From NCBI RefSeq assembly GCF_946187725.1, contig NZ_CAMHSK010000001.1, positions 124,001 to 188,000 of the forward strand: a DNA stretch of 64,000 nucleotides. The letters are read 5' to 3'. The notes under the pieces were generated by a model. It ran no database searches. It saw only the letters and a list, made by a program, of their open reading frames with translations, and had not been told where the DNA came from. This stretch comes from an uncultured Treponema sp. Lineage in GTDB: Bacteria > Spirochaetota > Spirochaetia > Treponematales > Treponemataceae. Shown here piece after piece: positions 1 through 64,000 of this stretch. Positions within the stretch are counted from its first letter, which is position 1; each line of letters starts with the position of its first letter. The position numbers were made by a program, and so were the translations under genes.

Positions 1-11
1 CGGAAATTTCG

Positions 12-1601
12 TTACTCATGATTCTTTTCTATCTCACCAATAATCGCATAATTCTTCATAATCTTAAGGAAGAGCTTCCAGTTTTCCTGCTGCTGCTCAA
101 TCATGCCCGCTCCATCATGATTTCGGGCTGATGTCAAAAGAACCTTAATATTAGAAACCATATCAGACTTCGATTTTTTTGAATCAAGAATAAGCTCTCC
201 GATTTGAAGATAAAGCTGATACAAGACCCTTGTTGTTTCCTGAATCAATTTATGAGCCTGATTGTTTATATTATCGACCATTGCGCCGACTTTTTTTAGA
301 AAATCTGCATCGGCACGGCTGTCACGCACGAGACCGCGTAATTCTGCTTCATCGTTGTTGCCGCCTCTGTCAAAAGTTGCTTCAAATTCTTCAATCATGC
401 TTTCGATTTCATTAACTGCATAAATGGTTGAAGAAAAATCGGCCTTGTAGTTCTGATTGTTGAAGAATCCTTCGATGACGATATTGTTCAGAACTGATTT
501 TACATTTGCTGTTATGAAAACCGACATGAAAGTCTTGATGACTTGAAGCGGTGTAATCCATACGAAGGAATATGGTGTGTTTACACGCAGGAATTCGTTT
601 GTTTCTGCATTGTAGACCTTTAGCTCTTGAAGTTTTGCCTCTCCGAAAAGTTCATGAATTTCGAAGGATACCGTGTAATCTTTGACTTCACCTTTGATTC
701 GCTCTGTATCAGATGCAAATTTTTTATGCATGAATTCGATGAAGTTTTTAAGGGAATTTGAGCGGTAAGTTGCAAACTGGAAGGTAATGTTTGTGTCGTT
801 TTTACCCAGCGATATGATGTTCTTCATTACTTCTGGGGTAAGATATTTTGTAAAAACGGAATTTATCTTTTTAAGGTTGCCGGAAATGCTTTCTTTTTCG
901 GCTTCGCTGAGCGAATGTCCGACAAGAAGCTGCTTTAAGGCGCATACAGCCCGTACTTCGGCCACATCGAGCTTGAAACTTCCAATTAAATAGAATAAAT
1001 CTTGCAAAATTGCGGCTACTGGTGCGGGCGAAGAAGCGGAAACAAGGCCGAGAGATGTTGATGCAAGACCGTCGAATTCGCGGTCAAAAAGATGGATAAG
1101 ATTTATGTAGTTGAAATGGCAGACATCAGCAAGCTGTTTAAGGGCAGAAATTGTGGAATCGATTTTTGCGAAAGCCGGTGAATTTAACTGACGGAGAAGA
1201 TTGTCGAGCGTGCGTTTTTGTGAATCAATCAGTTTGTTCATGGGCGTGTCAGAGTCCATGATTTTCTTTTTTCGGTTTTCGTATTCTAGTTCTTCAAACT
1301 TTTCCTGGGCGGCAACATCGAAACCTGTGATGATTAGCTCGTATTCAAAGCGTCCGTTGCGCTGAATGTCGCCAGTGTTTATCGTGCTGCTCAGAATGTC
1401 GTCAATGGGTTTTGCGTTTTCGTAAAGGACTCGGATGATTTCAGCAAAATTCGGCTGTAACATTCCGTTTTTGAGAATTTGAGACGGCAGAATTTTAAGT
1501 TCACCTTCGATTCGTCGCATTTCAATGCGTTTTTTGACTTCCGGCGATGAACTCATAAAAATTGATTCAAAAAATTCCTTTAAAGCCCTCAAAAATCCCA
1601 T
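12..1601 (-). CDS. Uncharacterised 529-residue cytoplasmic protein (possibly DUF5312-like)
   Basis: I do not recognise a function. The protein has no signal peptide and no clear membrane segment; it is a long, mixed charged/hydrophobic, mostly helical chain with an N-terminal stretch resembling a helical membrane-proximal segment (FLRALKEFFESIF). Its general look recalls a Treponema-restricted family sometimes labelled DUF5312, but that is recollection, not a search. It faces clpP, with about 113 bp between the two start codons. No Shine-Dalgarno precedes the ATG; instead a TTGTAA/17/TACAAT promoter ends 7 nt before it, so the mRNA may be leaderless. The coding frame is certain from its length; the function is open. 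Confidence 0.75.
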   Translation of the reverse strand: MGFLRALKEFFESIFMSSSPEVKKRIEMRRIEGELKILPSQILKNGMLQPNFAEIIRVLYENAKPIDDILSSTINTGDIQRNGRFEYELIITGFDVAAQEKFEELEYENRKKKIMDSDTPMNKLIDSQKRTLDNLLRQLNSPAFAKIDSTISALKQLADVCHFNYINLIHLFDREFDGLASTSLGLVSASSPAPVAAILQDLFYLIGSFKLDVAEVRAVCALKQLLVGHSLSEAEKESISGNLKKINSVFTKYLTPEVMKNIISLGKNDTNITFQFATYRSNSLKNFIEFMHKKFASDTERIKGEVKDYTVSFEIHELFGEAKLQELKVYNAETNEFLRVNTPYSFVWITPLQVIKTFMSVFITANVKSVLNNIVIEGFFNNQNYKADFSSTIYAVNEIESMIEEFEATFDRGGNNDEAELRGLVRDSRADADFLKKVGAMVDNINNQAHKLIQETTRVLYQLYLQIGELILDSKKSKSDMVSNIKVLLTSARNHDGAGMIEQQQENWKLFLKIMKNYAIIGEIEKNHE

Positions 1602-1608
1602 GCTATCT

Positions 1609-1637
1609 ATTGTAGACGCTTAGTTTGATTTTTACAA
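1609..1637 (-). promoter_or_regulatory. Sigma-70-like promoter abutting the start codon (leaderless type)
   Basis: Reading the minus strand, TTGTAA (1637-1632) and TACAAT (1614-1609) are 17 nt apart, and the -10 box ends 7 nt before the ATG at 1601. Initiation at the usual distance would place the transcript start on or next to the A of ATG. No Shine-Dalgarno is visible. Confidence 0.55.
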
Positions 1638-1679
1638 GGGAATCTCGAAAAACTTCATCTTCTGACGACAATTTTCTCA

Positions 1680-1708
1680 TTGTACTTTTGATGATTTTTC
1701 ACTATATT
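1680..1708 (+). promoter_or_regulatory. clpP promoter abutting the start codon (leaderless type)
   Basis: TTGTAC (1680-1685), a 17-nt spacer and TATATT (1703-1708) end 6 nt before ATG 1715. There is no purine-rich ribosome site in those 6 nt. This supports 1715 rather than the upstream TTG at 1625 as the clpP start, because an extended protein would require translation from DNA lying upstream of this promoter. Confidence 0.55.
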
Positions 1709-1714
1709 TATTTC

Positions 1715-2311
1715 ATGAGAATTTTTAACGACAAAGACGAAGAGAAAAAGTCTGAACAGAAGGAAGATTCACTTTCCGAGAAATTTTTGAAAACCCGTCA
1801 GATTATTTTGAGCGGCGAAATCAACGAAGAAAATACTGCAAAGGTCATTAAACAGCTTCTTTTGCTCGAAGCAGACAGCGACAAACCGATTTACATCTAT
1901 ATTGATTCTCCTGGAGGTTCTATCGATTCAGGATTCGGCATTTATGACATGATTCGCTTTGTAAATGCACCGGTTTATACCATTGGTACAGGTCTTATCG
2001 CAAGCATGGGTTCAATCATCCTGCTTTCAGTACCAAAAGAGCGCCGTTTTGCTCTTCCAAACAGCCATTATCTCATTCATCAGCCTTTGATTGGCGGTGT
2101 AGCACGAGGTGTTGCAACCGATTTGGAAATCCAGGCTGAAGAAATCGCTAAATCAAAAAAGAAGCTTGTTAAATTGATTGCAGAAGAGACTGGTAAATCA
2201 GAAGCCGAAGTCGAAAAGGACTGTGACCGTGATCACTGGCTCACTGCCGAAGAAGCTCTTTCGTATGGTTTGGTCAGCAAAATCATTTCTAAGCGCGAAG
2301 AACTTAAATAA
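1715..2311 (+). CDS. clpP: ATP-dependent Clp protease proteolytic subunit ClpP
   Basis: Serine peptidase forming the tetradecameric chamber that degrades proteins unfolded by ClpX or ClpA-type ATPases in the cytoplasm. From ATG 1715 the protein has 198 residues, the family's usual size. The catalytic triad is visible: Ser97 in GLIASMGS, His122 in SHYLIHQP and Asp173 in DCDRDHWLTAEEA. The IDSPGGSI oxyanion strand and the TAEEALSYGLV C-terminal motif are also present. An in-frame TTG at 1625 would add 30 residues unlike any ClpP, and a good promoter lies between, so I reject it. The stop codon shares one base with the start of the acetyltransferase downstream, so the two are probably co-translated. 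Confidence 0.95.
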   Translation: MRIFNDKDEEKKSEQKEDSLSEKFLKTRQIILSGEINEENTAKVIKQLLLLEADSDKPIYIYIDSPGGSIDSGFGIYDMIRFVNAPVYTIGTGLIASMGSIILLSVPKERRFALPNSHYLIHQPLIGGVARGVATDLEIQAEEIAKSKKKLVKLIAEETGKSEAEVEKDCDRDHWLTAEEALSYGLVSKIISKREELK

Positions 2312-3228
2312 TGAAATTTGATTTGACGGAATCCATCATTGCTGACTTAATTTTCTCAATGGAAAATCAGGATGGCGAATATCTGTTTGATTCCGAAAAA
2401 TTAAGCGTTGTTCCGCTCGACACAATGATGATGTCCGAGCAAGACGAACTTCGTGAAAATGAAAACATGTACGATTTGCCGGATTGGACTTCCAACGACG
2501 GCTTCAATATTATGGAAGAATTTGCTGATTCTTTACGCATTCCGAATGTAAAGGCGGAGTTGATGCAGGTTCTTTCAAATGGAAGGGGGGTGTTCCGGAA
2601 TTATAAAAATGTTTTGAAGAAGTACCCGCATGTAGAGCAGCGTTTCCATGAATTTAAAAAAAAGGAAATGCGTTCGGTTGTGTATGACTGGTACAATTCA
2701 CTCCGCGAGTCTTGGGGTCTGGAAAAACTGAGTCAGGATTTTGAGGAATATGACGAGCTGACACAGGAAGATTTTGAATTCAGCCCATACAATCATGCAG
2801 AGGACAGTGATTGCGTTCTAAAAGAAGCGGAGAAAATAGCAGACGAAATAAAAGAGGAGTTCAAAGGTGAAAAAGGCTTGGCGATTGCTCATTTTTGGAA
2901 TCGCAAGTTTGATTTTGAAAAGCCGGCTGACATTGGCGGAATAGTATGCCGCACTCTGTCAGATGATTTTGCGGGCTGCCTTTTGTATTCATACTGCTCG
3001 TCCTATGCAAAAAATGTTGCGGCTCTCAGCGCAGTTTTTGTAAATCAGAATTATCGTGGCTTGGGGATTGCCAGAGAGCTTTTTTCACGCGGCATTTCCA
3101 GTTTGAGAGAACACGGAATTCATCAGTTTATAATTGCTGATTCTGCATTACCAGATTTTTTAGAACCGTTAGTAACCCGTTGTGGTTTTGAGAAAACAGG
3201 TTCGGTTTATGTGGCAGAATTAGCGTAA
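2311..3228 (+). CDS. GNAT family N-acetyltransferase domain protein
   Basis: The C-terminal third (about residues 175-300) looks like a GNAT fold: a strand ending in ALSAVFVNQNYRGLGIARELF, in which the RGLGIA segment is the acetyl-CoA pyrophosphate loop (motif A, Q/RxxGxG/A), followed by a helix and the FIIADSALPDFL and RCGFEKTG segments typical of motif B. The N-terminal 170 residues are acidic and have no recognised domain. The substrate is unknown. The gene overlaps the last base of clpP, implying one transcript; no separate promoter is apparent. Because GNAT proteins acetylate many small molecules and proteins, no specific role is assigned. Confidence 0.75.
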   Translation: MKFDLTESIIADLIFSMENQDGEYLFDSEKLSVVPLDTMMMSEQDELRENENMYDLPDWTSNDGFNIMEEFADSLRIPNVKAELMQVLSNGRGVFRNYKNVLKKYPHVEQRFHEFKKKEMRSVVYDWYNSLRESWGLEKLSQDFEEYDELTQEDFEFSPYNHAEDSDCVLKEAEKIADEIKEEFKGEKGLAIAHFWNRKFDFEKPADIGGIVCRTLSDDFAGCLLYSYCSSYAKNVAALSAVFVNQNYRGLGIARELFSRGISSLREHGIHQFIIADSALPDFLEPLVTRCGFEKTGSVYVAELA

Positions 3229-3271
3229 TCTCTGCGGCAAATCGCAAGAATTACAATTAAAGGAGTTTTTT

Positions 3272-4123
3272 ATGGCATTCAGACGAAATTTCAGACGTCC
3301 ATTCAGACAGAACCGAGAAATTGATCTCGATCAGGCAGCTAACTATCTTAAAGATCTTGTTTCAAAAGTAAAGACAAATCCTGATGAGCTTGAAGCTCTC
3401 AAGAAAGTCTTCAAAAAGAATGTTCCGTTTACACTTCGTTCTTATGTTGCTGCATATCTTCTTAAGAATTCAGGCGGAGCAATTTTCCGATTCAACAAAT
3501 TTAACGAACGGGAAGATTTCAGAGGAAACAAAGAAGAGCGATTTACGCGTTACGATAGAAATGAAAACGGTGCAGAAGATTCTTCTGAAACTCGTGAAAC
3601 AAGAGAACCACGCGAACGATTTACACGCGTTCAGATTCCAGAAGAAAATGCAGAAGTTGTGTTCGTAAGCATTGGTCGCAACCGAAGAGTTTTCCCACGC
3701 GATTTGGTAGGTCTTTTCATCACTGTCGCTGGAATCGAAAAAGAGAGAATCGGTGATATCCGCGTTCTCGCAAATTATTCATTCGTTCAGCTTTTCAAGG
3801 AAGATGCAGAAAAGGCAATCGCTGCTTTGAACGGTCATGTTTACCGCGGCCGTGCATTGAGCGTAAGCTATTCAAAACAGCGTGATGAAAGCGAATATGC
3901 TGATTCAGAAAATGTTGACGATTCAAATGTTGATGAATACGAAAACAACGAGCCTGTTCCAAATGTTTCAAACGAGTCTGCTCCAATCGTTGACAGCTAC
4001 ACTTCAAGCAACAACGACACAATGGCACAGCAGGCCGCTTTTGCAAAAGCTCAGGCTGAAATGACTGACGAGGAAATTCTCGCAGCTCGTGCTCCACGCT
4101 CTTCTTCTTCAGAAGATTTGTAA
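3272..4123 (+). CDS. RNA-binding protein with DbpA-type RRM domain
   Basis: 283 residues. Residues about 125-200 (VVFVSIGRNRRVFPRDLVG through GRALSVSY) match the compact RRM found at the C terminus of DbpA-type DEAD-box helicases, where it binds structured rRNA; here it occurs without a helicase. The N-terminal 75 residues are basic and helical, followed by an Arg/Glu-rich linker and an acidic Asn/Asp/Ser-rich tail. A strong ribosome site (aaaggag) precedes ATG 3272. Codon choice is narrow (CGT, GCT, ATC favoured), suggesting high expression. A role in ribosome assembly or RNA chaperoning, possibly in partnership with a separately encoded helicase, is inference. Confidence 0.75.
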   Translation: MAFRRNFRRPFRQNREIDLDQAANYLKDLVSKVKTNPDELEALKKVFKKNVPFTLRSYVAAYLLKNSGGAIFRFNKFNEREDFRGNKEERFTRYDRNENGAEDSSETRETREPRERFTRVQIPEENAEVVFVSIGRNRRVFPRDLVGLFITVAGIEKERIGDIRVLANYSFVQLFKEDAEKAIAALNGHVYRGRALSVSYSKQRDESEYADSENVDDSNVDEYENNEPVPNVSNESAPIVDSYTSSNNDTMAQQAAFAKAQAEMTDEEILAARAPRSSSSEDL

Positions 4124-4133
4124 TGGAGTGAAA

Positions 4134-4826
4134 ATGAACCTTCATTGTATGCATACTGGGCCGCTCAAGGTTAACACATTTCTTATCTCGGTTTCGGATT
4201 CCGAAGCGATTGTCGTTGACCCTGCGGACTGCCGTTTTTCGCGCGATGAAGGTTCTGTTGTTTCTTTTCTTTCTGCAAGAAACATAAAGCCTGTTGCGGT
4301 CATTTTGACGCACGGGCATTTTGATCATGTTTCCGGACTTCCTGTTATAAAAAAATCTTTTCCAGACATTCAAATTGCGATTCACAGAGAAGATTCTGCT
4401 ATGCTCGGTGAACATTCTGAGGATTTACAGGGAAATGCTCTGTCTCAGGTCGGCTTTGATCGTTTTCTTCCTTTTGTTTCAAATCTTCCAGATGCTACGG
4501 CTTTTCTTGATGATGGAAAGACTCTCGCACAAATCCTAGACTGTGAAAAATTCTCTGATGAGGCTCAAAAATCGCTGGCACAGTGGGAAGTAATGCATAC
4601 GCCGGGGCACACTGAAGGTTCGTGCTGTCTTTATAACGAAGATGAGCGCACTTTAATTTCCGGGGATACGCTTTTTTTCCAGTCCTGGGGCAGAACAGAT
4701 TTAATCGGGGGCAATGAACGCAAAATTCATGCTAGTCTTGCAAAAATCAATGACTGGTGCGAAGAGGATACGAAAGTTTATCCAGGGCATGATTATTACG
4801 GATTTAAGCTTTCAGAAAATTTCTAA
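4134..4826 (+). CDS. Metallo-beta-lactamase fold hydrolase (glyoxalase II-like)
   Basis: 230 residues from ATG 4134, chosen because a GGAG ribosome site sits just upstream; an earlier in-frame start at 4089 would overlap the preceding gene. Metal ligands are visible: the THGHFDH motif (HxHxDH) near residue 60, a second His in HTPGHTEGS, Asp in SGDTLF and a terminal His in YPGHDYYGF. This order is that of the hydroxyacylglutathione hydrolase-like subfamily, whose members hydrolyse thioesters such as S-lactoylglutathione; many have other substrates, so glyoxalase activity is only a suggestion. The 3' end overlaps the convergent phosphoesterase gene by 4 bp. Confidence 0.88.
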   Translation: MNLHCMHTGPLKVNTFLISVSDSEAIVVDPADCRFSRDEGSVVSFLSARNIKPVAVILTHGHFDHVSGLPVIKKSFPDIQIAIHREDSAMLGEHSEDLQGNALSQVGFDRFLPFVSNLPDATAFLDDGKTLAQILDCEKFSDEAQKSLAQWEVMHTPGHTEGSCCLYNEDERTLISGDTLFFQSWGRTDLIGGNERKIHASLAKINDWCEEDTKVYPGHDYYGFKLSENF

Positions 4827-5539
4827 AACAATTTGATTTCGCCGCGTGGAGTGGGCATTTCTGAATAAATTGGCTCTCCGTAGCGGTCCCATGAAATTCT
4901 GTAGTATTGGCAGATATTTTTTTCTTCTTCTGAGTGGACATCAACAATTGCAAATGTGTTCGGCATTCCGCCACGGGCTTGGGCACAGCTTCCTGGATTC
5001 AAAATTCCCAAAAAATCATTCCGGCCTTCTCTTGTAACATGGCTTCGCATTGAATTTGGAACATGGGTGTGTCCGTACCAGACTAAATCCATGCCGCGCT
5101 GAATTGCTTCATCTTTTAAAGTTTTATTCCCATAATAGACATTGTAGCGATGCCCGTGAGTAAGGAAGAGCTTTTTGCCTGCAAATTCTATTTCCTGAAA
5201 TTCCGGAACAATTATAGGAATTCGCTGGTCTGTGAAAATCGTAGAAGTTGAGTTGTCGCCGTTTCCTCGTACAAAATAAACTACAGGCGGGATTTTCTCT
5301 CCAAAATTCTTGTCGAAAAAGCCCATTTCAAGCGTTTCAACTAAGTCCAGTATACCATCGCCGCAAAAACACATAACATCGCATCGTGAGCCGAAATTTG
5401 AAACAATTGATTGAAGAATTCGCGGATTTCCATGAGAGTCAGAAACGACAAGGGCTTTTACAGTTTCCTTTTTTAAGAGAGAATCGACAGCTTCTTTGGA
5501 ACCGATTGCAAGATTTTCTTGTTGGACAAGTTCAATCAT
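4823..5539 (-). CDS. Metallophosphoesterase, YfcE/MJ0936 family
   Basis: Calcineurin-like phosphoesterase of 238 residues. Dimetal-site motifs appear in order: SDSHGN (DxH), CGDGILD (GDxxD), RGNGDN in place of the usual GNHD, THGH and GHTHVP (GHxH). The set fits YfcE-type phosphodiesterases, which are small cytoplasmic enzymes of poorly known physiological substrate. The N-terminal 28 residues before the first strand are an extension with no recognised motif. It lies 19 bp downstream of a lipoprotein gene on the same strand and probably shares its transcript; the start has no clear Shine-Dalgarno. Confidence 0.87.
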   Translation of the reverse strand: MIELVQQENLAIGSKEAVDSLLKKETVKALVVSDSHGNPRILQSIVSNFGSRCDVMCFCGDGILDLVETLEMGFFDKNFGEKIPPVVYFVRGNGDNSTSTIFTDQRIPIIVPEFQEIEFAGKKLFLTHGHRYNVYYGNKTLKDEAIQRGMDLVWYGHTHVPNSMRSHVTREGRNDFLGILNPGSCAQARGGMPNTFAIVDVHSEEEKNICQYYRISWDRYGEPIYSEMPTPRGEIKLF

Positions 5540-5558
5540 AGGCGGCCTGCGTAAAATC

Positions 5559-6362
5559 TTATTCGAATATAAAGTGGTTTATTGACTGCAGACCGGTTTC
5601 GCCGTCAACAAAATGTACTACTGTGCGGTTTTTGCCAAGAAGTTTTTGTACAAAGTTGAGCAAATTAGAATCGGCCTTGAGCGGCTCCCGTAATTCAATC
5701 ATTGCAGAAATTGAATTTGTGAGGATTTCCGTGGCATCGAAATCAGGAATAAAATCCGTGACTTCACCGTCAATCGTGTTTGTTTTGTGTGCATAATCAA
5801 GGACGAAATCAGATGTCGATTCTGAGCCAAGAACATCATCCTGTGAAAAAAGCGTGAAAACCGGGTAATTAACTTTGCCGTCTTCACTTTTGTCCTGAAT
5901 TTTTGAAAGTGCGATGTGCATTCCGTCTGGAGCACCAAGAATAATCATGCCTGCGAGCGTTTTGTCTTCAATTCGGTCTACAAGAGAACTTATACGCTCC
6001 TTTCCAGCGACCATAAAATCATTCGGATAGACAAAAACTGAAACCAAATCTTCTTTTTCTTCGGTTTCAACGCCAAAATTGTCGTTCAGCGACTGAGTGA
6101 TTTTGTTGATGCTTTCTTCATCATTGTAGCCGTATCCTAAAACGACGACGATATTTTTGCCTTCGAGCCAGGCTTTTGTTTCCGGAGAAATTCTTTTGAG
6201 CTTTTCTGGGCCTGTTCCGACAGCTTCTGCGGGAATTGAATTTGATGCTGTGAGTTTGTGATCTTTTTTACAGGCTGAAAAAGAAAAAAGCGAAATTGAA
6301 GCAAGAATCAGAATGCCTTTTTTGAAAAAATTGCCGCTTGCATTGAAAACTATTTTTAACAT
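5559..6362 (-). CDS. Putative lipoprotein, uncharacterised
   Basis: 267 residues with a lipoprotein signal: a basic N terminus, the hydrophobic run GILILASISLFSF and the lipobox FSAC, so the mature protein should be anchored by Cys. The rest reads as an alternating strand/helix protein (VVVLGYGYNDEES, LAGMIILGAPDGMH) reminiscent of a periplasmic binding-protein or Rossmann-like fold, but I cannot name the family. It is first in a two-gene unit with the phosphoesterase. A TAAAAT box ends 6 nt before the ATG with no Shine-Dalgarno, consistent with a leaderless mRNA. The preceding terminator separates it from the FecR operon. Confidence 0.7.
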   Translation of the reverse strand: MLKIVFNASGNFFKKGILILASISLFSFSACKKDHKLTASNSIPAEAVGTGPEKLKRISPETKAWLEGKNIVVVLGYGYNDEESINKITQSLNDNFGVETEEKEDLVSVFVYPNDFMVAGKERISSLVDRIEDKTLAGMIILGAPDGMHIALSKIQDKSEDGKVNYPVFTLFSQDDVLGSESTSDFVLDYAHKTNTIDGEVTDFIPDFDATEILTNSISAMIELREPLKADSNLLNFVQKLLGKNRTVVHFVDGETGLQSINHFIFE

Positions 6363-6403
6363 ATTTTGATTTTATCAGATTAGACGATTTTGCAAAAGTA
6401 AAA

Positions 6404-6439
6404 AGAAAAAAAATCTCCAGAAAAATGATTCTGGAGATT
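6404..6439 (-). terminator. Intrinsic terminator of the FecR operon
   Basis: A perfect 11-bp stem (AATCTCCAGAA paired with TTCTGGAGATT, 6-nt loop) lies between the FecR-domain gene and the downstream lipoprotein gene. On the minus strand the stem is followed directly by a run of about eight T residues, the layout of a rho-independent terminator. Confidence 0.85.
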
Positions 6440-6477
6440 TCACATTCAAATAGAACACATACTAACTCTATATAGAA

Positions 6478-7368
6478 TTAATTCTTTTCGTAACCAACTG
6501 TGATTGTAAGAGTGCCTTTGCTAGAAGACTTTGCTTCTGGAGCAGGAGCTGGTGGAGCTGCAAATTGTGGAGCAGGTTTTTCTACTTCGGAAGCAGATTT
6601 TGTTCCTTCACCGATAGAATTTGCCGTGCTGTGTTTAACCTGTGCTGGAGAAGACATTCCGCTACTCTGAGAAACGGCTGCTTCTTCACCTTTTTTTACG
6701 AAAATTGCGTTTTCCGGGGTGAAATCAAAAGCTTCCTGTCGCTGCTGTACAATGTTTTCTCTTGTTTCTTCGGTAGGAGCTTCAGCTGCTTCTTGATTTT
6801 CCTGATTTTCAAGCTCCTCTGGAGTTTCCAAAGTTTCCTGAACTGCCTGAGCTGAATTATCAAGTGCTGCTTCTGCTTTTTTGGTGTTTTTCCAGAAAGC
6901 GACGCTTCCCTGTTTTGTATTAAGTGAAACAGATTTGTATTTTGTGGCAAAATCGAAAATTGTACCTCGGACAGAAGCGGTTGCAACTGGAGAGCGGACT
7001 GTAAAGCCTACTCGGCGGTCAGCACTTTTCTGTACATTTGATTTGAGAGAGCCTGTGTCGAGGAAGATTGTTGTTTCGTCTTTACCTTTAGCTCCGCTCA
7101 AACCTTCTCGTTCTGCCAGTGTCTGGAGAGTAAGTCGTGAAAGAGGTGCTACAGTAACAGTTGACTCTTTGATTTTGAGAATTACTTCAGATTTGAAGCC
7201 GGTCTGGATTACCGAACCCTGATCGAGAGAGTCTCCTGGTTTGAGTGCGACCCATGTGCCGCCATTCTGAACTTCAGCTTTGCCTTTTGTAGAAACAACC
7301 TGTGCCTGCATTGCGAAAGATGTGAAAGCAACGGCTGTAAAAATTAATGAAAGAACGAGCTTTTTCAT
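6478..7368 (-). CDS. FecR-domain periplasmic/surface protein
   Basis: 296 residues with a cleavable signal peptide (MKKLVLSLIFTAVAFTSFAMQA). Residues about 22-160 form a FecR-type domain: the VSTKGKAEVQNGG and LKPGDSLDQGSVIQTG segments, then VRSPVATASVRGTIFDF, which is the diagnostic late motif. Then comes a Glu/Gln/Ala-rich low-complexity linker and a Pro/Ala-rich stretch before a short C-terminal segment. FecR domains in secreted proteins are frequently found beside CHASE2 sensors, and here a CHASE2 cyclase is encoded divergently about 1.8 kb away; an extracytoplasmic sensing partnership is inference. A strong ribosome site (AAAGGAGG) precedes the start, which is last in a three-gene minus-strand operon. 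Confidence 0.85.
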   Translation of the reverse strand: MKKLVLSLIFTAVAFTSFAMQAQVVSTKGKAEVQNGGTWVALKPGDSLDQGSVIQTGFKSEVILKIKESTVTVAPLSRLTLQTLAEREGLSGAKGKDETTIFLDTGSLKSNVQKSADRRVGFTVRSPVATASVRGTIFDFATKYKSVSLNTKQGSVAFWKNTKKAEAALDNSAQAVQETLETPEELENQENQEAAEAPTEETRENIVQQRQEAFDFTPENAIFVKKGEEAAVSQSSGMSSPAQVKHSTANSIGEGTKSASEVEKPAPQFAAPPAPAPEAKSSSKGTLTITVGYEKN

Positions 7369-7386
7369 ATTGACCTCCTTTTTATG

Positions 7387-8601
7387 CTAGAAAGCGATTG
7401 CCGCACTGATTTTGAGCTGAGTTTTGTTTGCTCCGATAATATTTTCGTAGTCTTCTTTGCCGATGTATTGTGTAAATGCTGTTGATAAAGAAACATCGCT
7501 TACGATTTGCCAGTTGAAGCCTGCTGAATACTGGAAACCAGCCTGCTCGATTTTGTCAGATTCATCCCCGCCAAGAGCCGTAAAAATAACATCGCCGCCA
7601 GCACTCAACAGAAAGTTTGAAACTGGTTTGATTGTTGCAGAAAGCCCTGCTTTAAGAACTCCTGAATATTCTGGCTCTAAAAGTGAGTTAACTGAGGTGC
7701 TGCTTGTAAATCCCTGGAATGGTTTGAAAGAACCTTGATTTCCAGAAGCGTATGTTCCGCTGAGGGACAATGACATTGATTTGAAATCCGGGTACACGGA
7801 AATTGAAACTTTTGAGAGATTTCCTTTTTCCATGTCGCCTTCATCGTATTTTGCAAAGCCCATTGTAGAAGAAATATTATAGAAGACAGGTGAAACAATC
7901 GGACCGTTTAAAGCGAATGTGCCGTAGAAACGGTTGTATTTTGTGGATTCGAGGGAAAGTGCTGCAAATCCTTCAAGAGAAACTGTCTGACTGGCGGCAA
8001 AATGTGGAAGCGAGAAGGTGAGCCCAGCAACAGCGTATTTGTTTGCAAGAACATAAACTGCTTTTTCTTTGTCGGTCAAATCAGGTGATGTCGGTTCAAG
8101 AATCGTGATGTTCTTTGCATTTAGAAGACCTGTGTATGCACCGTAAAGTGAAAGTGCAATTTTTGAAACATTTGCATCAAATTTTACGCCGTCTGCGTTC
8201 TGTGCGTAAACAATGCCCGTGATGTCAGAATTGAAGAAACGACCGAGAGAAAACTGAAGGTTTCCCGATTCAAGTTCATTTTTGAAAACAAATTTGAAAA
8301 GATTGAGGTCAGCAAAAAGTTTGAGCTTTTTGTCTGAATCTGTTTCGTTAGTGTCATATCCGGTCTGAAAAGCGGCTTCACCGGCGAAGTAGCTTGTGCC
8401 TTCTTCGTTTAATGGCGCACGAAGCCAGAAATTAACACCGTTTTTCTGATTTAATTTGAGACTTCCGTCTTTTTCAAAATTAGCGATTTTTGAATCGTTT
8501 GTGAGCAAGAAGCCGTTTTCAACGGAAAATGCCTGTGAAAGTGCAAAAAAAACTGCCGCGCTTGAAATCAAAGTCTTAAAGATGTGCTTGCTTTTAATCA
8601 T
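7387..8601 (-). CDS. Putative outer-membrane beta-barrel-like protein
   Basis: 404 residues with an N-terminal signal peptide ending near AVFFALSQAFS. The mature part is a string of short alternating amphipathic strands rich in Ser, Gly, Phe and Tyr and ends with a hydrophobic strand terminating in Phe (LKISAAIAF), the pattern expected of an outer-membrane barrel C terminus. I cannot assign a family. It sits between the 161-residue secreted protein (their start and stop share the base at 8601) and the FecR-domain gene 18 bp downstream, so all three are probably one transcript and may form one envelope assembly. Confidence 0.65.
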   Translation of the reverse strand: MIKSKHIFKTLISSAAVFFALSQAFSVENGFLLTNDSKIANFEKDGSLKLNQKNGVNFWLRAPLNEEGTSYFAGEAAFQTGYDTNETDSDKKLKLFADLNLFKFVFKNELESGNLQFSLGRFFNSDITGIVYAQNADGVKFDANVSKIALSLYGAYTGLLNAKNITILEPTSPDLTDKEKAVYVLANKYAVAGLTFSLPHFAASQTVSLEGFAALSLESTKYNRFYGTFALNGPIVSPVFYNISSTMGFAKYDEGDMEKGNLSKVSISVYPDFKSMSLSLSGTYASGNQGSFKPFQGFTSSTSVNSLLEPEYSGVLKAGLSATIKPVSNFLLSAGGDVIFTALGGDESDKIEQAGFQYSAGFNWQIVSDVSLSTAFTQYIGKEDYENIIGANKTQLKISAAIAF

Positions 8602-9086
8602 TATTCATTACCTCCTACGAGTCTGAGGCATGTGTTGAAGATATCGATTGTGTCTCTGCCGGAAAGCTTCATGCCCGGATCAGCTTCGCCAGGAAGTATG
8701 CCTTTTGCTTTGAATTCCTTGAAAGCATAACGCTCTGAAGGGAAAAGACTGTAAAAAAGACCGCCTTTAATGTTCATTGTTTTGGCATATAGAAAGCAGA
8801 TTTGCCCTAAAGTGATTTCAGAATCGGCTGTGACAGAAGGTGAAAAACATCCTTTTGCTTTGGCCGCTTCAAATGCAGCGTTATCTTTTGAAGCGTTTCC
8901 TTCTGAGAATGTACCCAGTGATTCTTCTTCATTTATAAAATTGGCATAAAGTGCCGGTAAATATGCAGCTTGTGCACAAGTCGCTTTTTCTGATTTGATG
9001 ATTTTTGTCAACATCTCTGAACTTTGTGCAAAAACTGTGCAGCTGACGAAAAGAGCGATGACAAGACATGAAACACATTTCTTCAT
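8601..9086 (-). CDS. Small secreted protein, first gene of FecR operon
   Basis: 161 residues with a signal peptide (CVSCLVIALFVSCTVFAQ). No family recognised. The mature part is helical with a conserved-looking pattern (ATCAQAAYLPALYANF, ITLGQICFLYAKTMNI, GRDTIDIFNTCLRLV). The cysteine inside the hydrophobic region (LFVSC) could alternatively serve as a lipobox; AQS cleavage seems equally possible. A GAGG ribosome site precedes ATG 9086. It is divergent from the cyclase gene, with 104 bp between the two starts, so the intergenic region may control both directions. Confidence 0.65.
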   Translation of the reverse strand: MKKCVSCLVIALFVSCTVFAQSSEMLTKIIKSEKATCAQAAYLPALYANFINEEESLGTFSEGNASKDNAAFEAAKAKGCFSPSVTADSEITLGQICFLYAKTMNIKGGLFYSLFPSERYAFKEFKAKGILPGEADPGMKLSGRDTIDIFNTCLRLVGGNE

Positions 9087-9177
9087 ATCGCAAGAACTCC
9101 TCTAAAAAGTGGGCTGGAAAAATTCTTTTTAACAAAGAATTTATTAAGAAATAATTCAGCTATATTATAATCTGTGT

Positions 9178-9183
9178 TATAAT
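9178..9183 (+). promoter_or_regulatory. Cyclase -10 box abutting the start codon
   Basis: A perfect TATAAT ends 7 nt before ATG 9191 with no Shine-Dalgarno between, implying a leaderless transcript. The -35 region 17 nt upstream (TTCAGC) is weak. A second TATAAT lies about 13 nt further upstream at 9165-9170, so a short 5' leader from that box is an alternative. Confidence 0.45.
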
Positions 9184-9190
9184 ATTTGTC

Positions 9191-12079
9191 ATGGAAAAAA
9201 ACAAAAAAAACAGGAAAGATTCTAAAAAATCTCTTCCGCGAAAAGTGATTGCACTTCTGATTGTTGTATGCTCGGTTGCCTTCTGGTCTCTGGTTTGTGC
9301 CATTGGTGCCCTGCAAAAATTCGACTATCGAATTTACGATTTGCTTTTGGGATTCAAAAAAAGCCCGGATGTCAGAAAAGAAATTCTTTTTGTAGAAGCA
9401 GACGACGCTTCCATGAGCAACGATTCTTTTCAGGAGATGAAGACCTGGCCGTGGCCAAGGAACATTTTTGCCAGTGCGCTCATGCGTATGAAAGAATTCG
9501 GTGCATCTGCTGCTGTATTCGATATTGAGTACCTTGCTCCATCAAGTCTTGCTGTCAACGAGGATGCCATTATTGAGGCGGCCGCGAATTTTGACGGAAC
9601 AATGCCTGATTTTGATAAATTTGTCCGCGATAACGATGATTATTTTGCCCGTGCCATTCAATTTTTTGGAAATGCTTGGCTCACAATCAACACGATGGAC
9701 ATCAAAATAAAATACACCGATGAAGAAATCGATTATGTTAAAAAACGCTTCCTATATAATGTAGAAGATAAAGATGATTTGATTCTAAGGGATTTCAGAC
9801 AAGGCCGACTCGATAGTATAAAAACTTCTTTCATCGATAATTTCACTGGAGATAAACCTGACTGGGACAATCCTGAATTCCAGAATAAATATCTGATTGG
9901 TTTCTCTCCGACCATGCACAAATTCATCAGTCATGCTCAGGGTGCGGGATTTACAAATGTCATTATCGATATGGACGGAACCCGCCGCCGAATCGAACTT
10001 TTGAACAAAAAGGATGATGTGTATTCGGCACAGCTTGCCTTTTCACCGGTCTTGAGAATTCTCAATCCTAATAAAATCAGTCGCGAAAAAAAGTCTATTG
10101 AATTAAATAATTGCCGCAGTCTCGGTGGGCGAAACATTTCGATTCCGCTGGACGAAAACGGCAAAATGATAATCAACTGGCTTCACATCCCTTTCAACTA
10201 CTCTTTCAGACACGAAAGCATGTACTTCCTTGCACAACTTGATGAACTCGAGAAGAATATTGTTTCTGTTCTTGGCTCTTTGAATGGATTTTTGATTTCA
10301 GTCGATGCGGTAAAGGTCGATGGGCTTGAACTTGAACCTCTTCAATCTACTGCAATGATAAAATCTCTTGTTTCTGATTACAAAGACATCAATGACTATA
10401 AGGAATATCTTCTTGCAAACTGCGAAGGCTATGATGCAGAAGGAAAGGCAATCGGGGGTGGTGTTGATTATGCTGATTATGTTCAGTATTTCCAGGCCCG
10501 ACAGTCATTTTTTGATGGCGTAACCAAAGTTGCCGGAAAGAAGGGTGATGAAAATAATCCGCTTCTTGAAGAAATAAAGGAGCGTTTGCTTATATTGCCA
10601 ATTTCTTCTGAAGAGGCACAAGGGTATTATGAAGAGGTCGCAGGCCTTTTTGACACCTTGCAAAGTGAAAATGCCCTGTATAATTCGATTTTTACCGAAA
10701 AGAAAGCGGCTTATGCCAATTCATTCTGTATTCTCGGACACACGGCAAGTTCAACAACTGATTTGGGTACTACGCCTTTTGAACGAGCCTTCGCTAATGT
10801 CGGAACTCATGCCAATGTCTACAATACAATCATGAATCAGGATTTCATTTATCCTGTAAGCTGGATTTGGGGTGTTGTGATTGCGGCAATTTTCTCTATC
10901 GTTTTGATTGTTTTGCCAGCTGAAAAACGCGCGCGGGTTCAGAATACGACTGGTGTTGCGCTTGTCGTTCTGAGCCTTGTAATACCGCCATTTTTGATGG
11001 TTCTGTTCAGTCTTTACATTCCTGCTCTTTCAGCTATTTTGATTGCATTTACATCGTACCTTGCGATGACGATTTACCGATTCGCGACAAGTGAAAAAGA
11101 CAAGAAATTCCTTCAGACTACATTCGGTGCGTATGTTGCGCCTGCGGTCGTTGATCAAATCGTAAAGAATCCGGAACTTGCGAGCTTGGGTGGTAAAAGT
11201 GACAACCTTACGGCTCTCTTCTCAGATGTAAAAACTTTCTCCGGCTTCACTGAAGTCATTAACAACGAAGAAGGTGAAGACAAGGGTGCTGAACGACTGG
11301 TTGCCATTTTGAACGATTATCTTGGTGTTTTGAGTGACGCAATCATGGATAATAACGGCACAATCGATAAATATGTCGGTGATGAAATTGTCTCGTTCTT
11401 TGGAGCACCTGTCCACGATGACAACAATGCCTACGATGCCTGTGTTGCGGGTATCCGAATGTTGCAGGCTGAGCATCGTTTTAACGAAGAAAACAAAAAG
11501 CGTCTTCCAATCAATCCGGCAACAGGAGAGCCTTTCTATCTCCATTCGCGTGTTGGCTTGAACACTGGTAACATGGTTGTCGGTAACATGGGAACTGTAA
11601 AAAAATTGAACTACACAATCATGGGTAACAATGTAAACTTGGCCAGCCGTCTTGAAGGTACGAACAAAGTTTATGGCTCATGGATTATGTGTTCGGAAAG
11701 CACATGGAATGCGGCAAATCAGGGTGAGCATGAAGGCAAAATCGTGGCGAGAAAACTTGACTGTGTTCGTGTTGTCAATGTCAAAAAACCGGTCGGAATC
11801 TATTCGATTATCGGTTTGCGTGATGAACTTAGTGACAAGCGAATTCAGGCAACGGACTTGTTCAACGAGGGCATGAAATGGTACTTAAAAGGAATCGATA
11901 CTCCGGAAGAACCGAAAGATATTGAAGATTTGAAAAAAGCCTATGCCCTTTACAAGCAGGCCGATGAATTGTACCCCCAGGACGAAAGCTCAAAGGTCTT
12001 CATGGAACGCTGCGTGGACTTCATTAAGAACGGCGTACCTAAAATTTGGGACGGCGTATACACGATGAAATCTAAATAG
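9191..12079 (+). CDS. CHASE2-domain adenylate/guanylate cyclase
   Basis: 962 residues: a membrane segment at about 16-40, a large extracytoplasmic CHASE2 sensor (about 45-545), three membrane segments at about 555-640 and a class III nucleotide cyclase domain (about 660-870), then a helical TPR-like tail. The catalytic core is intact: metal-binding Asp in ALFSDVKTFSGFTE and in KYVGDEIVSFFGAP, and the YTIMGNNVNLASRLEGTNK segment carrying the transition-state Asn/Arg. The Lys in KYVGDE fits purine recognition; cAMP is the likelier product but cGMP cannot be excluded. It is divergent from an operon encoding a FecR-domain protein, a recurring partner of CHASE2 sensors. The likely job is converting an envelope signal into a cyclic nucleotide. 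Confidence 0.92.
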   Translation: MEKNKKNRKDSKKSLPRKVIALLIVVCSVAFWSLVCAIGALQKFDYRIYDLLLGFKKSPDVRKEILFVEADDASMSNDSFQEMKTWPWPRNIFASALMRMKEFGASAAVFDIEYLAPSSLAVNEDAIIEAAANFDGTMPDFDKFVRDNDDYFARAIQFFGNAWLTINTMDIKIKYTDEEIDYVKKRFLYNVEDKDDLILRDFRQGRLDSIKTSFIDNFTGDKPDWDNPEFQNKYLIGFSPTMHKFISHAQGAGFTNVIIDMDGTRRRIELLNKKDDVYSAQLAFSPVLRILNPNKISREKKSIELNNCRSLGGRNISIPLDENGKMIINWLHIPFNYSFRHESMYFLAQLDELEKNIVSVLGSLNGFLISVDAVKVDGLELEPLQSTAMIKSLVSDYKDINDYKEYLLANCEGYDAEGKAIGGGVDYADYVQYFQARQSFFDGVTKVAGKKGDENNPLLEEIKERLLILPISSEEAQGYYEEVAGLFDTLQSENALYNSIFTEKKAAYANSFCILGHTASSTTDLGTTPFERAFANVGTHANVYNTIMNQDFIYPVSWIWGVVIAAIFSIVLIVLPAEKRARVQNTTGVALVVLSLVIPPFLMVLFSLYIPALSAILIAFTSYLAMTIYRFATSEKDKKFLQTTFGAYVAPAVVDQIVKNPELASLGGKSDNLTALFSDVKTFSGFTEVINNEEGEDKGAERLVAILNDYLGVLSDAIMDNNGTIDKYVGDEIVSFFGAPVHDDNNAYDACVAGIRMLQAEHRFNEENKKRLPINPATGEPFYLHSRVGLNTGNMVVGNMGTVKKLNYTIMGNNVNLASRLEGTNKVYGSWIMCSESTWNAANQGEHEGKIVARKLDCVRVVNVKKPVGIYSIIGLRDELSDKRIQATDLFNEGMKWYLKGIDTPEEPKDIEDLKKAYALYKQADELYPQDESSKVFMERCVDFIKNGVPKIWDGVYTMKSK

Positions 12080-12082
12080 GTT

Positions 12083-12272
12083 AAATGTCGAGTTTTGTTA
12101 CACTGACATTGCAAAAATGGGGCACTACCAGAAAAGAGACTGTTGTTCAACACGGTTGCGCGTAATAGGTATCTGACTCGCTAACGCTCGCACGCGCAAA
12201 GTGTTTCACAACAGCCCTGCTTTTCTTCCCGTGCCCCATTTTTGATATTACTGTCAAGCAAACTCGACATTT
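12083..12272. repeat. Foldback element A (13-bp perfect terminal inverted repeats)
   Basis: A 190-bp unit ending in perfect inverted repeats AAATGTCGAGTTT / AAACTCGACATTT. The pairing continues imperfectly inward: about 40 nt on each side match (through TTGCAAAAATGGGGCAC on the left and GTGCCCCATTTTTGATA on the right), followed by further pairing in the interior (GTTGTTCAACAC with GTGTTTCACAAC; TTGCGCGT with ACGCGCAA). It encodes nothing convincing. It lies immediately after the cyclase stop codon. Confidence 0.75.
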
Positions 12273-12301
12273 TTCTATTCTATGCTCATAAAACCGTCTA
12301 A

Positions 12302-12512
12302 TGACGAGTTTTGAATTGGTCAGGTATTGCAAAAAACGGCGCGAGGGAGCGAAACGGCTTACGAAAACACTCGTTTTGTGCTGCCGCGCAAGCGGCAAAT
12401 GTATATAGTTACAAGCACAAAACGCGTGTAGCAGGCTAGCCTGCGGTTTCGATAAGCCGTTATCACGACTGGGAGCCGTTTTTATGCAGTCAGTAAATTT
12501 CAAAACTCGACA
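12302..12512. repeat. Foldback element B, same family as A
   Basis: A second foldback unit of about 211 bp, 29 bp after element A. Its ends (TGACGAGTTTTGAA / TTCAAAACTCGACA) match each other with one mismatch and match the TGTCGAGTTTTG end of A. The next 25 nt (GTCAGGTATTGCAAAAAACGGC on the left) also resemble A's arms. The interior differs from A and is nested: ACGGCTTACGAAAAC pairs with GGTTTCGATAAGCCGT, TTTTGTGCT with AGCACAAAA, and GCCGCGCAAGCGGC forms a tip hairpin. Together A and B fill the 507-bp gap between the cyclase and tolC; the last 70 bp hold the tolC promoter. Confidence 0.75.
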
Positions 12513-12550
12513 GAGAGTCTAAATAATTTTTTGTTAATAACAACTTTTTT

Positions 12551-12580
12551 TTGAAACCTGTTTATATTCGCCGATATTAT
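12551..12580 (+). promoter_or_regulatory. Efflux operon promoter (leaderless type)
   Basis: TTGAAA (12551-12556), 18-nt spacer, TATTAT (12575-12580), then 6 nt to ATG 12587 with no Shine-Dalgarno. The position rules out the upstream TTG at 12551 as the translational start, since that codon is part of the -35 box. Confidence 0.55.
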
Positions 12581-12586
12581 TATAGT

Positions 12587-13885
12587 ATGAATAAAACTAT
12601 AATGATGTCGGCGATTTTCTTTTTGTGTTTTGCACCGACATTCACCCAAACTGATAGAACACTTTCTGTTGAAGATGCAGTAAAACTTGCAAAAGAAAAT
12701 AATGTTTCAATCGCCCGTGGAAAAATCACCCTTGAGGCGGCCGAAAGAGCAAAAAATCATTCATGGAACAGCATAAGCCCAAGCGCGAGCGTTTCTGCTT
12801 CTTCTGCAATTCCAATTGACGCTCTGAGCGACACAAAATCAAATTACACGGCGAGTTTCGGTCTTTCTGCGACTGTTTCTCTTTCTTTGAGCGCAAATCT
12901 TTTTACTTCAATGAATGCGGCAAAAATCAATTATGAGTCGGGAAAACTGACTTTTGATGATGCCGTAAAATCTGTGGAACTGAGCGTTCGTGAAGCATTT
13001 TACGGACTTCTGTACGAAAAAGAAAACATCACTCTGCAAGAAAAGAACCTTGAAATGGCAAAAAATCAGTACGATAACAATCTTGCCAAATACAATCAGG
13101 GGCGGCTGAGCGAAATCGATGTTCTTTCCGCAGAAGTCAATTACAAGAGCAAAATTCCGACGGTTGAAAGCGCAAGGACTACTTTTCAGAATGATTTAGC
13201 TTCGTTCAAGCAGACGCTTGGCCTCAAACTGGATGACAGAATTGAACTTGAAGGATCCCTTGATGACCTGATTAATCTTAACGAAATTTCTGTTGATATA
13301 AAAACTGTGCAGTCTTCTTCTATTATATTGCTTGAAAACAAGATTGCCAGCGCAAAGAATTCCGTTCTGGAAAAAAGATTTTCTGCTTTTGCACCGAGCC
13401 TGAGTGCTAATTTTACATGGAGGGACCAGAACTGGTATGCGGGCTATGAAGGAACTGCTCCTGATGCCACAAAATCCGCTTCCCTCTCGCTTTCGGCTAC
13501 GATTCCGCTTGATGGCGTTCTTCCGTGGTCCAGCAAAAATGACGCGATTGACAGTGCAAAAGACACGCTTTCAGATCTTGAACTTCAGCTCGACAACGAA
13601 AAGAAAAATCTAGTGCGCACGGTACAGTCAAGTCTGCGCTCTATTAAGCAGAGTCAGGAATCAATCAAATACAAGCAGGCGAATGTGACTCTTGCTCAAA
13701 AAACTTACGATATGACGACAGAAGCCTACAATCGGGGAACAAAGGATTTGCTCACATTGCAGAATGCGAACACATCACTTTTGAATGCGCAGGTCACGCT
13801 AAAGAGCGAAACCCTCACGCTGATTAAGGCAATTCTGAAACTTGAAAATACGATAGGTCTGCCTTTTGGTACGCTTGGAAAATAA
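12587..13885 (+). CDS. TolC family outer-membrane efflux protein
   Basis: 432 residues from ATG 12587 with a signal peptide (MMSAIFFLCFAPTFTQ). Two repeated outer-membrane-efflux-protein units are visible: SVEDAVKLAKENNVSIARGK begins the first, and long heptad helices follow (MAKNQYDNNLAKYNQGRLSE and, in the second half, LAQKTYDMTTEAYNRGTKD with the matching helix-turn). It would form the trimeric channel of the tripartite pump whose adaptor and RND permease follow directly. Length is at the short end of the family. Starting at 12587 removes a 12-residue extension lying over the promoter. Confidence 0.9.
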   Translation: MNKTIMMSAIFFLCFAPTFTQTDRTLSVEDAVKLAKENNVSIARGKITLEAAERAKNHSWNSISPSASVSASSAIPIDALSDTKSNYTASFGLSATVSLSLSANLFTSMNAAKINYESGKLTFDDAVKSVELSVREAFYGLLYEKENITLQEKNLEMAKNQYDNNLAKYNQGRLSEIDVLSAEVNYKSKIPTVESARTTFQNDLASFKQTLGLKLDDRIELEGSLDDLINLNEISVDIKTVQSSSIILLENKIASAKNSVLEKRFSAFAPSLSANFTWRDQNWYAGYEGTAPDATKSASLSLSATIPLDGVLPWSSKNDAIDSAKDTLSDLELQLDNEKKNLVRTVQSSLRSIKQSQESIKYKQANVTLAQKTYDMTTEAYNRGTKDLLTLQNANTSLLNAQVTLKSETLTLIKAILKLENTIGLPFGTLGK

Positions 13886-13915
13886 AATCAAAAACTGTGG
13901 ATATAAGGATTATAT

Positions 13916-14911
13916 ATGGAAGAAAATTCAAAAAACACGAAAGTAAAATCTAAAAAATCGATGATTGTTGTTGCGGCGACTCTTGCGTTGCTTGCACTTT
14001 GCGTTATTGTGGCGAAAAAACAGTCTGGGGCAAATCAAGGACCAGGTGGAATGAAACGCGGTCGTGGCGGCGGAAATACTGTTGTATCTGTTAAAACCCA
14101 GATTCTTGAAAAGACAACTCTTCACGGCTACATTTCAACGAACGGTGAAATTGAAAGCCAAAATTCGGTAAATGTTTTCCCTGATGTCTCTGGAAAAGTC
14201 ATGGAAACTCGCGTAATGCTTGGTTCACCTGTAAAACGAGGCGACATAATCGCATACATTGATCCAAGTGCTCCAGGTCAGTATTACAAGCAGAGTCCGG
14301 TCTACGCACCAATCTCAGGAAGCATCATTTCGACTCCGCTTAAAAATGGCACGACTGTTTCGACAAACACTACAATTGCAATTGTTGGTGATATTGCGAA
14401 TTTGCAGGTGAGTGCGAATATTCCCGAACGATATGTTGCGGTCTTGAAAACAGGTCTCAAGGCGGATGTTTCTGTTCAGGCTTATCCTGATGTCGTATTC
14501 AAGGCAACTGTCACGAGGGTAAGCCCTGTTGTTGACACCACAAGCCGTACTAAAGAAGTGATTCTGCTTTTTGACGGTCAGGATGAACGAATCAACGCAG
14601 GTATGTTCGGAAAGGTTAAACTGTTTACGGAAGATTATACGGGTGAAGTCGTTATGCCGGTTGATTCGCTTGTGCAGAACGGTGATGAATATTTTGCCTA
14701 TGTTGTGAATGAAGATTCCACGGTCTCAAAGCGCAAAGTTACGCTTGGCAATTCAGTTGACGGAATCGTGCAGATTTTGAGCGGCGTAAATGAAGGAGAG
14801 AGAGTTGTCGTTCAGGGACAGACATCGCTTGGAGACGGTTCGAAAGTTCAGGATATTACGAATGGTGTTGCCAACAAAGCTGAAAGCGTGAAGCCAGAGA
14901 AAAAGGAATAG
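13916..14911 (+). CDS. RND efflux periplasmic adaptor (membrane fusion protein)
   Basis: 331 residues. One N-terminal membrane anchor (MIVVAATLALLALCVIVAKK), then a lipoyl/barrel-sandwich domain (GYISTNGEIESQNSVNVFPD through the VYAPISGSIISTPLKNGTTV half), a beta-barrel domain (AKVTRVSPVVD equivalent here FKATVTRVSPVVD) and a membrane-proximal domain (VQNGDEYFAYVV, GVNEGERVVVQG). The helical hairpin normally between the lipoyl halves is very short, typical of HlyD/AcrA relatives with reduced hairpins. It bridges the RND pump and TolC. It sits 30 bp after tolC and 3 bp before the permease; its ribosome site is AAGG. Confidence 0.93.
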   Translation: MEENSKNTKVKSKKSMIVVAATLALLALCVIVAKKQSGANQGPGGMKRGRGGGNTVVSVKTQILEKTTLHGYISTNGEIESQNSVNVFPDVSGKVMETRVMLGSPVKRGDIIAYIDPSAPGQYYKQSPVYAPISGSIISTPLKNGTTVSTNTTIAIVGDIANLQVSANIPERYVAVLKTGLKADVSVQAYPDVVFKATVTRVSPVVDTTSRTKEVILLFDGQDERINAGMFGKVKLFTEDYTGEVVMPVDSLVQNGDEYFAYVVNEDSTVSKRKVTLGNSVDGIVQILSGVNEGERVVVQGQTSLGDGSKVQDITNGVANKAESVKPEKKE

Positions 14912-14914
14912 CTT

Positions 14915-17900
14915 ATGAGCATATCAAAGAAAACACTCGATCACCCGGTGCTTACGCTGATTGTGTTTGTGCTGCTTTTGATTATGGGATTGTTCACGCT
15001 TAAAAATGTTGCAATCAGCTTGATGCCGGATGTGGATTCTCCGTATATTACGGTGCGCACTTCCTATACGAACGCTGGCCCTGAATCTGTTGAAAAATCC
15101 GTGACTAAAGTTCTCGAAGGCCAGCTTGTTTCGGTCAGCGGACTCAAAAATCTCACTTCAACATCATCTTCTGGTTCTTCTTCAATTTCGCTTGAATTCA
15201 ATTACGGTACAGACTTGGATGCTGCTACGAACGATATTCGCGATAAAATCAGCCGTGTCACAAGGAATTTGCCGAGTGATGCGGGCAGTCCGACTATTTT
15301 CAAAATGGATTCTGATTCCATGCCGATTATGCGAATTGCGGTTCGAGGAAACCGTTCAAACGACGACTTAAAGCAGATTGCCGAAGACCAGATTATTGAC
15401 CTTTTTGAGCAGGTTGATGGCGTGGCAGAAGCAAGTGTTTCGGGCGGTCGTACAAAAATCGTTCGCGTGGACATTTCTCAGAACAGGCTTGCGGCTTACG
15501 GTCTTACAATGGCGAATGTGTATTCGGCACTGGGAAAGCAAAATTTGGAGCTTGGCGGCGGAAAAATCACTGAAGGTACACACGATTATACAATCCGTAC
15601 TGTAGGTGAATTTTCGAGCATCGATGAAGTTAATGACACAATCATTACGACTCTCAATGGTTACGGTGTAAAATTGAGCGACATCGGAACAGCTTATCTT
15701 GGTTATAAAGATAAATCGAGCGAAGTCTACATCAACGGTCAGCCGGGCATTTATGTGAGCATTACAAAGCAGTCAGGAAAAAACACCGTCACAGTCGCAA
15801 AGGCGGCACGCGAAAAAATGGCCGAAATTCAGGAAATTCTGCCAAGTGACATGCGGCTTGAAATTATCCGCGATTCTTCCACTTCAATCAACGACACGAT
15901 TAACACGCTGATTGAATCCGCATACACTGGTCTTATTCTTGCGGTAATCATTTTGTTCCTCTTCTTAAAGTCGGGCAAATCTACAATGATTATTGCAATT
16001 TCAATTCCGCTTTCTATTGTAATTACTCTTCTCTGCATGAATTTTGCCGGAATCACGCTCAACATGATGACTTTGACCGGTCTTATTCTGGGCGTTGGAA
16101 TGATAGTTGACGCTTCAATCGTTATGATTGAAAACATCTATGTTTACCGAAGCCGCGGTGCCAAGCCTAAAGTCGCGGCGGTTCTTGGTTCTCAGGAAAT
16201 GGTCATGTCGGTCATTTCTGGCAACCTCACAACAATCTGCGTATTTGTTCCATTCCTTTTTTTCATTAAGAATTTGGGCATGATGGGGCAGATGTTCAAA
16301 GGAATCATCTTTACGGTCGTAATCGCACTGGTTTCATCACTTTTTGTAGCGATTTTCCTTGTTCCGGTTCTTGCGGGTAAATTCTTTCCGCTTACAAACC
16401 GAAAGGAAAAACCGGTCAGCTTTAAGCCTCTCCGAAGATTCTACGAGCTGCTTGAAATCCCGCTCGTAAAGCTCACTGGTGTTTACCGAAAAGCCCTGAA
16501 TGCGGCACTTTCGCACAGGCTTGTTACTTGCATTGTCTGCGTGAGCGTTCTTTTGATGTCTATTGTCTTTATTCCGACATTGCGTATTCAGATGATGACA
16601 GGCGGCGGTGATGACAGCGTTACGATGAATCTCACCATGCCAATCGGAACGACTTTAAGTGAAACTACGGCCGTGCTCAAAACTTTCGAACGGATTTGTG
16701 AAGAAGAAATCAAGGGTTATACAACACTGATTACATCGATTGGAACTGGTGGCGGAAACACCTCTTACAAAGGTTCAATTCAAATCAACTTGCCGTCTTC
16801 CGATGAACAGATTGATACAGCTGAATCGATTCAGAAAAAGCTTCGTGCTCATTTCGGTGATTTTACTGATGCACGCTTTTCTTTCTCGCAGGGCTATATG
16901 CGTCAGATGACAGGCTCATCATTTAAACTTAAAATTCGCTCTGACGATTTGGATTCGGCTCTCAAAGTTGCTTCTCAGGTACGGGGCGTAATGGAATCAA
17001 TTCCTGACATTGGTGAAGTTTCGATTGATACCGAAGAGGGGCTCCCGGAAGTTGAGATCGAAATCGACAGACAGCGAGCCTATTCCTTTGGCGTTGATGT
17101 AACTACTGTTGCAAAAGAAATCAATTACGCGATTAACGGTGTAACTGCAACGACTTACAGACAGGACGGAAAAGAGTACAGCATGATTTTGATGTACCAG
17201 AAAGGCGACCGACAGAGCGTTGCTGATTTGGAACAGATTTATGTTAACGGTTCAAAAGGCAAGGTCAGCGTGGCGAATTTCGCAAAAGTCGTCAAAGGTT
17301 TGGGGCCTGTTTCAATCCGGAGGGCGAATCAGACTCGTGTCGTAACGGTAAGCGCAGATAATAACGGAAAGCGCAATGATTATGAAGTTGAATCTGATAT
17401 AAAAGAAGGAATTGCATCAACATTCATTATTCCTGATGGAGTTACGATTTCTTACGAAGGCAACTGGAAGGATACGCAGGAGCAGGGGCAGGTTTACGGT
17501 CTCATAATTCTGATGGCGATTCTTCTCGTCTTTGGAGTCATGGCCGGTACATACGAAAGTTTCAAGGCACCGTTCATCAATTTGATGACAATTCCATTCC
17601 TTATCATTGGCGTTGTTTTTGTTTACAAATTGACAGGACAGGCATTCAGCATGATGAGTGCAGTCGGTTTGATTATGCTTGTCGGAATCGTTGTAAATAA
17701 CGGAATCATTCTTGTTGATTACACGAATCTTTTGATTGACCGTGGCTACAAGATGAAAGAGGCCTGCCTTGAAGCCGGAGCAAGCCGTTTGCGCCCGGTT
17801 CTTATGACCACGCTCACCACGATTCTTGGCATGATTCCGATGTGCTTTGCGACAAGCGGAAGTGCTGGCATGGTTCAGCCAATCGGTGTTGCTGTAGCGG

Positions 17901-18034
17901 GCGGACTGACAAGCTCAACCTTCATTACGCTTTTCTTTATCCCTGTTTTGTATTCTTTGATGATGAAAGAACGAAAGCAAAACAAGTCAAAGATAAAGAT
18001 TTTGCTTACAGAAGACAACAATCATAAGGATTAG
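14915..18034 (+). CDS. RND family efflux transporter permease (HAE1-like)
   Basis: 1039 residues with the classical two-fold RND layout: membrane segment 1, a large periplasmic loop, six segments, then the same again. TM1 begins TLIVFVLLLIMGLFTLK; the TM4 region carries GMIVDASIVMIENIY, the proton-relay position with one Asp (the AcrB DD pair is DA here, as in many HAE1-like pumps outside Proteobacteria). The late motif GIVVNNGIILVDYTN is in TM10. Substrates cannot be read from sequence; drug, bile-salt or lipid export are options. It is co-transcribed with tolC, the adaptor and the PG0541-type gene 6 bp downstream. Confidence 0.95.
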   Translation: MSISKKTLDHPVLTLIVFVLLLIMGLFTLKNVAISLMPDVDSPYITVRTSYTNAGPESVEKSVTKVLEGQLVSVSGLKNLTSTSSSGSSSISLEFNYGTDLDAATNDIRDKISRVTRNLPSDAGSPTIFKMDSDSMPIMRIAVRGNRSNDDLKQIAEDQIIDLFEQVDGVAEASVSGGRTKIVRVDISQNRLAAYGLTMANVYSALGKQNLELGGGKITEGTHDYTIRTVGEFSSIDEVNDTIITTLNGYGVKLSDIGTAYLGYKDKSSEVYINGQPGIYVSITKQSGKNTVTVAKAAREKMAEIQEILPSDMRLEIIRDSSTSINDTINTLIESAYTGLILAVIILFLFLKSGKSTMIIAISIPLSIVITLLCMNFAGITLNMMTLTGLILGVGMIVDASIVMIENIYVYRSRGAKPKVAAVLGSQEMVMSVISGNLTTICVFVPFLFFIKNLGMMGQMFKGIIFTVVIALVSSLFVAIFLVPVLAGKFFPLTNRKEKPVSFKPLRRFYELLEIPLVKLTGVYRKALNAALSHRLVTCIVCVSVLLMSIVFIPTLRIQMMTGGGDDSVTMNLTMPIGTTLSETTAVLKTFERICEEEIKGYTTLITSIGTGGGNTSYKGSIQINLPSSDEQIDTAESIQKKLRAHFGDFTDARFSFSQGYMRQMTGSSFKLKIRSDDLDSALKVASQVRGVMESIPDIGEVSIDTEEGLPEVEIEIDRQRAYSFGVDVTTVAKEINYAINGVTATTYRQDGKEYSMILMYQKGDRQSVADLEQIYVNGSKGKVSVANFAKVVKGLGPVSIRRANQTRVVTVSADNNGKRNDYEVESDIKEGIASTFIIPDGVTISYEGNWKDTQEQGQVYGLIILMAILLVFGVMAGTYESFKAPFINLMTIPFLIIGVVFVYKLTGQAFSMMSAVGLIMLVGIVVNNGIILVDYTNLLIDRGYKMKEACLEAGASRLRPVLMTTLTTILGMIPMCFATSGSAGMVQPIGVAVAGGLTSSTFITLFFIPVLYSLMMKERKQNKSKIKILLTEDNNHKD

Positions 18035-18040
18035 ATTATT

Positions 18041-18328
18041 ATGACTAGGTGTGAGATTATTGCGAATCAGTCGGTTCAAGATGAAATTATTTCGCTCATG
18101 GAAGAACATATCGAGGGCGTTCTATATACGATTATTCCAACAGTTTTTGGCCGTGGAAAGAACTCTTATAAAATGGGCGACGGAACGTGGCCAGAAACCA
18201 ATTTCGTTCTTGTGAGCTATATAGAAGATGACAAAGTTCCTGTCATGAAAGCGATTATCAAAGCCGTAAAAGAAAAATTCAGCGGCGAAGGAATAAAGCT
18301 TTTTATGGTGCCTGCGTCAGACGATTAG
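18041..18328 (+). CDS. PG0541-family transporter-associated protein
   Basis: A 95-residue protein that I recognise as the small PG0541-type family found beside RND efflux genes (MTRCEIIANQSVQDEI, the PTVFGRGKNSYKMGDG loop, FVLVSYIEDDKVPVM). Its alternating strand/helix arrangement resembles the PII-like ferredoxin fold, which hints at a regulatory role on the pump; no nucleotide-binding residues can be confirmed by eye. It is the last gene of the efflux operon, 6 bp after the permease stop with the ribosome site AAGGA. Confidence 0.8.
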   Translation: MTRCEIIANQSVQDEIISLMEEHIEGVLYTIIPTVFGRGKNSYKMGDGTWPETNFVLVSYIEDDKVPVMKAIIKAVKEKFSGEGIKLFMVPASDD

Positions 18329-18402
18329 AGTGTAATAATACAAATACAGGTCGTTATAATCCAAAAACAGATTGCCGAAAACTGACTTTTTTTCAAATAA
18401 AT

Positions 18403-18558
18403 ATGTGTATGGAAAGAGGAAATGCTTTTCAGGAAAACTATTATTTGAAGGAAAGCTATGTCATCTTCATCTGTAAGACTTCGCCGTTCAGTGAAGTCAA
18501 CCTGCCCGTCTATTCATATAGAAAACAAAACCCGCTTTCACTAGAACACTCATTCTAA
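18403..18558 (+). pseudogene. Remnant of an Rpn/PD-(D/E)XK-type transposase-like gene
   Basis: A 51-codon open stretch whose sequence YYLKESYVIFICKTSPF and NLPVYSYRKQN resembles the middle of Rpn-family (recombination-promoting nuclease) proteins, where a KxSYVIFIC strand is followed by a DPFG..LPVYTF segment. No catalytic D or E-x-K survives, and neither an N nor a C terminus is present. I read it as a decayed fragment, not a working small gene. A similar decayed C terminus lies on the other side of the large lipoprotein gene at 23.8-24.0 kb. Assignment is from memory of the family. Confidence 0.45.
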
Positions 18559-18570
18559 ATAACATATGCA

Positions 18571-18598
18571 AGGCTGTCAGAAATGGCAGCTTTTTTTA
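18571..18598 (+). terminator. Intrinsic terminator with GAAA tetraloop
   Basis: Stem GCTGTCA/TGGCAGC (7 bp with one G-U) capped by a GAAA tetraloop and followed by TTTTTTT. It ends the efflux-operon side before the large lipoprotein gene. The 459-bp gap it sits in otherwise holds only the nuclease remnant and an AT-rich leader. Confidence 0.85.
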
Positions 18599-18787
18599 TG
18601 CTTTTACACACAAAAATGTGAGTGGATGATGAAAAATCTCTAAAATTTTCAAAAATATTCGCTAACGCACAAAAATATAACAAAAATTTGTGAGTTTTTC
18701 TCGACTAATGCTTAAATGTGCATTAAAATTACCATCAAAACCTGTTGTTAACAGGGAAAATCTTCATAATAAAAAAGGAGTATTTCT

Positions 18788-21700
18788 ATGAAGAAAATTT
18801 TGGCTTTGATGGCTGGAGTTGCATTGCTCTTCACATCAACAATTTTTACTTCTTGTTCAGACAGCGATGATGATGATTCTAAATCATCTTCAACTGGCTT
18901 GATTGTCGGCTATGTTCTGGACAACAAGGGAGAGCCTGTAGAAGGTGCTACAGTTACTCTCGGAAACAAGACCACCACAACTAACAAAGGTGGTGAGTAC
19001 GAGCTCACTGGTATTACTGCCAATGATTTGAAACTGGTAAACATTGAGAATGACTATGTTTCTAAACCAACTGGTACACAGTCAACTGCTGTAACTTCAA
19101 CAGCTTACAAACTCACTGTAACAAAAGAGGGCTACCTTCCTGCACTAACAAAGGGTATCTATGTTACTCATGACCAGGTTAACCGCTCAGCTGCAGAACT
19201 TGCTGCTCTCCAGTCATTGCAGACTAACTACACTGCAATCGTTACTGCTTATGCAAATAAAGTTGCTACTACAACAAATACTACCTCAATTGCATCAACA
19301 ACTGCTGGTACTGATGCAACAGCTTTACTTACATCTACAAATTCAGCAGAAGCTATTGAAACAATCGCTAATGCACTTGCAGGTCTCAAAGACATGTATG
19401 CAGGAATGGACTATGAAACAGAATGGTTCAATGACTTTGCAGAAAGCTTCCTCATTCCTCTCGATGCAAAATTGAGCGGAAGCATTAAGCTCACAACAAG
19501 CGCAAAAGCTGGTGACAAAGATGTATTTGCTGCTACAACTTTCTTGCCGACAACATCTCCGAAAGTTAAGTTGACTGTAAAAAACGCAACTGTTGCTGGT
19601 GCAACAGCTAACGAAACTTTCGAAGCTACGGTTGATGCAGAGGGTAAATTCAGCTTTGAAAAGCTGCCATCAGGCGTTGCTCTCAAACTTGAGATTGAAG
19701 CATTTGAAGAAACAAAAGACAACAAGATTTGTCACTTCTCTTCTGAAAGCTTTGCAAATCTCCTCGAAGGAAGCACATACACAAAAGCTACTGACACTAT
19801 CAATCTTGACAGTGGTGCTTCAAATGTTCAGGCTCTTTCACTCCTGCTCTTCAACCAGACTGATAAGCTTTGGGTTGTTGAGACAAACTTGACCAAGAAC
19901 TCAAGTGCAGCTTTGCTCAACCCGAAAGATGCTATCACATTCAAATTCAGCCAGCCTGTTGAATCTGCTGAACTTTTGACAACGATTAAAGTTGGTACAG
20001 TTACTACAAATGCTAACATTCAGGATGTAACTGACAAAGCTTACACAGCTGCTTACAGCACAGACCGCACAGAAGTTACATTCACTCCTAATGACGGAAG
20101 CTGGACAGAAGCTGCTGGTGCAACTGAAACAAATGCAATCTTGAAGGTTAAGGCTGCTGACAACACAACTTCTCTTCTTGAATCTAAGTTCCCAGTCTGC
20201 CTCGACTCAAAGATTTGGGTTTCTATCACTGAGTCTACAAAAGACGAACCTCTTGCAGGACTTACAAGCCCGGTTGTTCTTACATTCTCTAAGGCAATGA
20301 AGAGTGCTTCTGTAAAAGCTGGCGAAACAAACAATCCAGTCACATTGAGCTGGAACACAGAAAAGACTCAGCTCACAGTAACTCCAACAACATACTGGAA
20401 CAAAGATGGTACTACTTACGGTGAACTTACATTCGCTGTAGACACAGCTCTTTCAGAAGACGGATGCTCTACAGTTAAATACTGGAAGTTGAACAGCGAC
20501 AACGGAAGTACAGGCGGATGGACAGGTCTCAAAGTATTCTTCAACAATAAGATTTATGTTTCTATCACAGAATCTGCTGAAGACAACACTCTCCTTGGAC
20601 TTACAAGCCCGGTTGTTCTCACATTCTCTAAGGCTGTTAAGAATGCAGTCGTAACAGCAAAATGTAACGGCACTGCTTTGACAAATGCTTACACACAGAG
20701 CTGGAACGAAGGCAAAACACAGCTTACACTTACACCAAAAACATTCTGGGACAAAGTTTCTAAGGATAATGGTGAAGTTGATTTCACTGTAACTGCTACT
20801 GCAGAAGACGGAAGCAATACAGTTACATATTGGAAAGCTAACAGTGCTGCCACAGGTCTTAAAGCATTCTTCGACACAAAAATCGATGTAACTCTTGCTA
20901 AGGTAAGTGACAAAGCATTTACTTTGACATTCTCTAAGGCAATTGCTGACCTTACAGCTGATGAGCTTAAAGCTGCTGTTTCAATCAAATATGCTGCTGT
21001 TAAAGCTGATGCTGAAAATAGTAATGCTGCCGTAACAGACTTTGTTACTGCATTTGATTCTGATAACAAAGTTCTTACAATCACTGCAAAGAACGATGAA
21101 TTTGAAAATGCAGGATATTATGCAGTTACATTGACAAATGCAGTTGTCGGTAAAACTGGTGAAGTAAATCTCCAGAAATTCGGCACAAAAACTGCTGATA
21201 CTCGCACTTACACAACTGACTTTACTCTCGGTTCAGAGTTCAAAGATACTGAAGTAACAATCGTTGATTCACTTCCTGCTGGAGCTTTGGCATCACGCGC
21301 TGTTTATGCAGACGCTTCAAAATATGTCAAACTCTCATTCTCAAAGAATGTTGCAAAATCAGCTCTTACAATTGGAGGTAAATCTGTTACAAACTACATT
21401 CTTGGAAAAGATGTTTACCTCCCGCTTGCTACAAGTGATGATGACACAGATGTTAAACTCAATGGTACAGTAACAGCAGTAACAGGTCAGACTGTAACAA
21501 AGACTGATTATGTTACTGGATACAAAGTATCAAAAGTTACCTACAAGATGATGGAATCAAGCCTCTACACACAGAAGGCTTCTATCGCTGGTGGTACAAA
21601 CGACGCTACAGTCACAAAGATTAAGCCTACAGACAGCATCACATTCACATTCGATCAGGATGTAACTGCTGCTACATGGACAGCTGAGCTTTATGACAAA

Positions 21701-23200
21701 GACAATGTTGGAAAGAAAAATCTTGATCAGACTTTGTACAAAGTAACTGCAACAGCAGCCGCTAAGGTTGTAACAGTAGCTTTGGCAGAAGGCAGCAAGG
21801 CTCTTGTAAACGGTGAGACATATTACCTCTCACTCAAGGCTGTTAAGAAAGTTGGTGATGAATCAATCGTTCTCTACGATTCAAACGCATCAAGTAATTA
21901 CGGTTACATTGCAGGCAGCACAGATACTACACTTGATTCTAAGATTATCAACACAACAGTAGTTACAGGAAAGAAATACATCGAGGTTAATACAGAAGCA
22001 GCTGATGCTAAGTATGAGAACCTCTATGTTGTAAAAGCTGGCAAGAATTCTTCAACAACAGCATTTGAGGATTTCGCTAAGTCTAACACAAGTGCAATCG
22101 TTCTTGAGTTCAGCGAAGATATCACAGGATTTACAGGTGTTCTTGCAAACACTGCAGTTGATGCAGGTAAAACAGCAGACGATGTAGTTAATACAAGCAA
22201 ATATGCTTCTACTTATACTGCTGCAGGAAAAGTTCTCACAATTACACCAACATTCGCATTCCCAAGTGGAAGCACGGTTTATCCAATCGTCTTCAATGCT
22301 GAAGGTAAAGTTGTTAAGCTCGTAGATGTTGCTGGTTCTGCTTTCATTGATGATACAAACAAATTTATTTCAAGAAAGTTCACTGAGTCTGCTGATATTG
22401 ACAAAGTAATTGCTGGAACTGCTGCTGCAGCAACAAAAGCACTTGCTTTGACACAGATTGACGGAACTAAAAAAACTGCTAACAAACAGGAAATCACATT
22501 CAAATTCTCTGCAAACATCTCTGAGACTGCAGAATCTTATGGAACTTATAAATTGTACCGCAAGGTAACAAGTGCAGTTCCTTCTGCAGACAAGTGGGAA
22601 TTGGCTGGAACTTATAATGTAGGTGGTTCTGGCACTGATACTACTGCCCTTAAATATGTCAAGAGTGATAAAGCAGGAACGGTAAATGCTGTTAATGGAG
22701 ATTTCACAATTCTTAAGAAGACTCCATGTATTACTGTTAAAGCAACAGAGAAAGAGTTTGATTATGCTAAAACATCATCGTACAGACTTGTTCAGACTAT
22801 TGATAATGTAGACATCTACTCTGCAATAGTTACTGTTGAGGATAATACTGTAATCTTTGGAGACGTAAATAAAACTCTCATCACAGTACCTACTGACTAC
22901 ACAGCTGAAAGTACACTTTGTACTGATGATAAAGAAATCACAATTCAAATGTCTGCATATTTGAAAGAAGAAATTGCAACTCCTACATTAACTCTATCAA
23001 CTGCAAATGGTCGTCCTACTTCTTTCAGCGAGAACTATTATAATAAAGCTGGAAAAGTTACTGTTTCAGTTGGTGAAGATCGTAGAACTGTTATTCTTAA
23101 AATCAAAGCTAATACAACAGCTTGTAAGGGTGACAAGATTATTATTTCTGCAACAGATATTCAGGGGGCTACAGGCGAAACCACTATTGTACTTGAATAG
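18788..23200 (+). CDS. Giant surface lipoprotein with repeated bacterial Ig-like domains
   Basis: 1470 residues. Lipoprotein signal MKKILALMAGVALLF with lipobox FTSC, then an Asp/Ser-rich spacer. Residues about 37-70 (GYVLDNKGEPVEGATVTLG) match a carboxypeptidase-regulatory-like beta sandwich. After that come many modules ending in strands such as VTFTPNDGSW, LTFSKAMK, FKFSQPVE and LEFSEDITG, the look of Big_5-type Ig-like repeats. Two modules near residues 475 and 588 are close copies about 112 residues apart (VSITES ... GLTSPVVLTFSKA). Probably a surface adhesin or scaffold. Codons are strikingly restricted (ACA, GCT, CTT dominate), unlike the neighbours. Ribosome site AAAAAGGAG; flanked by gene remnants on both sides. 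Confidence 0.85.
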   Translation: MKKILALMAGVALLFTSTIFTSCSDSDDDDSKSSSTGLIVGYVLDNKGEPVEGATVTLGNKTTTTNKGGEYELTGITANDLKLVNIENDYVSKPTGTQSTAVTSTAYKLTVTKEGYLPALTKGIYVTHDQVNRSAAELAALQSLQTNYTAIVTAYANKVATTTNTTSIASTTAGTDATALLTSTNSAEAIETIANALAGLKDMYAGMDYETEWFNDFAESFLIPLDAKLSGSIKLTTSAKAGDKDVFAATTFLPTTSPKVKLTVKNATVAGATANETFEATVDAEGKFSFEKLPSGVALKLEIEAFEETKDNKICHFSSESFANLLEGSTYTKATDTINLDSGASNVQALSLLLFNQTDKLWVVETNLTKNSSAALLNPKDAITFKFSQPVESAELLTTIKVGTVTTNANIQDVTDKAYTAAYSTDRTEVTFTPNDGSWTEAAGATETNAILKVKAADNTTSLLESKFPVCLDSKIWVSITESTKDEPLAGLTSPVVLTFSKAMKSASVKAGETNNPVTLSWNTEKTQLTVTPTTYWNKDGTTYGELTFAVDTALSEDGCSTVKYWKLNSDNGSTGGWTGLKVFFNNKIYVSITESAEDNTLLGLTSPVVLTFSKAVKNAVVTAKCNGTALTNAYTQSWNEGKTQLTLTPKTFWDKVSKDNGEVDFTVTATAEDGSNTVTYWKANSAATGLKAFFDTKIDVTLAKVSDKAFTLTFSKAIADLTADELKAAVSIKYAAVKADAENSNAAVTDFVTAFDSDNKVLTITAKNDEFENAGYYAVTLTNAVVGKTGEVNLQKFGTKTADTRTYTTDFTLGSEFKDTEVTIVDSLPAGALASRAVYADASKYVKLSFSKNVAKSALTIGGKSVTNYILGKDVYLPLATSDDDTDVKLNGTVTAVTGQTVTKTDYVTGYKVSKVTYKMMESSLYTQKASIAGGTNDATVTKIKPTDSITFTFDQDVTAATWTAELYDKDNVGKKNLDQTLYKVTATAAAKVVTVALAEGSKALVNGETYYLSLKAVKKVGDESIVLYDSNASSNYGYIAGSTDTTLDSKIINTTVVTGKKYIEVNTEAADAKYENLYVVKAGKNSSTTAFEDFAKSNTSAIVLEFSEDITGFTGVLANTAVDAGKTADDVVNTSKYASTYTAAGKVLTITPTFAFPSGSTVYPIVFNAEGKVVKLVDVAGSAFIDDTNKFISRKFTESADIDKVIAGTAAAATKALALTQIDGTKKTANKQEITFKFSANISETAESYGTYKLYRKVTSAVPSADKWELAGTYNVGGSGTDTTALKYVKSDKAGTVNAVNGDFTILKKTPCITVKATEKEFDYAKTSSYRLVQTIDNVDIYSAIVTVEDNTVIFGDVNKTLITVPTDYTAESTLCTDDKEITIQMSAYLKEEIATPTLTLSTANGRPTSFSENYYNKAGKVTVSVGEDRRTVILKIKANTTACKGDKIIISATDIQGATGETTIVLE

Positions 23201-23221
23201 TTCAATGTAATTCGCAATCCT

Positions 23222-23248
23222 ACACTTCACGGTTTTCCCGTGGAGTGT
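23222..23248. terminator. Hairpin after the giant lipoprotein gene
   Basis: An 11-bp stem (ACACTTCACGG with CCGTGGAGTGT, one G-U) and a 5-nt loop, 20 bp after the stop codon. There is no T-run, so it may protect the 3' end or act together with the next hairpin. Confidence 0.5.
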
Positions 23249-23265
23249 GTGTAACCACTAATAAG

Positions 23266-23305
23266 ACAAAGGGCTGTCCTCGCTTGGGGGCAGTCCTTTG
23301 TTTTA
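23266..23305 (+). terminator. Probable intrinsic terminator
   Basis: A long stem with ACAAAGGGCTG pairing to CAGTCCTTTGT (one G-U) and extra inner G-C pairs, followed by TTTT. It is the likely main terminator of the lipoprotein gene. Confidence 0.7.
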
Positions 23306-23356
23306 ACACGCAAATACTTTAAGAAAAAGCGATTTGTTCTTTCTTGGATGAGTTGT

Positions 23357-23763
23357 ATGGCGGAATATGAAAAAGAATTTGAAGCATTTTTAAATAAAAA
23401 TAATATTGAATACAAAATTCCTACAAAAACTGAATATTTTATTGCAAGATGTGCTACCTTCAAAATTACATATTTTGCAGTTTAATGATGGATTTTGGAT
23501 TCCAGAAATTTATAATGATGAACTGATTTTGTCTGATGCAGAAAAAATTAAAAAATCTCTCGAGAAACAATTTTCAGAAATAATAGATTTATCTGCTTTA
23601 TCTTGAAAATTCTCCTACAGATGATTCCGCACGTGCAAAATCGCTTATGAAGTTTGGCTGGGAAGATGAAACAAAACTAAAAGAATGTTTGTTAAACAGG
23701 TTGAAGGATAAAGATTTGATTCGATGTGTACCAGCACTTAATAGGATGAAAATTCCTCGTTAA
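23357..23763 (+). pseudogene. Frameshifted gene for a small uncharacterised protein
   Basis: Three open pieces in different frames read as one broken gene. Frame 1 starts at ATG 23357 (MAEYEKEFEAFLNKNNIEYK) and stops at 23485. A second frame continues coherently from about 23440 (LPSKLHILQFNDGFWIPEIY) to a stop at 23606. A third frame resumes with YLENSPTDDSARAKSLMKFG and ends with TAA at 23763. The intact protein would have about 130-135 residues, with acidic/basic alternation typical of a soluble cytoplasmic protein. Family unknown. The pieces keep coding-like composition, so the loss is probably recent, or a sequencing error in one of the two junctions remains possible. Confidence 0.55.
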
Positions 23764-24011
23764 ATGAAACCAAGACGAACACAAGAGCACAATGAAGCCG
23801 TTTGGATTCGCCTTGTGCACGCCTTTCCGCGAGACCAGCTGCATGCATGACCACGGGCTTCACCTTTGTTGAAGGCATACTTTTCGCGGGAGATGCAGTC
23901 GTGGACGAATTTTTCGTAGCCGAACTGGTTTTCCCATTCCTGCTGCTTGCGGCTCATTTTGCCTAAAAGGGAGCGTGCCATGACAATTTCCTCCTGCTTC
24001 GCTGCCGTCTT
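23760..24011 (-). pseudogene. Decayed C terminus of an Rpn/PD-(D/E)XK-type gene
   Basis: Minus-strand fragment preceded by an in-frame TAG. It reads KMSRKQQEWENQFGYEKF then SREKYAFNKGEARGHA; in the next frame the reading continues as AAGLAERRAQGESKR. The GEARG..AGLAE.RAQGE pattern is the repetitive KGxxxGxxEGxxxG tail common at the C terminus of Rpn-family and related proteins. A frameshift at about 23840-23850 and the missing N terminus show it is dead. It lies back-to-back with the frameshifted plus-strand gene, and with the fragment at 18.4 kb it brackets the giant lipoprotein gene. Confidence 0.45.
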
Positions 24012-24014
24012 CAA

Positions 24015-24236
24015 GCTTGCAGTGGATGTCTAGTCGGGGGAATTTACAGGCGGTGCAGCCTTGTAGCACAGCTTCCCCGACAGTGCGTGCTATGTCTGGG
24101 CTGACGGGAAATGCCGCTCCGCTATGGAGCCCCGAAGTTGCGCAGCGACCTTTGGGAGTGGAGCAATGAGCGTGAGCGAAGGGCGGAACAGCGGCAGTGA
24201 GTTGATTTGCGTAGGATTTTAAAAATCAGTATAATA
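24015..24236. other. Non-coding stretch with several short foldbacks
   Basis: No gene is seen here. GTCGGGGGAA pairs with TTCCCCGAC across about 30 nt, GCTCCGCTATGGAGC is a 5-bp hairpin, and a GC-richer run with repeated GAGCG/GAGTGGAGC words follows. By eye it is richer in G and C than the flanks. It may be the wreck of a repeat or mobile element; a transcribed RNA cannot be excluded. The last 20 bp hold a TATAAT box serving glnN. Confidence 0.35.
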
Positions 24237-24256
24237 TAGGGAAATAGGAGAATTTA

Positions 24257-26341
24257 ATGACCGTACCTGAAATGTTTGGAAGCATGGTTTTTAATGACGA
24301 TGTGATGAAGGCGCGTCTGCCAAAGGATACATATAAATCGCTTAAAAAAACGATTCAGCAGGGCTCGCCGCTCGAACTTGATGTTGCGAATGTGGTTGCC
24401 AATGCCATGAAGGATTGGGCGATTGAAAAGGGTGCGACTCACTTTACGCATTGGTTCCAGCCGCTCACTGGTGTTACTGCCGAAAAGCATGACAGTTTTA
24501 TTTCGCCGAATGGTGCTGGTGTCATCATGGAATTTTCCGGCAAAGAGCTTGTAAAAGGCGAGGTCGATGGTTCTTCTTTCCCTTCCGGCGGCATCCGAGC
24601 TACTTTTGAGGCTCGCGGCTATACAGCATGGGACCCGACTTCTTATGCTTTCATTAAGGACGGTTCTCTTTACATTCCAACAGCTTTCTGTTCTTACACT
24701 GGCGAGTCGCTCGACAAAAAAACTCCGCTTTTGCGTTCAATGGAAGCCTTGAACAAACAGGCTTTGCGAATCCTGCGTCTTTTTGGAAACACTTCGGCCA
24801 AGCGCGTTATTACGACAGTTGGTCCTGAACAGGAATATTTTTTAATCGACAAAAAACTTTGGGAACAGCGAAAAGACCTGATTTTTACCGGCCGCACTCT
24901 CTTTGGTGCAATGCCGCCAAAAGGTCAGGAAATGGACGATCATTATTACGGTTCAATCAAGCCTCGAATCGCTGAATTTATGGCTGATTTGGACAATGAA
25001 CTTTGGAAGCTCGGAATTTTGAGCAAGACCAAGCACAATGAGGTCGCTCCTGCACAGCACGAAATGGCTCCGATTTTTACAACGACGAACCTTAGTGCTG
25101 ACCAGAATCAGCTCACGATGGAACTGATGAAGCAGGTTGCCTTGAAGCACGGTTTGTATTGTCTTCTTGCAGAAAAGCCTTTTGCGGGCGTAAACGGTTC
25201 TGGCAAGCATAATAACTGGTCTATGAGCACGGATGATGGCTTTAATCTTCTTGAGCCTGGTGAAACTCCGCGCGAAAATGCACAGTTTCTTCTTATTTTA
25301 ACGGCAATTATTCAGGCTGTAGACAAGCATCAAGATTTGCTTCGTGACAGTGTTGCTTCTGCAGGCAATGACCATCGTCTTGGTGCGAATGAAGCTCCAC
25401 CGGCAATCATTTCAGTGTTTATCGGCGATGAACTTCAGGCAGTTTTGGATTCAATCGAAAACGGTTCTCCTTACAGTCAGAAAACAAAAGAAAAAATGCA
25501 GATTGGTGTTTCTGTTCTCCCGGCGATTCCAAAAGACACGACTGACCGAAACCGCACTTCGCCTTTTGCATTTACCGGAAACAAATTTGAATTCCGTTCG
25601 CTCGGTTCTTCTCTTTCAATTTCTGGCCCAAATGTTGTTTTGAACACGATTGTTGCCGAGGCACTTGACGAATTTGCCACAAGGCTCGAAAAATCGCATG
25701 ATTTGAATTCGGACTTGCAGGATTTGATAAAAGAAAAAATTATCGAGCATAAAAAAATCATTTTCAACGGCAACGGATACGATGACGAATGGGTCAAGGA
25801 GGCAGAAAAGCGCGGTCTTCTGAACCTCAAAACGCTCCCAGACGCAATGGAACGCTATCTCGATGCCAAGAATGTGGAAATGTTCGGAAAATACGGCGTT
25901 TACAGCGAAAGCGAGATGAAGAGTCATCACGAAGTCAAGCTCGAAAAATACTCAAAAGTCCTCAACATCGAAGTAAACACGATGCTCGACATGATTTACA
26001 AGGACATTTTACCCGCAAGTTATTCTTATATGAATGATGTTGCAGAAAGTGCCGTAAAAGTTGCGGCAATCGTTCCGGGGGCAAAATGCAGTGCGCAGTC
26101 AAATCTCCTCAAAAAAATCACTGCGCTTGCGGACAAACTTGATTCTGAGGCACAAAAACTTGCCAAGCTGCACGAAGAGGCATGTTCAATCGCTGATGTG
26201 AGCGCACAGGCCAGATTCTATGTTGACAAGGTGATTCCGCAGATGGAAGCAAGCCGCCGTGTCGCCGATGAGATAGAGCCGGTTCTTGGCGAAAAATACA
26301 AGCCGTATCCTTCATACATCGACTTGTTATTCAGGGTTTAG
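24257..26341 (+). CDS. glnN: Glutamine synthetase type III
   Basis: ATP-dependent ligation of ammonia to glutamate, the entry point of nitrogen assimilation. 694 residues, the length of the type III (GlnN) family rather than the ~450 of type I. Recognisable segments: the N-terminal [12 protein letters not shown], catalytic-domain motifs [23 protein letters not shown] (metal-binding Glu), [15 protein letters not shown] (the NEVAPAQHE block), [17 protein letters not shown] (ATP/metal site) and [21 protein letters not shown] at about 24230 and ribosome site AGGAG give a short conventional leader. No type I gene or regulator is adjacent. Era follows after 23 bp. Confidence 0.96.
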
Positions 26342-26364
26342 TTTAAAACAAAAAGGTGAACTGT

Positions 26365-27288
26365 ATGCAAAATGAAAACATCGAATCTGAGAACCCGCCG
26401 GTTGGGCCCAAAACCGCTCTTGTCACAATAATCGGCCGCCCTTCTGCTGGAAAATCTACTTTTTTGAATACTGCGGCGGGTGAGCCTGTCTCTATCGTCA
26501 GTGCAGTGCCTCAGACTACGCGAAATGCAATCCGCGGAATCGTGAACACTTCTTTTGGTCAGCTGGTTTTTGTTGATACGCCGGGTTATCACGATTCGGA
26601 AAAAAAGATGAATCTCCGTATGCGTCAAATCGTTGCGGATCAGCTCAATGACTCGGATTTGATTCTTTACATAATCGATGCCACGCGAAGTTGTGCCGAA
26701 GAAGAGAGGCTTATCACTCAACTGCTTGAATCTCATCAGGATAAAATCGTAATCGCACTCAACAAAATCGATGCTCCTGTGACAAAACTTGAGCATGTTC
26801 AGAAATTCATCAAGGCTCATCTTCCGAATGTGGGCGAGAACCGAATCCTTCAAATTTCTGCAAAAAATGATGTCGGAATCAACGAGGTTTTGAAAGCTCT
26901 TTATGACATGGCAGAAGAAGGGCCGCACCTTTATTCCGAAGAATTTTACACAGACCAGGAAATTGATTTCAGAATTGCGGAAGTCATTCGTGAACAGGCA
27001 ATCAACCGTCTCGATGAAGAAGTTCCTCACGCGGTTTATGTTCAGATTGCTGATTTGGAAAGGCGTGGACCTTCAAAAATGTGGTGCCGTGCGTTCTTAT
27101 GCGTCGAAAAAGAGAGTCAGAAAGGAATCGTAATCGGCAAAGGCGCGCAGATGATAAAAACTATCCGTCTCGAAAGCATAAATGCACTCAAAGAAATTTT
27201 CGATTTCAAAATTGATTTGGATTTGCAGGTCAGAGTCGATAAAAACTGGCGGCAGCGTGATGCAACTCTGAACAAACTTTTGAAGTAG
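26365..27288 (+). CDS. era: GTPase Era
   Basis: Ribosome-assembly GTPase acting on the 3' end of 16S rRNA and the 30S subunit. GTPase motifs: GRPSAGKST (G1), QTTRNAIRG (G2), DTPGYH (G3), NKID (G4) and SAKND (G5). The C-terminal KH domain contains VIGKGAQMIKTIRLES, with the expected GxxG loop. 307 residues from ATG 26365, chosen because AAAAAGG sits 8 nt upstream; an in-frame GTG at 26356 lies within that ribosome site. It probably shares a transcript with glnN. Confidence 0.95.
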   Translation: MQNENIESENPPVGPKTALVTIIGRPSAGKSTFLNTAAGEPVSIVSAVPQTTRNAIRGIVNTSFGQLVFVDTPGYHDSEKKMNLRMRQIVADQLNDSDLILYIIDATRSCAEEERLITQLLESHQDKIVIALNKIDAPVTKLEHVQKFIKAHLPNVGENRILQISAKNDVGINEVLKALYDMAEEGPHLYSEEFYTDQEIDFRIAEVIREQAINRLDEEVPHAVYVQIADLERRGPSKMWCRAFLCVEKESQKGIVIGKGAQMIKTIRLESINALKEIFDFKIDLDLQVRVDKNWRQRDATLNKLLK

Positions 27289-27320
27289 ACTTTTCGCTTT
27301 TTCTCTTGTACTATTTCCTT

Positions 27321-28112
27321 ATGAGAAATGATATTAGAAATGAACTTGCGGTTTGCGGATTTGAGGCTGTAAAGGCTCTCGCTAAGTGCAATCCGCAGAA
27401 AATCACGCGTTTTTATTACACTCGCGACAGAATGATGGATTTCAAAGATTTGTTCAAATCTCTGGCAGCGCGAAAGGTTCCTTACAACAATATTCCTGAA
27501 GGCGAACTCGAAAAACTGAGCGGCACACCACATCATCAGGGTGTGGTTGCAATGATTCGCAACGAGGAAATTCCTCATCTGAATACAGAAATCACTGACG
27601 GCTGGCTTCATAATAAAGAAAGTGCGATTTTGCTCGACAGGGTTGGCAATGCTAATAATCTGGGCGCAATCGTTCGAAGTGCGGCATTTTTTGGTTTTAA
27701 GAATATCGTGATTCCGCGTGATGAAGCGCAGTCTTCTGTTACAACGAGTTCTTATCGTGTAGCGCAGGGCGGCATGGAATTCGTAAACATCTATTCGATT
27801 CAGTCGATTGAAAAACTTCTCGTGTCGATGAAGGGCAAAATGCTTCGTTTTGGCACAGATGTTCGTGGCAAAACTCCCATCGAAAAAATCCCTGAATTGT
27901 GCAACGAAAAGAAAAAGCCGGCACTTATCGTTCTCGGCAATGAGGAGCATGGAATTTCCCGTCTGGTGCGTGATAATTGCGATGAACTTGTAACAATTCC
28001 CTTCTGTGCAAATTCTGATTCAGACGAAAAAAAATCGCAGCCAATCGAGAGCCTTAATGTAGCTCAGGCGGCCGCGATTATTTTGTATGAGTGCAGGGAC
28101 ATCCTGTCCTGA
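27321..28112 (+). CDS. TrmH-family (SPOUT) RNA ribose methyltransferase
   Basis: SAM-dependent 2'-O-methyltransferase. Three SPOUT motifs in order: LDRVGNANNLGAIVRSAAFF (motif 1, with catalytic Asn/Arg), ALIVLGNEEHGISRLVRD (motif 2) and ESLNVAQAAAIILYE (motif 3) in the trefoil-knot domain, preceded by a substrate-binding domain. Target may be 23S rRNA (RlmB/TsnR-like) or tRNA. 263 residues from ATG 27321; the TTG at 27306 is rejected because TACTAT (27309-27314) ends 6 nt before ATG 27321 with no Shine-Dalgarno, the leaderless pattern seen elsewhere in the window. Confidence 0.88.
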   Translation: MRNDIRNELAVCGFEAVKALAKCNPQKITRFYYTRDRMMDFKDLFKSLAARKVPYNNIPEGELEKLSGTPHHQGVVAMIRNEEIPHLNTEITDGWLHNKESAILLDRVGNANNLGAIVRSAAFFGFKNIVIPRDEAQSSVTTSSYRVAQGGMEFVNIYSIQSIEKLLVSMKGKMLRFGTDVRGKTPIEKIPELCNEKKKPALIVLGNEEHGISRLVRDNCDELVTIPFCANSDSDEKKSQPIESLNVAQAAAIILYECRDILS

Positions 28113-28137
28113 CAAGAATTTCCTTCGGAAATTCTTG
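28113..28137. repeat. Perfect short palindrome abutting the methyltransferase stop
   Basis: CAAGAATTTCC-TTC-GGAAATTCTTG, an 11-bp perfect stem starting on the base after the stop codon. No T-run follows, so it may be a stability hairpin or a member of a small-palindrome family. Confidence 0.6.
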
Positions 28138-28153
28138 CGGTCAACCCGCTTTT

Positions 28154-28180
28154 CGCCGCATCCGTGCGGCGATTTTTTTT
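28154..28180 (+). terminator. Intrinsic terminator
   Basis: Stem CGCCGCA/TGCGGCG with loop TCCG, followed by A and eight T residues. It terminates the glnN-era-methyltransferase unit before the convergent sugar kinase gene. Confidence 0.88.
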
Positions 28181-28194
28181 CATATTCAAAAAAT

Positions 28195-29223
28195 TTACCT
28201 GTTCATTTCAGACTGTTTGCCGGTGCTTTTGTGGCAGGCGATAATCGAGCTGATTTCGTTGAAGTCAGAAAGGGGCAAGTCACCGAAAATTGTATTTTTG
28301 GTTGCACAGGTTGCATTTCCGAATTCAACGGCTTTCTGAGGATTCTCGTATTTGAGAAGGCCAAAAATAACTCCCGCACAGTATGCGTCTCCGCTTCCGA
28401 TTCGGTCAACAACATCGATGTCCTTGTAGGGCTCTTCGGTGTAGAATTTGTCTTCTTTTTTAGAATAAATCAAAGATGTGAAAGAATGAACTTTTGGACT
28501 GATTACTTCGCGCATTGAAGAAGCGATATAGCTGATGTTCGGGAAATCACGGCAGAATTCGCGGTGCATGTCCTGCAAAGAACCAGTTTTCTGGAACATT
28601 CGGCGGCAGCTTTCTTCTGAGATGAAAAGAATGTCCACGAACGGCAGAATTTGCTTGATTGTGTTGCGGGCAGTTTCTTCATCCCACAGATTTGCACGAT
28701 AGTTCACATCAAAAGCGATTTGTGCTCCGGCCGCCTTGAATTTTTTAATCATTTCGATTGCGAGATTGCGTGTGTTTTCGCTCAGTGCAAGCGTAATTCC
28801 AGAGGTGTAGAACATCTTCGTCTTTGAATAGATGTCGTCTGGAATTTCTGATGGAGAAATCTTTGTGATTGAAGAATTTTTTCGGTCGTAAACAACAGTT
28901 GGCTTTCGCGGATATGCGCCATTTTCGTAATAATAAATGCCAACGCGGGCTTCTGGTGAATCGTCAAAAATGATGTAATCATCGCTCACGCTGGAAGCTC
29001 GAATGCGGTTTTTAATGAAGGTGCCGAGCTGATTTTTGGGAAGGCGTGTGATAAGACCGGTTCTCAGTCCCAAAAGAGAAACTCCCGAAGCGACATTTAA
29101 CTCTGCTCCGCCAGCATGTTTTTTGAAAGAATCGCTCTTGCTGATTAATTCGTTGACTGCGGGTGAAAGTCTGAGCATTATTTCGCCAAATGTAATCAAA
29201 TCAAATTCTTTGTGTTCTTCCAT
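28195..29223 (-). CDS. PfkB-family sugar kinase, 2-keto-3-deoxygluconate kinase-like
   Basis: 342 residues. Ribokinase fold: N-terminal FGEIMLRLSPAVNELI and the GGAELNVASGVSLLGL sugar-binding block, and the C-terminal signature DRIGSGDAYCAGVIFGLL with the catalytic Asp in GSGD. The FGEIMLRL opening and the loop YYYENGAYPRKPTVVYDRK are those of KdgK-type enzymes acting in hexuronate breakdown; the substrate is inferred only. The start is ATG 29223, because GGAG stands 6 nt before it; earlier in-frame codons up to 29268 would overlay that ribosome site. No uronate genes are adjacent, so it appears solitary. Confidence 0.85.
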   Translation of the reverse strand: MEEHKEFDLITFGEIMLRLSPAVNELISKSDSFKKHAGGAELNVASGVSLLGLRTGLITRLPKNQLGTFIKNRIRASSVSDDYIIFDDSPEARVGIYYYENGAYPRKPTVVYDRKNSSITKISPSEIPDDIYSKTKMFYTSGITLALSENTRNLAIEMIKKFKAAGAQIAFDVNYRANLWDEETARNTIKQILPFVDILFISEESCRRMFQKTGSLQDMHREFCRDFPNISYIASSMREVISPKVHSFTSLIYSKKEDKFYTEEPYKDIDVVDRIGSGDAYCAGVIFGLLKYENPQKAVEFGNATCATKNTIFGDLPLSDFNEISSIIACHKSTGKQSEMNR

Positions 29224-29290
29224 TTTATACTCCATGATGATTTTAATCCTTAATCTGTGTGCGGGCAATGAAAATCACCGCTTTGAATTA

Positions 29291-29319
29291 TTAAAAAAAC
29301 GCTTTTATATGACGATAAT
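29291..29319 (+). promoter_or_regulatory. Promoter of the GerMN gene (leaderless type)
   Basis: TTAAAA (29291-29296), 17 nt, GATAAT (29314-29319), then 6 nt to ATG 29326 with no Shine-Dalgarno. A TTG at 29320 is in frame but would fall inside the expected untranscribed region. Confidence 0.45.
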
Positions 29320-29325
29320 TTGAGT

Positions 29326-30342
29326 ATGAGTGAAAAGGGAAAGAAAAAGAAGAAGAGCACCGGACTTGGAATTGCCATCTGGATTCTTGCTTTTCTGATA
29401 ATTTTGATTGTATTTTTGGTCAAACAGGAAGATATAAAGAATAATTTTGATAAATCGGGTGCAAGTGCTTTAATCGAAAAGAAAATCGGAAAGGACATTT
29501 TTGAAAAGAAAGATTCTCCAAAAACCGAAGAGAGCGGGGAAATTGTCATCGATTTGACGAAGAATTCGAAGAAAAAAGAGCCAGTTGCAAAGTCAGAACC
29601 GAAAAAGACGGAAACTGTTGCAAAAACTGAGTCTAAAAAAGAAGATTCTGCAAAAAAAGAGACAGCTCAAAAAAAATCTGACGAAAAAAAAACAGAAGTT
29701 ACTCTAAAGCAAACCGAAAAGTCTGAAAACAAGACGGAAAAAGCTTTGTCTCAGGAAAATCAGCAGGCTGCGAAAAAACAGACTGATGTGCAAAATCAGC
29801 AGCCGAATAAAGAAAAAGCTGTTCAGCAAAAACAAGCTCCTGCAGAAACAAAAACTGTTACACAGACACAAACTCAGGCAGTGCAGACAGTTCAGCCGAA
29901 TCCTCCGGCTCCACAGCCAGTTGCGAACACAATCAAGGCGAAAATTTGCTTTGTTGCGATTGACAGTGACGGGCCTGTAGTGCGAAAGGAAGTGACGCGC
30001 TCGGTTGAAAAAGATTCCCCGATGGGTGATGCCCTCAGAATGTTGCTTGCAGGCCCAAGTGCAACGGAAGCAAAAACAGGCTGCCGCTCGTTGATTCCTG
30101 AAGGCACGCGTCTTCTCAGTGCGAGTGTGAAAAATGGAATTGCGAACCTCAATTTCAGCGAGGAATTTCAGTTTAATCAGTTTGGTGCGGAAGGTTCAAT
30201 TGCCCAGCTAATGCAGGTCGTATATACGGCCACAAATTTCAGTACTGTAAAGGGCGTTCAGATTTTTATTGAAGGTCAGAAACGCGACTATCTGACAGAG
30301 GGCGTGTGGATTGGCAGCCCTCTGAACAGAAGTTCGTTTTAG
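29326..30342 (+). CDS. GerMN-domain envelope protein with Lys/Glu/Gln-rich linker
   Basis: 338 residues. A basic N terminus (MSEKGKKKKKSTGLG) followed by one membrane segment (IAIWILAFLIILIVFLV) gives a type II anchor. Residues about 70-200 are a low-complexity Lys/Glu/Thr/Gln linker. The C-terminal domain (about 205-338) matches GerMN: DALRMLLAGPSATEAKTG, SLIPEGTRLLSASVKNGIA, LNFSEEF and QLMQVVYTATNF are the usual successive motifs. GerMN domains in Gram-negatives are periplasmic and linked to cell-envelope or peptidoglycan biology; exact function unknown. It ends 31 bp before the stop of a convergent gene. Confidence 0.85.
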   Translation: MSEKGKKKKKSTGLGIAIWILAFLIILIVFLVKQEDIKNNFDKSGASALIEKKIGKDIFEKKDSPKTEESGEIVIDLTKNSKKKEPVAKSEPKKTETVAKTESKKEDSAKKETAQKKSDEKKTEVTLKQTEKSENKTEKALSQENQQAAKKQTDVQNQQPNKEKAVQQKQAPAETKTVTQTQTQAVQTVQPNPPAPQPVANTIKAKICFVAIDSDGPVVRKEVTRSVEKDSPMGDALRMLLAGPSATEAKTGCRSLIPEGTRLLSASVKNGIANLNFSEEFQFNQFGAEGSIAQLMQVVYTATNFSTVKGVQIFIEGQKRDYLTEGVWIGSPLNRSSF

Positions 30343-30347
30343 CAAGC

Positions 30348-30373
30348 GGTGGTTGAGCTAAGTCGAAACCACC
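30348..30373. repeat. Short inverted repeat between convergent genes
   Basis: GGTGGTT and AACCACC flank GAGCTAAGTCGA. The GTTGAGCxAAGTCGAAAC core is a sequence I have seen recurrently in intergenic DNA of unrelated bacteria. It ends on the base before the stop of the next gene and may serve both convergent transcripts. Confidence 0.5.
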
Positions 30374-31432
30374 TTACTCAAAAGATTCGATAATTGCGTT
30401 GAAGTATTTTTTATCGCTTGTGTATGCGCCCGCAAAAACTGTGAGCGTGTACAAAGCTACGGTCTTCGGGTCAAGTTCACGGATAAACTTGAAATCATAA
30501 GTGTAGCTGTTCGATTCTGCATGGTATGAAATCTGTGTGAATAGCGTGCCACCGTTTTTTGACTCGATTTTCTGATTCTGCCAGTTCGGGTAAACAAGCT
30601 CATTTCCCAAAAGAAGTCGTCGTTTCAGGATGTCAAGCTTTCCTTCCATTGGCGAAGTGACTTCATTCACTGTGAAGACAGCAACATTGTTCAGCGTGAA
30701 GAAGTTTTCTGCGGCTGGATTCCATGATGAATCAAGTTTTGCTTTAAGAACACTGGAATTTTCGCCAGCCTTGTATTCAATGTTTTCAGGTTTAGCCTTT
30801 TTATTCTTCTTGAATTTATGAGTTGTGTCTTTGAATTTTTCGGCAATTCCCGTGAAATTTGAAAAACTTTCATCTTCAGAAGCGACAAGCTGCCCCGCCG
30901 TGATAATCTGAAGAATTGTCTTTTTATCGACCGATACAATTTTTTCAAGATTGAAGATTGGAATGAGCGGATTGAAGTAAAGCGTGACCATTCCGCCGAA
31001 CTGCTCATAATCCTGATATTCCTGCTTTTCAGAAACAACTTCACCTGCATTTTGACGGCGTTTTGTCATTTCATAGAAAAAATCATGGATGTAATTTACA
31101 AAATCGGTGTCTTCAGGTGTTACGGAAGTCACAATTCGCTCACCAGTAAGCTCCAAGTCTTCTTTTTCAGAATCAATCGTAAAAAGAATGTGGATGTTTT
31201 TTTCAGGCTGAGGATTTTTTTTCTCAATGATGGCCGGTGCATAATATCGGAAAGCGTAAGTTGATTCGTCATAGCAGAGAATTCCGATGTAAGATTCACG
31301 CTCAAAGCTGTAATCACGGTAGTACACATACTGACCAGAAAAATCCGGCACGTTCTGAGTTACATGAGGCAAAGCAAAAGAAGCGGAAATTGAAAGAATG
31401 AAAATTGAAAACAAAAAGCAAATCTTTTTCAT
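30374..31432 (-). CDS. Uncharacterised secreted protein
   Basis: 352 residues with a clear signal peptide (CFLFSIFILSISASFALP). No family recognised. The mature protein has many beta-prone segments (YIGILCYDESTYAFRYYAPA, MVTLYFNPLIPIF, YTYDFKFIRELDPKTVALYT) and a mid-region basic cluster (KFKKNKKAKPEN). It looks like a soluble periplasmic protein rather than a barrel. A perfect TATAAT ends 6 nt before the ATG and no Shine-Dalgarno is present, so the mRNA may be leaderless. It is transcribed away from the fructokinase gene, which lies upstream on the same strand beyond a foldback. Confidence 0.65.
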   Translation of the reverse strand: MKKICFLFSIFILSISASFALPHVTQNVPDFSGQYVYYRDYSFERESYIGILCYDESTYAFRYYAPAIIEKKNPQPEKNIHILFTIDSEKEDLELTGERIVTSVTPEDTDFVNYIHDFFYEMTKRRQNAGEVVSEKQEYQDYEQFGGMVTLYFNPLIPIFNLEKIVSVDKKTILQIITAGQLVASEDESFSNFTGIAEKFKDTTHKFKKNKKAKPENIEYKAGENSSVLKAKLDSSWNPAAENFFTLNNVAVFTVNEVTSPMEGKLDILKRRLLLGNELVYPNWQNQKIESKNGGTLFTQISYHAESNSYTYDFKFIRELDPKTVALYTLTVFAGAYTSDKKYFNAIIESFE

Positions 31433-31477
31433 TTTTCAATTATAGCCTTATTACCCAAAAGATTCCATAGAGAAGGG

Positions 31478-31545
31478 CAAACGCATTATAAGCCAGTTTC
31501 ACGACCGGAGCAATTTTCAACAGGAAACATTTTATAATGCGTTTG
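31478..31545. repeat. 68-bp unit bounded by a perfect 14-bp inverted repeat
   Basis: CAAACGCATTATAA and TTATAATGCGTTTG are exact reverse complements separated by 40 bp. The unit lies 11 bp after the fructokinase stop. Each arm contains an outward- or inward-reading TATAAT. It could be a terminator-like foldback of the fructokinase operon or a small mobile-type repeat; there is no T-run to decide. Confidence 0.65.
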
Positions 31546-31556
31546 TTTTCGGCGAG

Positions 31557-32540
31557 CTATTTTGATTCTTTGCGTTGAAAAAGTTCCACTTCTGAAAGAG
31601 CTGGCAGTGCAGGAATCGCGCCCCTTTTTGTGACGCACAATGCCGCGACTGCGTTCGCAAAACCAAGGTCAGATTCAATCCCTTCCTTTGTGAAATCAAA
31701 CGGATTTTCTTTTTGTGAAAGACGGTACAAAAGGCCGCCGTTGAAGCTGTCGCCCGCTCCCGTTGTGTCCACGACAGACACTTTTTTTGCAGGAACGATT
31801 CCGTTTTCGGTGAAGTTTGGTGTTCTGGCAGCATAAAAAACGCCTTTTGAGCCAAGCGTCACAAGAACGAGACTTGCTCCTTCTGAGAGAATTTGAGCCG
31901 CTCCCTCTTCGTAAGAAAGATTTTTTCCATATAATAATGTAAGTTCTTCTTCCGAGACTTTAACCATGTCCGCTTTTGAAATCATGCTTTTGATGGTCGG
32001 AATTGCATCTTCGCGGTTTCCCCATAAAGTTTCGCGATAATTCGGGTCGTATGAAATAAATCCGCCTGCCTCTTTGACGATTCTTACGGCTTCCTCAGTT
32101 GCTGATTTTGCCGGCTCGTCAGTGAGTGAAAGCGAGCCGATATGAAGGAATTTTGTGTCCTCAAGAATTTCATGATTCAAATCAGAGACAGAAAGTTGTG
32201 TGTCAGCGCCAGGATTCCTGCAGAATGAAAAATGCCGTTCTCCGCTCTTGTCGAGGGTGACGAATGCGAGGGTTGTGTGCTGATTTTTTGTCGTGCACAT
32301 TCCTTTTGTGTTGACATTCAGCTCTTCAAGGACTGTGCGAAGGTCGTTGCCAAAAGAATCCTCGCCTGTCATCCCTATGAATGCTGATTTTCCGCCAAGC
32401 TTTGAAACTGCACAGGCACAATTTGCAGGTGCACCGCCCGGATTTTCTTCGAATATGTTTTTCCCGGCAGATGATTTTCCGGCAAAAGTGAAATCAATAA
32501 GAATTTCTCCAAGAGCAGTTACATCAATTTTCTTTTTCAT
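31557..32540 (-). CDS. scrK: Fructokinase, PfkB family
   Basis: Phosphorylates fructose with ATP, feeding glycolysis. 327 residues with the ribokinase fold: GEILIDFTFAG, the sugar-site block NPGGAPANCACAVSKLGG, GMTGEDSFGNDL and the catalytic signature VVDTTGAGDSFNGGLLYRL. The NPGGAPANxA block and length fit bacterial fructokinases closely. It is last of three minus-strand genes (secreted GH32, LacI regulator, this kinase), 9 bp after the regulator, with the ribosome site AAGGA. Context (two GH32 enzymes and an ABC importer) supports fructose as the substrate. The symbol follows family usage. Confidence 0.88.
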   Translation of the reverse strand: MKKKIDVTALGEILIDFTFAGKSSAGKNIFEENPGGAPANCACAVSKLGGKSAFIGMTGEDSFGNDLRTVLEELNVNTKGMCTTKNQHTTLAFVTLDKSGERHFSFCRNPGADTQLSVSDLNHEILEDTKFLHIGSLSLTDEPAKSATEEAVRIVKEAGGFISYDPNYRETLWGNREDAIPTIKSMISKADMVKVSEEELTLLYGKNLSYEEGAAQILSEGASLVLVTLGSKGVFYAARTPNFTENGIVPAKKVSVVDTTGAGDSFNGGLLYRLSQKENPFDFTKEGIESDLGFANAVAALCVTKRGAIPALPALSEVELFQRKESK

Positions 32541-32549
32541 AAATTTTCC

Positions 32550-33605
32550 TTATCTTTCAGTAGACTCCCGATAAACGATGTTGGTTTCTATGTAAAGAGT
32601 GCGGAACGGAGAATCTGGATTTTTGATTCGTGAAAAAAGCAGTTCGATTGCCGCGCATCCCATTGCCTGGCCCTTAATGTGGATTGTCGTGAGGCTTGGA
32701 CTTATGATGCGGGATTCTGGCGAATCATCAAATCCGCACAGGAGCACATCATTCGGTACGCTTTTTCCTAGCTTTTTCAGAACCTGAATTACATCCGTCG
32801 CAACAAAATCATTGGCACAAATCAAAACTGACGGGAAAGACTCGCAGCTTGTGAATTTTTCTTCAAGATAGGCTATATAATCGCTGTGTGAAGGATAATT
32901 CAAGCCGCGGGAATTGCCTGTAAAACACCATTCTGGATGATGTTCCATGCCAAATAATCTGATAGCACCCATAAAAGCGTCGTATCTTTCATAAAATGAC
33001 ATACAGTGCAAGGCTTCTCCTACAAAGCCGAAGTCTTTTTGACCCCTAGAAACCATTTCTTTGATGAATGTGTAAATGCCGTTCCTGTTTTCCATAAGAA
33101 GAACGTCCGCAGCAAGTGGTTTTTCTTCAAAAGGAACAGCTGTGTCAATGAACAAAATCGGAATACCGAGAGAGCAAAGCATTTGACTGTATGCCATATC
33201 AAACATTTCGACACAGAAAAGGCCTGCGACTCTTTTTGCATCAAAATTCACAGGAAGACGAAGTTCTTCCCGCTCTTGAGGCATTACTCTGTACATCGTG
33301 AAGCCGTAGCCGAGTCTTAATGCCTGAGTTTGCATTTCATCAAGCATTTTAGCCGCAAAATGTGAGCTTCCCAACACGGCTCCTGTGAGCAGCACAAGCT
33401 CTTTTTTCTCGGATTGTACGGGGGCATTTTCTTTGGTCATGGTATTCTGGATGGCAAAGAGTTTATAGCCCATTTCCGCCGCTTTTTTGAGAATAGTATC
33501 GCGAGTTGAATCTGCGATAACGCCTGTGCTGTTTATGGCTTTTGAAACCGTGTTTCTGGAAAGCCCCAATTCATTTGCTATGTCTTGTATCGTTACTTTT
33601 GGCAT
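32550..33605 (-). CDS. LacI-family transcriptional regulator of the fructan locus
   Basis: 351 residues. N-terminal helix-turn-helix VTIQDIANELGLSRNTVSKA with the hinge helix region after it, then a periplasmic-binding-protein-like ligand domain (LVLLTGAVLGSSHFAAKML, VLICANDFVATDVIQVLKKL, VLLCGFDDSPESRIISPSLT, the last being the typical LacI late motif). Start ATG 33605 is chosen: the longer frame to 33626 would overlay a TTGACA/17/TAAATT promoter ending 7 nt before this ATG. A dyad ATTGTG-N7-CACAAT covers that -35 box, so autorepression is likely. Probable ligand: fructose, sucrose or a short fructan, or a phosphate of these; inferred from neighbours. Confidence 0.92.
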   Translation of the reverse strand: MPKVTIQDIANELGLSRNTVSKAINSTGVIADSTRDTILKKAAEMGYKLFAIQNTMTKENAPVQSEKKELVLLTGAVLGSSHFAAKMLDEMQTQALRLGYGFTMYRVMPQEREELRLPVNFDAKRVAGLFCVEMFDMAYSQMLCSLGIPILFIDTAVPFEEKPLAADVLLMENRNGIYTFIKEMVSRGQKDFGFVGEALHCMSFYERYDAFMGAIRLFGMEHHPEWCFTGNSRGLNYPSHSDYIAYLEEKFTSCESFPSVLICANDFVATDVIQVLKKLGKSVPNDVLLCGFDDSPESRIISPSLTTIHIKGQAMGCAAIELLFSRIKNPDSPFRTLYIETNIVYRESTER

Positions 33606-33612
33606 ACTGTCA

Positions 33613-33650
33613 AATTTAATATACAATGTTCATTGTGTCAAATGCACAAT
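33613..33650 (-). promoter_or_regulatory. lacI-type gene promoter with overlapping operator
   Basis: Minus strand: TTGACA (33641-33636), 17 nt, TAAATT (33618-33613), 7 nt, ATG. The dyad ATTGTG-TCAAATG-CACAAT (33632-33650) covers the -35 box. One half-site reads TTGTGCAT, the word repeated at the locus's other promoters. Consensus -35, leaderless start geometry. Confidence 0.7.
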
Positions 33651-33652
33651 TA

Positions 33653-35179
33653 TTATTGTGGAACTTTCATACTGATGTTTTCAAAAGTCGCATCAGATTC
33701 AGCAGTGAACAGGGCTAAGTCAGCACCATTTATAGAATTATAAATTCGGCTGCTCAGAACTTTTGCATCGTCAATGTACAAAATTACAATTTCGTTTTCG
33801 GCAACGATGGTGACATGATGCTTTTCGCCCGGTTTGAATGTAAATTTTGTCTGTGCAATCGGATCGGAAGAAACGATATTTTCGAATCCGCCGAGTTTGT
33901 AGCCTTCATAGTGTATGCAGTTTCTTTTTGCATCAAGGGCAAGGGCGTAGTAATTCTTGAATGCTTTCTTTGGGTTTCCGAAAGCGAATCCTGCAATCCC
34001 GTTGTCTCCGATTGTCACGTCACATTCCAAAAGCATTGTTGCTTCCCGGCTTCCTAGGCTCACGACAGATTTCTCACCTTTTTTTGCTGAGAGCTGGAAG
34101 GAATTGTTTCCTGAAATGACATTGCCTTCAGTTTTACCCGGAGCAAATTCTTTTTTCACAGAAAAATAATCTGCAATGCTTTCCGGCATTTTTACTCCGA
34201 GCGAGCCGTCTTCGTGCTGAACGAGCTGGTGAATGAGCATGTTTCCTGCCCATTGATATTTTCCAGAGTCAAAATTCTCATCCTGAGAACGACCAAGCCA
34301 GCCACAGAGGTAGCGTTTGCCCTTCAGTTCAGCTGTTTTTGCCGCATAGAAGATGAAATTCGTTCCGTCAAGCACGTTATCCTTTGGAGCTGTAAAAGGT
34401 CCGTTCATTGTTTTTCCAACGGCATAGTAGGTCACACAGTCCCAGCTGAAAAAGAGATAGTATTTATCTCCCATTTTGAACAAATCAGGACATTCAAGCA
34501 TCCACTGTTTGTGCGGTGCGTAGAGAGGACCTTTGAAAGTCCAGTTTTTCAAATCTGTTGAGGTAAATTTAGCCACGATTCCGCCGTTTGCTTCCTCTCG
34601 TGTTGCGACCAGAAGCCAATAGCAGTTTTCGTCATCGCTCCACAAAAGCTGAGGATCACGGAAGTCGTTGTTTGAGTATCCTTCCGGCGCGTAGAGAACT
34701 TCATCCTTGCGTTTTTCCCAAGTGATTGCATCCCGGCTGACAGCGTGAAGAATACATTCCTTTGGTTTTCCCTGGGCGGCAAAGGCATCATTGTGTCCTG
34801 TGTAGAAACAGTGGAAAAGGCCATCTTTTGCTTTGTAAAAAGAGCCTGTTCCGATTGCGACATCCGGCTCTGTTGCGATACCTGTAGGAACTGCAAGACC
34901 TTCGTCCTCATATTTGTAGAAATTGTCGGTGGAGAATTTGTGAATAGGGTGATAAGCCTGAATGTTGTGGGTGGTTTCATAAAGATAGTACAAGTCAAGC
35001 TTTCCATTGTTTTCAATTGGCATTACGTCAGCAACGAATGCGTCATCAGGGGTAGGGTAAAGAACATGTTCCACAGTTTTGAATCCTTCTGCCTCTGCTG
35101 CTTCGTCTGTGCTCGCGCAGCTTGCAAGCAATGCCAGTACGCCCGCGCAGCAAGCAAAGGCGACGTTTCTTTTTTTCAT
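33653..35179 (-). CDS. Secreted GH32-type lipoprotein (fructanase-like)
   Basis: 508 residues with lipoprotein signal and lipobox LLASC. The five-bladed propeller domain of GH32/GH68 is recognisable: NDFRDPQLLW (RDP motif, transition-state stabiliser), WMLECPDLF (EC motif, acid/base Glu) and GKRYLCGWLGR. The usual WMNDPNG nucleophile motif is replaced by a divergent TPDDAFVADVMP near residue 50, whose Asp may be the nucleophile. A C-terminal beta sandwich (AGFAFGNPKKAF, VTIVAENEIVILYIDDAKV) matches the GH32 C-terminal domain. It would cleave levan, inulin or a related fructoside on the cell surface. First gene of the minus-strand unit with its own TTGACA/17/TATAAC promoter and AAAGGAGG ribosome site. 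Confidence 0.82.
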   Translation of the reverse strand: MKKRNVAFACCAGVLALLASCASTDEAAEAEGFKTVEHVLYPTPDDAFVADVMPIENNGKLDLYYLYETTHNIQAYHPIHKFSTDNFYKYEDEGLAVPTGIATEPDVAIGTGSFYKAKDGLFHCFYTGHNDAFAAQGKPKECILHAVSRDAITWEKRKDEVLYAPEGYSNNDFRDPQLLWSDDENCYWLLVATREEANGGIVAKFTSTDLKNWTFKGPLYAPHKQWMLECPDLFKMGDKYYLFFSWDCVTYYAVGKTMNGPFTAPKDNVLDGTNFIFYAAKTAELKGKRYLCGWLGRSQDENFDSGKYQWAGNMLIHQLVQHEDGSLGVKMPESIADYFSVKKEFAPGKTEGNVISGNNSFQLSAKKGEKSVVSLGSREATMLLECDVTIGDNGIAGFAFGNPKKAFKNYYALALDAKRNCIHYEGYKLGGFENIVSSDPIAQTKFTFKPGEKHHVTIVAENEIVILYIDDAKVLSSRIYNSINGADLALFTAESDATFENISMKVPQ

Positions 35180-35197
35180 ATTTTTCCTCCTTTTGGC

Positions 35198-35264
35198 TTA
35201 TGCACAATAAGATTTGTGCATAAGTTACATTATTGGTTATAAATCATGATGCAGAATATGTCAA
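35198..35264 (-). promoter_or_regulatory. Promoter and palindromic operator of the secreted GH32 gene
   Basis: Minus strand: TTGACA (35264-35259), 17 nt, TATAAC (35241-35236). Downstream lies a 26-bp perfect-armed palindrome TTATGCACAA-N6-TTGTGCATAA (35198-35223), in the position of a repressor site blocking early transcription. Its TTGTGCAT half-site matches those at the regulator and ABC promoters. Confidence 0.75.
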
Positions 35265-35344
35265 GTTTTATTGTATTTTTTATTATTCAGACATTTCTTT
35301 GTGCAAAAAAAATGCATTTTTCGAGGTAAAATGCTAAATAACTC

Positions 35345-35412
35345 TTGACAAATGAGAAAAAGGATTTACATTTAAATCATACTTAAGATTGTGATATTTA
35401 CAATTGCACAAT
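35345..35412 (+). promoter_or_regulatory. Promoter and operator-like dyad of the porin gene
   Basis: TTGACA (35345-35350), 16 nt, TACATT (35367-35372). In the leader, ATTGTG (35388-35393) and CACAAT (35407-35412) form a dyad with 13 nt between. The second arm includes TTGTGCAA on the opposite strand, a near-copy of the locus half-site. The ribosome site AAAGGAGG follows directly. Confidence 0.6.
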
Positions 35413-35425
35413 AAAAGGAGGACGT

Positions 35426-36877
35426 ATGAAAAAACGTTTGATGGGTGCCTTGCTTGCGGCTGGAACGCTTGCGGCTGGTTCTGTCTTTGCGGAGACGCAC
35501 CTGATGCTGGACATGGGAATTAAAGTTCCTTTTGCCTTTGCGGATGTGGTTTCTAAGGATTCGGGCACAACTTCCGAGCTTGGAAAGGTGACGAAGTGGG
35601 ATAAGGTTGATGATGATTTCCGCTTTAAGCTGGAAACTGATCGTCGGGCAGGAATGGAAATCAACTTTAAGCCACAGATTAAGCAGGATGGCGGTGTCGG
35701 GGAGTGTAGGCTCGACACTTACTTCGGATGGTTCAAACCGACTGAATCGCTCAAAATCGTTGCGGGTACTGCTGACGAGCGTCACTATTTCAAGGGCAGC
35801 GAGGAGCGTCTTTTGGAAAAATTCGGTGAGATTACGATTATTGACTGCCATGCTGACAACGAGCTTGGCGTTTATTACGGATTGATTACAGACCCTCTTG
35901 CAGCCAGAAAATGGGATAAAAATTTCGTCTGGGGACACGAAGCCGGCTCAATCCGATGGGATCGCTCTTACGGCTGGTCTTCTTCTCAGCTTGGAAACGG
36001 CGTTGAAGGTCAGGGAACAAATCTTCAGTTCATCTATTCAAAAGGTGACAGGGGATTGTTCGCTTCGGCTGTTCTTGTTGGAAACTATGCTCCGTTCAGT
36101 AACAAAACAAAAACTGTTGAATGGACAAACAGCAGCTGGGGAAAAGAAGATTCGGACAACAGCGTTTCATGGGTTCCAGAACCTCAGTTCAGACTTGGAT
36201 ACGGATTCAGAAGTGGCAGCGTGGAATTAATCTATAAAGCTCCGCATTTCGGAAACAATGTGCTGGCCGCATTCTGGCAGCCTCGTCTTATGCGCGATAA
36301 GCTGATTGGAACAGTGGGCGTTACATTTGCGAATGACGTTGCGGATGGATCTTCAAAATACAATAAACGTGAAAATGAATTCATGGCCTTTGCCTTTGAT
36401 GCACGAGTTCAGTACAAATTCAGTGAAAAACTCCGTGCAAAGCTTTTCCTTAACTATTCACAGGTTATGCCGGGCGATAACAATGCCACAAACGACATGA
36501 GCAAGCAGTTTGGTGAAAGCGTCTATCACTACAAAAATTACAAAGGTGAGACCGTAGGAAACAAGGCTGAAAACGGCTTCTATGTCGTAAGTTCAATCGG
36601 ATATACATTGCCTTACGGAACTCTCAATCTGGACGGCGGACTTTACTGGCGCGATTTGGATAACAACGACGGCTTTGAGCTGGGTGAAAACTTCCTTACT
36701 GTAAAGGGTAGCTGGACCTGGTGGGTCGTAAACGGTGCGGGCTTCTCTCTTGGCGGCTCATGGTATCACCATATCAACACCGGCGACTACGGAAAGAAAA
36801 TCAATGGAAACAAATATGACGGAATCAAGGATGAAATTACCCTTGGCTCTTATGTAATTATTAAGCTTGGTCTTTAA
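35426..36877 (+). CDS. Putative outer-membrane porin of the fructan locus
   Basis: 483 residues with signal peptide (MGALLAAGTLAAGSVFAE). The mature protein is a chain of alternating strands rich in aromatic residues and Gly and ends in a hydrophobic strand (ITLGSYVIIKLGL), the signature of an outer-membrane barrel. No family name assigned. Its position, divergent from the secreted GH32 and first of a six-gene plus-strand run of sugar-uptake genes, suggests that it passes oligosaccharides across the outer membrane, the job done by SusC-type proteins in Bacteroidetes; no SusC/SusD-like gene is present. Expression is probably controlled by the dyad in its leader. Confidence 0.7.
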   Translation: MKKRLMGALLAAGTLAAGSVFAETHLMLDMGIKVPFAFADVVSKDSGTTSELGKVTKWDKVDDDFRFKLETDRRAGMEINFKPQIKQDGGVGECRLDTYFGWFKPTESLKIVAGTADERHYFKGSEERLLEKFGEITIIDCHADNELGVYYGLITDPLAARKWDKNFVWGHEAGSIRWDRSYGWSSSQLGNGVEGQGTNLQFIYSKGDRGLFASAVLVGNYAPFSNKTKTVEWTNSSWGKEDSDNSVSWVPEPQFRLGYGFRSGSVELIYKAPHFGNNVLAAFWQPRLMRDKLIGTVGVTFANDVADGSSKYNKRENEFMAFAFDARVQYKFSEKLRAKLFLNYSQVMPGDNNATNDMSKQFGESVYHYKNYKGETVGNKAENGFYVVSSIGYTLPYGTLNLDGGLYWRDLDNNDGFELGENFLTVKGSWTWWVVNGAGFSLGGSWYHHINTGDYGKKINGNKYDGIKDEITLGSYVIIKLGL

Positions 36878-36891
36878 TGGAGGAAAATAAT

Positions 36892-37863
36892 ATGAAAAAA
36901 GTAAAAGCTTTGTTTGGTGCTCTTGCAATTACGGCAACGATGGGATTGGTTTCCTGCTACACTGATTCCCAGTATGAAGAACCTGAGACAAATAAGCCTG
37001 CAAATCCGGCAAATGGCGGCGGAAATGGTCAGGGGGAGAATGACAAAAATGCTACGGTCTTCAAGAATATCGTGATGAAAAAGATTGAGGCTGGCTCTTT
37101 CAAGTTCAAGTACGGAGCTGCTGACGAGGCAGAAGAAGTAAATCTGGGAGCTTTCAATATTTCTTCTACTGAAATAACTCAAGAATTGTACGAAAAAATT
37201 ATGGGAACGAATCCGAGTGACCATAAGGACGGAGCTGCTGATGGTGAGGTTCAGAAAAAGCGTCCAGTAGACTGTGTGAGTTTCTACGCGGCTTTGGTTT
37301 TCTGCAACAAGCTCAGCGTGGAAGAAGGGCTTACTCCGGTTTACAAGATTAAAGACAGCACCGATACAGGCACATGGGGCGATATTCCCACTACTGATGA
37401 TAATGACTGGAATGCCGTAACCGAGGTTGAAGATGCGACAGGATTTCGCCTGCCTCACGAAAAAGAATGGATGTTTGCAGCCCTCGGAAGCAATGCCATT
37501 GCATTCAGCGGATTTGACGAGCGTTTCTTCTCAGGTTTTGCCGGTGAGGAAGAGAAAGACAAGATTGACGATTACGCGTGGTATCTTACGACAAAAGAAG
37601 GTGGAGATGAGGAAAAGGGAAATTCTGAAAAAACTACTCATGAAGTCGCTAAGAAACTTCCGAATTCCAACGGCGTCTATGATATGACCGGAAATGTATG
37701 GGAATTGTGCTGGGAGAGAATGGATAACGGTAATCACGTTCGCCGCGGCGGTGGTTTGAGTCAGGAGTATCTTGGACAGTATTCGGTTTCAACCCGTTGG
37801 GATATTCCGGCTCATGCAGGCTGGGGTGATGTCGGTTTCCGTATTGTGCAAAAGTCGGAATAG
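36892..37863 (+). CDS. FGE/SUMF1-fold lipoprotein without catalytic cysteines
   Basis: 323 residues from ATG 36892, chosen for GGAGG just upstream. Lipobox GLVSC. The body has formylglycine-generating-enzyme-fold marks: FNISSTEITQELYEKIMGTN, RPVDCVSFYAALVFCNKLS, FRLPHEKEWMFAA, GVYDMTGNVWELCWER and the closing DVGFRIV. The two active-site cysteines expected in the C-terminal segment of true FGEs are absent, as is the usual RGGSW block (RRGGGLS here). It is therefore more likely a binding or structural surface protein than a sulfatase-activating enzyme. It lies 14 bp after the porin gene and may form a surface capture unit with it. Confidence 0.82.
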   Translation: MKKVKALFGALAITATMGLVSCYTDSQYEEPETNKPANPANGGGNGQGENDKNATVFKNIVMKKIEAGSFKFKYGAADEAEEVNLGAFNISSTEITQELYEKIMGTNPSDHKDGAADGEVQKKRPVDCVSFYAALVFCNKLSVEEGLTPVYKIKDSTDTGTWGDIPTTDDNDWNAVTEVEDATGFRLPHEKEWMFAALGSNAIAFSGFDERFFSGFAGEEEKDKIDDYAWYLTTKEGGDEEKGNSEKTTHEVAKKLPNSNGVYDMTGNVWELCWERMDNGNHVRRGGGLSQEYLGQYSVSTRWDIPAHAGWGDVGFRIVQKSE

Positions 37864-37916
37864 TGAAGATTTTGTAAAAAATTGTAAAAAAACGAATTAA
37901 AAATGCACAAATTTGC

Positions 37917-37975
37917 TTGACAAATGCTAAAACTGATTTTACACTGTTAGTAGATTTGTAAAATCAGTTTTACAA
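37917..37975 (+). promoter_or_regulatory. ABC operon promoter with two operator copies
   Basis: TTGACA (37917-37922), 17 nt, TACACT (37940-37945). A perfect palindrome TTGTAAAATCAGTTTTACAA covers 37956-37975. A 15-base match in the reverse-complement sense (AAAACTGATTTTACA, 37929-37943) lies between the -35 and -10 boxes. The centres are about 31 bp apart, three helical turns. TTGTGCAT half-sites (as ATGCACAA) stand on either side. Confidence 0.7.
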
Positions 37976-37996
37976 ATGCACAAAAAGGAGACACAC

Positions 37997-38893
37997 ATGA
38001 AATCAAAGACTATGTTGTATGTGCGTGACCATTGGCAGTTGTATGTTATTTTTCTTCTTCCGGCTCTCGCGCTTACGATAATCTTCCGCTATATTCCGAT
38101 GGGGGGAATACTGATTGCTTTTCAGGATTACAACCCGATTCGCGGTCTCTTGGGAAGCCGTTGGGTAGGTCTCAAGCATTTTGCTCGTTTTCTTTCATCA
38201 CCAGATTTTCTTTCTTATCTGTCAAACACGCTTAAATTGAGTGTGTATGGGCTTCTTTGGGGCTTCCCTGTTCCGATTATCCTTGCGCTTTTGCTCAATC
38301 GAGTGCAGAGCCCTTCAATCAAGCGGAATGTTCAGCTTGTGCTTTATCTGCCGAACTTCATTTCGGTAATCGTAGTCTGCGGTATCGTGCGAATCTTGCT
38401 TTCTGTGACTGGTCCTGTGAATAATTTCTTCGGAACAAAGATTAATTTCATGGCTGCTCCAGAAGCATTCCGTTCAATTTACATTGCAAGTGGAATCTGG
38501 CAGGGAGCAGGCTGGGCTTCGATTATGTACACGGCGGCCCTTGCGAATGTTAACCAGGAGACAAGGGAAGCTGCGATTCTTGACGGAGCGAATATCTTGC
38601 AGGAGATTCGGGTTGTGGAATGGCCTGCAATCAAGGACATCGCATTGATTCAGTTCATCCTGCAGGCCGGAAACATAATGAGCATCGGTTTTGAGAAAGC
38701 CTATGCTTTGCAGACTGACTTGAACCTTCCTTCTGCGGAAATCATCGCGACTTACGTTTACAAAAAAGGTCTTCTGGACGGCGATTACAGTTTTTCAACG
38801 GCGGTCGGATTGTTCAACACTGTCGTGAATGTAATTATGCTTTTGATTGTAAACAAGACAGTCTCGAAATTGAATGACGAGCAGGGCTTGTAA
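37997..38893 (+). CDS. Carbohydrate ABC transporter permease (LplB/UgpA-type)
   Basis: 298 residues, six membrane segments, starting after the ribosome site AAGGAG; an earlier in-frame ATG at 37976 would overlap the operator. The binding-protein-dependent permease signature is present: EAAILDGANILQEIRVVEWP (the EAA loop contacting the ATPase). The N-terminal segment LYVIFLLPALALTIIFRYIP followed by GGILIAFQDYNP is typical of the LplB group of oligosaccharide importers. It pairs with the next permease and with the binding lipoprotein. No ATPase is encoded nearby; these systems often share an MsmX-type ATPase encoded elsewhere. Confidence 0.92.
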   Translation: MKSKTMLYVRDHWQLYVIFLLPALALTIIFRYIPMGGILIAFQDYNPIRGLLGSRWVGLKHFARFLSSPDFLSYLSNTLKLSVYGLLWGFPVPIILALLLNRVQSPSIKRNVQLVLYLPNFISVIVVCGIVRILLSVTGPVNNFFGTKINFMAAPEAFRSIYIASGIWQGAGWASIMYTAALANVNQETREAAILDGANILQEIRVVEWPAIKDIALIQFILQAGNIMSIGFEKAYALQTDLNLPSAEIIATYVYKKGLLDGDYSFSTAVGLFNTVVNVIMLLIVNKTVSKLNDEQGL

Positions 38894-38904
38894 GGAGATT
38901 TACC

Positions 38905-39801
38905 ATGGAAAAAAATCATCTTATTAAGTTAAGTGTTCGTGACCGGGCTATAATCAGAATTGGTTATATTCTTCTTTCGGCTTTCGTGATTTCAATAATT
39001 GTGCCTGTGCTCTACATAATCGTGGCTTCGTTCATTGATCCCGTAACTTTGCAGAATAAAGGCGTCACTTTTGATTTCGACAAATGGACGCTTACGGCTT
39101 ACGAGCGGGTTCTCTCAAACAAGGCGATTTGGACCGGCTTTGGCAATGCGATTTTGTATTCGGTTGTCTACACGGCCCTGTCTGTTTTCATCACTTTGCT
39201 TGTGGCTTTTCCGATGTCACGGCCGGATTTCAAGGGACGGAAGTTCTTCAACATCCTCTTCGTGATTACGATGTTCTTCGGCGGCGGTCTGATTCCTACT
39301 TACCTTCTTGTGAGCAATCTCGGAATGGTTAATACAATCTGGGCTGTCGTTCTTCCAGGTGCATTCAGCGTATGGAACATGATTATTGCCCGCACGTATT
39401 ACAAGGGTGTTCCAAAGGAATTGCAGGAAGCGGCTTTTGTTGACGGTGCCAGTGAGGTGACATATTTCTTCAAGGTTTTGATGCCTGTCTGTGCTCCGTT
39501 GATAATGGTTCTGTCGTTGTGGCAGTTCGTCGGAATGTGGAACAGCTACTTTGATGCAATGATTTATCTGAATGATTCGGCAAAACAGCCGTTGCAGCTT
39601 GTGCTTCGTTCAATTTTGATTCAGAACCAGCCTGAGTCGGGCATGATTTCTGACATGCAGAGTACTGCGGCACGTGCACAGCTTGCCGAGCTTCTGAAAT
39701 ACGCGACAATCATCGTTTCGAGCTTCCCGCTCCTCGTGATGTATCCGTTCTTCCAGAAGTATTTTAATAAAGGAATTTTAATCGGTTCTATCAAGGGCTG
39801 A
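38905..39801 (+). CDS. Carbohydrate ABC transporter permease (LplC/YtcP-type)
   Basis: 298 residues with six membrane segments. EAA loop: LQEAAFVDGASEVTYFFKVL. Other family marks are GGGLIPTYLLVSNLGM, WNMIIARTYYKGVP and the closing PFFQKYFNKGILIGSIKG, diagnostic of the YtcP/LplC group. It forms the inner-membrane channel with the preceding permease (11 bp upstream; ribosome site AAGGAG). Downstream is the hairpin-rich leader of the binding-protein gene, where expression of the two parts may be uncoupled. Confidence 0.93.
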   Translation: MEKNHLIKLSVRDRAIIRIGYILLSAFVISIIVPVLYIIVASFIDPVTLQNKGVTFDFDKWTLTAYERVLSNKAIWTGFGNAILYSVVYTALSVFITLLVAFPMSRPDFKGRKFFNILFVITMFFGGGLIPTYLLVSNLGMVNTIWAVVLPGAFSVWNMIIARTYYKGVPKELQEAAFVDGASEVTYFFKVLMPVCAPLIMVLSLWQFVGMWNSYFDAMIYLNDSAKQPLQLVLRSILIQNQPESGMISDMQSTAARAQLAELLKYATIIVSSFPLLVMYPFFQKYFNKGILIGSIKG

Positions 39802-39822
39802 TTAAGAAAGGCTGGTAATTAA

Positions 39823-39980
39823 GTTGCATCCATGCAACGCCGCTAACGCGGGATTTTAAAGGAGGCATGATAAAAATTACATCCATGTAATTTTTATCAC
39901 GGCCAAGTTTTCACCGTTGGCGAAAACTTGCTGATTCGTTGCTTCCATGCAACGCCGCTAACGCGGAGTTTTTAAAGGAG
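39823..39980 (+). repeat. Duplicated hairpin/ribosome-site block with four foldbacks
   Basis: The block GTTGC-TCCATGCAAC followed by GCCGCTAACGCGG and a TTTAAAGGAG ribosome site occurs twice (39823-39864 and 39938-39980). Between the copies lie a 15-bp perfect hairpin with a CC loop (39868-39899, tip CATCCATG) and a 9-bp hairpin (39904-39930, CAAGTTTTC / GAAAACTTG). The arrangement suggests partial duplication of a leader and may tune the high expression expected of a binding protein. Confidence 0.75.
39867..39890 (+). CDS. Possible seven-residue leader peptide
   Basis: A strong ribosome site (AAAGGAGG at 39858-39865) precedes ATG 39867, which opens the minimal frame MIKITSM and a TAA. The frame lies within the left arm and tip of the 15-bp hairpin, so a translating ribosome would melt it. 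It could be a regulatory leader or just the leftover of the duplicated ribosome site. Confidence 0.3.
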   Translation: MIKITSM

Positions 39981-39985
39981 AAAAT

Positions 39986-41659
39986 ATGAAAAAAAATCAG
40001 AAAATGGCTTTTGCTCTTGCGGCACTGGCTTTTGGTACGAGTCTTTTTTTGGGCTGTAAAGACAAAAATGTGTCTTTGAACAGCGGTGATATTCAGAAAG
40101 TTGACCCGAATGAACTCGCTTTCCCTCTTAAACAAAAAACTGTGATTACAGGTCTTACGAGCTTTCCGCCAAACACAGAATCAAATCCGAACAACAGGAC
40201 GATTTTCCGCCGCTTGCAGGAAAAAACAAACGTTGAGGTAAAATGGACTGCAATCCAGAGCGACCAGTGGAATGATAAAATCACCCTGGCAATGGCAAAC
40301 CCGAAGACTCTTGCTGATTTCGTATTCAACGCAAGCTTCAACGATTCGAGCCTCTTGAAATATGCCGATCAGGGAATCATCATTCCGCTCGAAGGCTACA
40401 TCGATTCGTATATGCCGAATTTAAAGGCTGTTTTCGACAAATATCCTGAATACCGGGCGATGTGTACTGACTCAAACGGTCACATCTGGGGCTTGCCATG
40501 GATTGAGCAGCTTGGTTCTGGCAAAGAAGCAATTCAGGTTATCGACAACATGAGCTTCATCAACAAAAAATGGCTCGATGCTCTTGGGCTGAAAGTTCCT
40601 AATACAATAGAAGAATTTGAAAAGGTTTTGCTTGAATTCAAAAACAAAGCAAGTATTCTTCAAACAAAATTTAAAATCGACGGAAGCATAATCCCGATGT
40701 CTTTCATCATGAACGATGGCGGACAGGATCCTTATGTTCTTATCAATGGTTTTGGCGAGGGCTACGGTGATGCAGACAAAGGTCGTCATATCGCAGTTAC
40801 TGACAACCGCAAGGTTATTTGCAGCGCGACACAGGAAGGATTCAAAAAAGGAACGGCATGGCTTCACAAATTGTACGAGCAGGGCTTGATTGACCCAGAG
40901 GCATTCACACAGGAATGGTCAACTTATGTCTCAAAAGGAAAATCTGGTCGTTACGGTGTGTGCTTCAGCTGGGATGTCGCAAACATTGCGAACCTTGCCG
41001 ACTGGGTTCCTCTTCCGGTACTTAAAGCTGATGTCAAAAATCTTACTGCTCAGAACGGCTCATTCACCAGTGGTTTTGACCGTGGCCGATGCGTCGTTAC
41101 TGCGGTCGCAAAAAATCCGGCTTTGGTTTGTGCCTGGCTTGACCAGATGTACGATCCGTTCCAGTCTCCACAGAACAACTGGGGAACTTATGGCGAGGAC
41201 GATGAATTCGACATCTTCGTTCTTGGAAAAAACAAAGCTGGCAAAGATATGCTTAAACACGCTCCGTTGGGAAGTGCTTCTCCTGTTGAAGTTCGTGAGG
41301 CAGAGAGCGTAAACGGCCCGCTTGCGATTCTTGATGAATATTATGGCGTTTATGTTACTTGCCCGGACGATGCAAAATACCGACTTGATTGGATAAAAGA
41401 TTACTTCACTCCGGATGTGAACGAAAAATATGTCTATCCGAATGTATTTATGACTCGTGAGGATACGGAAGAAGTTTCAAATATTCAGGCAGATGTCAGC
41501 AAGGCTATTAATACCGCAAAATCTGACTGGGTAATGAACGGATTCACGGATCAGGATTGGGAAAATTTCAAGAAAAAGCTTGAATCATACAAACTCGACA
41601 AGCTTCTTTCAATTTTCCAGAAATATCTCGATTCATATTACGCAAATATTGAAAACTAG
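39986..41659 (+). CDS. Extracellular sugar-binding lipoprotein of the ABC importer
   Basis: 557 residues with lipoprotein signal (ALAALAFGTSLFLGC). A family-1-type solute-binding protein of the large (over 500-residue) class that accompanies LplB/LplC permeases: an early strand/helix pair after ITGLTSFPPNTES, NVEVKWTAIQSDQWNDKITLA, then IIPLEGYIDSYMPNL and WGLPWIEQ. These captures are usually oligosaccharides; a fructo-oligosaccharide or sucrose is expected here from the adjoining GH32. Preceded by the duplicated hairpin leader and by AAAGGAG; 12 bp before the cytoplasmic GH32. Confidence 0.9.
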   Translation: MKKNQKMAFALAALAFGTSLFLGCKDKNVSLNSGDIQKVDPNELAFPLKQKTVITGLTSFPPNTESNPNNRTIFRRLQEKTNVEVKWTAIQSDQWNDKITLAMANPKTLADFVFNASFNDSSLLKYADQGIIIPLEGYIDSYMPNLKAVFDKYPEYRAMCTDSNGHIWGLPWIEQLGSGKEAIQVIDNMSFINKKWLDALGLKVPNTIEEFEKVLLEFKNKASILQTKFKIDGSIIPMSFIMNDGGQDPYVLINGFGEGYGDADKGRHIAVTDNRKVICSATQEGFKKGTAWLHKLYEQGLIDPEAFTQEWSTYVSKGKSGRYGVCFSWDVANIANLADWVPLPVLKADVKNLTAQNGSFTSGFDRGRCVVTAVAKNPALVCAWLDQMYDPFQSPQNNWGTYGEDDEFDIFVLGKNKAGKDMLKHAPLGSASPVEVREAESVNGPLAILDEYYGVYVTCPDDAKYRLDWIKDYFTPDVNEKYVYPNVFMTREDTEEVSNIQADVSKAINTAKSDWVMNGFTDQDWENFKKKLESYKLDKLLSIFQKYLDSYYANIEN

Positions 41660-41671
41660 CAGAGGATTTTT

Positions 41672-43147
41672 ATGAGCGAATTGTTGCAGAAAGCACGAAA
41701 TTATGAGAGCAAGGCTGCTGCTTCCATTGCGGCTAAGGACAGACCGGCTTTTCATCTGACCCCGCTTTGCGGCTGGATGAACGACCCGAACGGATTTTCA
41801 TATTACGACGGAAAATACCACCTTTTCTATCAGTATAATCCGTATGATATTCATTGGAATACAATGCACTGGGGGCACGCGGTAAGTTCGGATCTTTTGC
41901 ACTGGGAGTACCTCCCGGCTGCTCTTGCTCCTGATGAGAGCTATGACTGCAACGGTTGTTTTTCTGGAAGTGCAATTGAGCTTTCAGATAAAACTCATCT
42001 GCTGATTTATACTGGCGTAAAACAGTATAAATTGCCGGATGGGTCTCTGCGAGATGCTCAGGTTCAGTGTTTGGCCGTTGGTGACGGACAGAATTATCGC
42101 AAATACGAAAAAAATCCTGTGATTGATGCTTCAAAATTGCCGGAAGGAGCGAGCAAGGCGGATTTCCGTGACCCGCGAATCTGGCAACTCTCAGACGGAA
42201 GATTTTGTTGCGCGGTTGCGAGCAGGCCTTCTGACGGCAGCGGTCAGATTCTGCTCTATGTAAGTTCCGACGGCTTTGACTGGACCTTTTGGACTGTCCT
42301 TGACTCAAACAAAAATCGCTTCGGAAAAATGTGGGAATGCCCGGATTTTTTCAAGCTTGGCGAAAAATATCTGCTTCTCGTAAGCCCGCAGGATATGCTC
42401 GCTGAAGGTGAATTCAATAACGGAAACGGAACGCTTTGCCTTATCGGAACATTTGATGAAAAAACAGGAAAATTCTGCGAGGAAGGAAAGCAGATTATCG
42501 ATGGCGGCATGGATTTTTATGCTCCCCAGTCCGTTCAGACACCAGACGGCAGAAGAATAATGATTGGCTGGTTGCAGAACTGGGATACTTGTTCCATAAG
42601 GGAAGCCGGTTCTCCGTGGGCAGGACAAATGTCGGTTCCGCGCGAAGTTTTTGTAAAGAACGGAAGAATGTGGCAAAAACCAGCCGTGGAATTTGATAAC
42701 CTTCGTAAGAATGAGGTTTCTTTCAATAATGTCAGTCTGAATTCAAACCGAATGAGTTTTGATGAGGTGAAAGGCCGCGTGCTTGATATGGAAGTCAAAA
42801 TCTCGCCGGATGCTGATTGCTATTCCTGCACGGTAAGGTTTGCCGAAGATAAAAACTTCCACACAGATTTGATTTATCGCATTCACGAGCACACGCTTAC
42901 GATTGACCGAAGATATTCCGGGACTCGGCGTGCTCTTATGCACACTCAGGTATGCAAAATCCTTAATGATTCAAAAGATTTGAATTTAAGAATCGTCCTT
43001 GACAAGAACAGCATTGAAGTCTTTTTGAACGGAGGCGAGCAGGCAATGACTTGCGCAATTTATACTCCGCAAGAAGCAGAAGGAATCTCATTCATCGCTG
43101 ATGGAAAGGCCTGTCTGGATTTAAAAAAATATTCGTTGAAAGTGTGA
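41672..43147 (+). CDS. Cytoplasmic GH32 beta-fructofuranosidase (sucrose/fructo-oligosaccharide hydrolase)
   Basis: 491 residues without a signal peptide, so it acts inside the cell on imported sugar. GH32 catalytic set is complete: nucleophile Asp38 in GWMNDPNGF, DFRDPRIW (RDP) and acid/base Glu in MWECPDFF; substrate-site blocks YHLFYQYNPYD, HWGHAVSSDLLHWE and FSGSAIE are also present. The C-terminal beta sandwich ends LNLRIVLDKNSIEVFLNGGE. It could be a sucrose or sucrose-6-phosphate hydrolase or an exo-fructosidase; since import is by ABC rather than PTS, an unphosphorylated substrate is likelier. Fructose released would go to the fructokinase of the same locus. Confidence 0.94.
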   Translation: MSELLQKARNYESKAAASIAAKDRPAFHLTPLCGWMNDPNGFSYYDGKYHLFYQYNPYDIHWNTMHWGHAVSSDLLHWEYLPAALAPDESYDCNGCFSGSAIELSDKTHLLIYTGVKQYKLPDGSLRDAQVQCLAVGDGQNYRKYEKNPVIDASKLPEGASKADFRDPRIWQLSDGRFCCAVASRPSDGSGQILLYVSSDGFDWTFWTVLDSNKNRFGKMWECPDFFKLGEKYLLLVSPQDMLAEGEFNNGNGTLCLIGTFDEKTGKFCEEGKQIIDGGMDFYAPQSVQTPDGRRIMIGWLQNWDTCSIREAGSPWAGQMSVPREVFVKNGRMWQKPAVEFDNLRKNEVSFNNVSLNSNRMSFDEVKGRVLDMEVKISPDADCYSCTVRFAEDKNFHTDLIYRIHEHTLTIDRRYSGTRRALMHTQVCKILNDSKDLNLRIVLDKNSIEVFLNGGEQAMTCAIYTPQEAEGISFIADGKACLDLKKYSLKV

Positions 43148-43190
43148 AAATAAATTCCCTGGGAATAAAAATAGAATTCAATTTTCGATG

Positions 43191-43261
43191 CGGATGAACG
43201 CAGATTCACGCAGATTTATAAACTATAAGTAATCTGCGTTTATCTGTGTCTATCTGCGTCC
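43191..43261. repeat. Dispersed-type palindromic repeat of GCAGATT/AATCTGCGT units
   Basis: Left arm GAACGCAGATT-CACGCAGATTT, centre ATAAACTATAAGT, right arm AATCTGCGTT-TATCTGTGTC-TATCTGCGTC: near-repeat 10-mers arranged as an imperfect palindrome. It fills the 127-bp gap between the convergent GH32 and proS genes. I know this type of CACGCAGATT/AATCTGCG intergenic repeat from many unrelated genomes. It may act as a two-way terminator. Confidence 0.7.
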
Positions 43262-43274
43262 AATTTATAGTTTT

Positions 43275-45098
43275 TTATCCGTTCAAGCGTGCAAGTTCTG
43301 CCTTAACGAACTCTTCTGCCTTTTTGGCGGCTTCGCTGGCTGGAACAAGCTCGGCCTTTTCGGCACTTCTTGGCTTGAACTCAACGTTCGGAAGATTTTT
43401 GTCACCGACTGTGATTCTAAGCGGAATTCCGATAAGCTCCATGTCGGCGAATTTAACGCCTGGTCGCTCATTTCGGTCGTCAAGAAGGACTTCGATTCCG
43501 GCGGCTTTGAGAGCTTCGTAAATCTTGTCGGCTTCTTCTTTCATTGCGCCTTCGTAGCGGATTGGAACGATACAAACCTGGAAAGGAGCCACTGTCATCG
43601 GCCAGATAATTCCGTGGTCGTCGTTGTTTGCCTCGATGATTGAAGCGAGAGTGCGGTCAACACCGATTCCGTAGCAGCCCATTGTCGGGATTGCAGGCTT
43701 TCCGTTCTCGGCAAGGAAAGTTACCTTCATTGATTTTGTGTATTTCTGACCGAGCTTGAAGATGTGTCCAAGCTCATTTCCCTTTTTCTGGTAGAAAGTC
43801 TCGCCGCAGCAGGCACATTTGTCGCCTTCTTTTGCAAGGCGCACGTCAGCTGCCATGTATGGTGTGAAATCACGGCCTGGCTCGATGTGCTTTACATGGA
43901 ATCCGTCTTTTCCGGCTCCTGCGATTGCGTCATGAATCTGAGCCTCGAAAGTGCCGTCTTCTTTTGCAGTCATGATTGAAAGGTCTGTGATAATCGGGCA
44001 GTTTACTTTGCGCGGACCAACGAAACCGTGAGAAGCGCCGCTCATTGCAACAACTTCCTCTGGTTCTGCCAGCTCTACTTCGCTTGCCTTTACAAGACCT
44101 GCAAGTTTTGCTTCGTTTGCATCCAGATCACCACGGATAAGAACGCAGAAGAATGCCGTCGGGTAGTAATCGCCTGCCGGATCCTTTACGCGCTCCCATT
44201 TTTCACATCCCGGAACTTTTGAAAGGTCAAGCGCACAGTTTGTTGCTTTGTAAATGAGCGCCTTGATGAAAGTTTTTGGAGAAGCGTTGAAGAACTTTTC
44301 CATGTCTTCGATTGAGAAAACGTTTGGTGTGGCAACTTCTTCCGGAGCGGCATCTGTTTTAACAGAAGGTGGATTGTCCTGTGCGCAGGCAGCCTTCTCT
44401 GCATTTGCGGCGTATCCACATTTTGGACAAATGATGAGTGTGTCGTCACCGATTGGAGACTCAACCATGAACTCTTCTGAGCCGCTTCCGCCCATTGCGC
44501 CTGAGTCAGCCTTTACAGGAATGATTTTGAGTCCGAGTCGCTTGAAAATCTTGTGGTAAGCCTTAGCGTACTCTTCGTAAGTTTCGTCCAAAGACTCCTG
44601 AGTTGCGTGCATTGAGTAAGCGTCCATCATGATGAACTCTCGGCCGCGCATTACGCCGTATCGGGGGCGGATTTCATCGCGGTATTTTGTGTTAATCTGA
44701 TAGAGGTTTACAGGAAGCTGCTTGTATGAGTCGAGACCGTCACGAACGATTGCAGTGTAAGCTTCTTCGGCTGTAGGAGAAACAACCATGTCCTGCTCGC
44801 CGCGGTTTTTTGCCTTGAGCATCTGAGGGCCCATTGTTTCCCATCGGCCAGATTCCTTCCAGATTTCGCCCGGAACGATTACAGTTGATTTGAATTCAAG
44901 CGCGCCAGACTCGTCAAGTTCTTCGCGGATAATTTGTTCAAGTTTATAAAGAGAGCGGACGCCCAAAGGAAGATAAGTGTAAAGTCCGTTTCCAAGTTTG
45001 CGTGTGATTCCAGCCCGAAGCATGAGTTTGTGGCTGGCGATTACAGCCTCACTAGGAGCTTCGCGGAGTGTCGAAAGATAGAATTTAGATGTTTTCAT
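43275..45098 (-). CDS. proS: Prolyl-tRNA synthetase
   Basis: Charges tRNA-Pro. 607 residues, the length of the bacterial-type enzyme with the editing insertion. Class II motifs: motif 1 region LGNGLYTYLPLGVRSLYKLEQ, motif 2 KYRDEIRPRYGVMRGREFIM and motif 3 GCYGIGVDRTLASIIE; YSMHATQESLDETY and the INS editing domain lie between motifs 2 and 3. The C-terminal anticodon-binding domain contains VLLDDRNERPGVKFADMELIG. An unusual inserted segment about residues 205-245 carries ICPKCGYAANAEKA and later CACCGETF, a pair of CxxC knuckles suggesting a bound metal. TTGTAA/17/TAAAAT ends 7 nt before the ATG: a leaderless-type start. Confidence 0.96.
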   Translation of the reverse strand: MKTSKFYLSTLREAPSEAVIASHKLMLRAGITRKLGNGLYTYLPLGVRSLYKLEQIIREELDESGALEFKSTVIVPGEIWKESGRWETMGPQMLKAKNRGEQDMVVSPTAEEAYTAIVRDGLDSYKQLPVNLYQINTKYRDEIRPRYGVMRGREFIMMDAYSMHATQESLDETYEEYAKAYHKIFKRLGLKIIPVKADSGAMGGSGSEEFMVESPIGDDTLIICPKCGYAANAEKAACAQDNPPSVKTDAAPEEVATPNVFSIEDMEKFFNASPKTFIKALIYKATNCALDLSKVPGCEKWERVKDPAGDYYPTAFFCVLIRGDLDANEAKLAGLVKASEVELAEPEEVVAMSGASHGFVGPRKVNCPIITDLSIMTAKEDGTFEAQIHDAIAGAGKDGFHVKHIEPGRDFTPYMAADVRLAKEGDKCACCGETFYQKKGNELGHIFKLGQKYTKSMKVTFLAENGKPAIPTMGCYGIGVDRTLASIIEANNDDHGIIWPMTVAPFQVCIVPIRYEGAMKEEADKIYEALKAAGIEVLLDDRNERPGVKFADMELIGIPLRITVGDKNLPNVEFKPRSAEKAELVPASEAAKKAEEFVKAELARLNG

Positions 45099-45105
45099 AG
45101 AAGAT

Positions 45106-45134
45106 ATTTTATTGAAATTTGCAGCGAGTTACAA
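45106..45134 (-). promoter_or_regulatory. proS promoter (leaderless type)
   Basis: Minus strand: TTGTAA (45134-45129), 17 nt, TAAAAT (45111-45106), then 7 nt to ATG 45098 with no Shine-Dalgarno. Same -35 hexamer, spacer and gap as the promoter at 1609-1637. Confidence 0.55.
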
Positions 45135-45169
45135 CAGAAGAAGAAAATAAGGCTTGTTCTACTCTCTGT

Positions 45170-45982
45170 CTATCTTTTCGAAGTCTCGCACTCCATTATG
45201 CCGTCCGCAAGAAGGTTGAATGCTGTGACCATGCTGCTCAGGCAAATGGCTGGAACTAAAACGCCGACTGGATTTCGGAAGATGAATCTTTGTGCATCGT
45301 TCAACATTCTGCCAAAACTTGGGGCAGGCGGTCGGATTCCCAATCCGAGGTAGCTCAGACCTGATTCGCTCAAAATTGCCAGGGCGAATGAAAGCGCACA
45401 GGTCACAAGAATCTCTGGAAGAATGTTCGGTAAAATGTGAATCAGCATGATTCGAAGGTGACTTGCTCCACGGGAACGGGCAGCTTTTACGAAAAGGGCA
45501 TTTTTGTGCTTCATGAAGCTTGAACGCGTGATTCTTGTGAAGCGGGGAACGCTCATTATGCACAAGGCAAGCAGTGTAATCTTAGTGTTAGAACCGAAAA
45601 CTGCAATCAGCATCAGTGCAAGAAGAATGCCTGGGAACGACATTTGAACGGTAACGAGCTTTTGAATTATCGTGTCCGTGATTCCGCCAAAATAACCGGA
45701 AATTGAACCGAGTAAAAAACCTGAAATGCAGCCGAAAATCATCACGGTCAGGCCGATTCCGAAGGAAATCCTGATTCCGACAAGAATTCGTGAAAAAACA
45801 TCGCGACCCAAATGGTCTGTGCCGAGAAGGTGTTTTGTTGAAAAAGAAGCGAATTTGTTCGAGGTGTCCGTAAAATCAGCTTCGTATGGAAGATAGAAAA
45901 ATCCCAGAAAAGTCAGCAAAAGAAAGAAAGCAATTATGCAAAATCCGATTAAAAAAGACTTGTTCGCGAAATACTTTTTCAT
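45170..45982 (-). CDS. Peptide/nickel-type ABC transporter permease, DppC-like
   Basis: 270 residues with six membrane segments. Marks of the DppC/OppC group: the TKHLLGTDHLGRDVFSRIL block after the first segment, GCISGFLLGSISGYFGG, the EAA loop SRGASHLRIMLIHILPNILP and SGLSYLGLGIRPPAPSFGRM. It overlaps the DppB-like permease by 4 bp (ATGA), so translation is coupled. Substrate is probably an oligopeptide or another solute of this wide family. The last gene of the run; no DppD/DppF ATPase follows, proS begins after 71 bp with its own promoter. Confidence 0.93.
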   Translation of the reverse strand: MKKYFANKSFLIGFCIIAFFLLLTFLGFFYLPYEADFTDTSNKFASFSTKHLLGTDHLGRDVFSRILVGIRISFGIGLTVMIFGCISGFLLGSISGYFGGITDTIIQKLVTVQMSFPGILLALMLIAVFGSNTKITLLALCIMSVPRFTRITRSSFMKHKNALFVKAARSRGASHLRIMLIHILPNILPEILVTCALSFALAILSESGLSYLGLGIRPPAPSFGRMLNDAQRFIFRNPVGVLVPAICLSSMVTAFNLLADGIMECETSKR

Positions 45983-46926
45983 TTTTCTGCCTCTTTTCGC
46001 AAACGAGGGTCAATTATTGCATGCAGAAGGTCAACTGTCGTGTTGCAAAGTAAAGTTATTATGGCGAGATAAAGCACAAGTCCTTGAATCAGCGGAAAGT
46101 CACGTGTCAAAATCGATGATGCGACGAGTCTTCCGATTCCAGGAAGTGAAAACACATTTTCAATGATGATGCTCCCGCCTAAAATCTCAGTCATAATGAG
46201 TCCGAGCGTTGTAACTGAAGGCAGAAGGGCGTTTTTGAGGATGTGGATGGAAATCACCTGCCATTCATTCAAGCCCTTGCTGCGTGCCGTGCGGACATAA
46301 TCTTGCTTAAATTGATTCAAAATGCTCGTAGTCGTGTAACGGGCAAGAATCGCACCAGAACCCAAGGCAAGCGATAAAGCTGGAAGCATGAGTGAGTGAA
46401 GCCACGAAAAAAATCCCTCGGAAATCGGTACATAGCCCATTGCCGGGAAAATTTGCAGTTTGACAGAGAAAACAAGAATCAGAAGCAGTGCCGTACAAAA
46501 AGAAGGAACGGAAAACCAGATTTGATGCAGCGACATGAGCGGCTTGAAGAACTTTGTTTTGCGGATGTAAGCATACAGAAATCCGAAGAAAAATCCGATG
46601 CAGACCGTAAAAATGAGGGTGATAAAGGCAAGGCTCAGCGTGACCGAAAAACTACCTCTGATAAGATACGAAACACTCAGATTGTACTGATAGGAAATCC
46701 CAAGGTCACCACGGAGTGCATTTCCAAGCCATAAGAAATATCGTTCTGCAACGCTCTTGTCCAAGCCCATTTTTTCTTCAAGAGCAGCGATTTGACTTGG
46801 TTCTGCATCAGCTCCCAAAATGGCTAGTGCGGGATTCCCTGGTAAAAGTTGAAAAACAAAGAAGGTGAGCAAAGATATAAGGATGAGAGTGCTTATAAAA
46901 CTGAGAATTTTTCGTAAATAAAACAT
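45979..46926 (-). CDS. Peptide/nickel-type ABC transporter permease, DppB-like
   Basis: 315 residues. Starts with the typical first segment (ILSFISTLILISLLTFFVFQ) and LLPGNPALAILG, then the LGDLGISY-type block as LRGDLGISYQYNLSVSYLI, the EAA loop SKGLNEWQVISIHILKNALL and VIIENVFSLPGIGRLV, all diagnostic of DppB/OppB. It would form the membrane channel with the DppC-like protein (4-bp overlap) and receive solute from the upstream-encoded lipoprotein, 44 bp away. Confidence 0.93.
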   Translation of the reverse strand: MFYLRKILSFISTLILISLLTFFVFQLLPGNPALAILGADAEPSQIAALEEKMGLDKSVAERYFLWLGNALRGDLGISYQYNLSVSYLIRGSFSVTLSLAFITLIFTVCIGFFFGFLYAYIRKTKFFKPLMSLHQIWFSVPSFCTALLLILVFSVKLQIFPAMGYVPISEGFFSWLHSLMLPALSLALGSGAILARYTTTSILNQFKQDYVRTARSKGLNEWQVISIHILKNALLPSVTTLGLIMTEILGGSIIIENVFSLPGIGRLVASSILTRDFPLIQGLVLYLAIITLLCNTTVDLLHAIIDPRLRKEAEK

Positions 46927-46970
46927 CTCTCATCCTTCTGATAATTCGTGTTAATCCTTAAAAATCCGGC

Positions 46971-48461
46971 TTACTCAAAGCTCATTTTTGCGAAATTGTA
47001 GAAAAGCACCGGATAGGTCTCGTAGCCGCGAATATCTTTACGAAGAAGAACAGTGTTGTTTGGGTCGGCAATGAAGACAGCTGGAGCTGACTTTGTGAGA
47101 AGTTCCTGACAGTATTTGTAATATTTGATTCGTTTTGTCTGGTCTGTCTCAACTTCAGCTTTGTCGAAAGTTTCATCGAAAATCGGGTTGTTGTATCGTG
47201 TGAAATTTCGTTTGTAAGTTGAATAATATCGTCGCAAAACCTCAGATGGTTCCAGTTTTCCACCAAAAGCAATGACTGTCGCCTGATAGTCGAATTTTGT
47301 ATAAACCTGATCGAGCCAAGTCGTCCATTCAACAGGCTGAATTTTACAGTTGATTCCGATTTGTGAAAGCTGCTTTGCGATAATCTGTGCTGTATCCATG
47401 TGAATCCTGTAGTTTGCAGGAACGGTAATCGTTAAATCGAAGCCGTTTGCGTATCCTGCAACATTAAGGAGTGCCTTTGCCTGTGACAAATCGTTTTTGT
47501 AGATGTCAGAAAGGCGGTCATTATAATAAGTGCCCAAAATCGGGGAGAAATTGCTGTACAACTTTGTACCGAATCCGCCCATCGCACCTTCGATAATTTC
47601 GTTTTTATCGACAGCCATTGTGATTGCCTGTCGAACGATTGGATTGTCCAATGGGGCGATAGAATTGTTTAAGCCTAAAACCTGAACCATGTTCTGAGGT
47701 GCGGAAAAAAGCTGGAATTTGTTGACCAGAGTCTTTGCATTTTCTGCGGAAAGCATTTGACCGATATCGAGCTGTTTTGACTGCAGGGCAGAAAGAATCG
47801 CGTTTTCATCCGACATGATGTAGATTTCAATGCGCGGAATCGACGGCAAATTCGCGGTATTCCAGTAGTTTTCGTTCTTTTCAAGAACGACTTTCTGATG
47901 GAGTTTGTATTCAACGAATTTGTATGCTCCGGTTCCAATCGGTTTTGCTGCATGGTTTGAATATCCAACTGGCAAAATTGGACAAATGTTCAGTGCAAGA
48001 AAGCCGCCAATCCTGTTTTTTGTCTTGATGATGAAGGTGTAGTCATCTGTTGTCTGAATGCTTTCGACTGCGCGGGCAATCATGTCAGAGCGAACGGCAT
48101 TTCCGTTCAGTCCAGCAAGGTTTTCATAAGTGTAAATACAGTCTGCACTGGTAAAATCAGCACCGTTATGAAATTTTACGCCCTTTCGCAAATGGAATGT
48201 GTAAGTCAGTTTGTCGTCTGAAATTTCATAAGATTCACATAAAGCAGGCTCTATAGCGCCTTTTTCGTTAAAAGAAAAAAGTCCGTCAAAAATATTGTAA
48301 AAAATTGCGGCTGTATCTGTTGCTGCAGATTCCCATGGGAAAAATGAATCTGGCTCAGAAGAAACATTCATGCGGAGCACAGTTTTAGAATCCTTTTTGC
48401 CGCAAGAAATAAAAATCAGCGAAAAAGCAACAATGATATAGAAGAAATTAGATTTTTTCAT
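46971..48461 (-). CDS. ABC transporter substrate-binding lipoprotein (family 5)
   Basis: 496 residues; lipoprotein signal with lipobox IFISC. Family 5 (DppA/OppA-like) marks: LRMNVSSEPDSFFPW, AIFYNIFDGLFSFNEKG, the LTYTFHLRKGVKFHNGADFT block, and late RIKYYKYCQELLTKSAPAVF. It delivers peptides or similar solutes to the adjacent DppB/DppC permeases. It overlaps lgt by 4 bp (ATGA), an apt arrangement since Lgt lipidates exactly this class of protein. Confidence 0.93.
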   Translation of the reverse strand: MKKSNFFYIIVAFSLIFISCGKKDSKTVLRMNVSSEPDSFFPWESAATDTAAIFYNIFDGLFSFNEKGAIEPALCESYEISDDKLTYTFHLRKGVKFHNGADFTSADCIYTYENLAGLNGNAVRSDMIARAVESIQTTDDYTFIIKTKNRIGGFLALNICPILPVGYSNHAAKPIGTGAYKFVEYKLHQKVVLEKNENYWNTANLPSIPRIEIYIMSDENAILSALQSKQLDIGQMLSAENAKTLVNKFQLFSAPQNMVQVLGLNNSIAPLDNPIVRQAITMAVDKNEIIEGAMGGFGTKLYSNFSPILGTYYNDRLSDIYKNDLSQAKALLNVAGYANGFDLTITVPANYRIHMDTAQIIAKQLSQIGINCKIQPVEWTTWLDQVYTKFDYQATVIAFGGKLEPSEVLRRYYSTYKRNFTRYNNPIFDETFDKAEVETDQTKRIKYYKYCQELLTKSAPAVFIADPNNTVLLRKDIRGYETYPVLFYNFAKMSFE

Positions 48462-49447
48462 GCTTTAGTTTTCCTTTTGTTCAATAAATAACCTGCTACG
48501 GCAACTCCGATTCCACCGAGAATCATCAGGAAGCACAGAATTTGACCGGTCGAGATATTGAGCAGGCTTGTGTTCATGTAGAGTGGAGCATTTGTGTCTG
48601 CCGCAATCCGATAACCGATGTCTGCGTCTGGTTCCCTGAAATATTCGATGAAAAATCTGAAAAATCCGTAACCGCCAGTGTAAATTGCACCAGAAAATCC
48701 ATCAAAGGGTTTTTTTTTGTGCAAAATCCAAATGATAGAAAATAGAATGATTCCTTCAAAAAGTGCTTCGTAAAGCTGACTTGGATGTCTCGGAAGGTTC
48801 ACGAGATTAGTCTGAGCTTCCATGCCGATTTTTGCCATGAATTCTTTGACCCAGCCAAGCGATGATGAGAATTTTTCTGCGTGCGGGAAAATAATGCCCC
48901 ATTTTGCCGTGGTAATTCTGCCGTAAAGCTCGCCATTCATGAAATTGCCGATTCGACCGAATGTATAGCCGAGGGGAATTGCCGTGACCATGGCATCTGC
49001 CCACTTGAAGAAGGGAACTTTGTGCTTCCAGCACCAGAAAATCATGCCTAAAAGACCACCGATAAATCCACCGTGATAGCTCATGCCTGCAAGACCTGTG
49101 AACCTGCCGTTCTGGAATGGCCAGAAAATGAGCCACGGTTTTCTGATGTAGATTCCGGAAGTGTCGTAAACCAAAGTTGAGAAAACGCGTGCACCAATCA
49201 GCAGAAAAACGATTCCTGTGGCGATAAAACTGAAAATATCGTCTTCTGTTGCCTTACGAAGAGTGCCGTTTGAATCAGTTGAATCCAAAGCACCTTCTTT
49301 CAACAGTTTTTTGAGGACAAGAAAAGCCGTACCAAATGCGAAGATGTACATGAGACCGTACCAACGCAAAAGTCCCAGAAAAGGAAGGCCTGGAAAGATT
49401 TCCGGATGAATCCATGAAGGATAATTGATATATAATGGAAGAATCAT
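48458..49447 (-). CDS. lgt: Prolipoprotein diacylglyceryl transferase Lgt
   Basis: Inner-membrane enzyme that adds diacylglycerol from phosphatidylglycerol to the lipobox Cys. 329 residues, seven membrane segments. Lgt signature RIGNFMNGELYGR (GRIGNFxNxE motif) is intact, along with YHGGFIGGLLGM, PRHPSQLYEALFEG and the R-rich RFFIEYFREPD segment. Overlaps the MinD-like gene upstream and the lipoprotein gene downstream, each by an ATGA, so three proteins are translationally chained. An extra insertion with a Glu/Asp-rich loop (EGALDSTDSNGTLRKATEDD) follows the second segment. Confidence 0.95.
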   Translation of the reverse strand: MILPLYINYPSWIHPEIFPGLPFLGLLRWYGLMYIFAFGTAFLVLKKLLKEGALDSTDSNGTLRKATEDDIFSFIATGIVFLLIGARVFSTLVYDTSGIYIRKPWLIFWPFQNGRFTGLAGMSYHGGFIGGLLGMIFWCWKHKVPFFKWADAMVTAIPLGYTFGRIGNFMNGELYGRITTAKWGIIFPHAEKFSSSLGWVKEFMAKIGMEAQTNLVNLPRHPSQLYEALFEGIILFSIIWILHKKKPFDGFSGAIYTGGYGFFRFFIEYFREPDADIGYRIAADTNAPLYMNTSLLNISTGQILCFLMILGGIGVAVAGYLLNKRKTKA

Positions 49448-50559
49448 AGTTTAAATCCTTGTTGAGCTGCTTTTACTAAGCGTGATTTGAGCATGATATT
49501 TTCGTTTTTGAGCTGAGTGATTTCGTAGGCTTGAGTTTTAATCATTTCGGCAAGTTCTGCGACATTCAAAGCCCCGCTTCCGACCAAGTCTTCGACATAA
49601 GACATTTTTGCTGAATAATCATCGTTTGCCTCTTCTGAAGCAAGTTCAAAGGTTTCGTCGAAAGAAAGTGACTCGCCCTGAAGAATTTTATCTGCAATGC
49701 GGAAAATTGCCTGTGCAAGAACGGAATTCGGCTTGTAAACCGTAACTGGCAGACTTGAAGAAAGTGCCTTGTCTTGCATTGTGTCACGGTACATGACGCC
49801 CAAAGATTCTACTTCAATTCCAAGATACTGCTGGCATGAACGGCGAATCTTCTGTGCTTTTTCGGCATCTTTTGGTTCATCAATCATGTTCATGATAAGT
49901 CGTGGCTTAAACTGAGTGAGACGCTTTTTAAACCGATTGCCGCTTTCAGGGTCGATTTCTGAGATTTTTTCGATTAATTTTGGAATGTAAAGGCGCTGAA
50001 GCGATGCGGAATCATTTCGAAGTCTGCTGATGAATTCGGCGGCCTTTGAATTCTTTTTGAAAGTTGCTGCCATCAGGCGGAAAACAGCGTTTTTCAGGAA
50101 AAGATAGCCGTTCAATGTTGCCGTGACTGTTGGTGCCGTAACGATTATGCCCTGCGGAGAAGTGAGGAACAAATCAAGAATCGTAAGATGCGTGCCTGCT
50201 CCCAAATCGACAATGAGATAATCAGCATCAACCGAGTGGAATTTTTTAATCAATGCGTTTTTTTGAGCAGCTTTGAGTGCGCTCAATCCCGGAATTTCAG
50301 AATCACCGGCGATAAAGCTTACATTTTTATAATCTGTAGGAGCTATGATTTCTTCGAATTTTGATTCGCCTGTAAGAAAAGTGCCTATTCCTTTTTTGGG
50401 AGAATTCTGCCCGATAACAAGATGAAGATTGGAAGCTCCTAAATCTAAATCTGCGAGAACAACTTTTTTGCCCGAAGCTCCGAGTGCGATTGCTAAATTT
50501 GCGGAAAGAAGGCTTTTACCGACACCGCCTTTGCCGCTTGCAACTGGAATAATCTGCAT
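49444..50559 (-). CDS. MinD/ParA-like ATPase
   Basis: 371 residues from ATG 50559. Deviant Walker A ASGKGGVGKSLLSANLAIAL near residue 7, switch I VLADLDLGASNLHLVIG and Walker B YLIVDLGAGTH, as in MinD/FlhG-type membrane-cycling ATPases. The C-terminal third is helical and ends in a coiled coil (AYEITQLKNENIMLKSRLVK), not the usual MinD amphipathic tail. Could position flagella or division, or serve another polar process. The longer frame to 50694 is rejected: it would run into ctp's promoter, and TATAAT ends 7 nt before ATG 50559 (leaderless type). Overlaps lgt by ATGA. Confidence 0.88.
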   Translation of the reverse strand: MQIIPVASGKGGVGKSLLSANLAIALGASGKKVVLADLDLGASNLHLVIGQNSPKKGIGTFLTGESKFEEIIAPTDYKNVSFIAGDSEIPGLSALKAAQKNALIKKFHSVDADYLIVDLGAGTHLTILDLFLTSPQGIIVTAPTVTATLNGYLFLKNAVFRLMAATFKKNSKAAEFISRLRNDSASLQRLYIPKLIEKISEIDPESGNRFKKRLTQFKPRLIMNMIDEPKDAEKAQKIRRSCQQYLGIEVESLGVMYRDTMQDKALSSSLPVTVYKPNSVLAQAIFRIADKILQGESLSFDETFELASEEANDDYSAKMSYVEDLVGSGALNVAELAEMIKTQAYEITQLKNENIMLKSRLVKAAQQGFKL

Positions 50560-50566
50560 AGAGAAC

Positions 50567-50572
50567 ATTATA
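50567..50572 (-). promoter_or_regulatory. -10 box of the MinD-like gene (leaderless type)
   Basis: On the minus strand a perfect TATAAT ends 7 nt before ATG 50559, with no Shine-Dalgarno between. The -35 region (TTTATA at 17 nt) is weak. It lies in the 116-bp gap shared with the divergent ctp gene. Confidence 0.5.
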
Positions 50573-50638
50573 TCATAAAAACCTGCTCTTATAAAGAGAA
50601 ATTCCCTTAAAAAAGAAACGATAAAATTTTCATAATCA

Positions 50639-50667
50639 TTGATTTTTCTTCCATAGATACATAGAAT
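50639..50667 (+). promoter_or_regulatory. ctp promoter (near-leaderless)
   Basis: TTGATT (50639-50644), 17 nt, TAGAAT (50662-50667), then 8 nt to ATG 50676. There is no Shine-Dalgarno. Divergent from the MinD-like gene promoter about 70 bp away. Confidence 0.5.
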
Positions 50668-50675
50668 AGAATTAT

Positions 50676-52169
50676 ATGAAAAAATTTGATTCAATTTTAA
50701 AACGAATAAACTCAGTTCTTCTGATTTTTATAATTGCACTTTTTGCTTCCCAGTGTTTTGCACAGTCTGCTGCAAATTCTGCGTCTGAAAAATCCGGTAA
50801 GTCACGCCAGTTTATGGAGATGATGAACGGAGTTTTTGATTTCGTCGAAAGAAATTATGTTGATGAAATCGATCCTCAGGTTCTGTATGCCGGTGCCCTC
50901 AAGGGAATGCTTGAATCATTAAAAGACCCTTACACCGTTTACCTCGACAAATCAAGCTTCAGAAATATCAGTGATACAACTTCAGGCTCTTTTGGCGGTG
51001 TTGGTCTTCAGATTTCAAAATCTGCTGAATCCAGTCCTGAAAAACCTGCTTATGTCGAAGTTGCTTCTCCTGTTGAAGATACTCCAGGATTTAAAGCAGG
51101 AATTCTTGCTGGTGACTTAATTATTTCTATTAACGGCACGGACACTTCTACAATCACTATGGAGCAGGTTCTTGATATGCTTCGCGGAAAGGTCGGTGAA
51201 AGTGTTGAGCTTGTAATCCGCCGTGGAAAGAATATGGAATTCCCGGTTTCGCTTGTGCGTGCAATCATCGAAGTTCCGACCGTCAAATACGGCATGATTG
51301 AAGGCACAAAAATCGGTTATATGCGCCTCATCGAATTTACCCCGCAGACAGTTGAGCGCACTCAGGAAGCACTCAATGCTTTCAAAGAAGCAAATGCAAC
51401 TTCCCTTATCATCGATTTGCGTAACAATCCAGGCGGCCTGATTACAAGTGCCGCTGATATCGCAGACAAATTTATCGACAGTGGTTCGATTGTATCAACA
51501 AAAAGCCGTCTTTCATTTGAAAATTCAGTCTTCACTGCTTCTGCCAAAAAAACAACTGTCCGTAACATGCCAATCGTTGTTTTGATTAACAAAGGAAGTG
51601 CTTCGGCTTCGGAAATTGTCAGCGGTGCTTTAAAAGACAATCATCTCGCATATCTTGTTGGTCAGCGCACTTACGGAAAAGGTTCTGTTCAGCAGGTTTT
51701 GCCGCTTTCTGCTACCGATGGCATCAAAATTACCATGGCACGCTACTACACTCCGAGCGATGTTAACATTGACAAAATCGGCATTCCGCCTGACCGCGAA
51801 ATTCTCTTCCCTGTTTTGAGTGAAGAAGGCGAAAAGCAGTATCTTGAATTGTACAAGTCTACCGAAGTTTCTGATTTTGTTGACGGCCGCTCTGATTTGA
51901 CCGAAAAACAGATTTCTGACTTTGCAAAGACTCTCAAGTCAAAATATACCGAAATCGATGAATCAAGTCTTCGCAAGCTGGTTCGTAACGAAGTCAACAA
52001 AACAAAGGGCACAATGCTCTATGATTTGGATTACGACATCCAGTTGAACGAAGCAATTTCAATTCTTCAGAAAGAGAATTTCACTGAACTGATTAAAAAT
52101 ACAAAAACGCTCAAAGAACTCCAGGATTTGGCAATTTTGGAAGATTCTAAGAAAGACGAGAAAAAATAA
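50676..52169 (+). CDS. ctp: S41-family C-terminal processing peptidase (CtpA-like)
   Basis: Periplasmic serine/lysine protease that trims C termini of envelope proteins. 497 residues with a signal-anchor (LLIFIIALFASQCFAQ). PDZ domain about 105-185 (FGGVGLQISKS, FKAGILAGDLIISINGTD), then the catalytic domain: NKGSASASEIVSGAL (nucleophile Ser) and GQRTYGKGSVQQVLPL (general-base Lys); LIIDLRNNPGGLI is the typical mid-domain strand. A long helical C-terminal tail follows. Downstream rsmE begins 3 bp after the stop. Confidence 0.95.
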   Translation: MKKFDSILKRINSVLLIFIIALFASQCFAQSAANSASEKSGKSRQFMEMMNGVFDFVERNYVDEIDPQVLYAGALKGMLESLKDPYTVYLDKSSFRNISDTTSGSFGGVGLQISKSAESSPEKPAYVEVASPVEDTPGFKAGILAGDLIISINGTDTSTITMEQVLDMLRGKVGESVELVIRRGKNMEFPVSLVRAIIEVPTVKYGMIEGTKIGYMRLIEFTPQTVERTQEALNAFKEANATSLIIDLRNNPGGLITSAADIADKFIDSGSIVSTKSRLSFENSVFTASAKKTTVRNMPIVVLINKGSASASEIVSGALKDNHLAYLVGQRTYGKGSVQQVLPLSATDGIKITMARYYTPSDVNIDKIGIPPDREILFPVLSEEGEKQYLELYKSTEVSDFVDGRSDLTEKQISDFAKTLKSKYTEIDESSLRKLVRNEVNKTKGTMLYDLDYDIQLNEAISILQKENFTELIKNTKTLKELQDLAILEDSKKDEKK

Positions 52170-52172
52170 CCG

Positions 52173-52988
52173 GTGCGCCAATACATTTCGCAAAAAGCAC
52201 TCGATTCAGACGGATTTCTCACTATAATCGGCAAGGATTATCGTTATTTGCGTAGCGTACTTCGAATTCGTGCCGGTGACATGATTCATGTGAGGCTTCC
52301 CGACGGCGTTTTGCAGCCGATGACGGTCTGTGCGGTTGATGAAAAATTAAAAAAAATCTTGTTGCAAAGTTGTGACCTTCTTGATTCAGAACAAAAGGGC
52401 GAAAATCAGCCTGAAGAGACTGACGCGATTGAATCATGTGAATTTTCGCTTTTCATGGCGGTTCCAAAGTCTTCAAAATTTGACCTGATTGTGCGCCAGG
52501 CAACAGAATGTGGTGTGGCCAAAATTTTCCCGGTTCAGACAGAATTTTCTCAAAAAGGCGGCGAGAAAATGAATTTTCGTTCAGAGCGTTTTGAGCGGAT
52601 TATCAAAGAAGCCCGGCAACAGAGCGGAAGTCCCGTTAACACACAGATTGAAGATTGCGTGAATTTAAAAGAAGCCGCGGATTTATGGAAAGCAGAAACT
52701 GAAAACCTTTCTGACTCAGAAAAACTTGCCATCGTGCTTTATGAGCGAAATGATTTTACGATGTCAGTTTCCGAAGCCTGCAAAAAAATCACAAAAGCGA
52801 AGAAAGCCGCACTTTTCTGTGGAAGCGAGGGCGGAATTTCCCCTGCTGAAATAGAAATCCTGCGAGAGGCTGGATTCACGCCTGTTCATTTAAAAACAAA
52901 CATCCTTCGCTGTGAGACGGCGGCACTTTATGGAATCGCCGTTTTGCAATCCGCAATTAGTAATGAAGATGTAAATGATGATTGCTAA
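52173..52988 (+). CDS. rsmE: 16S rRNA m3U1498 methyltransferase RsmE
   Basis: Methylates N3 of U1498 in 16S rRNA. 271 residues; starts with GTG, chosen because MRQYIS is the family's normal opening and the ATGs are internal. N-terminal PUA-like barrel (DYRYLRSVLRIRAGDMIHVR) and C-terminal SPOUT knot with FLMAVPKSSKFDLIVRQATECG, SERFERIIKEARQQSG, ALFCGSEGGISPAEIEIL and the closing LGxxILRxETA block read here as LKTNILRCETAALYGI. Three bp after ctp; conventional Shine-Dalgarno weak. Confidence 0.93.
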   Translation: MRQYISQKALDSDGFLTIIGKDYRYLRSVLRIRAGDMIHVRLPDGVLQPMTVCAVDEKLKKILLQSCDLLDSEQKGENQPEETDAIESCEFSLFMAVPKSSKFDLIVRQATECGVAKIFPVQTEFSQKGGEKMNFRSERFERIIKEARQQSGSPVNTQIEDCVNLKEAADLWKAETENLSDSEKLAIVLYERNDFTMSVSEACKKITKAKKAALFCGSEGGISPAEIEILREAGFTPVHLKTNILRCETAALYGIAVLQSAISNEDVNDDC

Positions 52989-53044
52989 TCATTTAATTTT
53001 TGTGTTAAACTGTTCCGCATAGAAAAAAGGGGTGTCTTTTCAAA

Positions 53045-53836
53045 ATGAAGCGAATCGAATTGCTTGGGGTACCAATTGATATTTGCCGTCAGGAAGAGCT
53101 TGAAGGCGAAATCATGCGGATTCTTGAAAAGCCTGGCATGAAGCAGATTGTTTTTCTCTCGGTTTGGGATTTACTCAAGGCTCGTAACAAAAAAAAGGAT
53201 TTGGGTGATGCCTTGCGAAACGCAGATTTGGTTCTCCCGGTTTCAAAAAGCATCTTGAAGGGTGCTCGTTTTCTTAAACTTGATGTTCCTGTTCGTTACA
53301 ATCCTTTCAATGCGGTCATTCAGATTCTAAACACGCTTGATTATAACTACAGATCGCTTTATCTTCTTGGAGCACATAAAAAAACTCTTCAGACGGCAGA
53401 ACATAATGTTCACGACACTTTCAAAAATCTTCGGATTGTCGGCCGTTATGTCGGCTATTTCCCCAAAAGTGCGGAACCAAATGTCGTTCAGGCGATTTAT
53501 AAGGCATCCCCCTCTCTTGTCATTGTAAGCGAAGGCATAAAAGAAAAAAATCTCTGGGCTTATCACAGGCGCGAGCAATTTTCATCGAGCATATTTTTGT
53601 ATTACAGAGACTGTCTTGGAATTTTCGGTGGCCGAATCAAACGGGTCAGTGAAAAATCTTTTGATGCCGGCCATGAAATATGGAATGAAATCGCGCACAA
53701 TCCGGCGAAGCTGTTCCTGATTTTCCCTTATTGGTGGTATAAAACGCTGCTGATTTGCACGCGGCTTTTCGGTAAGAAAAAGTCCGGTGAATCCGGAATC
53801 TATCATGTCGAGAGTCTTGAAAAGCAGGCAAAATAA
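53045..53836 (+). CDS. WecG/TagA/CpsF-family glycosyltransferase
   Basis: GT26 transferase of 263 residues, which adds an N-acetylmannosamine-type sugar to a lipid-linked intermediate. Family marks: the opening LLGVPIDICRQEELEGEI, FLSVWDLLKARNKKK, NADLVLPVSKSILKGARFL, YRSLYLLGAHKKTLQTA and LRIVGRYVGYFPK. The catalytic base region is divergent (ADLVLPVSK rather than ADLVLPDG), so activity is uncertain. The C terminus is hydrophobic (LFLIFPYWWYKTLLICTRLF) and may tether it to the membrane. Ribosome site AAGGGG. Possible job in glycolipid or surface glycan synthesis. Confidence 0.82.
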   Translation: MKRIELLGVPIDICRQEELEGEIMRILEKPGMKQIVFLSVWDLLKARNKKKDLGDALRNADLVLPVSKSILKGARFLKLDVPVRYNPFNAVIQILNTLDYNYRSLYLLGAHKKTLQTAEHNVHDTFKNLRIVGRYVGYFPKSAEPNVVQAIYKASPSLVIVSEGIKEKNLWAYHRREQFSSSIFLYYRDCLGIFGGRIKRVSEKSFDAGHEIWNEIAHNPAKLFLIFPYWWYKTLLICTRLFGKKKSGESGIYHVESLEKQAK

Positions 53837-53853
53837 GTCGCACGGAGAGAGTG

Positions 53854-54924
53854 ATGTCGGATTCCTGTGTTCTTTTTACAGACAAGCTGGATGAGCTGAT
53901 TTTTGCACGGCATAAATCGCATAAAATAATCCGTTATGCTTCTGATTTTCAGCTTCTTTGCAAGATTCTAGAAAAATATGACACGCGCCTTATTTTTGCA
54001 AAAGATTCTTGCGTTGATGAAAATCTAAAAAAACTGATTTCAGAAAATGATTTCCAGCTTTCTGAATATCGTTCCATGACAGAGCTTTCGGTTTTGCTCG
54101 AAAAATTTGATTCTGATAATTCTTCCAATAATCTGCCCGAAAACAATAATTTTGACATTGAAAAACACAAGATGCTGTGTGAGCTTAGCCCCAGTTATGC
54201 TGCTTTGGCTGGAAGTTCTACGGCGATGCAGAAATTGCGTGCTGAAATCCTTAGAGTTGCGGCTTTTGATGTTTCCGTATTGCTTTTGGGTGAAACTGGC
54301 ACAGGCAAGACTTTGATTGCAAAGGCAATTCATGAGCTTTCTTCTCGCCGAAAGAGTGAATTTAAGCAGCAGGTTCTTGCAAATTCGAATGAAATGCTTA
54401 TTGAATCTAAACTGTTTGGCGTTGTAAAAGGTGCCTTTACCGGTGCGGTTGAATCAATGGGGCTTTTTGAAGAGACTTATGGCGGAACTTTGTTTTTAGA
54501 TGAAATAGGTGACATTTCGCCTTCTTTTCAGACAAAGCTGCTTCAGGTTTTGAGCGAAAATGTGGTAAATCGCATTGGCTCCAATAAAGATATTCCCGTC
54601 GATTCCAGAATGATTTTTGCCACGAACAGAAATCTTGATGCTAAAATCCAAAAAGGTGAATTCCGGGAAGATTTGCTTCACAGAATAAACGATGTAACGC
54701 TTAGAATTCCGCCCTTGAGGGAACGCCTTGATGACATCCCGGAAATTGCGGAATCTGTTCTGAAAAAGTACAAGATTAATAAAAAACTTTCCGCAGAAGC
54801 CGTTTCGGTTTTAAAAACAATTCAGTGGCGTGGAAATATCCGTCAGCTTGAAAAAGTCGTTAAAAATGCAGGTCTTCTTTATTGCAGAGGCGATGTGATT
54901 GAACCAGAACACATTCGCTTATAG
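53854..54924 (+). CDS. Sigma-54-type AAA+ activator lacking a DNA-binding domain
   Basis: 356 residues from ATG 53854 (ribosome site GGAGAG; the GTG at 53851 is adjacent and rejected). AAA+ ATPase intact: Walker A GETGTGKT near 145, the sigma-54 contact loop GAFTGA near 192, Walker B GTLFLDEIGD and arginine-finger region REDLLHRINDV. The N-terminal 110 residues show no receiver phosphorylation set, only a helical, charged region. The chain stops at IEPEHIRL, where the usual Fis-type helix-turn-helix would begin, so it likely acts without own DNA binding or through a partner. It overlaps the convergent trmJ by 6 bp. Confidence 0.9.
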   Translation: MSDSCVLFTDKLDELIFARHKSHKIIRYASDFQLLCKILEKYDTRLIFAKDSCVDENLKKLISENDFQLSEYRSMTELSVLLEKFDSDNSSNNLPENNNFDIEKHKMLCELSPSYAALAGSSTAMQKLRAEILRVAAFDVSVLLLGETGTGKTLIAKAIHELSSRRKSEFKQQVLANSNEMLIESKLFGVVKGAFTGAVESMGLFEETYGGTLFLDEIGDISPSFQTKLLQVLSENVVNRIGSNKDIPVDSRMIFATNRNLDAKIQKGEFREDLLHRINDVTLRIPPLRERLDDIPEIAESVLKKYKINKKLSAEAVSVLKTIQWRGNIRQLEKVVKNAGLLYCRGDVIEPEHIRL

Positions 54925-55650
54925 AGCGTGTTTGCTTGCCAATCCCGCTGCTTTTGAGAAAACTTTCTCGATATATTGAGCTTCGCTTTCGCTTAAAGCC
55001 GCACGGGAAAGTACATCCGTCCAGAACTTTTCCATGTCGCTTCGACCGGTGACTTTGAAAAAGCCTATTTTCTGAAGATTGTCGGCAATTCCTGTGACTG
55101 TTTTATCGAGCCGTTCAAGCGTAACTGGTGTGTAACCGGCAGAAATTTTATTCTTTTCTTCAAGGGATTTTCTGAAAATCTGATAAGAAACGAGCTGAAC
55201 TGCGTGCGAAAGATTGAGAGACGGAAAACCTTCATCAGACGGAATTGTGACTCCCATTGTGCACTCATCAAGTTCTTGTTCTTCTAGGCCTGTGCGTTCG
55301 TTTCCGAAGACCACGGCGATTTTTCCATCCTGGGTAATTGGCGAGACACTTTCTGCAAGTTCTTCTGGAAGAAGGAGTTTTCCGCGTTTTTTACCGCGAC
55401 GGCGGGTTGTGCCTGCACATAGAACACAGTCTTTTGAAGCTGCGGTGATTGAATCAAAGAATTCTGCATTTTCCCAGATAGATGCCGCATGAATTGCAAG
55501 GATGCGCACCCTCTCTTCGTCAAAATCTGATTTTTTGCCGACAATTCGCAGATTTTTGAGACCGTTGTTTGCCATAGCACGGCAGACTGCACCTACATTC
55601 CGGCTTTCTTCGGGACGGCACAGAATTATCACCACATTTGAAAGATTCAT
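54919..55650 (-). CDS. TrmJ-like tRNA/rRNA ribose methyltransferase
   Basis: SPOUT-class 2'-O-methyltransferase, 243 residues. Motif 1 VVIILCRPEESRNVGAVCRA, motif 2 IAVVFGNERTGLEEQELDEC and motif 3 FPSLNLSHAVQLVSYQIFR. The opening strand VVIILCRPEESRNVG and the helical C-terminal extension favour TrmJ/LasT, which methylates position 32 of tRNAs. Not certain of the substrate. It follows the diguanylate cyclase gene by 18 bp on the same strand and probably shares its transcript. The stop overlaps the convergent activator gene. Confidence 0.87.
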   Translation of the reverse strand: MNLSNVVIILCRPEESRNVGAVCRAMANNGLKNLRIVGKKSDFDEERVRILAIHAASIWENAEFFDSITAASKDCVLCAGTTRRRGKKRGKLLLPEELAESVSPITQDGKIAVVFGNERTGLEEQELDECTMGVTIPSDEGFPSLNLSHAVQLVSYQIFRKSLEEKNKISAGYTPVTLERLDKTVTGIADNLQKIGFFKVTGRSDMEKFWTDVLSRAALSESEAQYIEKVFSKAAGLASKHAL

Positions 55651-55668
55651 GATTGTAGTCTACTTTTT

Positions 55669-56889
55669 TTATTCTTTTTTTTCTAGCGATTTTTCTTCGG
55701 CTTCGCGTTTGTGAGCGGCTTCCTTCATTTCGTACATGATTTTATCGGCTTTTGAAAGGAAGGTGCGCAAATCCCTGAATTCCTTTTTGTAGTAAGTGTA
55801 TCCGACGCTGATTGAAATCTTGTATGGTGTATTGAGTTCTTCGTTCTTTTTGATTATAAGCTCGTTGATTTTTTCGTTGAGCAAATGTGCTTCATCGGGA
55901 GTGAATACAACGCCGATTACGAATTCATCGCCACCAAAGCGACTGAGAATGCAGCGCCGTCTGATGTGTGAGCAGGCTTCTTTGAGGACTTCAGATGTGG
56001 CGATTAAGGCTTTGTCGCCTTCTGCATGACCGTAATTGTCGTTGATTGCCTTGAATTTGTTTAAATCCATCATGAAGAGGAAAAGGCATTCCATGAGCTG
56101 ATGAGGCTCTTCGTTTATGCGGCTGATTTGCTCCATGAAGAAGCGTTCGCCTTGCCGTCTGTTGTTGATTCCTGTGAGTGCGTCGAGTGAAACCATGTCA
56201 CGCATTTGGAAGATATAGATAATGAGCGTAGCAAAAGTGAACCCGATTGCGAAACTTGGAATTGTCCAGTGATGATAGTGGATGTATGCGCCGAACAGTG
56301 CAGGAATTGTGTAGATGAGGACGAAACTGTACTGTTCTTTGGCAAAGTCGTTTTCAGTCTGGAAGTAGAAAATAACTGAAAAGATTGAGAATACAATGAG
56401 GTATCCGAAAAGAACCGTTGTAAAAAGCTGATAAAGCGGGCCTTTGAGCATGAAGCCGAAGTTGTTGATTTCAAAGATGAGATGCGTGAAAGGCGTGGTG
56501 ATTACGGCTAAAACGAGAATCACGATTGGAAGAAAAATGGTCTTAGACCTTCTTTTTCTGCTGCCAACGACGGATTCCCAGATTGAAAAGAAAAAACGGC
56601 AGATTGTGTATGAACAGCCTGAAATGATGATATATTTGATGATGCTGGTGATGTATCGCGGAACGCGTGTGCAAGGAATGATAAAATTGCAATAAGAGAA
56701 AATCCATAGACTGTCGGAAATGCAGTAAACGATTACCGTGATTAAGACAGCGATGAGATGAATTCGTTTGTTGGTGCGGTCAACATCTGTGAGGGTGGTG
56801 TAAAGCAAGATGCCAATGATTGACGCGCAGAATAAGTCGCAAAGTGCATAAAAAAATGCAGTTGCTTCTCGTGCAGTTGCTAAAAACAT
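55669..56889 (-). CDS. Membrane-bound diguanylate cyclase (GGDEF)
   Basis: 406 residues: about six to seven membrane helices in the first 220 residues and a GGDEF domain (about 235-395). The active motif RFGGDEFVIGVVF and metal-binding Asp in LFMMDLNKFKAINDNYGHAEG are intact, so c-di-GMP synthesis is expected. No RxxD product-inhibition site precedes the motif (RCIL instead). The membrane part has no recognised sensor name. The promoter region holds TATAAT 12 nt before the ATG, implying a very short leader. Confidence 0.93.
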   Translation of the reverse strand: MFLATAREATAFFYALCDLFCASIIGILLYTTLTDVDRTNKRIHLIAVLITVIVYCISDSLWIFSYCNFIIPCTRVPRYITSIIKYIIISGCSYTICRFFFSIWESVVGSRKRRSKTIFLPIVILVLAVITTPFTHLIFEINNFGFMLKGPLYQLFTTVLFGYLIVFSIFSVIFYFQTENDFAKEQYSFVLIYTIPALFGAYIHYHHWTIPSFAIGFTFATLIIYIFQMRDMVSLDALTGINNRRQGERFFMEQISRINEEPHQLMECLFLFMMDLNKFKAINDNYGHAEGDKALIATSEVLKEACSHIRRRCILSRFGGDEFVIGVVFTPDEAHLLNEKINELIIKKNEELNTPYKISISVGYTYYKKEFRDLRTFLSKADKIMYEMKEAAHKREAEEKSLEKKE

Positions 56890-56998
56890 ATCGGTCTATA
56901 TATTATACAACCTATTTCGAGTAAAAGACAGTGTTTATTTCAGATTCATAAGAAAATTATAATCAGATTCGTACGGAAACTCAGATTTCTGAACGAGC

Positions 56999-58996
56999 CT
57001 ACTCTCCAAGGGCTGCGTCGGCAAGAGTTGATGCATAATCTTCGCTTTGAGCGTTGCCGGAATTCAAGCCAAGCTGCGCATTGAACAGGATTTTCTTTGA
57101 GTCTTTTGTTTCATTTCGTTTTTCAAGTTCAGTGCGTGCGGCAAGAAGAATTTCGCTTGCTTCGGGTGCTCGGACATGCAGTACCTGTGCGATTTTTGCT
57201 TCTTCGGCGGCGGCAAGATTTTCAAGCGTAACGAATTCCTTGATGAGAATTTTTTCGCGTTTTTCGCCGACATGGGGAAGGCTTGCAAAGATTGAGACTG
57301 TATTTTCTTTTGTGCGTAAATTTTGGTTCCGGCTGGTTGCAAAACGATGGGTTTCATCACGAACGCGCTGGAGCAATCGCAGGGCATCGCTTCGACGCGG
57401 AAGGCAAATCGGGTGGCTTGCATGTGGACGCCAGATTTCCTCGTCACGTTTGGCAAGACCCGCAATCGGAATGTCAAGATTGAGCATTTTGAGGATTCCG
57501 TCAACGGCATTGACCTGACCGATGCCACCATCGATTAAGATAAGGTCGGGCAGTTCAGCATTTTCGTTCGAGAGCCGTGAATAACGGCGGGTTGCGGCTT
57601 CGCGCATTGAGGCAAAGTCATCAATTACACCGTTAGTCGTTTTGAGACGGAAATAGCGGTAATTCTTTTTGTCAGGATTTCCCCGCCAGAACGAGATAAG
57701 CGAAGCAACCGGGAATTTGCCGCCGATATGAGCAATATCAAAGCCTTCGATTCGTTCAGGCAATCGCGGAAGATTCAGTAATTCTTTAAGCTCATTAAGT
57801 GCCGGCATGTCGCCCCGTTCCCGCACCCGCCGAATTATGTCTTCCTTAGCGTTCTCGCGCGCCATGTTCAAAGCGGCAACATCACGACGAGAAGACGATT
57901 CCGAGACCTTTTCCAAAAGAGAGGAAGTGGAAAGTGAAGAGTTAGCAGTTAGCGGTGAGCAGTGAGCAGTAACTACTAACTGCTCCTTGCTACCTGCTAA
58001 CTGTAATAGCCATTCTTCCAGAAACTCCGTATTGTCTTTTTCGTCGATGAAAATTTTGGGTGGAAGCGAATCTTTGTCCGTGTAGTACGCCCTTGCGAAT
58101 TCCTCAAGAAGTTCGTCATCTTCGTTCAGACTTTCGACACGGTAATTGTCACGGCCCAGGAGCTTTCCGCCACGAATTTTGAGCACTGTAAAGCTTACAA
58201 GTTCGCCTTCACGCCAGTGCGCGATATAGTCACGGTCTTCGGCGGCAAAATCTTCGACTATGTTCTGATTCTGCATGATTGTGAGCGCACGCAATCCATC
58301 ACGCAATCGGGCCGCTTTTTCAAAGTTCAGATTGGCGGCGGCATTCTTCATTTCTGCGGTGATTCTCTGTACTGTTTCGTCGCCTTTCCCCTCAAGTAGA
58401 GACTTAATTTCATCGATATATACAGTATAGGTCTCTTTATCGATTTTATTGCAGCACGGGGCTTTACATCGCCCGATGTGATAATACATGCAAGGTGCTT
58501 CGCGCTTTTTGAATGTACGGCAATGTCTTACAGGATAAAGCTTGTAGAGCGTGTCGATGAAAGTGTCGAGAGCACCAGCGTCTGGGAAGGGACCAAAATA
58601 TGCGGCTCCGTCATTACGATGAACCTGCCGGGTTTTATAGAGACGCGGAAAATCTTCGTTCGTGATTTTGAGGACGGGGTATGATTTTCCGTCTTTGAGC
58701 TGGATGTTGTAGCGGGGGTTGTACTTCTTGATTAAGTTGTTTTCGAGAAGAAATGCCTCGTACTCATTGCTTGTCGTAATGTATTCGATTGATGCCGCAT
58801 TTGAGACGAGAAGCTGGGTTTTGATGCCCCTATCGCCTGAAAAATATGAAGAGAGCCTGTTCTTCAGGTTCTTTGCTTTGCCAACATAAATGACGGTTTC
58901 CTCGTGATTCCGCCATAAATATACACCGCTTGAGGAGGGCGCCCTTAACGCAGTTTCATGAAGTTTTTCATAGTCTGATGTTTTGGTCGTAAGCAT
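56999..58996 (-). CDS. uvrC: Excinuclease ABC subunit C
   Basis: Makes both incisions in UvrABC nucleotide-excision repair. 665 residues. Domains: GIY-YIG nuclease (GVYLWRNHEETVIYVGKAKN, about 18-95), UVR (NLNFEKAARLRDGLRAL, about 220), RNase H-like nuclease with Asp in GFDIAHIGG and ILIDGGIGQVNAV, and a C-terminal helix-hairpin-helix pair (SLPHVGEKREKIL). Between the UVR and RNase H parts residues about 330-358 (VVTAHCSPLTANSSLSTSS) are unlike UvrC and coincide with a heptamer repeat insertion that keeps the frame. The start codon is 1 bp from the divergent LamG/Fn3 gene start. Confidence 0.96.
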   Translation of the reverse strand: MLTTKTSDYEKLHETALRAPSSSGVYLWRNHEETVIYVGKAKNLKNRLSSYFSGDRGIKTQLLVSNAASIEYITTSNEYEAFLLENNLIKKYNPRYNIQLKDGKSYPVLKITNEDFPRLYKTRQVHRNDGAAYFGPFPDAGALDTFIDTLYKLYPVRHCRTFKKREAPCMYYHIGRCKAPCCNKIDKETYTVYIDEIKSLLEGKGDETVQRITAEMKNAAANLNFEKAARLRDGLRALTIMQNQNIVEDFAAEDRDYIAHWREGELVSFTVLKIRGGKLLGRDNYRVESLNEDDELLEEFARAYYTDKDSLPPKIFIDEKDNTEFLEEWLLQLAGSKEQLVVTAHCSPLTANSSLSTSSLLEKVSESSSRRDVAALNMARENAKEDIIRRVRERGDMPALNELKELLNLPRLPERIEGFDIAHIGGKFPVASLISFWRGNPDKKNYRYFRLKTTNGVIDDFASMREAATRRYSRLSNENAELPDLILIDGGIGQVNAVDGILKMLNLDIPIAGLAKRDEEIWRPHASHPICLPRRSDALRLLQRVRDETHRFATSRNQNLRTKENTVSIFASLPHVGEKREKILIKEFVTLENLAAAEEAKIAQVLHVRAPEASEILLAARTELEKRNETKDSKKILFNAQLGLNSGNAQSEDYASTLADAALGE
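57921..58006. repeat. Heptamer-repeat insertion inside uvrC
   Basis: On the plus strand heptamers follow one another: GTTAGCA, GTTAGCG, GTGAGCA, GTGAGCA, then the complementary CTAACTG, CTCCTTG, CTACCTG, CTAACTG, so the unit folds back on itself. It encodes about 28 residues absent from ordinary UvrC proteins and causes no frameshift. The heptamer family matches that in the neighbouring gene at 59079-59113 (TTAGCAG versus TTAGCAA). Confidence 0.75.
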
Positions 58997-58997
58997 A

Positions 58998-60569
58998 ATG
59001 GGTACAAAAAATATTTTATCGGATTTTTCAAAAAGTGTCAGTGAAAGACTGAAGGGCTTCGCTGGGGTGAGAAAATTTTTGCTAATTGCAAATTTCTCAT
59101 TGCTAATTGCTAATTTTTCTTTCGCTACCCCTAAGACGCTTGTGCTTGGCGGTGAAAATGGCTGGGATGAAATTTCCGAAATGAACGGTGTCGTGGTTGG
59201 TACAAAAAACGGTCAGTTTGGCTATGATGCACTGGAACTTTCAACTAAGACGCTTCGTTCTGATTCTTCAACGGATTTGCTCCTGACTTTTGATGACTCT
59301 AAAGTCTATGATGCGGCGAACAATTATTCGATTGTTTCGAACAATCTTGTGCCCGTTTCTGAGGCTGTAAAGGGAAATGGTGCGGCAATGAGTCGCGGAA
59401 ATAAAAAGGGCCTTGTTTTAAGCGGAAAGCCTTCTGCTCTTTTTGGTAAAGAAGGATTCACAGGCTCATTTACGATTGAATTCTGGCTTTGTCCGTCACT
59501 TGCAGAAAACGGCGAGACGGTCTTTTCATGGCGCTCTTCTTTAAACGATGAATCTCATTCTGAATATCAGATGATTCTGGCTTCTTTCTTTAAGAACCGG
59601 CTTGAATGGACTTTCAATAAAATTTTCGTACCATATCCGGCCAGCGAAATTCATCTCTCTGGTTACAAAACTCTGGTTCCGGATAAGTGGTCAAGGCATA
59701 CAGTAAGTTTTGATTCTGAGAGCGGACTTCTTGAATATCTCGTTGACGGTCGTACTGAATCGCTGATTTTTGTCACTGAAACTGGTCATGAATATGGAAC
59801 GGTTTACTATCCGATTCTTGGCGAAAAAGCAGGACTTGAAATTTGCCCGGATTATGTTGGTAAAATCGACAATTTCAGGATTTCGCGTGTTCCTGCCGGA
59901 AGGGAACGAGCTGATATTTTCCTGTCAGGAAATGAAAAATATACGATTGGCGGCGGAAAAATCATTACGAAACCGCTTTTGATTTCTCAGGCAGCTGTTC
60001 TTGATGAAATCGACACTCTGATGAATGTTCCTCCGCAGACTGATATCCGTTTTTACATTCGAAGTGGCGACAACTGTTACGGCTGGAATGATAATTTCCC
60101 GGCCTGGAAGGAAATTGTTCCTGGCGAAAAGATTGATGGCGTTACGGGGCTGTATTTCCAGCTTTCTGCAGAACTGTTGCCTGATGGTGCGGGCAGTCAG
60201 ACTCCAAAGATTTCTGAAATTACGCTAAAATATGAAGAACAGAATGAGCCTTTGCCGCCATTTGCTTTGAATGCAGTTGCGGGTGACGGTTCGGTTACTT
60301 TGAACTGGAGTTATTCTGTTGATGATAATGCCGGTGGATACTATGTGTATTATGGAAACAGACCTGGTGAATATCTTGGACGTGTTGCAGTTCAGGGAAC
60401 TTCACCAATCAAGGTCGGAAATGTGACATCAACCACGCTGACTGGACTAGAGAACGGAAGAATTTATTATTTTGCGGTAAGTGCGTATTCTAAAGTGGAC
60501 GGTAGAATCAACGGACTGCTTTCAAAAGAAGTTTTCGCCCGTCCTAGTTCCCGATTATCAAAAAAATAA
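58998..60569 (+). CDS. Secreted LamG-like and fibronectin III protein
   Basis: 523 residues from ATG 58998; the earlier start at 58983 would lie inside uvrC. A signal peptide (RKFLLIANFSLLIANFSFA) whose hydrophobic core is made by a DNA heptamer repeat. Residues about 145-310 are a concanavalin/LamG-type sandwich (GSFTIEFWLCPSLAENG, SRHTVSFDSESGLLEYLVDG, GKIDNFRISR). Residues about 425-520 form one fibronectin III module (PPFALNAVAGDGSVTLNWSY, GLENGRIYYFAVSAYS). A surface or periplasmic sugar- or protein-binding role is inferred. It is followed after 14 bp by the TPR gene; the two are probably one transcript. Confidence 0.82.
   Translation: MGTKNILSDFSKSVSERLKGFAGVRKFLLIANFSLLIANFSFATPKTLVLGGENGWDEISEMNGVVVGTKNGQFGYDALELSTKTLRSDSSTDLLLTFDDSKVYDAANNYSIVSNNLVPVSEAVKGNGAAMSRGNKKGLVLSGKPSALFGKEGFTGSFTIEFWLCPSLAENGETVFSWRSSLNDESHSEYQMILASFFKNRLEWTFNKIFVPYPASEIHLSGYKTLVPDKWSRHTVSFDSESGLLEYLVDGRTESLIFVTETGHEYGTVYYPILGEKAGLEICPDYVGKIDNFRISRVPAGRERADIFLSGNEKYTIGGGKIITKPLLISQAAVLDEIDTLMNVPPQTDIRFYIRSGDNCYGWNDNFPAWKEIVPGEKIDGVTGLYFQLSAELLPDGAGSQTPKISEITLKYEEQNEPLPPFALNAVAGDGSVTLNWSYSVDDNAGGYYVYYGNRPGEYLGRVAVQGTSPIKVGNVTSTTLTGLENGRIYYFAVSAYSKVDGRINGLLSKEVFARPSSRLSKK
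59079..59113. repeat. Heptamer repeat inside a signal-peptide coding region
   Basis: Five consecutive heptamers: TTGCTAA, TTGCAAA, TTTCTCA, TTGCTAA, TTGCTAA, followed by T-rich sequence. They encode the repeated LLIANFS residues of the signal peptide. The same heptamer family forms the insertion in uvrC about 1.1 kb away. Confidence 0.75.
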
Positions 60570-60583
60570 CGGAGTTATAAATT

Positions 60584-63523
60584 ATGTCTGATGTGAACAC
60601 TTTGTTGGACCGGGCAAAATCAGCTTTGATTGCCCATGATTATTCTCTTGCGGCTAAAATTTTCAAGAATTTGATCATGGAAGCTCCTGACAATCTCGAT
60701 TACAAAATGCAGCTTGGAAATCTTTACACAAAGGCTGGTAAAGATGACCAGGCTTTGACTATTTTTCAGCAGGTCGAGAAAGCTGATCCGGCGAATTTTG
60801 AGGCTCGAATTGCAATATCAGGAATTTATCGCCGTCAGCAAAAATATGAAGAGTCAGTGACGATTCTGAAAAACGCACTTGAAACTTGTGAAGAAAATCA
60901 AAAGACAAGAGCGAAAATTTCTTATAATCTCGGTTTCACTTATCGTCTCATGGGAAAATATGACGAGGCGATTCAGTGTTTTGAGGAAGTCGTTGAAGAA
61001 AATCCGTCCGATGTCCTTGCAAATAATCATCTTGGAGCAATTTACGCTCTTCAGGGCAAGCATACTAAGGCAATCGAAGCATACAATCGCGGTCTAAAAT
61101 TTGATGCCAATCATCCGATTCTTCAATTCAATATCGCAAAAAGTTATGCGGAAATCGGTGAGAGAGCCAAGGCACTCAATTTCTTTGAAGGCGCCCTTCG
61201 TGCAAAACCGGGCTGGACTGATGCCATTGAAGCATATGCTGACCTTCTTCTGAATGTGAACAAAGTCAGTGAGGCAGATGAAATCGTAAATCAGGCGTTG
61301 AAGCTCAATCCTGATGATGTAAAAATCCATACTGCAAAGGGTAATATTTTCAACCGTCAGAGCATTTTTGAAGATGCGGAAGTTGAATATAAAAAGGCCC
61401 TTGATGTTGATGAAGGCTATCGAAACGCACTCACAGGACTTGCACACGCTCTCGAAAGTCAGGGAAAAACTCTTGATGCGGTTGAGGTCATCTCTCATGC
61501 TGAAAAATTGAATCCGAATGATGTGAAACTTATCAAACAGTCGGCATCGATTCATATTTCGGCAAATGATTTTGGCACGGCGCTGGCTAAAATCGAAAAA
61601 TTGCAGGAAACTGACAAAAATGATGTTCAGACATTAAATCTTCTTGGTCAGTATTATATTTGCACTGGCTCGAACGAAAAGGCCGAAGAATGTTTCACCA
61701 GAATCAAAAAAATCAATCCTGATTATAATGAAGTTTATCGTGATTGGGGCCGAAGATTCGTTCAAATTGGTGACGAAAAGCGCTCGGAACCGTATTTGCA
61801 GGCCGCGATTCAGAAAAATCCGAAAGATGCAATTGCAATGGTTTACCTCGGTGAACTTTATGAAAAACAGAATCAGCTTGGAAAGGCACTCCAGCTTTAC
61901 AAAAAGGCAAGCAATGCCGATTCATTCAATCACCGTTCAAAGGCCGCATCCGAAAGAATCATAGGCGATGATGACAGCCTTGCTTCAATCGATTTTTCAG
62001 GAAATTCGGGTAACAGTGTAGATTATGACAGTCTTTTCTCAGGTGGAAAACTGGATTCTGAAACCACTGAACCTGAAGTCGAGACGGAAGTTCCAGAAAA
62101 TTTACCTGAGACCGAAAATTCAACGGATTCAGTAGATTCTGTGGATTCAGCTGATGTTACTGCTGAAAGTGCAAATTCTAACGAAGAAGAGAAGCCACTC
62201 GAAGCGGATGAACTTGTCTCTGATGAAATGAATTTTGATGAAATTGCCGAAAGTATGGGCGATTCAGAGCCAGCGGAAGAAGAGAATGAACTTTCCGAAG
62301 AACAGAACACAGAAGAAGAAAATCCAGCCGAAGAATCAGAAGAAAAATCTGAAAATGTAGATTTTAATATGGAAATGCTTGCTGACCCGGAAGCTGACTC
62401 AGAAAATCTGGACTCAGTTGCCGAAAAAATGGATGATAATATGCTTGAGAATGAAGGTGAACAGCTGCTTGAGACAGAAGACCTTGCTGAACCTGTTTTT
62501 GCAGAAGAAAGCGAAAATTCTGACTATGCGGAAAATGGAAACGGTGAATCTGAAGTCGTTGAGGTAGAAACACCTGCTGCGGCCAGAAAAGAAATTTCTG
62601 ATGATTCTCTTGATATGCTTGAAGCTCAGATAAAGCGTGCTGCAGAACTTGCTGAAAAGGCGAATTATGCCGCTCAAAGTGCATGGGAAGCTGCATCCCA
62701 GGCAGCAGATGCGGCTCAGGCAGCTGAAGAAGCAAAGAAGATTGAAACCCTGGCTGTAAACGAATTGAAACTGCAGCCCGAAATACAGGAAGAAATCCCG
62801 GAGGAAACTCAGGAAGAGTCAGAGCCAGAGGTTCAGGAATCTGAAGTTGATGAAGAAGTTCTGACGGAAGAAGAAACCTTGCCGGAACCAGAGTCTCAGA
62901 AATCGAATATTGAAGAAGAATTCCACTCGGAAGAAGAAATTCAACTAGAACCAGAGCCAGAACCGCGATTTGAAACAGAGATTGAAGAAGATGAAAAAGA
63001 AACAGTTGCGGAATCTGAAAAAACAGTGGAAAATATAGGTACTGAAGAAATTCTGGAGGACGATATGCAAGAAGAGACCGCAGAAAAAACAGTTCCAAAA
63101 GTTGATGATTTGACCTTGCGCCGTGCAATTGATATGCTTCCGTCAATTATCGCCGCAATCGAAGACAGGAGCCTTCTTTACAGATTCAGGTCTTTCCTTT
63201 CAATGTTCAAGTCTCTCCGTGAGATGCTCGAATTCTTGCCGGATGAGCAGCGAAACGAATTCATGACCAGCCAGAATCGTCTTCTTCTTGATTATGTGAT
63301 TTCAAAGCTTTCTGGAAAGCCTGGCCTTTATGCTACAACCAAGGCACTCATTCGTTCAGGTTTGATTCATGAAAACAAAAGTGCAAAGCCAACTGAAAAG
63401 GAAGGGCTGGAGCTCGTAAAGGAAGTTTTGGGCGACCTTCGCGAACTCTCAGAAAGCCTCGAAGATGAGACATTGCGTATTGTTCTCAACAACGAGGCAG
63501 ATACTCTCGAAAAAGCAATTTAG
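60584..63523 (+). CDS. Large TPR protein with acidic repeats and coiled coil
   Basis: 979 residues, cytoplasmic by lack of a signal. About twelve tetratricopeptide repeats fill residues 1-450 (for example DYKMQLGNLYTKAGKDDQAL, ISYNLGFTYRLMGKYDEAIQ, AIAMVYLGELYEKQNQLGKA). Then comes a Glu/Ser/Asp-rich acidic region (about 470-690), an Ala-rich coiled coil (AQIKRAAELAEKANYAAQSA), a second Glu-rich run and a conserved-looking C-terminal helical domain (LRRAIDMLPSIIAAIEDRSL). A protein-protein scaffold; no enzymatic motif. The ribosome site GGAG is upstream. A terminator follows. Confidence 0.88.
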   Translation: MSDVNTLLDRAKSALIAHDYSLAAKIFKNLIMEAPDNLDYKMQLGNLYTKAGKDDQALTIFQQVEKADPANFEARIAISGIYRRQQKYEESVTILKNALETCEENQKTRAKISYNLGFTYRLMGKYDEAIQCFEEVVEENPSDVLANNHLGAIYALQGKHTKAIEAYNRGLKFDANHPILQFNIAKSYAEIGERAKALNFFEGALRAKPGWTDAIEAYADLLLNVNKVSEADEIVNQALKLNPDDVKIHTAKGNIFNRQSIFEDAEVEYKKALDVDEGYRNALTGLAHALESQGKTLDAVEVISHAEKLNPNDVKLIKQSASIHISANDFGTALAKIEKLQETDKNDVQTLNLLGQYYICTGSNEKAEECFTRIKKINPDYNEVYRDWGRRFVQIGDEKRSEPYLQAAIQKNPKDAIAMVYLGELYEKQNQLGKALQLYKKASNADSFNHRSKAASERIIGDDDSLASIDFSGNSGNSVDYDSLFSGGKLDSETTEPEVETEVPENLPETENSTDSVDSVDSADVTAESANSNEEEKPLEADELVSDEMNFDEIAESMGDSEPAEEENELSEEQNTEEENPAEESEEKSENVDFNMEMLADPEADSENLDSVAEKMDDNMLENEGEQLLETEDLAEPVFAEESENSDYAENGNGESEVVEVETPAAARKEISDDSLDMLEAQIKRAAELAEKANYAAQSAWEAASQAADAAQAAEEAKKIETLAVNELKLQPEIQEEIPEETQEESEPEVQESEVDEEVLTEEETLPEPESQKSNIEEEFHSEEEIQLEPEPEPRFETEIEEDEKETVAESEKTVENIGTEEILEDDMQEETAEKTVPKVDDLTLRRAIDMLPSIIAAIEDRSLLYRFRSFLSMFKSLREMLEFLPDEQRNEFMTSQNRLLLDYVISKLSGKPGLYATTKALIRSGLIHENKSAKPTEKEGLELVKEVLGDLRELSESLEDETLRIVLNNEADTLEKAI

Positions 63524-63530
63524 GAAAACA

Positions 63531-63558
63531 CTGATTAATTCAATGGAGAATTAATCAG
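63531..63558. terminator. Bidirectional hairpin between convergent genes
   Basis: A perfect 11-bp stem (CTGATTAATTC / GAATTAATCAG) with a 6-nt loop in the 42-bp gap between the TPR gene and the peptidase gene. AT-rich, no long T-run; it likely serves both convergent transcripts. Confidence 0.6.
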
Positions 63559-63565
63559 CACTTCC

Positions 63566-64000
63566 TTAGATTCTGATAATCTTAGAATGTGTCAAAACCT
63601 CATTGCCGGTTTCGGTGATGAGGACATCGTTTTCAAGACGGACGCCGCCAAGTTCCGGGTCGTAGAGGCCTGGCTCCAGAGTGACAATCATTCCAGCCTT
63701 AAAAAGAAGGTCATCTGGGTGTTTGGGGGTTACGCGCGGGAATTCATGGATTTCAAGACCGATTCCGTGACCAAGCGTGTGCGGCATGGTGCGTTTTGCC
63801 TTTGAGAAAACCAAATCAGCAGCTTCGGCTGCTTTTTTTATTGGCGAGCCAGCTTTGTAAAGCGGAAGAGCTTGTTCTGCCGCCTTTTCTACGAGTGCAA
63901 GAAGTTCTTCCTGTTTGGCATTGAGCGGGCCTTTTGCGACAGTCAAAGTTGTATCGCTTGTGTAGCCTTCATAAACAACACCGAAGTCGAGGATTGAAAG
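63566..64000 (-). CDS. Xaa-Pro aminopeptidase (M24 family), truncated by the window edge
   Basis: Only the C-terminal 144 residues are inside the window; the open frame runs to base 64000 without a start. The M24 dimetal site can be followed: Asp in LDFGVVYEGYTSDTT (two Asp), His in TLGHGIGLEIHE, Glu in VTLEPGLY and the last Glu in GVRLENDVLIT. The spacing is that of aminopeptidase P / Xaa-Pro peptidases, which remove N-terminal residues before proline and help in peptide use. The N-terminal creatinase-like domain must lie outside. Confidence 0.92.
   Translation of the reverse strand, partial: LSILDFGVVYEGYTSDTTLTVAKGPLNAKQEELLALVEKAAEQALPLYKAGSPIKKAAEAADLVFSKAKRTMPHTLGHGIGLEIHEFPRVTPKHPDDLLFKAGMIVTLEPGLYDPELGGVRLENDVLITETGNEVLTHSKIIRI

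Follow-up and report, generated by a model that had tools for sequence, protein, structure and literature searches.

The window analyzed here is a 64,000-nucleotide stretch of genome from an uncultured Treponema sp. It contains three minus-strand genes, for a small secreted protein, a barrel and a FecR-domain protein, that diverge from a gene for a CHASE2 class III adenylate cyclase (Table 1). The initial annotation had placed these four genes here, and an open reading frame was found for each. The small and barrel genes overlap by a shared base, 8601. It had also noted that the window lacks a CRP-type target. In agreement, Pfam found no match to the cNMP-binding family PF00027 within the window, and all eight PF00027 matches of the genome lie on other contigs. 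Elsewhere, the genome encodes six proteins that bind cNMP, including a CRP-type one.

Table 1. Genes and sequence features at the locus, in window coordinates
Feature	Position	Strand	Length	Description	Basis
FecR-domain protein gene	6478-7368	-	296 aa	N-terminus resembling a signal peptide; FecR domain (Pfam) at residues 55-156; linker of variable sequence; C-terminus with a short, conserved hydrophobic strand	ORF
Barrel gene	7387-8601	-	404 aa	Predicted outer-membrane beta-barrel, 18 strands, AlgE/OprD-like	ORF; AlphaFold2 + structure alignment
Small secreted protein gene	8601-9086	-	161 aa	Predicted SLH-like fold	ORF; AlphaFold2 + Foldseek + VIA
CHASE2 class III adenylate cyclase gene	9191-12079	+	962 aa	Hydrophobic segments 20-38, 559-577, 588-606, 610-628; CHASE2 domain flanked by the first two of these; cyclase domain at 670-846	ORF; hydropathy (segments); Pfam (domains)
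Terminator-like stem	6410-6441	-		13 pairs + T-run, 3' of FecR gene	Consensus scan
Divergent gap	9087-9190		104 bp	Between small gene and cyclase gene; overlapping promoter-like sites on both strands	Consensus matches only
Promoter-like site	9192-9164	-		Extends to cyclase start codon	11/12 consensus
Promoter-like site	9144-9171	+			10/12 consensus

The cyclase matches both CHASE2 (PF05226; 107.2 bits, cut-off 26.3, E 1.4e-30) and Guanylate_cyc (PF00211; 53.6 bits, cut-off 21.9, E 2.7e-14) in Pfam. Catalysis by such enzymes depends on two metal aspartates, a lysine that specifies adenine together with a threonine or aspartate, and an asparagine and arginine that act on the transition state. 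At least 128 of the 129 aligned rows conserve each of the corresponding residues, D679, K727, D731, T809, N816 and R820. Because the residues of an adenylate cyclase are present, cAMP is expected rather than cGMP, and judging from these residues it is probably the product in vivo.

FecR is a signaling-type domain, a role established for Fec systems, and PF04773 matches the FecR-domain protein with 32.8 bits (cut-off 24, E 9.7e-8). As commonly described, FecR-FecA-FecI iron signaling likewise connects a barrel in the outer membrane to an inner output, with a FecR domain in between. Here, the output is a cyclase instead, and Pfam found no sigma-factor gene beside the FecR gene among the eight proteins scanned, which span 4823-14911. 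The C-terminal strand pattern recurs in 111 of 154 relatives, compared to 2/154 and 1/154 in two control windows. Leptospira Lsa33 and LipL45 (NCBIfam) are likewise spirochaete FecR-domain proteins, but the window protein matches their models weakly, at 26–48 bits where the family cut-offs are 420 and 350, and we rejected it as an orthologue of either. T. pallidum TP0483-TP0485 were considered as another candidate counterpart, but no paper found treats them as a FecR-cyclase set.

The second product had been described as barrel-like, and its AlphaFold2 model bears this out, with 18 strands and a mean pLDDT of 94.6. The model aligns best with AlgE and OprD (for AlgE, VIA Z 29.5, rmsd 3.3 over 340 residues, identity 11%); the score against OmpM1 is lower (Z 17.7). 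From this model, we predict a porin-type outer-membrane barrel. Pfam assigned no family to the window barrel, and no family was common to more than one of 61 barrel members.

Pfam also found no match in the small secreted protein of the window. When its AlphaFold2 model (pLDDT 89.7) was searched with Foldseek, the top 13 rows were all SLH domains (probability 0.99–1.00, best E 5e-3), and no row reached E 0.001 or better. In VIA, the 13 SLH entries scored Z 10.2–11.7, ahead of an S-layer cytochrome (8.4) and the next row (4.4); a Z below about 13 may reflect a common arrangement in helical models, but the SLH rows stand well above the others. At the sequence level, the Pfam SLH model (PF00395) matched 1 of 69 small-protein members (E 0.047) and none of 10 remote members, and a sequence profile search of the PDB gave a single unrelated match (E 0.1). 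Comparing the small protein with treponeme SLH repeats in hhalign gave 6%, from a weak alignment in which one row (L256) is out of frame and another contains X; the controls gave 0.1% (gc), 0.2% (chase2), 47.8% (FecR) and 12.8% (barrel), the last two over columns that fall within signal peptides. Because the structure model shows an SLH fold while the SLH sequence model is unmatched, we describe the protein as having an SLH-like fold, predicted from the structure model, and do not file it under PF00395. Its probable binding partner is the wall or a polymer linked to it, although SLH-fold proteins may bind other things as well. These results suggest that a phylum can have many SLH-fold proteins that escape Pfam. 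In a search of a viral fold library, two of the best three rows were named SLH and the third was nameless.

With an SLH-like fold assigned to the small protein, what had been a barrel plus an unknown becomes an OmpM-like pair. In the OmpM-type SLH porins of Negativicutes, a periplasmic SLH fold is joined to an outer-membrane porin (PMC5007114; PDB 8bym/8bys/8byt), and the protein is described as an anchor from the outer membrane to peptidoglycan (PMC5007114). Unlike OmpM, the window encodes the SLH-like protein and the barrel as two genes, tied to FecR and the cyclase. In one relative (L150), the two form a single chain from one ORF, in the same N-to-C order as OmpM. Four of six long forms of the small protein that were scanned (L154, L155, L158 and L169) carry an OmpA domain (PF00691, E 1.3e-15 to 1.4e-19). 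A 554-aa barrel ORF at L090 was considered as another fusion and rejected, as the small gene there occupies its own frame.

The arrangement of the three minus-strand genes is widely kept. At 148 of the 154 small genes examined, the barrel and FecR genes follow in that order, with median gaps of -4 and 16 bp. Identity to the window protein in alignments of relatives is 17–62% for the barrel, 26–63% for FecR and 28–56% for the small protein. A CHASE2 cyclase lies beside or near the small gene at 95 of the 154 loci (divergent at 85, downstream at 8, near at 2); there is none at 49, and at 10 the contig is too short. The locus sets overlap, so the 154 loci are not all from different genomes; 12 barrel genes are common to two loci, and 145 are distinct. 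Eighty stretches (L091-L170) were hand-picked from the small-protein matches listed. A further set was anchored on FecR, with the small protein unused in finding it, and 75 of its 80 loci contain the full triplet. At four of the other five, the match is at a contig end; the fifth is L193. A DUF3798-like gene was found in at least 34 of 146 (window query, E 1e-5).

The initial annotation had proposed a phylogenetic profile of the four genes, and we carried this out genome-wide for the cyclase and for the small protein, the latter serving as marker of the triplet. Among 241 genomes of the order Treponematales, 135 have both the small protein and a strong CHASE2 orthologue, 7 the small protein only, 6 the cyclase only and 93 neither (Fisher p 4e-50, not corrected for kinship). 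The cut-off for a strong orthologue (E 1e-90) was chosen after seeing a gap from 1e-97 to 1e-48, and the absences are soft because only some of the first-look candidates, up to 16 and 5 per genome, were scored. Relatives with the cyclase and without the operon genes had been named as the observation that would count against the module. At the level of gene neighborhoods such relatives exist: eleven cyclase loci in the same genus have no adjoining triplet (L057, L058, L063, L065-L068, L070-L073). Genome-wide, the small protein is encoded elsewhere in 10 of these 11 genomes. The exception is G006 (90% complete, 160 contigs), in which the cyclase is present and the small protein was not detected with all candidates scored. 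Conversely, three high-quality genomes (G095, G145 and G212) have the small protein and no strong CHASE2 orthologue, indicating that the triplet can have a function independent of this cyclase. Both are absent from the 1.1-Mb genome G061.

Named species with the quartet include T. berlinense, T. parvum and T. zioleckii. Outside the order, 73 genomes have a small-protein match. We examined 20 of these loci, mostly those with stronger matches; all 20 have the triplet, in several gene orders, and 15 also have a CHASE2 cyclase. This recurrence across order and phylum argues that the four genes do not come together by chance.

Each part of the module is of a known kind. The initial annotation had stated that FecR-domain proteins accompany CHASE2 sensors, and the pairing is in print: the Burkholderia BiofilmReg operon has a secreted FecR-domain protein beside a CHASE2 sensor (PMC5192318). 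There, a peptidoglycan-binding LysM domain is fused to FecR, and the output is a histidine kinase with a response regulator (PMC5192318). In contrast, the window has a cyclase rather than a kinase, no LysM match was found by Pfam in its FecR protein, and a separate SLH-like protein replaces LysM. No barrel is listed as one of the four BiofilmReg components (PMC5192318). In Sinorhizobium meliloti, the published excerpts describe the NsrA barrel together with the CHASE2 cyclases CyaD1, CyaD2 and CyaK and with Clr (PMC13001267, PMC7529298). This system resembles the quartet in pairing an outer-membrane beta-barrel with an inner-membrane CHASE2 adenylate cyclase, and its cAMP serves a CRP-type receptor. 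Unlike the quartet, no SLH-like protein or FecR partner is named in the excerpts (PMC13001267, PMC7529298), and we liken the barrels without a homology comparison. Our searches of open-licence full text did not turn up this four-gene combination.

Taken together, these observations make it somewhat probable, in our judgment, that the quartet works as a single sensor spanning the envelope, composed of a split OmpM-like tether-porin, a FecR relay and an inner-membrane adenylate cyclase. The SLH-like protein would sit in the periplasm, holding the wall or a wall-linked polymer, and would form the tether-porin with the 18-stranded barrel in the outer membrane. The secreted FecR protein, with its flexible tail and docking-type C-terminal strand, would inform the CHASE2 domain, in the periplasm, of the state of this outer-membrane part. 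The cyclase in the inner membrane would then alter its cAMP output, which would act on effectors encoded elsewhere, candidates being the six cNMP-binding proteins. By analogy, the quartet may work in the manner of NsrA-CyaK, with similar coupling. A chain from the outer membrane to a cytoplasmic cyclic nucleotide, as originally suggested, is thus still the best reading and agrees with the profile; we infer its physical and signaling links, including complex formation among the products and the direction of the signal.

The 49 of 154 triplets with no nearby CHASE2 cyclase speak against such a chain. Together with the three high-quality genomes lacking a strong orthologue, the L150 fusion and the likeness of the barrel to OprD porins and to AlgE, which exports alginate, they would fit a structural or transport unit, a split OmpM-like porin and tether or perhaps an AlgE-like polysaccharide pore, whose state is not read by a cyclase co-regulated from the shared divergent promoter. 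A shared promoter cannot be the sole reason for the association, however, because co-occurrence holds in 10 of the 11 genomes in which cyclase and triplet are not adjacent. FecR is, moreover, a signaling-type domain, and we regard this explanation as unlikely. More improbable still is a reversed order, in which CHASE2 receives its own signal and cAMP acts through a CRP-type regulator on expression of the triplet, making the triplet an output rather than a sensor. The overlapping divergent promoter-like sites and the CRP-type protein encoded in the genome speak for this order. So does SMc02177, a FecR-domain protein of S. meliloti that is targeted by Clr and whose involvement in signal perception the authors' results did not support (PMC5498481); this finding also weighs against the sensor reading. 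On the other hand, the triplet lies far from the cyclase in many relatives, and NsrA, the barrel of the nearest analogue, is described as acting upstream of the cyclase (PMC7529298).

The sensor reading itself leaves a choice of signal. The barrel could be a receptor for an outside ligand, such as a nutrient polymer or host protein, with the small protein and FecR linking it to the wall and cyclase, so that the surroundings are sensed rather than the envelope. This is a variant of the sensor explanation that differs in its signal, and the probabilities of the two overlap. The signal reported for NsrA-CyaK, ribosomal protein uL2, comes from outside (PMC7529298). However, the barrel is not clearly more variable than FecR or the small protein, and its spread over a phylum with many habitats suits an internal cue at least equally, leaving the ligand receptor rather doubtful. 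A further, more speculative reading is a phylum-wide spirochaete attachment gauge, in which the grip of the tether between outer membrane and wall would pass through FecR to the adenylate cyclase and appear as cAMP. If so, a spirochaete would read the attachment state of its own outer membrane. The module offers a defined four-gene set bearing on the link between outer membrane, wall and cytoplasm in spirochaetes and on sensing by CHASE2 cyclases. Burkholderia, Sinorhizobium and the spirochaetes together suggest a candidate general rule, that the usual companions of CHASE2 sensors are FecR and proteins attached to the wall and outer membrane.

Four genes in two divergent transcription units occupy 6478-12079 of the window (Table), in a genome (3.27 Mb, 80 contigs, 98% complete) whose strongest matches with a name are treponemes of rumen and gut. 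The units are separated by a 104-bp gap that carries one promoter-like site per strand, and a terminator-like stem lies 3' of the FecR gene, all as consensus matches only. Because of these signals, we consider the operon probably limited to the genes for the small protein, the barrel and the FecR protein. Downstream of FecR lie genes for a DUF3798-like secreted protein and a phosphoesterase. The DUF3798-like gene follows FecR, on the same strand, at no fewer than 34 of 146 places, and at loci L057 and L058 the pair adjoins the cyclase, where the triplet is not present. The three genes listed last in the Table come after the cyclase, and L053 and L054 have relatives of all three in the same place.

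Table. Genes of the locus and its flanks (window coordinates, from ORF reading)
Feature	Position	Strand	Pfam
DUF3798-like secreted protein and phosphoesterase	4823-6362	minus	DUF3798-like, E 4.6e-4, under cut-off; Metallophos_2
FecR-domain protein, 296 aa	6478-7368	minus	FecR
Barrel, 404 aa	7387-8601	minus	no match
Small secreted protein, 161 aa	8601-9086	minus	no match
CHASE2 cyclase, 962 aa	9191-12079	plus, divergent	CHASE2 + Guanylate_cyc
Outer-membrane efflux, HlyD-type and RND-like genes	12551-18034	plus	RND-like is a putative label

The first 40 neighbourhoods read around relatives of the cyclase include 18 in which all four genes occur together; L078, at a contig end, holds pieces of the small and FecR genes, and L061 (T. 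berlinense) has the small gene. We also read 80 loci picked from genome matches to the small protein (L091-L170) and, in named genomes, the best 80 of 193 confirmed FecR matches (L171-L250). The triplet was fully called at 75 loci in each set. Among the small-anchored misses, L130, L139, L140 and L160 are each one gene short in the ORF table; stop-to-stop reading finds the gene in the first three and not in L160, and L166 is cut just past the small gene. Four FecR-anchored misses (L220, L223, L239, L250) have their match close to a contig end; L193 is the fifth. Of 154 small genes examined, 148 stand in the same-strand order small, barrel, FecR, with median gaps of -4 bp and 16 bp, respectively. 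At 85 of these 154 places the cyclase is divergent; 8 have it downstream, 2 have it near and 49 have none nearby, and its placement is undecidable at 10. The closer-knit unit is therefore the triplet, which the cyclase usually accompanies. One locus, L103, carries the triplet twice within a 12-kb stretch, the second copy with its small gene split over two frames.

In a sample of 241 genomes from the order, 142 have the small protein and 141 a CHASE2 orthologue (E < 1e-90). Both are found in 135, the small protein alone in 7, the cyclase alone in 6 and neither in 93 (Fisher p 4e-50, a statistic that ignores kinship, from a profile whose first-look candidates were scored in part only). All six cyclase-only genomes are below 90% complete. 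Among high-quality genomes with the small protein, 112 of 115 also have the cyclase; G095, G145 and G212 have no CHASE2 orthologue at that threshold. Co-occurrence also outlasts separation: 10 of 11 genomes whose same-genus cyclase has no adjacent triplet (L057, L058, L063, L065-L068, L070-L073) carry the small protein elsewhere (G027, G031, G030, G035, G010, G015, G019, G034, G026, G033). The eleventh, G006 (90% complete, 160 contigs), is the single near-counterexample: it has the cyclase (E 1.6e-144), and the small protein was not found with all candidates scored.

At the level of the phylum, 118 of 296 genomes have the small protein, and 73 of the 118 belong to other orders. The triplet is present at all 20 loci read there (20 of the 73 genomes), in several arrangements, among them small-FecR-barrel and FecR-small-barrel, and 15 of the loci also have a CHASE2 cyclase, one of these cut by a contig end. 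Because gene order is shuffled yet the genes stay together, they most likely form a functional set. At L150, small protein and barrel share one 744-codon open frame, in the same N-to-C order as in OmpM. Another small-protein family ends in an OmpA domain, which is known to bind peptidoglycan; four of six long forms scanned match PF00691 (L154, L155, L158, L169; E 1.3e-15 to 1.4e-19), whereas those of L150 and L151 do not. These two kinds of fusion place the small protein between the outer membrane and the wall. The SLH-like protein at L151:4848-6656 continues into an extended tail of GGGVYI-type repeats that by eye resembles a beta-helix.

The small-protein model (pLDDT 89.7, built with 68 relatives) resembles SLH domains. 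SLH domains (Sap, SpaA) fill the top 13 Foldseek rows against the PDB at probability 0.99-1.00, with a best E of 5e-3 and no row reaching 0.001; the next row has probability 0.08. With a second structure aligner the 13 SLH entries score Z 10.2 to 11.7, well separated from the remaining rows (S-layer cytochrome 8.4, first other row 4.4), although by the aligner's own caveat Z below about 13 may reflect a common arrangement in helical models. Pfam SLH matches 1 of 69 members (E 0.047), and hhalign against SLH gives a weak alignment (6%). Since the link is not visible by sequence, we call the predicted fold SLH-like and keep the protein out of PF00395. A search of 116 genomes from the order found canonical SLH domains above the cut-off in 14, and none in the window's genome. 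The barrel model (18 strands, pLDDT 94.6) is nearest to AlgE, an exporter of alginate (Z 29.5, rmsd 3.3, 340 residues, 11% identity), and to OprD/Occ porins (Z about 24-27), with the SLH porin OmpM1 scoring Z 17.7; the fold does not tell the cargo.

In the FecR protein, the domain is followed by a linker of variable length, frequently Ser/Pro/Ala-rich, and a short C-terminal hydrophobic strand. At least three i,i+2 pairs of large hydrophobics occur in the last 14 residues of 111 of 154 relatives, whereas two control windows placed in the linker give 2 and 1 of the 154; this pattern suggests a docking strand. The cyclase has hydrophobic segments at 20-38 (N-terminal) and 559-577, 588-606 and 610-628 (central); the first two enclose the CHASE2 part. 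Residues that we take to be metal aspartates (D679, D731), adenine-specifying (K727, T809) and transition-state residues (N816, R820) are each conserved in at least 128 of the 129 long rows, some genomes being represented twice, and an active adenylate cyclase is expected.

Other FecR-cyclase arrangements exist. In the window's own genome, L088 (G000:C23) pairs an 805-aa cyclase (HAMP, weak dCache match) with a following 924-aa FecR protein that gives weak PKD-like and weak sorting-tail matches. CHASE2 cyclase loci of another type (L075, L077, L083, L084, L086) combine the cyclase with short FecR proteins of 130-156 aa and with one large neighbour (1371-2274 aa); three large proteins scanned, from L075, L084 and L087 (1253 aa), gave no Pfam family.

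Most likely, the small protein and barrel would act together as a tether and pore of a split OmpM-like type, whose state FecR would relay to CHASE2, and this input would lead to cAMP. Every single part is of a known kind; the open-licence literature searched yielded neither the four-gene combination nor a description of SLH-like proteins as common in spirochaetes. OmpM anchors the outer membrane to the wall in Negativicutes (PMC5007114), and a Burkholderia CHASE2 kinase is accompanied by a FecR protein with a peptidoglycan-binding LysM domain (PMC5192318). In S. meliloti, CHASE2-cyclase signalling to the CRP-type Clr requires the outer-membrane barrel NsrA (PMC13001267, PMC7529298), the nearest working example of the proposed chain. 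The targets of Clr there include a FecR-domain protein, SMc02177, for which the authors' results did not support a role in perception (PMC5498481); this counts against FecR as a relay. Possible receivers of cAMP in the window's genome are six cNMP-binding proteins, including one CRP-type regulator. In two others of the six the cNMP-binding domain is fused to BrkB (L049, G000:C9) and to HATPase_c_2 (L047, G000:C39), and these fusions are unusual candidate cAMP effectors.
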